DNA from: a virus
Virus record (IMG/VR): IMGVR_UViG_3300046171_000011
Location: 1 to 54,446 of that record
Reading direction: 5' to 3' (one strand)
Length of the DNA: 54,446 nt
Below the pieces are notes generated by a model. It was not told the DNA's origin. It saw only the letters and a program-made list of their open reading frames with translations, and made no database searches. This document shows, one piece after another, positions 1 through 54,446 of the stretch. The translations under genes were made by a program, and so were the position numbers. Each line of letters opens with the position of its first letter. Within the stretch, counting starts at the first letter, position 1.

Positions 1-6625: not shown

Positions 6626-7427
6626 ATACGTAGATGGCTTAGGCTTGCGTGATGGCGAAAGCTATAGAGGCAACTGCCCTGAGTGCCGTGGTAAGAATAC
6701 CTTCACTGCATACAACGACTATGGTACACTCAAGTACAACTGCTTCAAGCTGATGTGCAGGGTGGGTGGGCTATACAACACAGACATGACAGCAGCAGAG
6801 ATAATGATGCGGCTATCACCTAGACAGCAAGCGCCTGAGAAAGAGGTAGAGACTATGGAAATACCTGCCTACATGGTACAACCTAACACAGAACACCCGG
6901 AGTTTCACAGATTTGTTAAGCGTTGGGGTTTGCCTACATCTGATCTTATGTACGACCTAGTACAGCAGCGTGTAGTGTTTCCTATACGACATAAAGGACG
7001 CATCATTGATGCTGTAGGTAGAGCAGTAGGTGTAAAGAAACAACCTAAGTGGTATCGCTACACAGGCAAGGCAGGGTACTACACGTGTGGCACAGGTAGC
7101 ACTGCTCTTATAGTAGAGGATGTAGTGTCAGCTATCGTAGCAGCGCAGGAAGTACCTGACATCACAGCTATAGCTATTCTAGGTACATCACTTACACCTA
7201 AGCATATGGAAAAAATATCTGAGTATGACAATATAATTATTGCTCTTGATCCAGACGCAGTGTATAAGACAATAGAGTATCGCAGAGAGATAGAGTTATG
7301 GACAGGAACAAAGACAATAGCTATGAATGTGTCTGATGATATTAAGTATCGCACACCAGAGGATATATCTAAGTTGAAAGGCTTGGTAGGATTACAGCAA
7401 CAAGGAGATAAAGATGAAGCTAACTAG
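6606..7427 (+). CDS. DNA primase with zinc finger and TOPRIM-like domain
   Basis: A 273-aa protein. The N-terminus (residues about 20-50) holds a zinc-binding motif CPEC...C...C. The TOPRIM part is seen in ALIVEDVVSAIVAAQEV and, further on, in IIIALDPDAVYK. This matches the primase half of T7 gp4-type proteins; the helicase half is encoded separately at 8898. It synthesises RNA primers at the phage replication fork. Two close ATG codons (6606, 6612) are possible starts. Its end overlaps the next gene by 14 bases, where GGAGATAAAG acts as the next ribosome binding site. Confidence 0.85.
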   Translation: MRMNIREYVDGLGLRDGESYRGNCPECRGKNTFTAYNDYGTLKYNCFKLMCRVGGLYNTDMTAAEIMMRLSPRQQAPEKEVETMEIPAYMVQPNTEHPEFHRFVKRWGLPTSDLMYDLVQQRVVFPIRHKGRIIDAVGRAVGVKKQPKWYRYTGKAGYYTCGTGSTALIVEDVVSAIVAAQEVPDITAIAILGTSLTPKHMEKISEYDNIIIALDPDAVYKTIEYRREIELWTGTKTIAMNVSDDIKYRTPEDISKLKGLVGLQQQGDKDEAN

Positions 7428-7659
7428 GATAAGCCCTCTGTCAGGTAAGAAGAACACCCTAGACATTGACGTAACTAGAGAACAGATTACTGATTGGGAA
7501 AAAGGTGCAATGATCCAAGATGCAATGCCAAACTTGACACCAGATGAAAGGGATTTTATAAATATAGGTGTCACTGGTGAAGAGTGGACTGAACTCTTTG
7601 GTGATTTAGAAGAGGATTTTCCTGCACTGCAAGAGATTATAGGATTGCGAGGTACGTAG
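7414..7659 (+). CDS. Hypothetical protein, 81 aa, paralogue of the gene at 2832
   Basis: Shares the IDVT..Q...W..G..IQ.AMP.LT..ER.FI..G.T.EEW pattern with the 62-aa product of 2832-3020, and adds an acidic tail (GDLEEDFPALQEI). Both copies follow good ribosome binding sites. Function unknown. The presence of two diverged copies in separate neighbourhoods suggests an old duplication or independent acquisition. Confidence 0.65.
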   Translation: MKLTRISPLSGKKNTLDIDVTREQITDWEKGAMIQDAMPNLTPDERDFINIGVTGEEWTELFGDLEEDFPALQEIIGLRGT

Positions 7660-7660
7660 C

Positions 7661-8455
7661 ATGATTAAAGCAACATACATAGATCATATGGGTAGTGATA
7701 TAAGCGTAGTCAACGCAGCCCGTGTGTCGTTTGGAAAGAAGAGTGGTTGGGAGTATGACAATACTGATGCGTACGATCATATGGGATACACAAAAAAATA
7801 CTTATCTAAACTTGATACCAAGCTGATTCAATACCTAGCAAAGCACAAACATATGTCACCCTTTGGTCATGCCTTTGCTACCTTCCATGTCAAAGCACCT
7901 GTGTTTGTAGCACGTCAGCTAGTCAAGCATAAGTTCTTACGTTGGAATGAGATTAGCCGTAGGTATGTGGACAGTGAACCTGAGTTCTATCTACCTGACG
8001 TATGGCGTGGACGCAGTGATGACAAGAAGCAAGGCTCTGAGGGTGTTATTGAACTAGATAAAACCTATGCTTACAAAAGTAAGAATGGTGAGTATGAACA
8101 TATAAAAGATGTGTTTGAAAAAGAGCCTGAAACGTATGGAGAATACAAAGATAGTATAGTTCCTGATCATAGCCTACTAGATGAAGTGCATGAGTGTGAA
8201 GAGTATGTTCTTCAAGCCTATAGAACATTTATAGAAGCAGGTGTCTGCCCAGAGCAAGCACGTATGGTACTGCCACAGTCTACAATGACCGAATGGTACT
8301 GGTCGGGTAGCTTGGATGCCTTCTCAGATATGTGTGTACTACGTTGTGCCAGTGATACACAAGCTGAGACACAAAAGGTGGCAGCACAAATCAGTGTTAA
8401 GATGCATGAGCTATTCCCTGTGTCGTGGATGGCGCTAGGTACAGGGAGTGTATGA
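7661..8455 (+). CDS. thyX: Flavin-dependent thymidylate synthase ThyX
   Basis: A 264-aa protein. The ThyX signature region is in RQLVKHKFLRWNEISRRYV, with the usual RHR replaced by KHK but the conserved S and RRY retained. Upstream SPFGHAFATFHVKAPVFVARQ and downstream ARMVLPQSTMTEWYWSG match the FAD and dUMP binding blocks of the family. It converts dUMP to dTMP using FAD and methylene-tetrahydrofolate, supplying dTTP to the phage polymerase. Unusually long acidic insert between the two blocks (about residues 115-170). It fits with RNR and MazG downstream. Confidence 0.92.
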   Translation: MIKATYIDHMGSDISVVNAARVSFGKKSGWEYDNTDAYDHMGYTKKYLSKLDTKLIQYLAKHKHMSPFGHAFATFHVKAPVFVARQLVKHKFLRWNEISRRYVDSEPEFYLPDVWRGRSDDKKQGSEGVIELDKTYAYKSKNGEYEHIKDVFEKEPETYGEYKDSIVPDHSLLDEVHECEEYVLQAYRTFIEAGVCPEQARMVLPQSTMTEWYWSGSLDAFSDMCVLRCASDTQAETQKVAAQISVKMHELFPVSWMALGTGSV

Positions 8456-8661
8456 TGCCATACGCAGTTGAGATTGAGATTGAGTTAGGTGAGTACACCT
8501 TTGTCCGTAAGGAGAACCCTTGGACAGAAGAACATAAGGTATGGGTATTCAGTAACCTACATGAAGCAGAAGAAGAAGCTAGACGTTGGGCTACAGGTAG
8601 GGTAGTACCTTACATTAGACCAATGACAAAAGAGGAGAGACAACGAGGAAAGGATAAGTAG
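8452..8661 (+). CDS. Hypothetical acidic protein, 69 aa
   Basis: The ATGATG at 8452 overlaps the thyX stop, so translation is coupled. The product is acidic at the N-terminus and basic at the end (MTKEERQRGKDK). Function unknown. Confidence 0.5.
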   Translation: MMPYAVEIEIELGEYTFVRKENPWTEEHKVWVFSNLHEAEEEARRWATGRVVPYIRPMTKEERQRGKDK

Positions 8662-8662
8662 T

Positions 8663-8935
8663 ATGTTTACTGTTGAGTTTGAACCAGACGCATCTATAAT
8701 ACGTAGCCTTGATGAAACCGGGAAACATGAGGACGTTGAAGTTATTATAGGTGATGATGCTGTTGTATATATACGTCAGTGGGACACAGATTTTGAGGCA
8801 TATCAAATGTTGATCTTGACATACCAACAGCTACTGGATATAACTGCATCCCTTAATACACCAGAAGGTATGCACAGACTAATGAGAGGAAGACAATATG
8901 ATGGAACTGGCCTTGGTCAAAACTCTACTAAGTAG
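8663..8935 (+). CDS. Hypothetical protein, 90 aa
   Basis: Begins 1 base after the previous stop and overlaps the helicase gene by 38 bases. Acidic N-terminus, no motif recognised. The long overlap could mean that the true end or the helicase start differs slightly, but both frames look coding. Confidence 0.45.
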   Translation: MFTVEFEPDASIIRSLDETGKHEDVEVIIGDDAVVYIRQWDTDFEAYQMLILTYQQLLDITASLNTPEGMHRLMRGRQYDGTGLGQNSTK

Positions 8936-10124
8936 AGACTTCTATGATCAACATAAAGGTATACGGTGTCCCGACAAGATATTCACTAAGGATGTCCGTA
9001 AGATAAAGCAAGCACTAGACGCAGCTATGGAAGCATATGATGGAGACTTGTCTGCAGATGATTTACAGGCAGTGTTCAACCGTATGAACCAGAGCATGAC
9101 AACAGCCACACGTACAGCATACGACGATTTATTCAGACGTATCGGTAACGCACAACCAATCAAGGATGAGATAGCAGAGGACACATTGTCGCAGTTGTTT
9201 CAGCAACACGTAGGTGATCGTGTAGCTAACCTTGGCTTTGACTTTGTGAACGGTACAGAGAATAGTCTTGAGCCGCTACGTAGATTACTAGAGGATTACA
9301 AAGATGACTTTACTCCTAATCTCCGTGTTGAGTGGGATGACATTAGCATTGACACACTACTTACTGCCAACGATCTTGAAACCCAATGGAAGTTTAACAT
9401 TCCAAGTCTCCGTAGGAAGGTGGAAGGCGTTAGCGGTGGTCATCTGTTGTTGGTCGGCGCTCGTCCCAATACTGGTAAGACTTCTTTTCACGCATCCCTT
9501 ATAGCAGGTGCAGGTGGTTGGGCATCTCAAGGTGCTAAGTGTATTGTGTTGTGTAATGAAGAGAGTTATGAACGTGTAGGCTCACGCTACCTAAGTGCTG
9601 CATGTAACATGAATATGGATGAGGTGCGTCAGAATGTCGCATTAGCACGTAGTAGATACGAACCTGTGCGTAAGAACATACGCATCAAGGATAGCACTAA
9701 CAAAGATATGCAATGGGTTGAGGCTATTGTTAAGAATGAGAAGCCTGACATTGTAGTGCTAGACATGGGTGATAAGTTTGCTACAAAGAACACAGACAAG
9801 TCAGACATATATCTCAAGGATGCTGCGATACACGCACGTAACATTGCAAAGCAGTATAGCTGTTGTGTGATCTGGATGTCACAGCTATCTGCTGTAGCAG
9901 AAGGTAAGGTCTTTGTTGATCAGTCTATGATGGAAGGAAGTAAGACAGGCAAGGCAGCAGAGGCAGACCTGATGGTGTTAATATCTAAGAACCCTATGGT
10001 AGAAGGTGCAGATGAAGGAGATACACAACGGCACTTGAACATAGCAAAGAATAAACTAAAGGGTGGATACCATGGGGTCATTCACTGTGAGTTGGACGGT
10101 GGTAGATCACTATACACTGCATAG
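8898..10124 (+). CDS. Replicative DnaB-type helicase
   Basis: A 408-aa protein. The N-terminal helical domain (about residues 1-150) resembles the DnaB collar. The RecA-like C-terminal domain has Walker A in GARPNTGKTSF (about residue 190) and Walker B in DIVVLDMGDK (about residue 290). CVIWMSQLSAVAEGK is the motif following Walker B in DnaB helicases. It unwinds DNA 5'-3' as a hexamer at the phage fork and works with the separate primase at 6606. GAGGAAG upstream supports the start at 8898. Confidence 0.9.
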   Translation: MMELALVKTLLSRDFYDQHKGIRCPDKIFTKDVRKIKQALDAAMEAYDGDLSADDLQAVFNRMNQSMTTATRTAYDDLFRRIGNAQPIKDEIAEDTLSQLFQQHVGDRVANLGFDFVNGTENSLEPLRRLLEDYKDDFTPNLRVEWDDISIDTLLTANDLETQWKFNIPSLRRKVEGVSGGHLLLVGARPNTGKTSFHASLIAGAGGWASQGAKCIVLCNEESYERVGSRYLSAACNMNMDEVRQNVALARSRYEPVRKNIRIKDSTNKDMQWVEAIVKNEKPDIVVLDMGDKFATKNTDKSDIYLKDAAIHARNIAKQYSCCVIWMSQLSAVAEGKVFVDQSMMEGSKTGKAAEADLMVLISKNPMVEGADEGDTQRHLNIAKNKLKGGYHGVIHCELDGGRSLYTA

Positions 10125-10133
10125 GACGTAGAC

Positions 10134-12182
10134 ATGAGACTTGTATTAGATGTTGAGAACAGCGTCACATGGCGTGATGGTAAGATACATAACGATCCCT
10201 TTGAACCTAACAATACTCTTACACAGGTGGGGATTATCAATGCAGATAACAAAGAAGAGTTACATATTGTAACCCTTGATCACGTAGAACATAAGGATGT
10301 GTCTGGCTCTGGTAGAAAACTTATTCAAGACATCCTTGACATGACTACCCTTTTGATTATGCACAATGCTAAGCATGATCTGATGTGGCTGTGGGAGTGC
10401 GGCTTTAAATATGAAGGAGATATATATGACACTATGTTAGCAGAGTACATACTGGCAAGAGGACAGAAGACACCTGTCAACTTAGCAGCTTGTGCTATCC
10501 GTAGAAATCTAGCAGAGCAGAAAGAGGACTACTTATCTGCCTGTCTAAAGAAAGGGATAAACACAAATGAAACCGATCTATCTCAGCTTAGCCTTTATCT
10601 TAGGCATGACCTGCTCACAACTTGTGAGTTGTTCCACAGTATCGAATCAGACTATTCCAAACCAGAATCAGAGTCCCTTGCTGCCGTCAAACGTGTCACC
10701 TTCGACACATGCAGAACCCTCACAGAACTGTACATGCAAGGAGTCAAGGTTGATCTTTCGGAGCTTGGGCGAGTAAAGGAACAGTTTGAAAGAGAGAAGG
10801 CAGACATAGAAGACAGACTGCAAAAGAAGATACGTGAGCTTATGGGTGATACACCTATCAATGCTAACTCACCAGAGCAGATGTCTCAGGTAGTTTTCAG
10901 TAGACGTATACACAATAAGAAGGAGTGGGCAGACCTATTTAACTTTACTGAAACACCTGCAGAGTTCAAGGCTGCAGTCAAGGCAAACAGTTCTACTATC
11001 TACAAGACAAAGGCGTTCACTTGTCCTGTCTGTAGTGGGCAAGGAAAAACGTATAAAGTAAGGAAGGATGGAACAAAGTATGCAAGACCCAATAAATGTA
11101 AGGCGTGTGACGCAAGAGGCTACCAACTAAAGGAAACTAATCAAGTAGCAGGTCTGCGTTTTTCTGCCCCTAGCAAGAAGTGGACAAGTAACCATGGGTT
11201 CAGCACAGGAAAGAGTAACTTAGATGTACTCATGGCTACTGCAAAGAACAACAACATGCAGGATGCCGGAGACTTTCTGGCTGACCTAAAGCGTTTGTCT
11301 GCTGTCAGCAGTTACCTGTCTTCGTTTGTTGAGGGTATTGCTACCAACACCAAGGAAGATGGCAGGCTTCACGTACAGCTTACGCAACACATCACTGCAA
11401 CAGGAAGGTTTAGTGGTAAGCAACCCAACATGCAGAACATGCCAAGAGGTAACACATTCCCTGTCAAGAAAGTGTTTGTGTCTCGTTGGGATGGCGGCTA
11501 CATATGTGAGGCTGACTTTGCTCAGCTTGAGTTTCGTACTGCAGCATTCTTAGCACAGGACAAGGTTGCTATGGAAGAGATTGACACAGGGTTTGATGTA
11601 CACAGCTACACCGCTAAGGTTATCAGTGATGCAGGACAGAAGACATCACGTCAGGATGCTAAGGCTCACACCTTCGCACCTCTCTTTGGTGCTACTGGAT
11701 ACGGTAGGTCTAAGGCTGAGCAAGCATACTACACACACTTCATTGAGAAATACAAAGGCGTAGCAGCGTGGCACAAGGACTTAGGCAACCAAGCACTACG
11801 TCTAAACAAGATCACCAGTAAGTCAGGTAGGCAGTATGCTTTCCCTGATGTAACACGAAGAGCAAACGGATCACCGTCACACTTCACTATGATTAAGAAC
11901 TATCCAGTGCAGGGCTTTGCTACTGGTGATGTTGTCCCGGTTGTTCTAAATGAAATGCACAAACGTCTAGAGAGTATGCACTCATGTTTGGTAAACACAG
12001 TACATGATTCAACCGTGATTGATGTGCATCCAGAAGAGAAAGATCAGGTACTACAAATCGTACAAGACTTAAACGATAATCTAGTTGAGTTGATAGAGGA
12101 AGCCTATAACATTACTATGAATGTACCTCTATTATTAGAGGCTAAGATAGGCCCGAATTGGCTTGACACGGTGGACGTTTAG
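10134..12182 (+). CDS. polA: Family A DNA polymerase with inserted DnaJ-like zinc finger
   Basis: A 682-aa protein. The 3'-5' exonuclease domain has LVLDVENS (DxE) at residue 6, HNAKHDLMW near 78 and the third acidic site near YLRHDLLTTC. At about residues 295-330 there is a DnaJ-type zinc finger, CPVCSGQG...CKACDARGY. The polymerase domain has motif A DFAQLEFR (about 460), motif B RQDAKAHTF (about 505) and motif C VHDSTVID (about 622). The position equivalent to E. coli Pol I residue 762 is Phe. A partial DnaJ domain inside PolA is the described hallmark of phage HMO-2011 and its relatives. It replicates the phage genome. Confidence 0.95.
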   Translation: MRLVLDVENSVTWRDGKIHNDPFEPNNTLTQVGIINADNKEELHIVTLDHVEHKDVSGSGRKLIQDILDMTTLLIMHNAKHDLMWLWECGFKYEGDIYDTMLAEYILARGQKTPVNLAACAIRRNLAEQKEDYLSACLKKGINTNETDLSQLSLYLRHDLLTTCELFHSIESDYSKPESESLAAVKRVTFDTCRTLTELYMQGVKVDLSELGRVKEQFEREKADIEDRLQKKIRELMGDTPINANSPEQMSQVVFSRRIHNKKEWADLFNFTETPAEFKAAVKANSSTIYKTKAFTCPVCSGQGKTYKVRKDGTKYARPNKCKACDARGYQLKETNQVAGLRFSAPSKKWTSNHGFSTGKSNLDVLMATAKNNNMQDAGDFLADLKRLSAVSSYLSSFVEGIATNTKEDGRLHVQLTQHITATGRFSGKQPNMQNMPRGNTFPVKKVFVSRWDGGYICEADFAQLEFRTAAFLAQDKVAMEEIDTGFDVHSYTAKVISDAGQKTSRQDAKAHTFAPLFGATGYGRSKAEQAYYTHFIEKYKGVAAWHKDLGNQALRLNKITSKSGRQYAFPDVTRRANGSPSHFTMIKNYPVQGFATGDVVPVVLNEMHKRLESMHSCLVNTVHDSTVIDVHPEEKDQVLQIVQDLNDNLVELIEEAYNITMNVPLLLEAKIGPNWLDTVDV

Positions 12183-12224
12183 GTGTATAACTAAGGCTCT
12201 TTAACTCTATAGAAAGGTATAGAA

Positions 12225-13109
12225 ATGAGTACAGAACTAGCAGTAGCAGCAGAACGAGGACAGTCCATGGCTGAGCTAATGGGCGTGTCTGCAGGTGGTG
12301 GCAGTAGTGAAAGCACACCATCAATCTCACGTGTAGGCATGATCCATCAGCCTGTCATGGGTGAGGTAGACTTCAATGGTAAGACTATCAAGACAGAGAT
12401 TCTACCCATTGGAACATTTACTCTAAAGAAGGGTGATGATATTATCTACAGCCACAGTATTACACTGCGTATCTTCGCTCAGCGTAATCAGTGGCAGCGT
12501 TGGAACAGTGCATCAGAAGAGATGGAAAAGTCTGTGCTGTCTAACTCTCTTAATGGAGACTTGAAGGACAGCGTTGGTGGTTTCAATCTTGGTAGACCAT
12601 CAGGTTATATCGAAGACTTTCAAGCGTTGCCTGATGCTACGAAGCAAGTCATTCGTTCAGTCAAGCGTGTCGTAGTTTATTTTGGTACTGTTACATTAAA
12701 CAACCCTACAGACGCAGAAGGTAATCCATTAAATATTATGGAGTATACTGATGTGCCTGTTGTTATGGATGTAAAGAACCGTGATAGCTTGAAGAGTATC
12801 AATGGTGTATTAGGCAGTCTCAAGTCTAAGAACCTATTACCTATCATGTCAACTATCAAACTAAGTGGTGTAGAAGATAGCATTCCAACAGGTGCTACCT
12901 TTGGTAAGATTAGTGCTGCCCTTGGTGACAAGGTAGACATCTCTGACCATGACAACGATACACTGCGTGACTTTGTAGAGCTTATTGAGTACATGAACGG
13001 TAAGGTTCTTGACTTACACAATGAGCGAAATGATGCTGCTCTAAGTACAGAAGATGCCAGTATGGTAAAGGACATCATTGACAATGACTTCGTGGATGTA
13101 GACGAATGA
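12225..13109 (+). CDS. Putative single-stranded DNA-binding protein, 294 aa
   Basis: GAAAGG precedes the ATG. After a low-complexity Ser/Gly N-terminus the central part is beta-rich and could form an OB-fold (MGEVDFNGKTIKTEIL, TFTLKKGDDIIYS). The C-terminus is strongly acidic and ends FVDVDE, like the acidic tails of SSB and T7 gp2.5, which recruit replication partners. The position between the polymerase and the nucleases also fits an SSB. The fold cannot be proven by eye. Confidence 0.5.
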   Translation: MSTELAVAAERGQSMAELMGVSAGGGSSESTPSISRVGMIHQPVMGEVDFNGKTIKTEILPIGTFTLKKGDDIIYSHSITLRIFAQRNQWQRWNSASEEMEKSVLSNSLNGDLKDSVGGFNLGRPSGYIEDFQALPDATKQVIRSVKRVVVYFGTVTLNNPTDAEGNPLNIMEYTDVPVVMDVKNRDSLKSINGVLGSLKSKNLLPIMSTIKLSGVEDSIPTGATFGKISAALGDKVDISDHDNDTLRDFVELIEYMNGKVLDLHNERNDAALSTEDASMVKDIIDNDFVDVDE

Positions 13110-13972
13110 ACCATCCTGCAGAACTAAAGGTCTTCAACTTCTTACAGAAGGCCATGGCAGGTGAAGCAACAATGACAGAAGAGGTGGCCCAACAGGTCGC
13201 CTCTGATGTTAAGACTGCTATGGATAAGCAGTTCAACTCAGGTCCACGTGGAGACTTTCGTTTACGTATGTCTAATATAGGTAAGCCTAAGTGTCAGCTA
13301 TGGTTTGAGAAGAACGATCCAGAAGATAAGAAGCCTTTCCCACCACACTTCCTAATCAACATGATCTTAGGTGATATAGTTGAGGCTGTGTTCAAAGGAC
13401 TACTACGCTCAGCAGACGTAGAGTTTAAGGACAACGATACCGTCACACTAAAGCTACCTCATGGTCAAGAGATCAAGGGTGAGTATGACATGGAAATGGA
13501 TGGCAAGATTGATGATGTTAAGTCTGCGTCACCTTGGTCATACAAGAATAAGTTTGCATCCTTTGATGCGCTGCAACAAGGCGACAGCTTTGGCTATGTG
13601 TCACAGCTTGTAGGCTACGCTACTGCAGCACAGAAGGGTGTAGGTGGTTGGTGGGTAGTCAACAAAGCAAACGGAGAGTTTAAGTATGTGGACGCATCTG
13701 AGGTAGATCAGGAAGAGGTTATAAACAACATACAAGAGACTGTAGATTACATAGATAGTGGTGCTAGTTTCACACGTTGTTTTGATCCTGTACCAGAAAC
13801 ATTCTATCGTAAGCCTACTGGTAATATAGTACTTCCTTCTGCTTGTAAGTGGTGTGACTTCAAACATAAATGCCACCCTAACTTACAAACACAACCAAGC
13901 AGGATGTCTAAAGCAGCTAACCCACCAGAAGTAGACTACGTATTCATAGGAGATGAAGGTGCGGCGGCATAA
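13106..13972 (+). CDS. PD-(D/E)XK exonuclease, Cas4/RecB-like
   Basis: A 288-aa protein coupled to the previous gene by ATGA. RLRMSNIGKPKCQLWF contains the first Cys of a Cas4-type site. EYDMEMDGKIDDVKSAS fits the nuclease strand with D and DxK. SACKWCDFKHKC near the C-terminus provides three more Cys residues. Together these suggest an iron-sulfur or zinc stabilised Cas4/AddB-like nuclease. Likely role is 5' exonuclease in recombination or host DNA breakdown, working with the resolvase downstream. Confidence 0.75.
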   Translation: MNHPAELKVFNFLQKAMAGEATMTEEVAQQVASDVKTAMDKQFNSGPRGDFRLRMSNIGKPKCQLWFEKNDPEDKKPFPPHFLINMILGDIVEAVFKGLLRSADVEFKDNDTVTLKLPHGQEIKGEYDMEMDGKIDDVKSASPWSYKNKFASFDALQQGDSFGYVSQLVGYATAAQKGVGGWWVVNKANGEFKYVDASEVDQEEVINNIQETVDYIDSGASFTRCFDPVPETFYRKPTGNIVLPSACKWCDFKHKCHPNLQTQPSRMSKAANPPEVDYVFIGDEGAAA

Positions 13973-14384
13973 TAAAAGAATATATCGCAGTGGCCTTGAA
14001 GAAGAGGCTGCTGCTTTCTTAAAGTCTAGACAGAAGGTAGTAGCATATGAAAAGTTAAAGATAGAATGGGAAGACCTAAAGTATAGAACTTACACACCTG
14101 ACTTTGAGTTAGACAACGGTATCATCATAGAGACTAAGGGTATCTTTAGTGCGGCAGATCGTCGCAAGCACATTGAAATACAGAGACAACACTCTAGCTT
14201 AGACATTAGATTTGTATTCAGTAATGCTAAGGCTAAACTATACAAGGGTGCTAAGTCTAGGTACTGTGATTGGTGTGACACTAAAGGCTTTCAGTGGGCG
14301 CATCGTATCATACCTGAAGAGTGGTTAAAGGAGAAGGGTAAGAGAATGAAAGAGCAGCGTGTAAAGGTAAATAGGAGAGACTAA
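13953..14384 (+). CDS. T7 endonuclease I-like Holliday junction resolvase
   Basis: A 143-aa protein matching phage T7 gene 3 product in size. RSGLEEEAAAFL contains the first catalytic Glu. TYTPDFELDN carries the catalytic Asp, and IIIETKGIF the E-x-K pair. A zinc-like YCDWCDTKGF lies near the end. It cuts branched DNA and in T7 also degrades host DNA to supply nucleotides. Overlaps the previous gene by 20 bases. Confidence 0.9.
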   Translation: MKVRRHNKRIYRSGLEEEAAAFLKSRQKVVAYEKLKIEWEDLKYRTYTPDFELDNGIIIETKGIFSAADRRKHIEIQRQHSSLDIRFVFSNAKAKLYKGAKSRYCDWCDTKGFQWAHRIIPEEWLKEKGKRMKEQRVKVNRRD

Positions 14385-14734
14385 TGGATATTAATGCAGG
14401 TGAAGTAGCCATCATCCTACGCCCTATGGAAGATGATAAGGGTGAATGGACAGGTGAACTAAAGACAGGTATTATGTTTGGAGATGAACGAATGCCTGAT
14501 GGTATGAGAGCAGCACTAGATGTGGCACTTACTATGGCATCAGCACAGTTCTTCTTAGAAGATAACCCGGAGTACTTGGAAGAGTTTGATTACCACAGGT
14601 CTGAGATACTAAGGGATATATTTCCTGACTTCTTTTCAGAGGTAGAAGCAGAGATAGAAGAAGAGAATAAGATTGAACGTGATGGCAACGTAATCAAGTT
14701 AAACAAGTGGACAAAGACAGAAGGTAGTGCATGA
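14384..14734 (+). CDS. Hypothetical acidic protein, 116 aa
   Basis: Overlaps the resolvase stop by one base (TAATG) and the following gene by ATGA. Acidic, with a clear conserved-looking start (GEVAIILRPMEDDKGEWTGE) and a helical second half. This looks like a common hypothetical family in marine phages; no function is assigned. Confidence 0.6.
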   Translation: MDINAGEVAIILRPMEDDKGEWTGELKTGIMFGDERMPDGMRAALDVALTMASAQFFLEDNPEYLEEFDYHRSEILRDIFPDFFSEVEAEIEEENKIERDGNVIKLNKWTKTEGSA

Positions 14735-14958
14735 GTGATCCAGTAAACAATCCAATACATTACAATCAAGCAGGTATAGAATGCATTGATGCTATAGAAG
14801 CTATGACAGAGAATATGTCAGGTGCTATTGCACCACAGGCAGCAAATGTACTCAAGTATATGTGGCGCTGTGAATACAAGAATGGCTTAGAGGATATAGA
14901 CAAAGCTATCTGGTATCTCAATAGGTTACGTAAGCGTTGGGTGGAGACACACAAATGA
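14731..14958 (+). CDS. DUF3310 family protein
   Basis: 75 aa. The start NNPIHYNQAGIECIDAIEAM and the end VLKYMWRCEYKNGLEDIDK are the typical DUF3310 (SaV-like) blocks: NPxHY, then a helix, then a KY..R...K.G.ED..KA..YL pattern. DUF3310 proteins are widespread in phages, usually near nucleotide metabolism genes, and have been annotated as nucleotide kinase-like. ATGA overlaps on both sides put it in a coupled row with mazG. Confidence 0.85.
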   Translation: MSDPVNNPIHYNQAGIECIDAIEAMTENMSGAIAPQAANVLKYMWRCEYKNGLEDIDKAIWYLNRLRKRWVETHK

Positions 14959-15125
14959 AGCGTAAGTTCAGCGTAACATACATAATGGAAGTAGATGAGT
15001 ACAACAATATCCTATCATCATTTGAGGACAACCATGAGGAAGATGTACATGATCTTATCGTAGATATAATGTATGACGTTGATGATATTAAAGTATACAA
15101 TCTAGTAGTGAAGGAAAGAGGATGA
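14955..15125 (+). CDS. Hypothetical acidic protein, 56 aa
   Basis: The ATG at 14955 overlaps the DUF3310 stop by ATGA; an in-frame ATG at 14937 would lengthen it but would lie within the previous gene. Very acidic, possibly a beta-alpha fold. Unknown function. Confidence 0.5.
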   Translation: MKRKFSVTYIMEVDEYNNILSSFEDNHEEDVHDLIVDIMYDVDDIKVYNLVVKERG

Positions 15126-15484
15126 TTACACAGGAAGACATTGACGCATTTCAGCGTTTCAATGAGGTAGCAATGGACATGAGTGAGTACCAAGACGTTG
15201 CATCAGATACAGCTATCTACCCACCAGAGCATGAGATTATTTATCCTGCACTTGGCCTAGCTGCAGAGGCAGGTGAGGTAGCTAATAAAGTAAAGAAGAT
15301 ATTACGTGATGGTGCGTTTGATAAGGACGCTATTGCAGACGAGGTAGGTGATTGCCTCTGGTATATTGCGGCACTGTGTCGTGACTTGAGGGTTGACCTG
15401 TCAGAGGTGGCCTTTAATAATCTAAAGAAGTTACAAGATCGTAAGCAACGTGGTAAGCTACAAGGAAACGGAGACAAAAGATGA
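15122..15484 (+). CDS. mazG: MazG-like nucleotide pyrophosphohydrolase
   Basis: A 120-aa protein with the MazG pattern: LGLAAEAGEVANKVKK gives the ExxE helix, and ADEVGDCLWYIAALCRDL the second metal-binding helix with ExxD. MazG hydrolyses (d)NTPs to the monophosphates; in phages it is thought to shape the nucleotide pool or alarmone level. Coupled by ATGA to the RNR gene that follows. Confidence 0.9.
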   Translation: MITQEDIDAFQRFNEVAMDMSEYQDVASDTAIYPPEHEIIYPALGLAAEAGEVANKVKKILRDGAFDKDAIADEVGDCLWYIAALCRDLRVDLSEVAFNNLKKLQDRKQRGKLQGNGDKR

Positions 15485-17376
15485 GCAACTTATTACCAAC
15501 AGACTATCAATCATTTATACACAAATCACGTTACGCTAAATACTTTGATGGTAAGGGTCGTGAGAGTTGGAGTGAGACAGTAGGACGTTACATATCTAAC
15601 TTAGTTCATACCAAGGTAGAAGAAGATATAGCTAACGAGCTAGAGCAAGCTATTCTAGGGCAGGAGATTATGCCTAGTATGAGGGCTATGATGACAGCAG
15701 GGGCTGCACTTGATCGTGATAACACGGCAGGGTACAACTGTAGTTACCTACCCGTAGATGATCCTAAATCCTTCGACGAGGCTATGTTCATTCTCTTGTG
15801 TGGCACTGGAGTTGGGTTCAGTGTTGAGCGGCAGTTCATCTCTAAACTTCCCGAAGTCCCTGAGTTGTTCGACAGTGATACCACAATCGTCGTGAAGGAT
15901 AGTAAAGAAGGTTGGGCTAAGGCTTTCCGTCAACTGTTAGCACTCCTATGGGCAGGGGAAATTCCTAAGTGGAACACGTCTTTGATTAGACCTGCAGGTG
16001 CGAGACTTAAAACGTTTGGTGGTCGGGCATCTGGTCCTGCTCCTCTGATAGAACTGTTTAACTTTGCTGTGTCCGTATTCAAGGGCGCACAGGGGCGTAA
16101 GCTATCCTCTATGGAATGCCATGACCTAATGTGTTTCATTGGTCAGATCGTTGTTGTAGGCGGCGTACGGCGTAGTGCTATGATCTCTTTGTCTAACCTA
16201 AGTGATGATCGTATGCGCCACGCTAAGTCAGGTCAGTGGTGGGAGACTGCAGCACACAGGGCATTGGCTAATAACAGTGTGTCTTACACAGAGAAGCCAG
16301 ACATTGAAACGTTTATGCGTGAATGGACTGCGTTAATAGAAAGTAAATCAGGTGAGAGAGGTATATTTAATCGTGAAGCAAGTAAGAAGCAAGCTGCTAA
16401 GAATGGTAGACGCAATGCGGATCAAGAGTTTGGGACTAATCCGTGCAGTGAAATCATCCTTCGTCCATATCAGTTCTGCAATCTTACAGAGGTGGTGGTA
16501 CGGTCCACAGATACGGTGGAAGACTTGGCTAGAAAGGTCAGACTCGCCACAATACTTGGGACGATCCAAAGCACGTACACAAAGTTCCCCTACCTCAGAA
16601 AAATCTGGCAGAAAAACACAGAAGAAGAACGGCTCTTAGGTGTATCTCTGACAGGTATTATGGACAACAATTTAATGACAACACAAAACAAAGGATTGGA
16701 GAAAACCCTTGAACATCTACGGAATATTGCAATATCTACGAACATGGAATGGTCTAAGTATCTTGGCATTGAGCCTAGTGCTGCTATTACTTGTATCAAG
16801 CCATCTGGCACAGTCTCGCAACTCGTTTCCTGCGCCTCTGGAATCCATGCCAGACATTCAGACTACTATATTAGAACAGTCAGAGGCGACAACAAAGACC
16901 CCCTGACAAAGTTCATGGCTGATAGTGGTATACCTAATGAGCCTTGTGTGTTTAAGGGTGATACTACAACTGTGTTTAGTTTCCCTGTTAAGTCACCAGA
17001 GAGTGCGGTAACACGTAATGATATGTCTGCTATAGAACAACTAGAGACATGGCTAACATATCAGCGTCACTGGTGTGAACATAAACCTAGTGTGACAATC
17101 TCTGTGCGTGACCATGAGTGGCTAGATGTAGGTGCATTCGTGTACCGACACTTTGATGAGATGTCAGGTGTGTCATTTTTACCACACTCAGATCATACAT
17201 ATCAGCAAGCACCGTATCAAGACTGTACTAAAGAGCAGTATAAAGAGATGGCTGATCAGATGCCAAAGGCTATTGATTGGGCTGCACTAGGTACGTATGA
17301 GCATGAAGATAACACAGTAGCTATGCAGACAATGGCTTGCTCTGGTGATAGCTGTGAGATTGTGGACTTGGTATGA
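15481..17376 (+). CDS. nrdJ: Class II (adenosylcobalamin-dependent) ribonucleotide reductase
   Basis: A 631-aa protein. AGYNCSYLPVDD, ILLCGTGVGFSVE and FGTNPCSEIILRPYQFCNL are the conserved active-site and loop blocks of monomeric class II enzymes. SGDSCEIVDLV near the end supplies redox-active Cys residues that would be re-reduced by thioredoxin or glutaredoxin. There is no N-terminal ATP-cone. It reduces ribonucleotides using coenzyme B12 and so works with or without oxygen. The adjacent glutaredoxin gene overlaps its stop, fitting a dedicated electron donor. Confidence 0.95.
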   Translation: MSNLLPTDYQSFIHKSRYAKYFDGKGRESWSETVGRYISNLVHTKVEEDIANELEQAILGQEIMPSMRAMMTAGAALDRDNTAGYNCSYLPVDDPKSFDEAMFILLCGTGVGFSVERQFISKLPEVPELFDSDTTIVVKDSKEGWAKAFRQLLALLWAGEIPKWNTSLIRPAGARLKTFGGRASGPAPLIELFNFAVSVFKGAQGRKLSSMECHDLMCFIGQIVVVGGVRRSAMISLSNLSDDRMRHAKSGQWWETAAHRALANNSVSYTEKPDIETFMREWTALIESKSGERGIFNREASKKQAAKNGRRNADQEFGTNPCSEIILRPYQFCNLTEVVVRSTDTVEDLARKVRLATILGTIQSTYTKFPYLRKIWQKNTEEERLLGVSLTGIMDNNLMTTQNKGLEKTLEHLRNIAISTNMEWSKYLGIEPSAAITCIKPSGTVSQLVSCASGIHARHSDYYIRTVRGDNKDPLTKFMADSGIPNEPCVFKGDTTTVFSFPVKSPESAVTRNDMSAIEQLETWLTYQRHWCEHKPSVTISVRDHEWLDVGAFVYRHFDEMSGVSFLPHSDHTYQQAPYQDCTKEQYKEMADQMPKAIDWAALGTYEHEDNTVAMQTMACSGDSCEIVDLV

Positions 17377-17597
17377 CATACGTAGTTGTATCACGTAGCG
17401 AGTGTCCCTTCTGCACTATGGCTACAGAGTTACTAAAAGAAAAGGGGGTAGCATACACATGCTACTCTCTAGAGTCCTCTCGTTGGGTGCTTGACCTGTT
17501 TAAGAAATCCAATATAACTACTGTACCTCAGATATGGGATACAGAAGGAAATCATATTGGTGGTTACAAAGAACTAGAAACTAAGCTCAGTAAATAG
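17373..17597 (+). CDS. grx: Glutaredoxin
   Basis: 74 aa. The active site CPFC is at residues about 10-13. The cis-Pro segment TTVPQIW and the later GGYKEL are as expected for glutaredoxin. Coupled by ATGA to the RNR gene, and likely the electron donor for it. Confidence 0.92.
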   Translation: MTYVVVSRSECPFCTMATELLKEKGVAYTCYSLESSRWVLDLFKKSNITTVPQIWDTEGNHIGGYKELETKLSK

Positions 17598-17605
17598 GAA
17601 GAGTA

Positions 17606-18031
17606 ATGCAAAGAATAAAAGCGTTTAACAAACTACTACAGAACGTATACTTAAATGCATCAAGACCACCACCCACTAGAGTTTCAGGTACAGAAACAGA
17701 CTATGCTAGACAACACACTAAAGAAGTAGACCTTACAGCAGAGTATCTTATGAACCTGTTTTATGAAAAGCAAGAAAGAAAATGTTACTGGTTAGGGATT
17801 GAGCTTAATCCTGCTTGGATATTTGAGTCGGGGCATCCTCTATCTCTAAGTGTTGATAGACTAGGGACAGACTACTTACAGGGTGAGGTAGTAATATCTT
17901 GTAGGCTTGCCAATCTAGGTAGAAGGGACTACCCCGAAGAGGCTTTTAAAGACGTAGTAACATACTTAAAATCACAGTGGGGTTGGGATGGTTTTCTTTG
18001 CGATCCACCCATTCAACAGGAACTTTTTTAA
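17606..18031 (+). CDS. HNH-like endonuclease, 141 aa
   Basis: GGAAGAG precedes the ATG. The C-terminal half contains SLSVDRLGTDYLQGEVVISC followed by RLANLGR. This matches the usual 'S(L/V)DR(I/L)...Y..GNV...C..AN..K' layout of phage HNH enzymes, in which the Asp-Arg and the Asn are conserved. The first metal-binding residues are less clear (KCYWLGIEL). It sits between glutaredoxin and phoH, so a homing-type origin is possible. Activity inferred. Confidence 0.6.
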   Translation: MQRIKAFNKLLQNVYLNASRPPPTRVSGTETDYARQHTKEVDLTAEYLMNLFYEKQERKCYWLGIELNPAWIFESGHPLSLSVDRLGTDYLQGEVVISCRLANLGRRDYPEEAFKDVVTYLKSQWGWDGFLCDPPIQQELF

Positions 18032-18741
18032 TGAACGAACTTGAGCCACCAAAGAAGCAAACACGGTCACGCAGAAAGACAAACTACAAGAACGCAGCTA
18101 ACAAAAGAGTATCAGGTTTTGTACCACGAACAGAACGACAGAAGCAGCTATGGGATGCAATGCGTGACAGTACACAGGTCATGGTGCTTGGCCCTGCAGG
18201 TACAGGTAAGACTTATGTAACAGCCACCCACGCTGCTGATCTGTATACACTGAAAGATATTGACAGGATAGTTATAACTAGACCTCATATATCTGTAGGT
18301 AAAGACATAGGGTTTCTTCCGGGTTCACTTGAAGAGAAGACCTACCCATGGGCATTGCCTGTGCTTGACGTACTGCAGAAACACTTAGGTAAGGGTGCAG
18401 TAGACACAGCCATAAAGAATGGTAACATTGAGATGTCTCCCTTGGCACTGATGCGAGGGCGTAGCTTTGATAGTTCATTCATCATAGTAGATGAAACACA
18501 GAACATTACAACGCATGAGCTAAAGATGTTGTTGACACGTGTGGGAGAAGGTAGTACAATAGTACTCAATGGTGATGCACAGCAGTCAGACTTAAAAGAG
18601 GCAGATGGTCTATCTAAGATCATTCACTTAGCTAAGAAACATATGCTACCTGTACCCATCATTGAGTTTGGTGTAGAGGATATTGTACGTAGTGACATCT
18701 GTGCAGAGTGGGTAAAAGTATTTATGGATGAAGGTTTATGA
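18031..18741 (+). CDS. phoH: PhoH-like P-loop ATPase
   Basis: 236 aa when started at 18031, where the ATG overlaps the previous stop (TAATG). Walker A is VLGPAGTGKTYVT; Walker B is SFIIVDETQNIT; GDAQQSDLK is the sensor-like motif after it. PhoH is common in marine phages and linked to the phosphate regulon in E. coli. The molecular role in phage is not settled (RNA helicase or RNase-like functions have been suggested). Near the end of the rightward block. Confidence 0.92.
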   Translation: MNELEPPKKQTRSRRKTNYKNAANKRVSGFVPRTERQKQLWDAMRDSTQVMVLGPAGTGKTYVTATHAADLYTLKDIDRIVITRPHISVGKDIGFLPGSLEEKTYPWALPVLDVLQKHLGKGAVDTAIKNGNIEMSPLALMRGRSFDSSFIIVDETQNITTHELKMLLTRVGEGSTIVLNGDAQQSDLKEADGLSKIIHLAKKHMLPVPIIEFGVEDIVRSDICAEWVKVFMDEGL

Positions 18742-18941
18742 AACTAGAACAAGAAGCACAAGAATACCTAGAGGCTAAGCGTAAGCAGCTTAACAAAGAC
18801 GTAGACAATACATGGGCTAGCTTTGATATATTACTAGATGATGCATTGCTTGAGTCTGATGAAAAGACCAGTGCTTTACAAAGGCTGTACGAATGTTTGA
18901 TGTGGGCTAGACTAGCCATAAAGAACAACAAGATAAAATAA
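18738..18941 (+). CDS. Hypothetical helical protein, 67 aa
   Basis: ATGA overlap with phoH. Strongly helical, acidic first half and basic end. It is the last gene of the rightward block, with its stop 2 bases before the terminator hairpin. Confidence 0.55.
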   Translation: MKLEQEAQEYLEAKRKQLNKDVDNTWASFDILLDDALLESDEKTSALQRLYECLMWARLAIKNNKIK

Positions 18942-18942
18942 A

Positions 18943-18966
18943 AGGGGCTAAGCGCCCCTCTAAGTT
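18943..18966. terminator. Bidirectional intrinsic terminator between convergent blocks
   Basis: AGGGGC (18943-18948) pairs with GCCCCT (18954-18959) around a 5-base loop. On the minus strand the stem is followed by TTTTATTTTAT, a good U-tract for ending the long leftward transcript. On the plus strand it is followed by CTAAGTTTTAT, weaker but usable. It lies in the 25 bases between the two convergent genes. Confidence 0.8.
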
Positions 18967-21900
18967 TTATATCTTGCCAACCTCTTCATATATATCAGTG
19001 AGATATTCTATAGCACTTAGTAATAGATGCAATTCTTTATACTCTAGTTCCTTTGGAGTACCTGTTACACCGTGTGTTTTATTAATTAGTTTCTGAGCAT
19101 CCATTCTAATTTCTCTTGGCTTACCCATAATTTTAGAAGCTAGTCTTAGCTTCATGTTGTCTTGTCCTAGCGCTCCGCTAGTCATTACCTTTCTTAGTTC
19201 TGACTTTGTGGTAGATACAAGATCACGCAGTGCTTTTCTCTTTGCGTTTATATTAGAGTCCTTAAACTCTTTATTATCTAATAACTTCTGAACTCTTCTT
19301 TCTAGTACAGGTGCAATCAATTCATTGAAGGCTCTGTCATATGCGGGTATTTTAGTTCTTTCATTAGCGGTCCAAGGAAACATCTCTGCCATAGAGTATG
19401 CTTTCTCTGTAGCAGTCTTGCCCGGTTTTATAGTCAGACCAAAGATACGTGCAAAGGGGTTAGCATCATATAACTCACCCTCACGTGTAGCTACTCTTAA
19501 CTCTTCTCCTGTTATAGCATCTGTTTTGTCAGTAAACGCTTCTAATATATTATCCATGTACTTAGTGGCTGACTGAGTAAATACATCAAACCCTTCTGCC
19601 TGTCTAACATCTTTAGCAGTATCTGTACCAAAGGCAAAACCTGCTATTTTGTTTACTGCATCTATGGGTCTAGTAACACCTGCTACCATGTTACCTGCTA
19701 GTTTACTGAATGCATTAAGGTTTGCTCCACGTGCAGCTTCATCTGCATTTAAGAATACGTCAAGTACGTTATTAAGATCATTAGCAAACTCTACATCCTT
19801 TGAGAACTGACCTACCGCTACCTGAGTTAGCAACTCTTGTATTGCTTCTGGTGGTACTTTAGATGTTTCTTTATCAGGATTGATGAAGTTAAGGTTGGCT
19901 AAGTTTCCTACCCTACCTGCAGCGAGAAACACAGAGAAAGGGAAGGTGTTTTTAGCATCAATAATACTGCCACCTGCACCCTCAACCTCAAACATACCTA
20001 AACCTTTTTTCTGCCTTTCTTTATCATACTGCATAGCAAGAAGAAGGGTTGATGTACCCACCAAAGACCTAGCGAGTGCCTCTGTTTCAGTGATAGTAAT
20101 TCCCTCTGCTTTACCTTTTCTGACAATACGAGATGCTACAGAGTAAGTAGTGCCTATACCACCAAACAAAGACCATTGATAAGAGGTAGCCACAACGTTA
20201 TTAAAGAATCTTCCGAATGGTAAGATTGTTCCTATAGCAGGTAGGTTAGAGAAGTTCTCCACAATTTTAGCTACTGACTTTAAAAGCTGATCATCTGTTC
20301 CATAATCCTTAGCAAACACAGATTTTAAAGTTGTATCTAGTGCTGCTTGGATGATGCCATCATCTATATCTGTCTCTCGCCCTGATTCTAAAACCTCTTT
20401 AAGGGTTGTGTTTTTCTGTAGACGTAGGTGCTTATCCATTTCCGTCATAAACATTTGAGATTTAGTAAAGCTGTCCTGAATACGAACACCTGTTATCTCA
20501 CCTGCTGCCGTAGCAACAGCTTCTGTTTGTTTAAATAATTTACTGTTAGGGTCTATCCCATATCTAGTACTTGTTCTCTCAATACCACCTGCTACTGTTT
20601 CAAATAAAATCTTTTGTATATCTTTATTGTTATCCAGAAACTTCATGTACGCATCATGTGTCGTGTAAGGGTCGAGCAAGTTACGCATCTTTTGGGCCTG
20701 TAGTTGCCTCAGTGCCTTAGCTCTTCTGAAAGATTCTTCTGCACCTACGCGACCTAGCTGACCGCCTAGTGATAGCTGAGACATACCTTTTAGAAATAAA
20801 CCTGTGTAACTAAATGCATCAGCTAAAGTTTGTCCCACAAAGTATTGAGAGAAACCTGCTACGTTAATAGCGGTTGTTGCAGGTGATGATACAAGCAATC
20901 TTTTCCATACAGACTGTGCGTACTTAACACCCTCTACTCTCTTTAGCTCTTTGCCTATCTGTTCTTTTGTTTCTATTTGTGAAAGCGTATCATCTAGTAA
21001 GTCAGATGATCTAACGATACTTGTATCTAATACCTTACGAAACTGAGACAAAGCATTTAAGGATTTACCTGCCTCTGAAATATTATAAGCAAGCATATCA
21101 CTTATCTTTACGTTAGATGCAGATAAGTCTCCAATCATTATACCTGATTTTTGCATATAATTATTCAAGGTATTTAGTTCTTCTTGAGGTAAGAACCTAA
21201 TAACATTAGTCATAAGATCAGATAGGTGTTTTGTTTCACGTCCTATCTTATAGCCTTTTTCTTTAAACAGCAAGGCTAAGCCACTCTTCCCATCTTTACC
21301 TACTAAAAAGTTTTTAATTAGTTGGGCAGGCATAGCCTCATTTGAATAGGCGCTACCACTTTCTACTTTTTTATTCCAATCCATCACTTCTTTGATGAGT
21401 ATTTTAGCGGCTCTCTTAGATTGCTTTTCACTAAGTAAAGGGGTGGCCTCATCAACTACATCTTCTGCAACCTTCTTTAACACATCAGGTGCTGAATCTA
21501 ATCCAGATGCACCCTTTGCTTTACCTGCTACCATCTGTGCGCCACCTGCAACACCACCTAATAGAGCAGAGAAACCTGACTGCAGTGCGCTAAAGCTATC
21601 TTGTGCGCCCACATCAAGCATGACCTGCTGAGCCATTACATCTTGTAGCACAGCAGCAGATGCATCTAGTCCTACTGTATATTTCAAAGACCTCTTAGCT
21701 GCTAAATCCTTTAGCTCCGATTCTTTGCCACGCATTGCCGCCTTAGCTAGACCTCTTCTTCCTTCATTAGCTACTTTTTTAGCTACCTGTTCATACAGCC
21801 TACCTGATGCTTTTACAGAAAAGCCTTGCTTTACGGCACGTCTAGCTGCTTCTATTCCTGCAGCCTTAGCCGCTTCTTTAGCCGCTTCTTTAGTAGCACC

Positions 21901-22470
21901 AGACCTAAATGATGCAGCACCTGTGTTCCTAACAAGTGTTCGTATAGCAGCCTTTGATGCAGCAGTTGTACCTAACGCACCTGCCCTAGCGATACCACCT
22001 GTAGCTATACCAAGGTAGTTACTAGGGTCTACAGCAGCAGCACTTACATAATCCCACACACCACCTACTGCACCCATAAGACCGTCATTCACAAAAACGT
22101 TACCTAGCTGATCATAAATCTGATAAGCTCTTTTGGCTTTTGCCTTGCGTTTATCATCTGCCTTACTAATAAAACGAACCTCTCCTGCAGTAGATATAGT
22201 ATTAGCGTTAAAGAAACGCATATGTTCTACAAAATCTTCTACCACAGCGTCTTCATTTTTATCTTTGTAATCCACGCCTTTGCGTTCTATCATGTATTCA
22301 CGAATAGGCTGTAGGTATTCATACTTCTTTAGGTCATCCTTCTTGAGAGATGTACCTTCTTCAAAAAGCATGTCATCCATAGACGGCTCTTGTTTAACAG
22401 GCGGTTTATACAACTGCCCTGTCTTTAGATTGTCCATTATACTTTGCTTTGTTTTTTCGTATTCATTCAT
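18967..22470 (-). CDS. Large putative internal virion / ejection protein, 1167 aa
   Basis: The largest gene here. Mainly helical, with Ala/Lys-rich coiled stretches (about residues 150-260) and Gly/Ala-rich segments (SALLGGVAGGAQMVAGKAKG) that may interact with membrane. No lysozyme or transglycosylase motif was seen. Its position last in the leftward block, behind lysis and tail genes, matches the very large ejection proteins of podoviruses (T7 gp15/gp16 equivalents), which leave the head to build a channel across the cell envelope. The assignment rests on size and place. Confidence 0.55.
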   Translation of the reverse strand: MNEYEKTKQSIMDNLKTGQLYKPPVKQEPSMDDMLFEEGTSLKKDDLKKYEYLQPIREYMIERKGVDYKDKNEDAVVEDFVEHMRFFNANTISTAGEVRFISKADDKRKAKAKRAYQIYDQLGNVFVNDGLMGAVGGVWDYVSAAAVDPSNYLGIATGGIARAGALGTTAASKAAIRTLVRNTGAASFRSGATKEAAKEAAKAAGIEAARRAVKQGFSVKASGRLYEQVAKKVANEGRRGLAKAAMRGKESELKDLAAKRSLKYTVGLDASAAVLQDVMAQQVMLDVGAQDSFSALQSGFSALLGGVAGGAQMVAGKAKGASGLDSAPDVLKKVAEDVVDEATPLLSEKQSKRAAKILIKEVMDWNKKVESGSAYSNEAMPAQLIKNFLVGKDGKSGLALLFKEKGYKIGRETKHLSDLMTNVIRFLPQEELNTLNNYMQKSGIMIGDLSASNVKISDMLAYNISEAGKSLNALSQFRKVLDTSIVRSSDLLDDTLSQIETKEQIGKELKRVEGVKYAQSVWKRLLVSSPATTAINVAGFSQYFVGQTLADAFSYTGLFLKGMSQLSLGGQLGRVGAEESFRRAKALRQLQAQKMRNLLDPYTTHDAYMKFLDNNKDIQKILFETVAGGIERTSTRYGIDPNSKLFKQTEAVATAAGEITGVRIQDSFTKSQMFMTEMDKHLRLQKNTTLKEVLESGRETDIDDGIIQAALDTTLKSVFAKDYGTDDQLLKSVAKIVENFSNLPAIGTILPFGRFFNNVVATSYQWSLFGGIGTTYSVASRIVRKGKAEGITITETEALARSLVGTSTLLLAMQYDKERQKKGLGMFEVEGAGGSIIDAKNTFPFSVFLAAGRVGNLANLNFINPDKETSKVPPEAIQELLTQVAVGQFSKDVEFANDLNNVLDVFLNADEAARGANLNAFSKLAGNMVAGVTRPIDAVNKIAGFAFGTDTAKDVRQAEGFDVFTQSATKYMDNILEAFTDKTDAITGEELRVATREGELYDANPFARIFGLTIKPGKTATEKAYSMAEMFPWTANERTKIPAYDRAFNELIAPVLERRVQKLLDNKEFKDSNINAKRKALRDLVSTTKSELRKVMTSGALGQDNMKLRLASKIMGKPREIRMDAQKLINKTHGVTGTPKELEYKELHLLLSAIEYLTDIYEEVGKI

Positions 22471-22481
22471 AGTACATTTAC

Positions 22482-24041
22482 CTATTTAGAAAATCTATTA
22501 AGCAGTTCATCTGTTAGTTTTTCGTCTATGCTTTCTTCCCCTTCATTATAAGGGAGTAAAAATAGAGTAGGTTTAAGACCGTCAAAGAATTTATCATTCA
22601 TAGAAGCCAACTCTTCAGCAGTTACATGGTAGGCTTTTTTACCTAATATAATCTTATATGAGTTTTGTCCTACGTTTGTTTTACGCTCTATATTTAAGTT
22701 TCTGTTTTCTAATATTTCATCCAGATCATCTCTGAAGGTAAAGAAAAGACCGCCTAAAACAGATACTGGAAGCCCTCTTTCTATTTTTTCCGTCCTCTTC
22801 ATACTCTTCCATTGATCTCTAGTATAATCAAAGGAAGCCTTGTCTTCAAGAATACTACCTGCAAACTTATTCCGTAGTATTTCTTTTTGAGCAGCACTTA
22901 AAGCAGGTGCTACAGGGAAAGCTGTATCAATGGGAGCAGAAGGTTGTACATCTTCTGCAGGGGCTGCTGTAGCATCAGTTGTTTCAGGTTGGTCCTCATC
23001 CATCCTGCTTGTAATAACAGTGTCTACTACATCTAAGGTTGGTGTTTCTTCCTCTTGAGCATCGGGTGCTTCTATACCATATATCTCTTTTAGTTCCTCT
23101 AGCTCTTCATTACCTATCATATCCTGCAAAACTTTATTTACTGTAGGTGAAGTGAAGAAACTATTACTGTCGTAGTTTCCAAGGTATATATCTAGCGTGT
23201 CTCTTGACCCCTCTATAAGGGCTGCTTGTCTAAGTTCTTTTATATCCTTTTCAAGCAAAACCTTTTTTTCATCTTCACTAAGATTTGTATTAAAGTTGAT
23301 AGCGTTTCTAAGCTCTTCCTCTGCCTGTATATACTGTCTGCTATTTAATACTTTAGTTTCTATATCTCTAAAATCTCTACTGAAATCTATGGTGTCTTTT
23401 TTAGTAAAGAAATTAACATCTGTGAATACCATAGTAGCCTCTGGCATAATGCTCTGATATTCTTTTTGGTTTGCTAGAGCGTTTATATCTGCGTAAGACA
23501 TACCGCCCATATACTCTGTATCACGCAGTCTCTTATCTACAGCAGCCCTGTCACCAAAGCCAAACAGCGTACCCATAAGACCTACTTCTTTTTGTTCTGC
23601 TTGCTCTGCAGGAGTAAGACCATACTGAGTTTCTAGCCTCTGTTTAAGAAGCTCATCAGAAGTGGCATCAGCATAATCTAAATCAACAGGAGTTATGTTA
23701 GGCATAGATACTATTTGCTCAATATCAGATGGCCCTAATGTAGTCATACCTCTCTGATTTGCAGCAGTCTGTAGGGCTTCTGTAAACTTTTGTATTCCTG
23801 CAGGTCCAGTTTTTGAAGAGTGCAACACTTGATCAATAGTAGCACCTAAAGACATAGCTGTTTGCCCTAATGAATAGGCTTGATCCAATCTGGCCTGACG
23901 TGTTTGTATTAACGGAGCATTACGTTCTGCAGCAGACCTCTCGTCTTTTTCGTACTGTTTGGCCTCTTCTGTGCGTGACTCAATGCCCTTAGTAACCCTA
24001 CCTAAAAAAGCTGCAAGGAAATCATCTCTATTAAATGCCAT
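22482..24041 (-). CDS. Putative internal virion protein, 519 aa
   Basis: No known domain recognised. Helical and acidic N-terminal half (SRTEEAKQYEKDERSAAE), a low-complexity Pro/Ala/Thr linker (about residues 345-385) and a globular C-terminal end. It lies 11 bases upstream of the 1167-aa gene, so the two are likely expressed together and may both be ejected with the DNA. Confidence 0.5.
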   Translation of the reverse strand: MAFNRDDFLAAFLGRVTKGIESRTEEAKQYEKDERSAAERNAPLIQTRQARLDQAYSLGQTAMSLGATIDQVLHSSKTGPAGIQKFTEALQTAANQRGMTTLGPSDIEQIVSMPNITPVDLDYADATSDELLKQRLETQYGLTPAEQAEQKEVGLMGTLFGFGDRAAVDKRLRDTEYMGGMSYADINALANQKEYQSIMPEATMVFTDVNFFTKKDTIDFSRDFRDIETKVLNSRQYIQAEEELRNAINFNTNLSEDEKKVLLEKDIKELRQAALIEGSRDTLDIYLGNYDSNSFFTSPTVNKVLQDMIGNEELEELKEIYGIEAPDAQEEETPTLDVVDTVITSRMDEDQPETTDATAAPAEDVQPSAPIDTAFPVAPALSAAQKEILRNKFAGSILEDKASFDYTRDQWKSMKRTEKIERGLPVSVLGGLFFTFRDDLDEILENRNLNIERKTNVGQNSYKIILGKKAYHVTAEELASMNDKFFDGLKPTLFLLPYNEGEESIDEKLTDELLNRFSK

Positions 24042-24045
24042 TATA

Positions 24046-24582
24046 TTAACCCTTTGCCATCAAGCCCATAGGCTTATCTTCTTGTTCTAGACCCTGCTCA
24101 TCATCCATGACAGGCTCTTCTGTTTCTGCCATTTCACTAAGCATTTGAATACCGGGATCAGACGTATCAACATCAGGTTGAGCTAAGCGAGATGCTAGAA
24201 TCATATTAAACCTATTCATTTCTGCTTCTTCCGCTTTCTTCTGTGGGTCTTCCCCAGTGTCCTTAACTGTAACACCCATAGCCTCAATAGATTGTTTTAA
24301 AAATGTGTGTATAATAGGAGCTACAAGCATACCTGCATCAAGTGTGTGAAGTCCACGCATCACACCTTGTAAATAGGTACTCTCTACAATAGGTGCAAGT
24401 GATGCACCTGCTTGGCACATAGCAGCAAAGTCATCAAGAACATCCTGATTAGCTAGGCGTTCAATGTAGTACTTAGCTACATCCTCTACGTTAGCCATCT
24501 CTGGTGGTTGTTCCCATGGGTTGTTACGTGGTTCGTCTGTTAAAGACTGACCGGGAATGGGTCTATCAAATGCTGTAGCCAT
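24046..24582 (-). CDS. Hypothetical structural-block protein, 178 aa
   Basis: Helical and acidic with a Pro/Asn-rich N-terminus and Met/Glu-rich end (QGLEQEDKPMGLMAKG). Amphipathic central helices (GASLAPIVESTYLQGVMRG). Not recognised. Its place between the membrane protein and the ejection proteins suggests a virion-associated role. Confidence 0.5.
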   Translation of the reverse strand: MATAFDRPIPGQSLTDEPRNNPWEQPPEMANVEDVAKYYIERLANQDVLDDFAAMCQAGASLAPIVESTYLQGVMRGLHTLDAGMLVAPIIHTFLKQSIEAMGVTVKDTGEDPQKKAEEAEMNRFNMILASRLAQPDVDTSDPGIQMLSEMAETEEPVMDDEQGLEQEDKPMGLMAKG

Positions 24583-24590
24583 AATGTATC

Positions 24591-25034
24591 CTATTTAGTA
24601 AATCCTGCACCAAAGTAAAGTCCTACAATGGCTGAAACTATGTGTGTGTCTAGTGGGGTGATAACGAAACCTTCTGCGTACTTCCATTGTATTGCCTCTG
24701 CAGGTCCGAACAGCCAGTTAAGTATTCCACCTGTTGCTTCTGTGTACCCTACGAATACACCAACATCAGGATACCACACTGCGACTAGCTTTGGCAAGAC
24801 AATAATGCTGAATACTGCAGATAATGCTATAAGTCTACGTGTCCAAGCAAAGTGTTTGTCTGTCTTACCTGCGTCACGTGCATCTGCTACAGCACTACGG
24901 TTAAACTCTGCACGTTGCATTAGCATCTCCTGCTGCTGCTGACGTGACTTCATGCTCTGCCCCCATATAGACATTACTCCACCAAGGACGGTAGAGAAGA
25001 GCATGGTTATGAGTTCTAAGGGTAAGCCTAACAT
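24591..25034 (-). CDS. Membrane protein, possible holin, 147 aa
   Basis: Three hydrophobic spans: LELITMLFSTVLGGVMSIWG near the N-terminus, LIALSAVFSIIVLPKLVAVW in the middle, and HIVSAIVGLYFGAGF at the C-terminus. A Gln/Met-rich charged loop separates the first two. It starts 2 bases past the endolysin gene, and this adjacency suggests a holin role. A virion membrane protein is the alternative. Confidence 0.55.
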   Translation of the reverse strand: MLGLPLELITMLFSTVLGGVMSIWGQSMKSRQQQQEMLMQRAEFNRSAVADARDAGKTDKHFAWTRRLIALSAVFSIIVLPKLVAVWYPDVGVFVGYTEATGGILNWLFGPAEAIQWKYAEGFVITPLDTHIVSAIVGLYFGAGFTK

Positions 25035-25035
25035 A

Positions 25036-26571
25036 TTAATTTAAGCCACGTTGTGTACCATTAACAAGGCGTACAAGATCGTATTTCGTAGCGTTTTCTG
25101 GTATATCTACACCTTGTTCACCTAGCCATGTTTCCATAGCACCTTTTGTATTTGTACCAATTATACCGTCTACTGTTACACCAACTATACGCTGAGCTTC
25201 TTTTTCATCAGAAAGCATTGCATTTGTTCTATCTTGCCCTTGAAGATTGCCTATTACACGTGACCATCTGTTTCTTTTTGCATCAGTACTTTCTCCTGAG
25301 TTTATTAAGTCACCCATCCTAAAAGGACCAAACTCTGAGGCTGTATCAGTTGTTAGATTATTCATATCTAAATATGCCAGAGCTACAGGTAAAGCATACT
25401 CCAAGCTATTTACAAGTTCTGGTTCATTTACTAAATCAATGTTTATGCCTTTTTCAGCTAGTTTATCCTGTACATCTTTATAGTTACCTTTTCCTGTTAG
25501 CTGAATTAAACCACGGCCTTTATATTTTGACCCATCACCAGAAGCAAAGTCACCGTTACCATTAACCCCTGCATATACAGAGTCAAATACATTAGTGCCA
25601 GAGTAGTTTAGTAATGTACCATCAGCATCCATTACTCCATCTCTAATCATATATCGCCGCCAAGGGTTTTTAAACTGCCCTACCATAGGGTTGTTTGCTT
25701 TCAATTTTTTCTTATTATATACATCACCGACTTTGTAACGCTCAGTGTCAAGGTCATTTACATTAGTTTCTGTGTACATAATCTCATCTGTAAGCCCTGC
25801 AATACCAGACTCTGTAGTTTGGTTTCCTAATACAATAGCGTTGAAGGTTTTATTATCTGTAAGGCCGTTTATTGATTGTCTAAATTTATCCCCATTAAAT
25901 GCTCCGTTTGATGCTATATCTTTTTCTAAAGCTGTAATAATTGGTGTACCCTTACCTAAAGGTTCATTTACCGCAATCATATCAGCAGGTCTAGACATCA
26001 ATCCTTGTGTACTAGCAGCCATTCTGTCTAGCGCTGCAGCCTCTTGATCTGCTAGTGCTTGCTTCTCTTCATCAGACGTGTCTTGTATTGCAGGTGCAAG
26101 CTCTCCTGTTTGGATAGCAGGTCGTGTAGGTATAGCACGATAGGGTGTAGTTGCATCTAAGATGTATGTTTCAGGTAAGCCATACTCAACTATCTCACCG
26201 TCTGGGCCTATACCCATAGTACCTGTTGTTGACTTAGGTTCATCAGTGTCGTGGAACGCACCAATACCTTCAGGAAAGGTTGTACCAAAACGGTTATCAG
26301 GGTCTATAAAACCTCTAGCGCCACCTTCGTACTCTGGACCAAGAGTAAACTCAGGTTTGCTATATAGCTTAATAGGATCAGGCTTTGGTGCAGGACTACC
26401 AAACCTAGCTTGCGCTTTCTCAAATGCTGACCCTGCTCTATCTAACCACGTAGGTTCAGGCTTATCTACCTTCTTCTTAGTGCTAGTACCCAAGCCTCCT
26501 GACTTACTAGGTGCTTTAGTATCTATAGTAGGCTTGCTCTCTACGGATGGTTCAAATGGTCTATATAACAT
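25036..26571 (-). CDS. Endolysin with GH19-type glycosidase and peptidoglycan-binding domain
   Basis: 511 aa when started at 26571, where AAAGG sits 7 bases upstream; an upstream in-frame start would run through the previous gene. A long Pro/Lys-rich N-terminal region is followed by the catalytic domain, in which YKGRGLIQLTGKGNY (about residue 350) is the GH19 signature. VDGIIGTNTKGAMETWL near the C-terminus is a peptidoglycan-binding repeat. It cuts cell-wall glycan during lysis, or serves as a virion lysozyme given the long N-terminal extension. Confidence 0.8.
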   Translation of the reverse strand: MLYRPFEPSVESKPTIDTKAPSKSGGLGTSTKKKVDKPEPTWLDRAGSAFEKAQARFGSPAPKPDPIKLYSKPEFTLGPEYEGGARGFIDPDNRFGTTFPEGIGAFHDTDEPKSTTGTMGIGPDGEIVEYGLPETYILDATTPYRAIPTRPAIQTGELAPAIQDTSDEEKQALADQEAAALDRMAASTQGLMSRPADMIAVNEPLGKGTPIITALEKDIASNGAFNGDKFRQSINGLTDNKTFNAIVLGNQTTESGIAGLTDEIMYTETNVNDLDTERYKVGDVYNKKKLKANNPMVGQFKNPWRRYMIRDGVMDADGTLLNYSGTNVFDSVYAGVNGNGDFASGDGSKYKGRGLIQLTGKGNYKDVQDKLAEKGINIDLVNEPELVNSLEYALPVALAYLDMNNLTTDTASEFGPFRMGDLINSGESTDAKRNRWSRVIGNLQGQDRTNAMLSDEKEAQRIVGVTVDGIIGTNTKGAMETWLGEQGVDIPENATKYDLVRLVNGTQRGLN

Positions 26572-26587
26572 ACTTATACCTTTATTA

Positions 26588-28453
26588 TTATACAAAAATA
26601 GCGGCGGCGGCTTTTTCTGCGATTGCGCCCAAGAAAGCCCCGGCTGCTGTACTAAGAGCGCTAGAGCCATCATCTTCGCTAATTTTAGCGACTGCAATCT
26701 CTGTATCTCTATTAGCTTCATTTTCTGCTGACTGCCAAGCCCATGATAAGATATCTCTTTCACGCTGTACTATATTATTATACGCAGTCATTGTCAAGTT
26801 ATTTGCTTGCATGGCTGCATCACGGTTGGCTTGGTTCTGTGCGGCGTTCTCTGCTGTTGTAATACTCTGAAACCATGCAGCGTTTGCTTGTGCTACAATC
26901 AAGTGGTTCTGTGCATTAAACTGATCACGTGCGTTCTTCTGTGCCGTATTAAACTGAGCCAGAGCGTTTGTTTCACCTGCGTTAAACCGTTGCTGTGCAT
27001 CCATGCGGTTTGCGTTATCTAGCTGTATCTGTGTTTGCATACTAGCCATGAACTGTTTAGTCTGGTTCTCTGATGTAGCATTGAACTGTTTGGTTGCGTT
27101 CTCTGCAGCAGTATCACTCAAGATAGCATTAGCACGTTCCTGCGCTTTAAACAAAGATGTCTGTTGCTCGTTGTCTAGATTAGCCATATCCATAGCTAAG
27201 AAGTTCTTTGCGTTCTCTACATTAGCTATCTGTTGGTTACTTAGGTTAGTCAAGTCCATCTGAGACATAGCTGCAGCATCTGCTAGTACCTTAGCATTCT
27301 TAGCATCTAGGTTTGCTAAGTTCATGGTGTTAGCCATACGAGCATTCTCTAGCGCTACCTGCTGCTCAGCAGTAAAGTTAATGTTAGCTATGTCACTGAT
27401 CTTAGCAGCGTTAGCTACACGTGCTTGAAAGGCTTGATCAAACTCCATACCTAAAAACTTAGCACGTTCCTGTGCGCCTAGCATTGCAGCCTGTTGTCTG
27501 TTAGACAGGTTCTGCTCTTCAAACCTTGCAAAGGTCTGTGCATCTGCCATAGCTACAGGCAGAGCAGACTCCATAGCAGACTGTATAATAGCCTGACCTG
27601 CCATAGAGGTAGAACCTAAACCACGTGAGGCCATAGCAGAGGCGGCTGCTCTCATAGCACCTGCTGCCCACGGTGGCGGTTCACTGCCCTCAAAGTCTTC
27701 CATCAAGCCTGTAAGCTGTCCCTGTACAGTTGCCTCTGTAGAGGGTGATCCTGTAGCCGCCTCAAAGTTTACCTCTTTCTTGACACGCTCCATGTCAACA
27801 GTCGGCCCTTCAATCATCTCACCTTCTTCAACCTTACGAGGTGCGACCTTCTCTACCTTAGCAGCTTCACCTTGAGCAGCCTCTAGTTTAAGGGCTGACA
27901 GTTTTGCAGGATCACCCTGTGCAGCCTCAATCATTGCCTCTTCTGAGACTTCACCCTTAGCTGCCTCTACATCCTCAAGAGCTTCATCAACCTTACCTGC
28001 TGCTTTAGTGGTGTCAACTGTAGTTGTCACTATATCATCAGGGGCTTCTACTTTAGTTGCATCTCCTGCTGTCGTGACCTCTGCCTGTGCAGCATCACCT
28101 GTCTGACCTACAGTTGTATCAATAGTACCCTCTTGCTTTTGCTCATCTGTAGTCTTAGCTATCTCTGCTTCTGTGACTAACTTAGTAGGATCAGCAGTAA
28201 TAGCCTTAGTGAACTTATTAGCAGCGCTATCCTCTGGCTTTTTAGTGTCGCCACCTTCAGCCATCTTTACAGGCGCACCCTCAATAACACGCCTAGCAGC
28301 AAGAGTATACTTACCCATCTTAGCTGCTGCTGCAGGGTTAGCCGCTAGGAAAGCGTTAATACCTGCCTGTGTCATAGGACCATCATACCCTAAAGCAGGT
28401 AGTATTTTCTTTTGCATTGTTTCAGGTTTAAATCCTGCGAATTTCTTAGCCAT
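26588..28453 (-). CDS. Ala/Gln/Asn-rich coiled-coil structural protein, 621 aa
   Basis: The N-terminus carries a short globular part (KKILPALGYDGPMTQAGIN) that resembles a peptidoglycan-binding-type fold. Next comes an acidic Ala/Lys/Glu-rich region. From about residue 290 to 580 there is a long heptad-like stretch with repeated short units such as QFNA and NLDN, likely a trimeric or fibrous coiled coil. The virion role is inferred from position between the tail genes and the endolysin. Confidence 0.55.
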   Translation of the reverse strand: MAKKFAGFKPETMQKKILPALGYDGPMTQAGINAFLAANPAAAAKMGKYTLAARRVIEGAPVKMAEGGDTKKPEDSAANKFTKAITADPTKLVTEAEIAKTTDEQKQEGTIDTTVGQTGDAAQAEVTTAGDATKVEAPDDIVTTTVDTTKAAGKVDEALEDVEAAKGEVSEEAMIEAAQGDPAKLSALKLEAAQGEAAKVEKVAPRKVEEGEMIEGPTVDMERVKKEVNFEAATGSPSTEATVQGQLTGLMEDFEGSEPPPWAAGAMRAAASAMASRGLGSTSMAGQAIIQSAMESALPVAMADAQTFARFEEQNLSNRQQAAMLGAQERAKFLGMEFDQAFQARVANAAKISDIANINFTAEQQVALENARMANTMNLANLDAKNAKVLADAAAMSQMDLTNLSNQQIANVENAKNFLAMDMANLDNEQQTSLFKAQERANAILSDTAAENATKQFNATSENQTKQFMASMQTQIQLDNANRMDAQQRFNAGETNALAQFNTAQKNARDQFNAQNHLIVAQANAAWFQSITTAENAAQNQANRDAAMQANNLTMTAYNNIVQRERDILSWAWQSAENEANRDTEIAVAKISEDDGSSALSTAAGAFLGAIAEKAAAAIFV

Positions 28454-28454
28454 A

Positions 28455-28712
28455 TTATTTGTTCCCTAGTTGCATCCACATTGATGCTGCAATAAATGTT
28501 ATAATAGCAATGGTTGACATCTTTACTATGGTAGACCAAATACCCTTACGTGTATCTCGCCATGTATCTAACAGGTTACGCATCTCACTGATGTCTCTAC
28601 CTGCTGTTTCATCATGCAATCCTATAGATGATAGGGCTTGCTTAGCACCCCTACTAGCGGCACGATCAAGCATAGCTTCAAGCTCGTCGGGTGTAAGGGT
28701 GATACTTGACAT
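28455..28712 (-). CDS. Small membrane-anchored protein, 85 aa
   Basis: The N-terminal part is a charged helix (TPDELEAMLDRAASRGAKQA), a layout seen in small phage proteins of the DUF6127 kind, though I am not certain of that family. One membrane span (STIAIITFIAASMWMQL) lies at the C-terminus. The arrangement could suit a lysis-associated or virion membrane protein. Confidence 0.5.
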   Translation of the reverse strand: MSSITLTPDELEAMLDRAASRGAKQALSSIGLHDETAGRDISEMRNLLDTWRDTRKGIWSTIVKMSTIAIITFIAASMWMQLGNK

Positions 28713-28727
28713 TGTTTTATTATTTCC

Positions 28728-29483
28728 TTACCAATCAAATTCACAGGTTACTGTTTTTCTTAAAACTACAGTATTGCCCGGATTACCAAACGTATAAGTA
28801 ACAGATGTTGCACCCATATCAGCATCATACCCGTGTAGTGCTGCTCCACCGCCGCCACCTGATGTCATATTTGTAGGTACAGTATTTGAACCTGCGTCTG
28901 CAAAGTTTGTAACTAAACCTGCAATAGCCCATGAGTTTGCTGAAGAACTAGTAACAGCATCAGTTGTAAAGACATTTATGTTTGATGCGATATTTATAAT
29001 ACCTGTTATTTCATAAATAGAAGCACTTAAAGTCATGTTACTAAATGTTACACTTGTTCCTGTAGGTATATTAGCATAGAACATACCAAGCCTATGTCCA
29101 TCATTTGAGAAGTTACTGTTGTCGTTTACCGCCACAGTCATTGCACTTCCATTTGCACTGGGTGTTGCCAAGTCAGATAGTACTGGCCCTTGCATATCCT
29201 GCATAACAATAAATACCCAACGATATGGATCAGCAGCTTTTTGAAGATCAATAGCAGCATTACCCACAGAACCAATTTTAGTAAAACTAGAAGCTAAAAC
29301 ATTTTGTGTTCCATAAAAATCTGTTAAAGATATAGCCCCTGATGTAGGTATATTATTGTTTACAGATGCATTGATAACATTACTTCCACCACGATAATAC
29401 TCTGACAAACTGGTAGGACTACTGCCACCAAACTCTGTCTGTATATCGGAAAGCGATATTGCTCCACTAGATTGCAGTGTCAT
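28728..29483 (-). CDS. Putative tail fibre / adhesin protein, 251 aa
   Basis: The N-terminus has two related blocks, SGAISLSDIQTEFGG and TSGAISLTDFYGT, a start often seen in marine phage tail proteins. The rest is beta-rich with Gly/Ser/Asn runs and a GGGGGAALHG turn near the end. Overlaps the next gene by one base. Likely a surface-exposed tail component. Confidence 0.55.
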   Translation of the reverse strand: MTLQSSGAISLSDIQTEFGGSSPTSLSEYYRGGSNVINASVNNNIPTSGAISLTDFYGTQNVLASSFTKIGSVGNAAIDLQKAADPYRWVFIVMQDMQGPVLSDLATPSANGSAMTVAVNDNSNFSNDGHRLGMFYANIPTGTSVTFSNMTLSASIYEITGIINIASNINVFTTDAVTSSSANSWAIAGLVTNFADAGSNTVPTNMTSGGGGGAALHGYDADMGATSVTYTFGNPGNTVVLRKTVTCEFDW

Positions 29484-31174
29484 TATGCAGACCCACTTGC
29501 TGTTACATCACCCTCTACTGTCAAAGCACCTGCTGATGTGAGTTTTAATCTGTCTGTGCCTTGATATGCAAACTTTAAATCCGAACCTGATTGTGTGATA
29601 GTCCAATCGCCTAAGTCAATAGTGGTTGCGTTCATAGTGCTTGCTGAGAATGCTTGTGAAGAACTACCTGCTAATTCTGCTTTAGTGTCAATCTCTGTTT
29701 GTAATCCATCCACATTTGCTATGGTATGATTATGACTATCATCTGCTACAGTGGCTGTAATGCTAATGTTGCCACCACCATTGAAAGAAGCAGAACCTGT
29801 AACATCACCTGCCAAAGCAATAGTTCTAGCTGTAGCGAGCGTAGTTGCTGTAGTAGCATTGCCACTTAAAGCACCTTCAAATGTACCTGCTACAAGTGTT
29901 TCACTTCCGACTGTCCATTTGTCTGCACTTTCATCCCACACAAAAGTTTTATTAGTAGATGTACCACGTTCAATTTCAATACCACCATTCTGTGAAGGTG
30001 TACCTGTTTCGTTAGAATTAAGAACAATCTGATTATCTGCTAAGTTAATAGTCTCAGTGTTTACTGTAGTAGTTGTACCTGACACGGTAAGATTACCACC
30101 AACAATAAGATTACCTGTTGTAGTAATAGCATCAATATATCCATGTGACCAATAGTTAGAACTGTCACCTAAACTATGTGTACTGTCTGCACTAGGTATA
30201 AGATCAGATGCAACATCTGCAGTTACAGTAACTGTATCACTTGCAGCATTACCAATAGTAGTGTTTCCATTTAGAGTTGTTGCACCTGAGACAGTTACAG
30301 AACCAAAAGAGTTTGCACCTGAAGATGTAACATTACCTGTAATATTACCAGTGACGTTGCCAGTAACATTGCCAGTTAGATTACCTGTAACATCACCTGT
30401 AACAGCAGTAATGTTTGCAGCATCCCCATATATGTTTGCCCAACGAATAGAAGTTGTACCTAAACTGTGTGTACTGTCTGCAGCAGGATTTAAGTTTTTA
30501 ACTGTGGAAGTTGTTGCTATTAAATTGCCTGTAACATTACCTGTGACATTACCTGTAACATCGCCTGTTAAATCACCTGTGACATCACCTGTGACATTAC
30601 CTGTAACATTACCAGTTAATGCTCCTGCTACTCCACCCGAAGCAGTAATAGCACCTGTAACACCTAGAGTGCCACCTATTGTTGTGTTACCTGTAGTATC
30701 AGCTACAACAAACTTGTTTGTATCCATAACAAGTCCACCATTCAATGTGGTTTGACCTGTAACTGCTAATGTCCCACCTACAGTTGTGTTGCCTGTGATA
30801 GCTGCAGTGCTAGATAAAGTTGTTGCTCCTGTGACACCTAAAGTACCACCAACCGTACCATTACCAGAAACAGTAAGTGTGTCTGTGTCTACTGTACCAT
30901 CAAAGTATGCATCTTTAAACTGTGCTGCGCCAGAGCCTAAGTCTAGGGTGTTAGTAGTCTTAGGTAGTACCTGTGTAGCCGATACAATAAGGTCTTGGCT
31001 AGGGCCAACCTTGGTAATAGGTGCGCCGTTACCAGTAGTACCATCATGGACGTGACCACTTGATGCATTAAAAGCAGATTCAACTTGGTTGAACTCACCA
31101 TCTAAGTCATCTGCATCAATAACATTACCATTAGCTATATTGTTAGCTGTATCTTGACGTGTGTAACCTGCCAT
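29483..31174 (-). CDS. Tail fibre protein with GNVTG repeats, 563 aa
   Basis: N-terminal GYTRQDTANNIANGNVID is typical of the fibre-anchoring part of marine phage fibres. From about residue 95 to 360 there are many short Gly/Thr/Val repeats of the form (T)GNVTG(D/N), likely a beta-helical shaft. The C-terminal region is globular and would be the receptor-contacting tip. Its repeats give DNA-level imperfect tandem repeats at about 30340-30620. Confidence 0.7.
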   Translation of the reverse strand: MAGYTRQDTANNIANGNVIDADDLDGEFNQVESAFNASSGHVHDGTTGNGAPITKVGPSQDLIVSATQVLPKTTNTLDLGSGAAQFKDAYFDGTVDTDTLTVSGNGTVGGTLGVTGATTLSSTAAITGNTTVGGTLAVTGQTTLNGGLVMDTNKFVVADTTGNTTIGGTLGVTGAITASGGVAGALTGNVTGNVTGDVTGDLTGDVTGNVTGNVTGNLIATTSTVKNLNPAADSTHSLGTTSIRWANIYGDAANITAVTGDVTGNLTGNVTGNVTGNITGNVTSSGANSFGSVTVSGATTLNGNTTIGNAASDTVTVTADVASDLIPSADSTHSLGDSSNYWSHGYIDAITTTGNLIVGGNLTVSGTTTTVNTETINLADNQIVLNSNETGTPSQNGGIEIERGTSTNKTFVWDESADKWTVGSETLVAGTFEGALSGNATTATTLATARTIALAGDVTGSASFNGGGNISITATVADDSHNHTIANVDGLQTEIDTKAELAGSSSQAFSASTMNATTIDLGDWTITQSGSDLKFAYQGTDRLKLTSAGALTVEGDVTASGSA

Positions 31175-31175
31175 A

Positions 31176-32714
31176 TTATTGCCTATCGTTTTGTCTGTAC
31201 TCTAACAACGCAGTGTCGAGTGTGAATGTTGGGTTAGTTGAGTTTTCTTCTATACGTATAGCTATTGTTTTAGCTGATCCAATTAGGTTAGTGTTATATA
31301 TTTTATCTAGCTCACCACCATAAGTAGCTGTGTTATATACAGCACTTGATGCACCATAAAGAAATACAGATGTACCTGTACTAGCTATGTTTTGTGTAGG
31401 GGGTTGTATAGTAGTGGCGCTATCAAAGTCATACTTGATGTTAAGGTCTATAGACGTGCTACCTGTAGGTGTAGCATACAAAGTCATCTTATAAAATGTC
31501 TTACGCATCTGTGGGTCATTGATGGGCATGAAGGGTGACTCATATATAGCTTCGATGGTAGACCCATCAAAGTTACTACCTGTCTCCATCTTATATACAT
31601 AGCCATCATCATTAGCAAACATGGCAGACTCTTGATCACCTGCATATCTACTGTCTGCTACATACGCTTTTATGCCTTTTGTAGTAGCCCAACTGATACC
31701 ACTAGAACCCTGAGCAATAAACTTAGTTGCTATCAAACCTTTAGCAACAGCATTTCTCTCAGATGATACATAAGCAAAGATACGATACTGAGATTTATCC
31801 CTTAGTATCATAGAAGAGAAGATGTCTGATGTGTTTAAGAAAGATGTAGCATCTCTGTGTATATTATCTGATGCAACATCCAACGCAAAGTCACCAATAC
31901 GATCTGTAGCACTTAGTAGTCGGATACCATCAGGGGCTAAGTAGATAACATCACCACCAACCTCTTGTATTGTATCCCCATTAATACAACCTATTCGGTT
32001 TGTTATGGGTGACAGATTAAAGTCAGCAGATGTGTTTCCTGTAAGTCTTTGTATAGTATCCGTTGTAAATATAATTAGTTGATCACGAAATATAGTAAGA
32101 CCTGTTACATCATGTCCTACACTTATACTACCTGCACCATTAGCTGCACTAAAATTATCCACTGTAAGAGGTGCAGTAAAATATACAACATTACCTTTTG
32201 CGTAAAACGCTGTATTCTTAAAGATGGCTACATGCTCAGCACCATTAACATCTGTGCTATTACTAGATGTCATAAACGACATAGTGTTACCAGATGTATT
32301 ATACACGGCAGGATAGTTAGTGCCGTCTACAAATACAACCTTATCATCACCGTTTAAGTTAAACTCAGCGTGACGTGCTTTACCACCATTAGTACCAACA
32401 CTGGTAGCCATGCTAGTCCACGATGTACCTGTTCCGTAGTAGTACTGTGTTTGATTGCTTCCGTTCTTACGTGCTGCTACTACACGACCAGATGAAATAA
32501 CTTTAAGAGCTAGTATAGGACCAGAGCCTGTGACTGCTGTACTACTGTACTTAGTATAACCTAGTAACTTACTGTAGCCACCATCTTTGTTAGGCTCAAA
32601 GTTCTGTAATATAGTAGCAGAGCCTACAGCATTACTGCCTTGCTGTAGAGGGCTAAGGTTGGATAGTAGCCCACCCTTAAACTCTATAGGATATGTCTGC
32701 CATTGTGTTGCCAT
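31176..32714 (-). CDS. Tail tubular protein B-like / tail nozzle protein, 512 aa
   Basis: Beta-rich protein without low-complexity. The N-terminus (PIEFKGGLLSNLSPLQQGS, then ILQNFEPNKDGGYSKLLGYT) has the start seen in T7 gp12-like nozzle proteins of marine podoviruses. It overlaps the adaptor gene next to it by one base, as gp11/gp12 pairs do. Forms the distal tail tube through which DNA leaves. Confidence 0.65.
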   Translation of the reverse strand: MATQWQTYPIEFKGGLLSNLSPLQQGSNAVGSATILQNFEPNKDGGYSKLLGYTKYSSTAVTGSGPILALKVISSGRVVAARKNGSNQTQYYYGTGTSWTSMATSVGTNGGKARHAEFNLNGDDKVVFVDGTNYPAVYNTSGNTMSFMTSSNSTDVNGAEHVAIFKNTAFYAKGNVVYFTAPLTVDNFSAANGAGSISVGHDVTGLTIFRDQLIIFTTDTIQRLTGNTSADFNLSPITNRIGCINGDTIQEVGGDVIYLAPDGIRLLSATDRIGDFALDVASDNIHRDATSFLNTSDIFSSMILRDKSQYRIFAYVSSERNAVAKGLIATKFIAQGSSGISWATTKGIKAYVADSRYAGDQESAMFANDDGYVYKMETGSNFDGSTIEAIYESPFMPINDPQMRKTFYKMTLYATPTGSTSIDLNIKYDFDSATTIQPPTQNIASTGTSVFLYGASSAVYNTATYGGELDKIYNTNLIGSAKTIAIRIEENSTNPTFTLDTALLEYRQNDRQ

Positions 32715-33403
32715 TAGAAATGAACTCTTGTATCACGTAAATATTCAGTACGGTTAATATGTAGGCTTCTTAATTGCTTAATACCTTGAGTAAACTTTTG
32801 TAGCGCAGCCTGTGCAGCTTGCATGTCACCCCGGAATTGGTATGCGTAATACATAGCACCATCTACTATAACATACTTGTATTGCTCTGGAAGGGTAGGT
32901 ACATCCCCATGCAACTCTAAGTCATATGCCAAAGTGTAGTACTCATATATTACTTCGTATGCTTTATCAGGTGCAGGGTAGAATATAAGCTCTCTGCTAG
33001 GTGTTCTAACCACATGGGTAGGTACAGTACGTGTATCTGTACTAGAGTTATACTCTGAATCAGCGTATTTGTCAAGCCATTCTTCATAGCTAAGTACTTT
33101 TAATTTAACAGTTTCTACGTTTAATGTACTGTCTCTCTTAATACGAAAGCTATTTAGGTTGACTGTCTTAGCATCGTAGGGCATACTGTAGCGAACTTCA
33201 CCTGCTAGTAAAACCTCTGTTTCTTCTACGTGATTCCAAGGCCATTCAAACTCTTCTTGATTGATGTGACGAATTGACGCATTTACTGCATCCTTAGCAA
33301 AGCTATAGAAGCCTGTAGCAGAAGCAAAGTTAGTTGTGCTTAGCTCTACCTCGTTTAACCTACGGTTAATATCATTTACTAAACTTAAAAAGTTGTAGGC
33401 CAT
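32714..33403 (-). CDS. Tail tubular protein A-like / head-tail adaptor, 229 aa
   Basis: Helix-rich N-terminal part (LSLVNDINRRLNEVEL, FYSFAKDAVNASIRHI) and a beta region with TRTVPTHVVRTPSRELIFYP. This layout matches the gp4/gp11 tail adaptor family of podoviruses, which sits under the portal and carries the nozzle. It pairs with the nozzle-like gene next to it. Confidence 0.65.
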   Translation of the reverse strand: MAYNFLSLVNDINRRLNEVELSTTNFASATGFYSFAKDAVNASIRHINQEEFEWPWNHVEETEVLLAGEVRYSMPYDAKTVNLNSFRIKRDSTLNVETVKLKVLSYEEWLDKYADSEYNSSTDTRTVPTHVVRTPSRELIFYPAPDKAYEVIYEYYTLAYDLELHGDVPTLPEQYKYVIVDGAMYYAYQFRGDMQAAQAALQKFTQGIKQLRSLHINRTEYLRDTRVHF

Positions 33404-33405
33404 TA

Positions 33406-33723
33406 TTACTTCTCCTTAATGCGTAAGAATACAGAACGCTCATATTGTAGTCCACCGTTTGTTGTAATCTTACACGTTATTCTATACCTAATATTGTTAG
33501 TACCTAAACCTAATCTAATTGTAGATACAGTATTAGTATACGTACCTTGTGCAAACTGTAATCCATTAACTATATCTGTTGCTGATACCTCTGTCTTTGT
33601 ACCGTCTGCAGCATCTATATACCATGTTACACCAGAAATAGTATCAGTGTCAAGGAAACGTGACCAATCAATGCTATAGTCTAGTAATTCATCTTTATCT
33701 TTATCGGGCCACTTGTATGACAT
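33406..33723 (-). CDS. Hypothetical beta-rich structural protein, 105 aa
   Basis: A compact beta protein with a segment (LDYSIDWSRFLDTDTISGVT) seen in small phage structural proteins near tail genes. The C-terminus is Ig-like (YRITCKITTNGGLQYERSVF). Probably a virion decoration or tail protein. Confidence 0.55.
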   Translation of the reverse strand: MSYKWPDKDKDELLDYSIDWSRFLDTDTISGVTWYIDAADGTKTEVSATDIVNGLQFAQGTYTNTVSTIRLGLGTNNIRYRITCKITTNGGLQYERSVFLRIKEK

Positions 33724-33734
33724 TATATAATCCT

Positions 33735-35390
33735 TTAGGCTGCAATCTTGATAGTCTGTGTATTGTTGTTCTGTTTTGATAAGAACAACGTTCTATTTTG
33801 TGGGGCTATTACAACTGTGTTGTTGTTTCTTTCGGGTAGTAGGTAGACAGTTCTATTATCTGCTGTTACATTTACAGTTATTCTGTCATCCTCTGACACA
33901 AGTACAACAGCACGTTGTCTGCTGTATAGGTCTGCGTAAGGGGCAAAGTCAAATGTAACACCTGTCGCAGTAAGTTGTCCTAGTGCCACCTGTAATCCAA
34001 CAGATGTTAGACCTTGTGCTGCAGAGAAAGAAAGAAGTCCAATAGAACCTGTTGCAAAGACACTGTTTAAAACTTCACTAACTTTTGCCTCTAAACCACT
34101 TACTTCACCTTCGACAACTACACCTGTCAAAGTCGTAGAGTTACCAACCCCTAAAGAACCTACACTACCAGAAGCACTAACACCTGTTATTACTTTTGTT
34201 ATATTTGCTACAGGATTTAAAGTGTTTACTGTACCAGAGCTTTGTACCCCTGTCAGTGTTAAACTCACATTAGGTGACAGAGAGCCTATATTACCTGTAG
34301 CACTTACAGAGTTTAAGGCTTCTGATGTATCAGCAACTACAGAACCTAAAGCTGTTGTACCTACTACACTAGAAAGACTTTCTGAAATATTTACAGATAC
34401 AGTAGCTACAGCAACAGTAGAACTTACAGAGAGTAGTCTTTCTGATACATCAATTTCAAAACCGTTTATAGATACAGACGTTACTATACCTGTAGAAGAT
34501 ACTCCTGTAAGACCACTAGCTGTATGAGTTTGAAGTGTACCAACAGAACCAGAACTTTGTACACCAACAAGGTTTTCATTTACTTTAGGTTTTATTGTAC
34601 CTACAGAAGAACTTAATGCACTGCTTGAAATGGCTATATTAGAAGATGCAGTAGGTGTAAGTGTACCTACACCTGATGTAGAAGATACACCACTTAATTC
34701 TTCTGTAATATTTACTTGTACTGTGTTTATGTTAGTAGTAGAACTAACACTGTTTAATTTTTCAGAAGGTTTTACTTCTATTGTGCCTATAGAACCAGTA
34801 GCACTTAAACTAGAAAGAATAACAATTAAATCTGCTAGTGCAACTACACTTCCTACACTTGCGGTAGACCCAATGCCAGAAATACTTACACTAATGTTTT
34901 CTGTTACAGTATTTATTGAACCTGTAGCTGAAACACTAGTTAATGTAGTAGAGTTACCTACACTTACAGTATTTACTGCACCTGTAGATGAGATACCAGT
35001 TAATGCAGTGGAGTTACCTACACCTACAGTATTTATAGAACTTGTTCCAGAAGCACCAGTAAGTGTAACTGTATTGCTGTGTTCTAGTGTACCTATTGAG
35101 CCAGTACTTTGTACTGCTGTAGGTGTTACAGTTAGATTTACAGAGACTGAACTAATACCTGTTGTACCAGAAACACTGCCTAGCTTTTCTTCTGTATTAA
35201 AACTTATAGTTCCTACAGCACCAGTAGCACTTACAGACCCAAGTCTTTCCGAGATGTCAACTTCAAAGCCACCAACAGATAGACCTGCTACTGCAGTACT
35301 AGCAGAGACACTACCTAAAGAAACATCTGCAGATACAGATGAAGTTGCTACCCCAAAGGGAGCTTCAGATAGTGCCGTAAAACCAAACAT
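33735..35390 (-). CDS. Highly repetitive beta-structured virion protein, 551 aa
   Basis: From about residue 20 to 460 the protein consists of about 17 units of 22-26 aa on the theme L(x)SVS(A/S)TG(x)(V/I)(G/N)T(V/L). Examples are LGSVSATGAVGTISFN, TLTSVSATGSINTV and SLSATGSIGTIEV. The pattern suggests a beta-solenoid or stacked beta-sandwich shaft. The non-repetitive C-terminus ends with Asn/Thr-rich blocks (NNNTVVIAPQNRTLFLS). Probably an adhesin or tail spike-like element. Not assigned to a known family. Confidence 0.6.
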   Translation of the reverse strand: MFGFTALSEAPFGVATSSVSADVSLGSVSASTAVAGLSVGGFEVDISERLGSVSATGAVGTISFNTEEKLGSVSGTTGISSVSVNLTVTPTAVQSTGSIGTLEHSNTVTLTGASGTSSINTVGVGNSTALTGISSTGAVNTVSVGNSTTLTSVSATGSINTVTENISVSISGIGSTASVGSVVALADLIVILSSLSATGSIGTIEVKPSEKLNSVSSTTNINTVQVNITEELSGVSSTSGVGTLTPTASSNIAISSSALSSSVGTIKPKVNENLVGVQSSGSVGTLQTHTASGLTGVSSTGIVTSVSINGFEIDVSERLLSVSSTVAVATVSVNISESLSSVVGTTALGSVVADTSEALNSVSATGNIGSLSPNVSLTLTGVQSSGTVNTLNPVANITKVITGVSASGSVGSLGVGNSTTLTGVVVEGEVSGLEAKVSEVLNSVFATGSIGLLSFSAAQGLTSVGLQVALGQLTATGVTFDFAPYADLYSRQRAVVLVSEDDRITVNVTADNRTVYLLPERNNNTVVIAPQNRTLFLSKQNNNTQTIKIAA

Positions 35391-35413
35391 TAGCTAACCT
35401 TAACTATCGTCAT
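35391..35413 (-). other. Seven-codon minimal ORF joining two fibre genes
   Basis: The stop of the 141-aa gene (TGA, 35410-35412) overlaps an ATG at 35413 that reads only seven codons (MTIVKVS) before a stop. That stop overlaps the start of the next gene as TAATG. It may be a vestige of a deleted assembly-chaperone gene or just a coupling bridge. Its AAGG also serves as ribosome binding site for the 551-aa gene. Confidence 0.35.
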
Positions 35414-35835
35414 GCTAAGTCTCCGTGTGCGTTAAATGCTGCATAAGGATAATCTTGTATGCCAGATGCCGTTGGGCTTGAATAAACTGTAATCAATCTA
35501 GCACTGCTTGCTGTTACAGCACTGTTTTCTCTAGGCTGAACATTATAGGCGTAAGTTGTTATAGCCGATCCAAAAGCAAAAGTACCGCCGATTTGGTAAT
35601 TAGCACTGCCAAAATTGTTAGTGTAAGCAAAAGTATAATCACCACTACCATTGTCAGTCAAACCACTGATGCCAAGGCTGTCACGAATAGAAGGGGAGGT
35701 TGATGTTTCAACACTACCCCCATTCCAACAGCACCAAGCCTTTGCAGCCCCATTGACCACAATGCTAGTGCCGACTGTTGTCGTACCATCGGTTACATTG
35801 TGTTGAAACTGAGATAGGTTTAAAGCCCTTCCCAT
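35410..35835 (-). CDS. Tail fibre paralogue 1, 141 aa
   Basis: Contains NVTDGTTTVGTSIVVNGAA and KAWCCW, shared with the paralogue at 36615. The middle reads SLGISGLTDNGSGDYTFAYT. The C-terminus ends AHGDLA. The family (start, KAW block, then S(V/I)xSLTDNGxGDxTxxYTN) is common in marine phage tail fibres. Likely a receptor-binding or fibre-tip subunit. Confidence 0.6.
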   Translation of the reverse strand: MGRALNLSQFQHNVTDGTTTVGTSIVVNGAAKAWCCWNGGSVETSTSPSIRDSLGISGLTDNGSGDYTFAYTNNFGSANYQIGGTFAFGSAITTYAYNVQPRENSAVTASSARLITVYSSPTASGIQDYPYAAFNAHGDLA

Positions 35836-35836
35836 A

Positions 35837-36184
35837 CTACTCTCCTAGCAAAGTAGTCAAGTTCAATGCTTTCAACGCATCGGGTGTGCTTGCTCCTGCA
35901 ATACGACTGTCTGCTGTGATGTCACGAAGAGTTGCCTTTTGTGTGGCAATAGCATCTGCACCTGACCCTGCTTCCAGAGCTTTCATGTAAGACACATCTA
36001 ACGCTTCAAGCCGTGGTTTTCGTTCTGCACGAAGATTGTCTTTGTGAATATCTCTGGCCTTAGCCATGTCCACTTCAATGACGGCCTCATTGTAAGTCCA
36101 TGCCCCACGAAATGTACGATCTGTAGGTACGGTAAGGGATGCCGCATCACGAACATCCCCATTGATGTTAATATAAGTTGTCAT
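35837..36184 (-). CDS. Putative tail fibre assembly chaperone, 115 aa
   Basis: Contains LTVPTDRTFRGAWTYNEAVI, which matches VPSDRSFRNAWKINQEA in the 145-aa gene upstream. After this block the protein is helical and charged (RAERKPRLEALDVSYMKAL), a layout like phage tail fibre assembly proteins. It sits between two fibre paralogues, as these chaperones usually do. Confidence 0.55.
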   Translation of the reverse strand: MTTYININGDVRDAASLTVPTDRTFRGAWTYNEAVIEVDMAKARDIHKDNLRAERKPRLEALDVSYMKALEAGSGADAIATQKATLRDITADSRIAGASTPDALKALNLTTLLGE

Positions 36185-36618
36185 GCTGCAATCCTTTCGT
36201 CAGCTTCTTGATTAATCTTCCAAGCATTTCTAAATGATCTGTCACTTGGAACTAGTTCAACAGGTACAATCTTCATAATTGTTCTGTTTCCTTTGTAATC
36301 TCTCCATATGCTCGGACAGATGTCCTTTTGAATGAGATACTCCACGCTTTGCTCTTCGGTCATAGGGCCAATGGGTTCTGCGTATGGATGCTCTTTTGGC
36401 TCTCCGTCTGGCACAAGTCTGTCACGTTGATATGTGTCTATCGGTGGCAGGATGTTGCCCTCTAGTGCCGCAGCCATCCAATTCGGATCAGGCACAAGCA
36501 CCTTGGCAGGTTCGTCAGGTGCAGAAGGGTCTTCAAAAACGACACGATACTTAGACTGAACTGGCGCAAGACGGCTCTTAGCTTCGGCTAGTCTATCCCA
36601 TAGGTGTTCGTGGGTCAT
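36181..36618 (-). CDS. Putative tail fibre assembly chaperone, 145 aa
   Basis: Ends with a VPSDRSFRNAWKINQEADE block shared with the 115-aa gene next to it; the N-terminal part has a Pro-rich loop (VFEDPSAPDEPAKVLVPDP). Coupled by ATGA at both ends. Role inferred from the shared block and position between fibre genes. Confidence 0.55.
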   Translation of the reverse strand: MTHEHLWDRLAEAKSRLAPVQSKYRVVFEDPSAPDEPAKVLVPDPNWMAAALEGNILPPIDTYQRDRLVPDGEPKEHPYAEPIGPMTEEQSVEYLIQKDICPSIWRDYKGNRTIMKIVPVELVPSDRSFRNAWKINQEADERIAA

Positions 36619-37010
36619 GCTAAGTCTCCGTGGATTGTAACTTGCCCCTTATGTGAGTCATAAAAATCACTACTTGAATGGTCTGCGTATACGTTTCTAA
36701 AATACCATTTTGAAACTGTTCTATTTGCGTAACCTGTAGCATCAGCAAGAGTTACACAATAAGACCCCAAACTCGAAACATAAGTAGTTTGAGATGGGGA
36801 GGTATACAATGTGTTGGACATTGCACTTGTCCAATTTAAATCACCTTGACCATTTGAGCTATCGGTTAAGCTGCTTGTGTTAATACTGTCTGATATTGCG
36901 GGGGTCTGTTGATTGAAAGTACACCAAGCCTTAGCTGACCCATTGACCACATAGCTTGTGCCGACTGTTGTTGTGCCATCGGTGATGTTGGAAACGCTAA
37001 GGGTACTCAT
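36615..37010 (-). CDS. Tail fibre paralogue 2, 131 aa
   Basis: N-terminus STLSVSNITDGTTTVGTSYV and SAKAWCTF are shared with paralogue 1. The middle carries the SLTDSSNGQGDLNW variant of the family block. The C-terminus ends TIHGDLA. The DNA coding for the last residues, GGAGACTTAGCATGA, doubles as ribosome binding site and overlapping start for the next gene. Confidence 0.6.
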   Translation of the reverse strand: MSTLSVSNITDGTTTVGTSYVVNGSAKAWCTFNQQTPAISDSINTSSLTDSSNGQGDLNWTSAMSNTLYTSPSQTTYVSSLGSYCVTLADATGYANRTVSKWYFRNVYADHSSSDFYDSHKGQVTIHGDLA

Positions 37011-37375
37011 GCTAAGTCTCCCAAGGCTAAGAACTGTGCCGTAGTGTCTATTAATGAACTGCTATTATTGTATTGCACCGAATAATGAGCAGTTGTGCTA
37101 CTGTTACAATAAATAAATGCTCCACCGCCATGTGACCAAGAACTTATCCCACGGTTCTGTCCTGCACCACCCAAAGCTGGATTTGCAAAGTTGTTTGTAT
37201 AATTAAACTGCTTACCGCTTGTCCCATTGTCCGTCACCGAACTTACGTTGAATGACCCTGTTGCTGTTATTGATCCCGCAGCATCACAGTCGCCAAAAGC
37301 ACCCGCAACCCCTGACACTGCACGACTAGCTGTTTCCCCTGTCTTTTTGATGTTGGTGACCGTTAGTGTGCTCAT
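37007..37375 (-). CDS. Tail fibre paralogue 3, 122 aa
   Basis: N-terminus STLTVTNIKKTGETASRAVS; the family block reads SVTDNGTSGKQFNYTNNF; ends LALGDLA. More divergent than the other copies in the KAW region, where it has AGAFGDCDAAGSI. Coupled by ATGA at both ends. Confidence 0.6.
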   Translation of the reverse strand: MSTLTVTNIKKTGETASRAVSGVAGAFGDCDAAGSITATGSFNVSSVTDNGTSGKQFNYTNNFANPALGGAGQNRGISSWSHGGGAFIYCNSSTTAHYSVQYNNSSSLIDTTAQFLALGDLA

Positions 37376-37752
37376 GCTAGGTCTCCGTGGAATGTATGGG
37401 TCATAAGGTCACAATCTGCTCTGCCGCCATTGTCATATTTATTATGAATTATTTTTATTGCACTAGCTGTAACAGTTCCGTCTATATTTGCTATGGTTGG
37501 GAAAGCTGTAGAAGTTTGACGTTTTGTTAAGGCTGCTCCTGTGTAATTTGCACTGTCAAAAGCACTCGTAAAATTTGTTGTGTTTTCTCCTACCGCATTA
37601 TCAACAAGAGAAGCCACGCCAAAACTGTTGTTAATTGAGATCGTTCCCGACCCATCAAAATTAACCCAAGCCTTCGCAGCACTCTGCTTCGTCAGTGTAA
37701 CAGGGTCAGTGCCATTGGCAGCGCTTATCGTATTTGCTCGTAATTCAGACAA
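37372..37752 (-). CDS. Tail fibre paralogue 4, 126 aa
   Basis: Starts with TTG at 37752 (MSELRANTISAANGTDPV), preceded by GGAGGGA; the start fits the well-known MSELRxNTIS form of marine phage fibres. KQSAAKAWVNFDG and SLVDNAVGENTTNF are the family blocks. Ends FHGDLA. Confidence 0.6.
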   Translation of the reverse strand: MSELRANTISAANGTDPVTLTKQSAAKAWVNFDGSGTISINNSFGVASLVDNAVGENTTNFTSAFDSANYTGAALTKRQTSTAFPTIANIDGTVTASAIKIIHNKYDNGGRADCDLMTHTFHGDLA

Positions 37753-38206
37753 TGGACAAGTTCCCTCCGCTTGTGACAGTCAGAGTGACACCTGATGCAA
37801 TGGCTAGTGGGCCTACTGCTGTGGCGTTTTCATCTGCGTCGATAGTGACGTTTGTGTTTAGGGTTTGCTCATTGATGCGGAAGATGTCACCTGCACCTGA
37901 TGCTGCACCGACTGTGCCACGTTCACCTTTATAGTAGCCACCGCCCGACGATCCGCTTTCAAATGTGTTAAAGGCAACAACTTCTACATAATCACCAACA
38001 GTCAAACCAGAAGCCATGACCACATCTGAGCCATTGCTTGCTGTGTAGTCTGTGCCGTTTTTCAGGTGTGAACCATTAACGTAAACATCTAAGAAAGACG
38101 GTGTATAACCTGATGTGGCAAAGGTTGTCTGTGATGCTGTAGCTGTGAAGACATCCCTTGTCTGTGAAGCCTGTGGGACAGGTGTTGTGCCGATGTATCC
38201 ACTCAT
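37745..38206 (-). CDS. Tail fibre-associated protein, 153 aa
   Basis: N-terminus SGYIGTTPVPQASQTRDVFT and FLDVYVNGSHLKNGTDYTAS are a widespread block in marine phage fibre proteins, probably a small beta-sandwich. A Gly-rich hinge (GSSGGGYYKGERG) precedes the C-terminal part, which ends TLTVTSGGNLSIV. Coupled to paralogue 4 by overlap. Confidence 0.6.
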   Translation of the reverse strand: MSGYIGTTPVPQASQTRDVFTATASQTTFATSGYTPSFLDVYVNGSHLKNGTDYTASNGSDVVMASGLTVGDYVEVVAFNTFESGSSGGGYYKGERGTVGAASGAGDIFRINEQTLNTNVTIDADENATAVGPLAIASGVTLTVTSGGNLSIV

Positions 38207-38283
38207 TTCGGTAGCTCCGAAGCCTCTGCATTTCGTTGCGCTGCTGTTTTTGCAACGCCTAATTCAAATGCTTTTGTCGTCAT
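38203..38283 (-). CDS. Small ORF, 26 aa
   Basis: A 26-codon frame (starts MTTKAFELGVAK, ends ASELPK) is joined to its neighbours by TAATG upstream and ATGA downstream. The perfect stop-start overlaps on both sides support translation. Helical, unknown role, possibly the remnant of a longer gene. Confidence 0.4.
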   Translation of the reverse strand: MTTKAFELGVAKTAAQRNAEASELPK

Positions 38284-38549
38284 TATTCAGCTTCCCTCTG
38301 ACTGCGTGTTTTGTAATCAGATCGGGCTGTCACAAGTGCAACAAAATCTGCCTTGTTCGACGGGATTGGATCGGTGAAACTATCATCGTTCATTAACCGA
38401 GTAGTCCAGTCCTGTTGCATCCGCTTCCAGCAGTTATCTTTTTTGCCTGTGATTGCATCTTGCACCCACTGGTTAATGTCCAACAGGTCGTTCAGCATTA
38501 CGGCTTGATCGGTGTCATCTATTGTTGCTGTTATAGTTAGTGTTGCCAT
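38283..38549 (-). CDS. Hypothetical protein, 88 aa
   Basis: A compact helical protein with LTITATIDDTDQAVMLNDL at the N-terminus and a Trp-rich middle (CWKRMQQDWTTRLMNDD). Not recognised. Located in the fibre cluster, so probably an assembly or fibre accessory protein. Confidence 0.5.
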   Translation of the reverse strand: MATLTITATIDDTDQAVMLNDLLDINQWVQDAITGKKDNCWKRMQQDWTTRLMNDDSFTDPIPSNKADFVALVTARSDYKTRSQREAE

Positions 38550-38561
38550 TTGCTTTCTCCG

Positions 38562-39323
38562 CTATGCGACCAAGAAGCCGCTGAACTTGGTTGTTGCGTT
38601 GATTTCTGTCTGGGCAGTTCCGTTGGGAACGGTAAAGGAAACATAAGCTGTATCGTTGGCATCCATGTCAGCGAGGATTGACGCATTGATGAACATATAC
38701 CCATTATCTTGTCCGTAGTCTGGATCAAAGATTGAGTAATAACCTCTGTTTGAGGTCATAATAGTTGCCTCGTAGTAATTGGAAGCACTGTCCAGATTGT
38801 CTAAATAAACCATAATGCTCAACTGGTACTTGCCAGTCACAGGGGCAGTGAAAGTATTGGACGCAAAGTTTGAACCTTGGTCAAAAACTTCTGTGTCAAA
38901 ACTAATGGTGGTAGTGCCATTAGGCATGTTATATTGATGACCGCTTTTGGTGACTTGAAATGCGGGTTGCTTGGGCTGAGTTATAATCCCATTTCCTTGG
39001 ACTGCGAACAAATCATTTGAACCGTCATGGTCAGTGATATAAAAGGCGTAGTCTGTTGTTGACCCTGCCATAATTTTAAGGCCGTAACTTCTCGCATCTG
39101 TCGCTTCAGCGTTCTGAATAATCGCAACCCACTTATCATCCCCACTTAAACCAGAGCCATCTGTTGATGTTTTGATATGCAATGGGTGTGACGGAGATGT
39201 GCCAATGCCAATACTGCCAGTAAAAGTATCACCTGTCACATTAGCATAACGGCTCTCTGCTTCTGTCTGCGTGTAACCATCAACTTGAACAACGGCTGCT
39301 TTTGAACCAATGTATCCTGCCAT
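38562..39323 (-). CDS. Tail fibre with C1q-like tip, 253 aa
   Basis: The N-terminus has GYIGSKAAVVQVDGYTQTEA and ANVTGDTFTGSIGIGTSP, a fibre-shaft start seen in many marine phages. The last ~130 aa (PAFQVTKSGHQYNMPNG onward, with FTAPVTGKYQLSIMVYL) match the C1q/TNF-like jelly roll, a trimeric receptor-binding fold. Likely binds a host surface sugar or protein. Confidence 0.65.
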   Translation of the reverse strand: MAGYIGSKAAVVQVDGYTQTEAESRYANVTGDTFTGSIGIGTSPSHPLHIKTSTDGSGLSGDDKWVAIIQNAEATDARSYGLKIMAGSTTDYAFYITDHDGSNDLFAVQGNGIITQPKQPAFQVTKSGHQYNMPNGTTTISFDTEVFDQGSNFASNTFTAPVTGKYQLSIMVYLDNLDSASNYYEATIMTSNRGYYSIFDPDYGQDNGYMFINASILADMDANDTAYVSFTVPNGTAQTEINATTKFSGFLVA

Positions 39324-39667
39324 TATGTTTGCTCCATAATTGATAGGATGACATCAGTTGCACCAGAGGCTGACACTTTCAGTATGTCTGTAGTTTCCAT
39401 GATGATCTTGCCATCTAGGACTGAAAGAGAGGATGCTGATGGAATGGGTGCATTGGTAACAATCTCAACATCCTGATTAGCTTCGTTGTTAGCCCCTGCA
39501 CGATTAGCTGTATCACTTGACAGGGTAACTGTTGCAGTTACACTTGAGCCAGTTGTGTTTCCCAAGACAAGTCCTAGCACGACTGTCGTGGTTGAGGACG
39601 CGACAGTGTAGATTGTGTCTAGGGATGTGACCCCTGCTTTAGTTATTGTCTTGAATGTATTTGCCAT
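39323..39667 (-). CDS. Hypothetical structural protein, 114 aa
   Basis: Beta-rich, Ser/Thr-rich (TIYTVASSTTTVVLGLVLGN). This is a common family in marine phage tail clusters, often next to fibres. It may be a decoration or fibre-joining protein. Overlaps the next gene by one base. Confidence 0.55.
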   Translation of the reverse strand: MANTFKTITKAGVTSLDTIYTVASSTTTVVLGLVLGNTTGSSVTATVTLSSDTANRAGANNEANQDVEIVTNAPIPSASSLSVLDGKIIMETTDILKVSASGATDVILSIMEQT

Positions 39668-39670
39668 GTT

Positions 39671-40939
39671 TTATCCTAATGCTATTGCTAATGCTGTAGC
39701 TTCGTCTGCGGCTGCGGCTGCTGTTGTAAGTGTTGAGACATCTTTCCCATCTACAGTTCCTGAGACAGTGATGTTGCCAGTTACGTCTACACCTGTGGCA
39801 CTTGTCTGAAATTTGATTGCATTGTTATGGTATAAGTAAGCTGCACCATCAGCCTCAAAGTACCCCATCGTTTCGCCAGTGTACTTTCCAATAGTAACAT
39901 TACTGTTTCCACGCAGAATTAAAGCACCTGTGCCAGTATCGTCTACATAACTATCAGACCCATTATGGTAAATCTGTAGGTCAGACCCTGCGCCAAAGAT
40001 AGCCTTGTCATTGTCGCCAAAACTAACATCATCAGTAAACGTTCCACCTGACTTAGGCATAGCAGCATCAGCCGTAGAACCTTGTGCAGCAGTTGCATAA
40101 TCAGAACTATCAAAGGCTTTGACTTGAGCAAGGTTAGTTACCTCACTGTCCATCAAAGCTCCTGCAGAAGTTACGTTGGCTGTATCAGTTACATCAGCAG
40201 ATGCTTCAATACCATTGAGCTTAGTGTGGTCTGCATCAGTAAATACATTAGAGTCTGAGGCTGCTTCTACTGCCGCCCTTATTTCGGCATCAGTTTGATC
40301 TGCCGTAGCACTTGCTTCGATACCATTTAGCTTAGTGTGGTCATCATCTGTAAATACATTTGAATCACTAGCAGCTTCAACTGCTGCTCTTATCTCAGCA
40401 TTAGTTTGGTCTGCAGTGGCACTAGCCTCAATACCATTTAACTTAGTGTGATCAGCATCAGTGAAGACGTTACTGTCGGTTGCAGCTTCAACGGCGGCTC
40501 TTATCTCTGCGTTTGTCTGATCTGCAGTAGCACTAGCTTCAATACCGTCTAACTTAGTACCGTCTGTAGCAAGGTCACGTCCATCTATAGTGCCGGGAAT
40601 AGATATATTACCTGATGCATCTTCAAAGACTGCTTTATCTGCAGGATATGTTATAAATATATTTTTAGTACCTGCAGAAAGGTCTACAGCATTATTAGAA
40701 TTAGAGCTTGCTAAGATAGTAGTTCTAGCTAAAGTATTGCCACTACTAGTATAAGTACCAATACCTATTTCAAATTCGTTAGTATTGCCTTGTTGCTCAA
40801 TAGCATAGTAAGTGGTGTCGGCATTAGAAAGGGCAGAACTAAAGGTTTTAAACTTAGTTACTGCCCCGCCTAAAGAGATACTACCTGTACCTGTAGTTGT
40901 GGTTGTTTCTTTAACCCGATCTTTTACGACAAGTGCCAT
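39671..40939 (-). CDS. Tail fibre with four 36-aa repeats, 422 aa
   Basis: N-terminal about 110 aa is an anchor domain (GTGSISLGGAVTKFKTFSSA). From about residue 130 to 250 there are four near-identical units of the form LNGIEASATADQTNAEIRA followed by AVEAASDSNVFTDADHTK. The C-terminal half resembles a beta-helix with an AIKFQTSATGVDVTGNITVS segment. Likely a long tail fibre. Confidence 0.7.
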   Translation of the reverse strand: MALVVKDRVKETTTTTGTGSISLGGAVTKFKTFSSALSNADTTYYAIEQQGNTNEFEIGIGTYTSSGNTLARTTILASSNSNNAVDLSAGTKNIFITYPADKAVFEDASGNISIPGTIDGRDLATDGTKLDGIEASATADQTNAEIRAAVEAATDSNVFTDADHTKLNGIEASATADQTNAEIRAAVEAASDSNVFTDDDHTKLNGIEASATADQTDAEIRAAVEAASDSNVFTDADHTKLNGIEASADVTDTANVTSAGALMDSEVTNLAQVKAFDSSDYATAAQGSTADAAMPKSGGTFTDDVSFGDNDKAIFGAGSDLQIYHNGSDSYVDDTGTGALILRGNSNVTIGKYTGETMGYFEADGAAYLYHNNAIKFQTSATGVDVTGNITVSGTVDGKDVSTLTTAAAAADEATALAIALG

Positions 40940-40957
40940 ACTATACCCCTACTTCTT

Positions 40958-41403
40958 TTATTTTAGGCGATACGAATGACTGCCTGTAGATGCTCCTGCA
41001 GCAGGAAATTCAATAGTAAGATCACCTGCAGTAGCACTAACTGTACCACCAAAGTCGATTACTGCAATGGCTTTATTAGATGCAGATGAATTATAAATAA
41101 TACAACCTGCTGCAGAAGTAGTTACGTTAGAAAATACCTCGTCTGCAAAATCTACTATAGCAGTTAGTCCCTGATACAGTAATAGCAGCACTGTCAAGAT
41201 TTTGACCCCCTGCAGTATAGTTAGTACCTGTAGCCTCATCAGAGTTACCTGTAACATTTGAGTAGTTTGTTGTAGCTGCCCCATTATGTTCCAGACATAC
41301 CACTCTTGATTAGAGCCAGTTTAATTGTGTGTGTGTCTAAGTCGTGTGTACCACCAAGTAGCTCAGACTTAAAACTTGTACACATTGCTGTTGTGATTGC
41401 CAT
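40958..41403 (-). CDS. Structural protein, about 147 aa, frame broken twice
   Basis: The conserved product starts at 41403 (MAITTAMCTSFKSELLGG) and leaves frame at about 41285 (TAAT where TAT would be expected). It continues as GAATTNYSNVTGNSDEATG in the second frame, and is shifted again near 41168 by an extra A in GGGACTA. It ends in frame at 40958 with GSHSYRLK. Joining the three parts gives a full-length member of a common marine phage structural family. Both disruptions look like one-base insertions. Confidence 0.6.
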
Positions 41404-41465
41404 TTTTTAATCCTCTATATAGCAATAAAGAGGCCACCCTAAAGCAGCCTCTCTATGTGTTAAGA

Positions 41466-51287: not shown

Positions 51288-51653
51288 CTACCTGCTAGGG
51301 TTATAGAATTGCCTTACAGATATAAAGATTTCTATAGTACCGCTTGATCCATCAAAGGCTACGATCTTATCACCTTCATGCATATGTATTCTGTCAGAAG
51401 TTACGATATTATAAACATCTTTACCTGCTACAGACTTATCATTTATTAAGTGATGGTATGCATTAGTGTCTGCGTGATAAAACTGCAGGGTAACATTCTG
51501 TGTAGAAGAAGAGCCATTGCTTGCGTGAAGAAAGTCTATTGTAGCATCGTGATGCGGTGGACACGTATACACAACATTACCACTAGCACCACCAGACGTA
51601 GCTGTAACAGTCACTGCCTCTGTGGACGTAGTAAAGTTGCGAAGTTCTACCAT
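51288..51653 (-). CDS. Hypothetical structural protein, 121 aa
   Basis: Beta-rich, Thr/Val-rich (TTSTEAVTVTATSGGASGNV; VTLQFYHADTNAYHHLIN). Resembles small head-decoration or tail-associated proteins seen at the start of marine phage structural blocks, but no family is certain. Overlaps the next gene by one base. Confidence 0.5.
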   Translation of the reverse strand: MVELRNFTTSTEAVTVTATSGGASGNVVYTCPPHHDATIDFLHASNGSSSTQNVTLQFYHADTNAYHHLINDKSVAGKDVYNIVTSDRIHMHEGDKIVAFDGSSGTIEIFISVRQFYNPSR

Positions 51654-51967
51654 TACTTATCCTCTACCCACGCTTCATTCTCTGGGGTATTAGGGTCATC
51701 TGCAATGTAGTGACCTTTGTCATTCCTTGCACGTTTCATCTTCTTCTTAGGCTTCACAGATTTCTTGATCTTATTAAGGATACCAGACTCTTCTGCAATA
51801 CGACAGATGTCTGTTACGTTAGGGTCTTTACTCTGTACGTTACCGTATGTGTCTTCACCTGCAGCCTGATTACCAGAGGCATCCCATACATAACCCTCTG
51901 CGTCTACTGTGTACCCTGCCTTGTTAAGTTGTTTCTCATACTTGTGATAGTATTTGTTTCTGCTCAT
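51653..51967 (-). CDS. Hypothetical protein, 104 aa
   Basis: Starts with SRNKYYHKYEKQLNKAG and ends with a basic stretch (IKKSVKPKKKMKRARNDKG) and an acidic tail. The pattern DASGNQAAGEDTYGNVQSKD suggests a partly disordered protein. Coupled by ATGA to the upstream gene. Unknown function, possibly DNA-associated in the head. Confidence 0.5.
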   Translation of the reverse strand: MSRNKYYHKYEKQLNKAGYTVDAEGYVWDASGNQAAGEDTYGNVQSKDPNVTDICRIAEESGILNKIKKSVKPKKKMKRARNDKGHYIADDPNTPENEAWVEDK

Positions 51968-52122
51968 TTTGCTTTCCGCTTTGTTGGATTAGATGCGCCA
52001 CACTTTGCGTACCCACCCTTGTTGTAACCCTTCTTCTTAGCCATGCCACCGTAGGCGTAGCCCATCTTCTTAGCTACTTCTGGTGCTTCTTTCTTTAGTG
52101 CCTTCATACCTTTGTTCATCAT
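51964..52122 (-). CDS. Small basic Gly/Lys/Tyr-rich protein, 52 aa
   Basis: The start at 52122 follows AGGAAAGC and overlaps the previous stop (TAATG). The product has a Met/Lys-rich helix followed by a repetitive GYAYGGMAKKKGYNKGGYAK stretch. Such repeats look disordered and nucleic acid-binding. It is one of several small basic proteins in a row here. Confidence 0.55.
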   Translation of the reverse strand: MMNKGMKALKKEAPEVAKKMGYAYGGMAKKKGYNKGGYAKCGASNPTKRKAK

Positions 52123-52346
52123 TATGCTTTCCTCTTTCTTCCTGATGCTGTTGTAGACCACTTAACTTTTTTAGGTCCAGTTTTCTTTTGTGCCTCTTTC
52201 TTGCTTATCTTAGAGGCTACCTTTGCAGGTCTACAGGCAGGGTAGGACTTACGCTTCTCGCCAGACTTTCTGCCACATGGCTTGCCTGTCTTAACGTCTA
52301 CCCACTTCTCGTCAAACCACTGTCCAAGACCACCACGCTTAGCCAT
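52122..52346 (-). CDS. Small basic protein of the DUF5872 kind, 74 aa
   Basis: AKRGGLGQWFDEKWVDVKTG with the following PCGRKSGEKRKSYPACRP is a conserved small domain found in marine phages, cyanophages and some algal viruses; I believe it corresponds to DUF5872. The C-terminal part is Lys-rich. The start at 52346 (MAKRGG) is preferred over an upstream one. Function unknown; a DNA- or RNA-binding role fits its charge. Confidence 0.6.
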   Translation of the reverse strand: MAKRGGLGQWFDEKWVDVKTGKPCGRKSGEKRKSYPACRPAKVASKISKKEAQKKTGPKKVKWSTTASGRKRKA

Positions 52347-52348
52347 TA

Positions 52349-52513
52349 TCATGCCACCTTGTTGTTGCCACCCTTCCACTTACCGCCTTTTTCTTTGTAC
52401 CACTTGGAAGCCCAAGCATTAGCATAAGCAGATGGGTATACTTTAAACTTCTTCTTAGCTGCTGCCTTAGCACGTGACCAAAGAGCAGGGTCTTTAGGAG
52501 TAGACTTAGCCAT
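52349..52513 (-). CDS. Small basic protein (PKDPALW...YPSAYANAWASKWYK type), 54 aa
   Basis: A short frame between its neighbours: TAATG overlap with the previous stop and 2 bases before the next start. The sequence has KSTPKDPALWSRAKAAAKKK and VYPSAYANAWASKWYKEKGG, a well-conserved block that recurs in unrelated marine viruses. Basic and aromatic. Function unknown. Confidence 0.65.
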   Translation of the reverse strand: MAKSTPKDPALWSRAKAAAKKKFKVYPSAYANAWASKWYKEKGGKWKGGNNKVA

Positions 52514-52956
52514 TATAACCTGCCTGTGTAATGCATCAATCCTAGTATACCAAATCCTGAGATAAATGCAAGTATTAATATTACGCTACCATAAATTAAT
52601 ATTTGTTCCATTAACGCTTCTTGTTTCTTCTTCCTAGCCGCTAAGTCATTCTTCTTCTTTACACGTATGTCCTTACGTAGGGCAAGAAGCTCATTCCATG
52701 CAGAGAAGCCCCTAGTAGATATTACAATAGCCCTTAGCTGCTCTTCTATATCCTCTGCTTGCTTACGCTTTACAAATGTGTCAAGAGCCTCTTCATTGGC
52801 TGACGAGAAGGGACTGCTCTTCTTCTTTTCGTGATCAGACTTAGCTGAATCAATAGCATCAAAGAGTGAACCTAAGTCCTTAGCTAGAGATGCTATCTCT
52901 TTACCTGCAGCTATCCCTGCCTTCACACCTGCAAATATAGTTAATGGGTCTACCAT
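52513..52956 (-). CDS. Membrane-anchored coiled-coil protein, 147 aa
   Basis: An N-terminal helix (DPLTIFAGVKAGIAAGKEIA), then a long charged helical region (FVKRKQAEDIEEQLRAIVIS), and a single C-terminal membrane span (IYGSVILILAFISGFGILGL). Typical of a small structural-block membrane protein in marine podoviruses. The role is unknown; a spanin or holin-like role has not been shown. Confidence 0.55.
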   Translation of the reverse strand: MVDPLTIFAGVKAGIAAGKEIASLAKDLGSLFDAIDSAKSDHEKKKSSPFSSANEEALDTFVKRKQAEDIEEQLRAIVISTRGFSAWNELLALRKDIRVKKKNDLAARKKKQEALMEQILIYGSVILILAFISGFGILGLMHYTGRL

Positions 52957-53187
52957 TCATGCTACCACAAAGTCTACTAGCAACCCCTCTGGCTGCTTAT
53001 TTTTATGATGTGGGTGGTAAGCATAAGGAGCTTCTTGTCTATACAAGTATGCTTTCTTGTCTACAGCCTTATGTGTTTCCTCTACCCTTGTCTCTTTCTC
53101 ACTCTTCCCACTTTCAAACACGATATTCTTGTGTGTATCAAATGGCATATAAGGCAACGGAAAGTGTGCTAACAGTGTTGCCTTCAT
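52957..53187 (-). CDS. Hypothetical protein, 76 aa
   Basis: The start at 53187 is chosen because AAGG lies before it and it sits 4 bases after the previous stop; an upstream in-frame start would overlap the 94-aa gene. Charged with many His and Tyr (PYAYHPHHKNKQPEG). Not recognised. Confidence 0.5.
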   Translation of the reverse strand: MKATLLAHFPLPYMPFDTHKNIVFESGKSEKETRVEETHKAVDKKAYLYRQEAPYAYHPHHKNKQPEGLLVDFVVA

Positions 53188-53191
53188 ATTA

Positions 53192-53476
53192 TCACCAAGC
53201 CTTACAAGACCAGTACCTAGCTGTGAACTTATCTGTCGCTGTATCACAGTTGTGTCTTGCTCTGAAGGATTTGCGCCTACTAGGTTGATCTTTCTTGATA
53301 GACATATTAGGATCACCGAAGCGTACAACCTTTACTTGGTCGCCCTTCTTAGCTAACACAGCAGACTTCTTAGCACCGCCCGGTGTCTTCTTAGGTTTGT
53401 TGTAGCCGGGGTAAGTCTCTCCACGGTACTTCAGCTTACCGCTAGGAAGACGCTCTACATCTTTAGTTGTTGCCAT
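53192..53476 (-). CDS. Small basic protein with RRKSFRARHNC and YWSCKAW end, 94 aa
   Basis: SGKLKYRGETYPGYNKPKKT at the N-terminus, KVVRFGDPNMSIKKDQPS in the middle, and RRKSFRARHNCD ... TARYWSCKAW at the end, which looks like a two-Cys zinc-like motif. This pattern is a conserved hypothetical family in marine phages (I recall a DUF6321-like domain). Basic, possibly binds nucleic acid. Begins right after the stop of the first leftward gene. Confidence 0.6.
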   Translation of the reverse strand: MATTKDVERLPSGKLKYRGETYPGYNKPKKTPGGAKKSAVLAKKGDQVKVVRFGDPNMSIKKDQPSRRKSFRARHNCDTATDKFTARYWSCKAW

Positions 53477-53743
53477 CTATCCAATACCTTCACGTTCTCT
53501 GTCAGGGTCTAGTACGTCTTTACGGTCTATCCAACCCTCTAAGTACATAGCTCTCTCTACGTGGTCTAGAGTGTAACGCACTCCTGTGTCACTTTCTATT
53601 GCTGCACGTACATAGAATACGTCAGACTTAGGAATGTGTATACGTCTTAGAGCTTTACTGTCTTCTGAGACTAAGGCAGAGTAAAACTCTTCTATTACGT
53701 TATCTGATGCATATAGTTTTACTTGTCTTTTCTTCAAAGTCAA
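53477..53743 (-). CDS. Hypothetical protein, 88 aa, first gene of the leftward block
   Basis: Starts with TTG (MTLKKRQVKLYASDNVIEEF); the AGG before the TTG is very close, so the start is not certain. There is no in-frame ATG until far inside. Mixed alpha/beta with a helix (YTLDHVERAMYLEGWIDRK). Function unknown. As the first leftward gene it is read directly from the control region. Confidence 0.5.
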   Translation of the reverse strand: MTLKKRQVKLYASDNVIEEFYSALVSEDSKALRRIHIPKSDVFYVRAAIESDTGVRYTLDHVERAMYLEGWIDRKDVLDPDREREGIG

Positions 53744-53764
53744 TACCTTATATTAAAAAATAAA

Positions 53765-53839
53765 GGTACGTGTCGCAAACTTACGTGTGAGAGGAGGAGA
53801 CATGAGGAAGAGTGACACATAATATTTGTGACACGTACC
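53765..53839. repeat. 15-bp inverted repeat GGTACGTGTCRCAAA
   Basis: GGTACGTGTCGCAAA (53765-53779) and TTTGTGACACGTACC (53825-53839) are inverted copies differing at one base. They flank 45 bases that include AGGAGGAGAC and a 6-codon frame MRKSDT. The right copy fills the spacer of a candidate leftward promoter; the left lies in its 5' leader. This layout suggests two operator sites for one repressor, or a stem in the leader RNA. Confidence 0.6.
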
Positions 53840-53847
53840 AGTGTAAC
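53819..53847 (-). promoter_or_regulatory. Candidate sigma-70 promoter for the leftward block
   Basis: Reading on the minus strand: GTTACA (53847-53842), 17-base spacer, TATTAT (53824-53819), about 75 bases before the first leftward gene. The match to consensus is moderate (4/6 and 5/6). The spacer is exactly the inverted-repeat arm TTTGTGACACGTACC, a typical place for an operator. Confidence 0.4.
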
Positions 53848-53917
53848 ACTTATTTGTTACGTTTATTATTGTGTTACTGTAATTAGTATACAGATATAAG
53901 AAGAGTTTGTCAAGGGA

Positions 53918-54037
53918 ATAGTTAAACTTTATAGTTAAACTCTTCCTATGTCCACTATCTTATTTGCAACACTCTTTATTTAGTTAAACTATCTTTTATT
54001 TATTACTTGATTAAGTTAAAACACTTAAAGTTTAACT
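53918..54037. repeat. TAGTTAAACT repeat cluster
   Basis: GTTAAAC occurs at 53921-53927, 53934-53940 and 53983-53989, each as TAGTTAAACT. There is a variant GTTAAAA at 54015-54021 and an inverted GTTTAAC at 54030-54036. Such clusters can be replication iterons or operators. Further variant ATAGTTAAAA lies at 54196-54205. Confidence 0.55.
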
Positions 54038-54059
54038 ATACCCTGCTACTGCTACGCAG

Positions 54060-54068
54060 TTATACACA
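54060..54068 (+). promoter_or_regulatory. DnaA box TTATACACA
   Basis: A perfect match to the DnaA-box consensus TTATNCACA, next to AT-rich sequence and just after the TAGTTAAACT cluster. With these repeats it makes the region a candidate replication origin, but one box alone can occur by chance. The same string also occurs at 51240-51248. Confidence 0.35.
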
Positions 54069-54425
54069 TATATCAGGCTGTGTCAAGCGCTTATTTAGCT
54101 AGGTGCGACACTTTGTCCTACTTTATGTAGGCTATGAACAGTGCTACTATATAGACGTTTCTGTAAAAGAGCTTTAATATCAATGACTTACGTATATAGT
54201 TAAAATCAAGGAGGTTTTAGCCATTTCAAAAATCACTTCTGTGTGCTTGTACATATACACGTAGCGTATATACCCCCACTGGCCCACGCCGCCCCACTCT
54301 TTTCTGTTGTTGTTGCCGTTTTTCTGTGGTGTTTTGCCCTAAGTCATTGTTTTTATTGCACTTTATAACTGATATATCCTCAATTTAGGCTAAAAAGGTG
54401 TTGTAAATATGTCACACTTCAGGTT

Positions 54426-54435
54426 TGTGATCACA
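54426..54435. promoter_or_regulatory. Third TGTGATCACA palindrome at the right end
   Basis: TTTGTGATCACAAAA matches the two copies near the left end of the window. On a circular map it is 51 bases before the first left-end copy. This supports joining the two ends. Confidence 0.5.
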
Positions 54436-54446
54436 AAACCAAAATG

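What the first reader, a model, noticed from the sequence alone, without database searches (positions are those of the whole stretch)
35410..38206. Shuffled row of fibre paralogues joined by a DNA module that is both C-terminus and ribosome binding site
Seen: four copies of TCATGCTAAGTCTCC (one with A>G) at 35410, 36615, 37007 and 37372. On the coding strand this is GGAGACTTAGCATGA: it encodes the shared C-terminal GDLA, contains the Shine-Dalgarno for the next gene and ends in the ATGA stop-start overlap. Inference: the repeated module lets fibre genes be added, lost or swapped by recombination while keeping translation coupled, a natural way to vary host recognition.
Basis: partly seen in the sequence, partly recalled or inferred. 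Interest (0 to 1): 0.65.

Follow-up and report, generated by a model that had tools for sequence, protein, structure and literature searches.

The report
Swappable fibre tips between fixed slots
An uncultivated marine virus of bacteria carries a fixed row of small fibre genes whose host-binding tips look like plug-in parts exchanged between genes and between viruses at two short shared DNA boxes, one of which also ends the protein and starts translation of the next gene, which offers a simple route to rapid change of host recognition.

Summary
The four 15-nt copies are real and exactly placed, and on the minus strand each encodes the C-terminal GDLA of a small fibre-like gene. The window is a podovirus contig related to HMO-2011. 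The same junction occurs widely in viral contigs: about 113 of 120 stretches found by a codon-degenerate scan lie between such genes. None of 10 hits in about 85,000 prokaryote genomes does.

The interpretation needs correcting. Genes are not what is shuffled: in 12 of 12 comparable relatives the row holds the same three slots in the same order. The tip, about 85-100 residues, is what moves. Tips 93-100% identical in DNA sit on unrelated stems in front of unrelated genes. Near-identical phages differ by one replaced tip. Exchanges mostly begin at or near a 9-nt box (AAGGCTTGG, 'KAW') and end inside the 15-nt module. Marker bases just 5' of the module follow the tip; those at its 3' end follow the slot.

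I conclude that the module is a combined C-terminus, Shine-Dalgarno site, start codon and cassette boundary. The recombination enzyme, host binding and translational coupling are inferred. The closest known kind is motif-bounded adhesin swapping in T-even phages; this is a new multi-slot variant.

The parts
37372..37752 (-). slot 1 fibre gene (TTG start, stem MSELRANTISAANGTDPVTLTKQSAAKAW), 126 aa
   Evidence: PHROG 11355 'tail fiber protein' E 1.2e-15
37007..37375 (-). slot 2 fibre gene (stem MSTLTVTNIKKTGETASRAVSGVAGAF), 122 aa; its tip is in slot 3 of L166 at 97% DNA identity, and the same C-terminal tip end is in the fourth-slot gene of L013
36615..37010 (-). slot 3 fibre gene (stem MSTLSVSNITDGTTTVGTSYVVNGSAKAW), 131 aa
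   Evidence: AlphaFold2 model
35410..35835 (-). slot 4 fibre gene (stem MGRALNLSQFQHNVTDGTTTVGTSIVVNGAAKAW), 141 aa; its tip is in slot 3 of L012 at 98% DNA identity
37372..37386 (-). 3' module copy 1, GGAGACCTAGCATGA
37007..37021 (-). 3' module copy 2, GGAGACTTAGCATGA
36615..36629 (-). 3' module copy 3, GGAGACTTAGCATGA, overlapping the start of the gene 36181-36618
35410..35424 (-). 3' module copy 4, GGAGACTTAGCATGA; orphan: its ATG opens only a 7-codon frame
37666..37674 (-). 5' box AAGGCTTGG (KAW) of slot 1
37295..37303 (-). 5' box position of slot 2, diverged (GGTGCTTTT, GAF)
36924..36932 (-). 5' box AAGGCTTGG (KAW) of slot 3
35734..35742 (-). 5' box AAGGCTTGG (KAW) of slot 4
36181..36618 (-). 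145-aa gene after slot 3 (MTHEHLWDRLAEAK...); conserved anchor of the row in relatives. No family match; called 'chaperone-like' here only because of its neighbour
35837..36184 (-). 115-aa gene with weak similarity to tail fibre assembly proteins (phrog_4912 E 3e-4)
37745..38206 (-). gene before slot 1 (YIGTTPVPQASQTRDVF...), second anchor of the row

Best explanation
The locus is a row of fixed fibre slots. Each slot has its own short N-terminal stem (about 25-40 residues) and its own downstream neighbour. Each carries one exchangeable tip domain of about 85-100 residues, predicted to be a beta-rich domain of a kind found in marine phage tail fibres. Tips are replaced as DNA cassettes by recombination between phages. 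The 5' crossover falls mostly at or near the stem/tip joint, where many stems share GCNAAGGCTTGG (AKAW), or in a longer shared stem stretch when the two stems are related. The 3' crossover falls inside GGAGAC(C/T)TNGCAT(G/A)A. Because that module encodes the last four residues (GDLA), a Shine-Dalgarno core about 7 nt before the next start, and the stop-start overlap, a tip from any slot can be joined to any other slot and leave the reading frame and the next gene's start intact. Shown by sequence: the module, fixed slots, mobile tips, boundary positions, bias at silent sites. Inferred: homology-guided recombination as the cause, translational coupling, and that tips bind host receptors.
For: (1) Same tip, different slot: among 113 gene pairs sharing a tip at >=80% DNA identity, 32 have stems below 60% identity, 47 have next genes below 60%, and 29 both; pairs are not all independent. 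49 of 88 multi-member tip clusters span more than one stem type. (2) Boundaries: in same-tip pairs identity mostly starts at or near KAW and usually ends 0-2 nt past the stop. (3) Recent events: loci with 93-99.8% flanks differ by one replaced tip; in 8 distinct pairs the right-hand identity resumes exactly at the first G of GGAGAC, in a ninth 3 nt earlier. (4) Crossovers inside the module: pairs with the same slot and different tips match at chance level at -18 to -16 (0.34-0.38, random 0.31-0.40) but at 0.75-0.85 at -10 to -7 (random 0.51-0.72) and 73/73 at -2. Pairs with the same tip and different slots run the other way, 0.96 at -18 to 0.68 at -2. (5) Silent sites, one gene per tip cluster: GGA 548/561 against 24% in gene bodies, GAC 83% against 33%, preceding His CAC 87% against 38%; the 5' box has AAG 60% against 37%. 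(6) Slot order fixed, 12/12. (7) Isolates: Nsp-JY18 and Mel-JY33 are about 96% identical on both sides, and the row differs from shortly after KAW of slot 1 to the start of the next conserved gene; HMO-2011 has five modules.
Against: Most swap evidence rests on metagenome contigs, and pairs share loci, so the number of independent events is smaller than the pair counts. GDLA is also kept as protein: 104 of 133 genes before the anchor end in GDLA, and some of the rest in GELA, GNLA, GDMA, GVLA or GGLA with altered DNA, so protein and translation constraints explain part of the conservation. The bias to GAC and CAC might have another cause, such as initiation efficiency. In Nsp-JY18 the row varies without the module, so the module is not needed for tip variation. 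15 + 9 nt is short for ordinary homologous recombination, and no recombinase has been linked to it. Several left boundaries lie away from KAW, inside the stem.
Confidence: 0.74

Rival explanations
1. The module is conserved only for its protein and translation roles (GDLA end, ribosome binding, stop-start overlap). Tips are exchanged by illegitimate recombination at random places, and selection keeps only joints at domain borders.
For: GDLA-like ends persist where the DNA differs. GGA is expected from a Shine-Dalgarno role. The domain border in the AlphaFold2 model coincides with KAW and the end of the last strand, so selection alone would also place joints there.
Against: Silent positions with no protein or obvious ribosome role are biased (GAC, CAC; AAG in the 5' box). 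Marker bases show crossovers inside the 15 nt. Right boundaries fall on the same base in 8 distinct recent pairs. Orphan modules whose ATG starts no gene keep the full sequence, 5 of 5, although these are few, partly related and may be recent.
Confidence: 0.2
2. A site-specific recombinase such as the phage's own tyrosine integrase (5708-6625) recombines the modules, as in a shufflon.
For: The window and HMO-2011 encode a tyrosine recombinase. Short repeats flank variable C-terminal segments.
Against: The complete genome of Mel-JY33 has modules and a variable row but no PF00589 match, while CRP-2 and CRP-207 have the integrase and no module. Copies are direct, each slot is a full gene, no silent tip store was seen, and one tip type occurs twice in only 1 of 237 loci.
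Confidence: 0.03
3. A diversity-generating retroelement varies the tips.
For: Variable C-terminal domain of a fibre with a conserved end.
Against: No reverse transcriptase (RVT_1) in the record. Tips differ in length and whole sequence, and the same tip recurs nearly unchanged in other slots.
Confidence: 0.01
4. The swaps are chimeric metagenome assemblies.
For: Nearly all loci are metagenome contigs, and stems shared between strains are repeats that can mislead assemblers.
Against: The 15-nt module is shorter than usual assembly words (my knowledge). One tip (SRLVFNIHGDLA) is in a slot 2 stem in contigs of at least three samples (L019, L027, L170) and in slot 1 in another (L004). The isolate pair Nsp-JY18/Mel-JY33 shows a replaced row in complete genomes.
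Confidence: 0.02

Closest known systems
T-even phage adhesin swapping at conserved motifs (Tetart, Desplats, Krisch 1998, J Mol Biol 282:543; cited as ref. 16 in PMC6466182; paper itself not held)
   Same: Short conserved motifs bound variable tail-fibre adhesin segments, and recombination between them swaps specificity.
   Different: There, from my knowledge, one adhesin locus is involved. Here tips move among three or more different slots whose stems are not homologous, and the 3' motif is also C-terminus, ribosome binding site and start of the next gene.
Shared boundary sequences at module junctions of lambdoid phages (homologous recombination at boundary sequences is named as a mosaicism route in PMC6466182; details from my knowledge)
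   Same: Short conserved sequence at gene junctions where unrelated modules meet.
   Different: Here one module repeats many times in a single genome, and the unit exchanged is part of a gene.
Metaviromic islands in marine phages (PMC3909814)
   Same: Tail fibre and C1q-domain genes under-recruit, and C-terminal parts are the most variable among close marine phages.
   Different: The parts read there describe no defined cassette, boundary boxes or slots; the word 'recombination' does not occur in the text.
Shufflons such as R64 pilV (my knowledge)
   Same: Constant N-terminal part, alternative C-terminal parts, short repeats.
   Different: No linked recombinase, no inverted store of alternative ends, and all slots are complete genes.

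Membership tests
HMO-2011-type phages | related major capsid protein and structural-gene layout | tested here: met
   Capsid protein: 72.7% identity to CRP-2, 56.8% to HMO-2011; similar order of structural genes on the minus strand
HMO-2011-type phages | family A DNA polymerase, ribonucleotide reductase, ThyX, endonuclease, integrase in some subgroups | tested here: met
   group description in PMC6918029 and PMC9038755. The polymerase was not placed on a tree.
PHROG 11355 (tail fiber protein) | profile match of the small fibre genes | tested here: met
   Slots 1-4: E 1.2e-15, 7.4e-4, 4.3e-12, 4.2e-9
T-even-type motif-bounded adhesin swapping | variable tips exchanged at short conserved motifs | tested here: met
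T-even-type motif-bounded adhesin swapping | swap changes receptor specificity | not testable with these tools
   No host or binding data
T-even-type motif-bounded adhesin swapping | homology to gp37/gp38 | tested here: not met
   No gp37/gp38 family among PHROG matches of the four slot proteins; no Pfam match
Diversity-generating retroelement | reverse transcriptase in the genome | tested here: not met
Shufflon | dedicated site-specific recombinase | tested here: not met
   Mel-JY33 has modules but no PF00589 match

The most novel reading that the evidence does not exclude
Two very short coding boxes are maintained across many marine phages partly because they let fibre tips recombine: a shared exchange standard through which phages with unrelated fibre stems draw on one pool of hundreds of tips, with the 3' box also serving as C-terminus, ribosome binding site and start codon.
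Probability: 0.4. Interest if true: 0.8.

Novelty: new variant of a known kind. Interest (0 to 1): 0.68.

Why it matters
[quoted passage not shown] If tips are standard plug-in parts with fixed ends, they can be extracted, counted and followed through viromes by their boundary boxes alone, and phage host range could be studied as tip content rather than phage lineage. It also gives a testable case of one 15-nt sequence under protein, translation and recombination constraints at once, and of whether phages keep short homologies because they help recombination.

Tried and rejected
Whole-gene shuffling: rejected, slot number and order are fixed in 12/12 loci. DGR: no reverse transcriptase. Integrase-driven shuffling: disfavoured by presence/absence. 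Presence in prokaryote genomes or prophages: 10 hits of GGAGACYTNGCATGAGTAC in genome contigs, none between fibre genes and about the number I would expect by chance. Cultured RCA phages as comparators: seven HMO-2011-type records checked lack the module (CRP-2, 603, 207, 13, 9, 345, 1; also HTVC033P). Fold comparison with PDB gave nothing usable (best E 0.33), and the profile search of PDB sequences nothing. AlphaFold2 of slot 2 was poor (mean pLDDT 68). First slot-count script failed on a wrong search pattern. Search for papers on stop-start/SD recombination boundaries found none in the held library. A submission attempt lacked fields.

Full report
What was checked. All four end small genes in GDLA, and all four genes match PHROG 11355, 'tail fiber protein'. 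The copies at 37372 and 37007 overlap the start of the next fibre gene. The copy at 36615 overlaps the start of a different gene (36181-36618). The copy at 35410 is an orphan whose ATG opens only a 7-codon frame before the separate TAATG start of the gene 33735-35390.

What the window is. A 54,446-base virus record whose capsid protein is 72.7% identical to that of Roseobacter phage CRP-2 and 56.8% to that of HMO-2011, with family A polymerase, ribonucleotide reductase, ThyX, helicase, Cas4-like exonuclease, endonucleases and a tyrosine integrase. It is an uncultivated HMO-2011-type podovirus; the polymerase was not placed on a tree.

How widespread the module is. Every IMG/VR relative found with slot 3 has it. 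A similar scan of about 85,000 prokaryote genomes gave 10 hits, none of them such a junction. Isolate HMO-2011 has five modules and Mel-JY33 two; seven RCA phage isolates and HTVC033P have none in the stretch examined.

What is fixed and what moves. I collected 682 GDLA-ending genes from 237 loci. Their first 20 residues fall into 66 stem types, but their tips into 561 clusters at 60% protein identity. In the window's group, stem 1 is followed by stem 2, stem 2 by stem 3 and stem 3 by the 145-aa gene in most cases; 12 of 12 distinct loci with both flanking markers have exactly these three slots. So genes are not shuffled. Tips are: 113 gene pairs share a tip at 80% DNA identity or more; 32 of them have unrelated stems, 47 unrelated following sequence and 29 both. 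A few of the 47 are affected by contig ends, and pairs are not independent. Examples from the window: the slot 2 tip is in slot 3 of L166 (97% identity); the slot 4 tip is in slot 3 of L012 (98%). L063 carries in one slot a tip identical to one in another slot of L066.

Where the exchanges end. In same-tip pairs, identity most often starts at KAW or within a few codons of it, or further upstream when the stems themselves are related, and usually ends 0-2 nt past the stop. In loci that are 93-99.8% identical over the flanks and differ by one tip, identity resumes exactly at the first base of GGAGAC in eight distinct pairs and 3 nt earlier in a ninth; left boundaries are more spread. Marker positions inside the module separate the two linkages. 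Pairs with the same slot and different tips are at chance level at -18, -17 and -16 (25, 28 and 25 of 73) and well above it at -9, -7 and -2 (55, 57 and 73 of 73). Pairs with the same tip and different slots match 24/25 at -18 and fall to 17/25 at -2. Crossovers therefore fall inside the 15 bases.

Silent sites. Using one gene per tip cluster, the module has GGA in 548 of 561 against 24% in gene bodies, GAC in 83% against 33%, and the preceding His as CAC in 87% against 38%. GGA is expected of a ribosome binding site. GAC and CAC are not explained by the protein. The 5' box has AAG in 60% against 37% and has no translation-start role. Five genes whose module starts no nearby gene still have GGA and GAC in all cases, but they are few and partly related.

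Protein view. AlphaFold2 of slot 3 (mean pLDDT 81) gives a beta-rich domain from residue 28 to 127, which starts at KAW and ends just before GDLA. The slot 2 model is poor (pLDDT 68) and runs the last strand into GDL. Foldseek finds no solved structure but 48 viral models at E <= 0.001, among them tail fibres of marine phages Syn5, S-TIM5 and ACG-2014f. Receptor binding is inferred from this and from the tail fibre family; it was not tested. GDLA has protein-level variants (GELA, GNLA, GDMA, GVLA, GGLA), so a protein role is also likely.

Isolates. Nsp-JY18 and Mel-JY33 are about 96% identical up to shortly after KAW of slot 1 and again from the start of the next conserved gene, and the row between is largely different. 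This supports the row as a hypervariable island independent of metagenome assembly, but Nsp-JY18 lacks the module, so there the exchange was not module-bounded.

Mechanism and rivals. I favour homology-guided replacement of tips at the two boxes. The enzyme is unknown. The integrase is unlikely because Mel-JY33 has modules without it and CRP-2 and CRP-207 have it without modules. A retroelement is excluded for this record by the absence of a reverse transcriptase. The main rival is random recombination filtered by selection at domain borders; the shared silent bases and crossovers inside the module argue against it but do not exclude it.

Literature. The HMO-2011-type paper does not mention fibres (PMC9038755). 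PMC6918029 notes that tail fibre genes differ between RCA and SAR116 phages. PMC3909814 describes variable fibre ends in marine phages. Motif-bounded adhesin swapping is known in T-even phages (Tetart 1998, cited in PMC6466182). I found no description of this array, but the library is partial.

Noticed in passing
40203-40558 (gene 39671-40939, -): Three direct repeats of 111 nt in the 422-aa gene, giving a repeated ADQTNAEIRAAVEAA...FTDADHTKLNGIEASA unit.
   Followed up: no
33735-35390 (-): 551-aa protein made of short degenerate repeats (SATGSIGTV-like), no PHROG or Pfam match.
   Followed up: no
38562-39323 (-): C1q-domain protein (PF00386) upstream of the row; HMO-2011 has one inside its row.
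   Followed up: no
47159-47824 and 48051-48815 (-): Two ORFs match different parts of one head-tail connector/portal-type profile (phrog_332), so this gene appears split in the record.
   Followed up: no
5708-6625 (+): Tyrosine integrase, also in HMO-2011, CRP-2 and CRP-207, suggesting a possible temperate life.
   Followed up: partly
L011:2016, L013:7517: In relatives the fourth-slot module also starts no fibre gene: its ATG opens a 13-codon frame before the next gene.
   Followed up: partly
L393, L394, L396: Records named Nostoc phage, Microcystis phage and Dunaliella virus hold relatives of the 145-aa gene of this HMO-2011-type row; the host names may deserve a second look.
   Followed up: no
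L068, L109, L129, L145: In another lineage the gene before the anchor ends in ITAIG with a separate ribosome site instead of GDLA.
   Followed up: no
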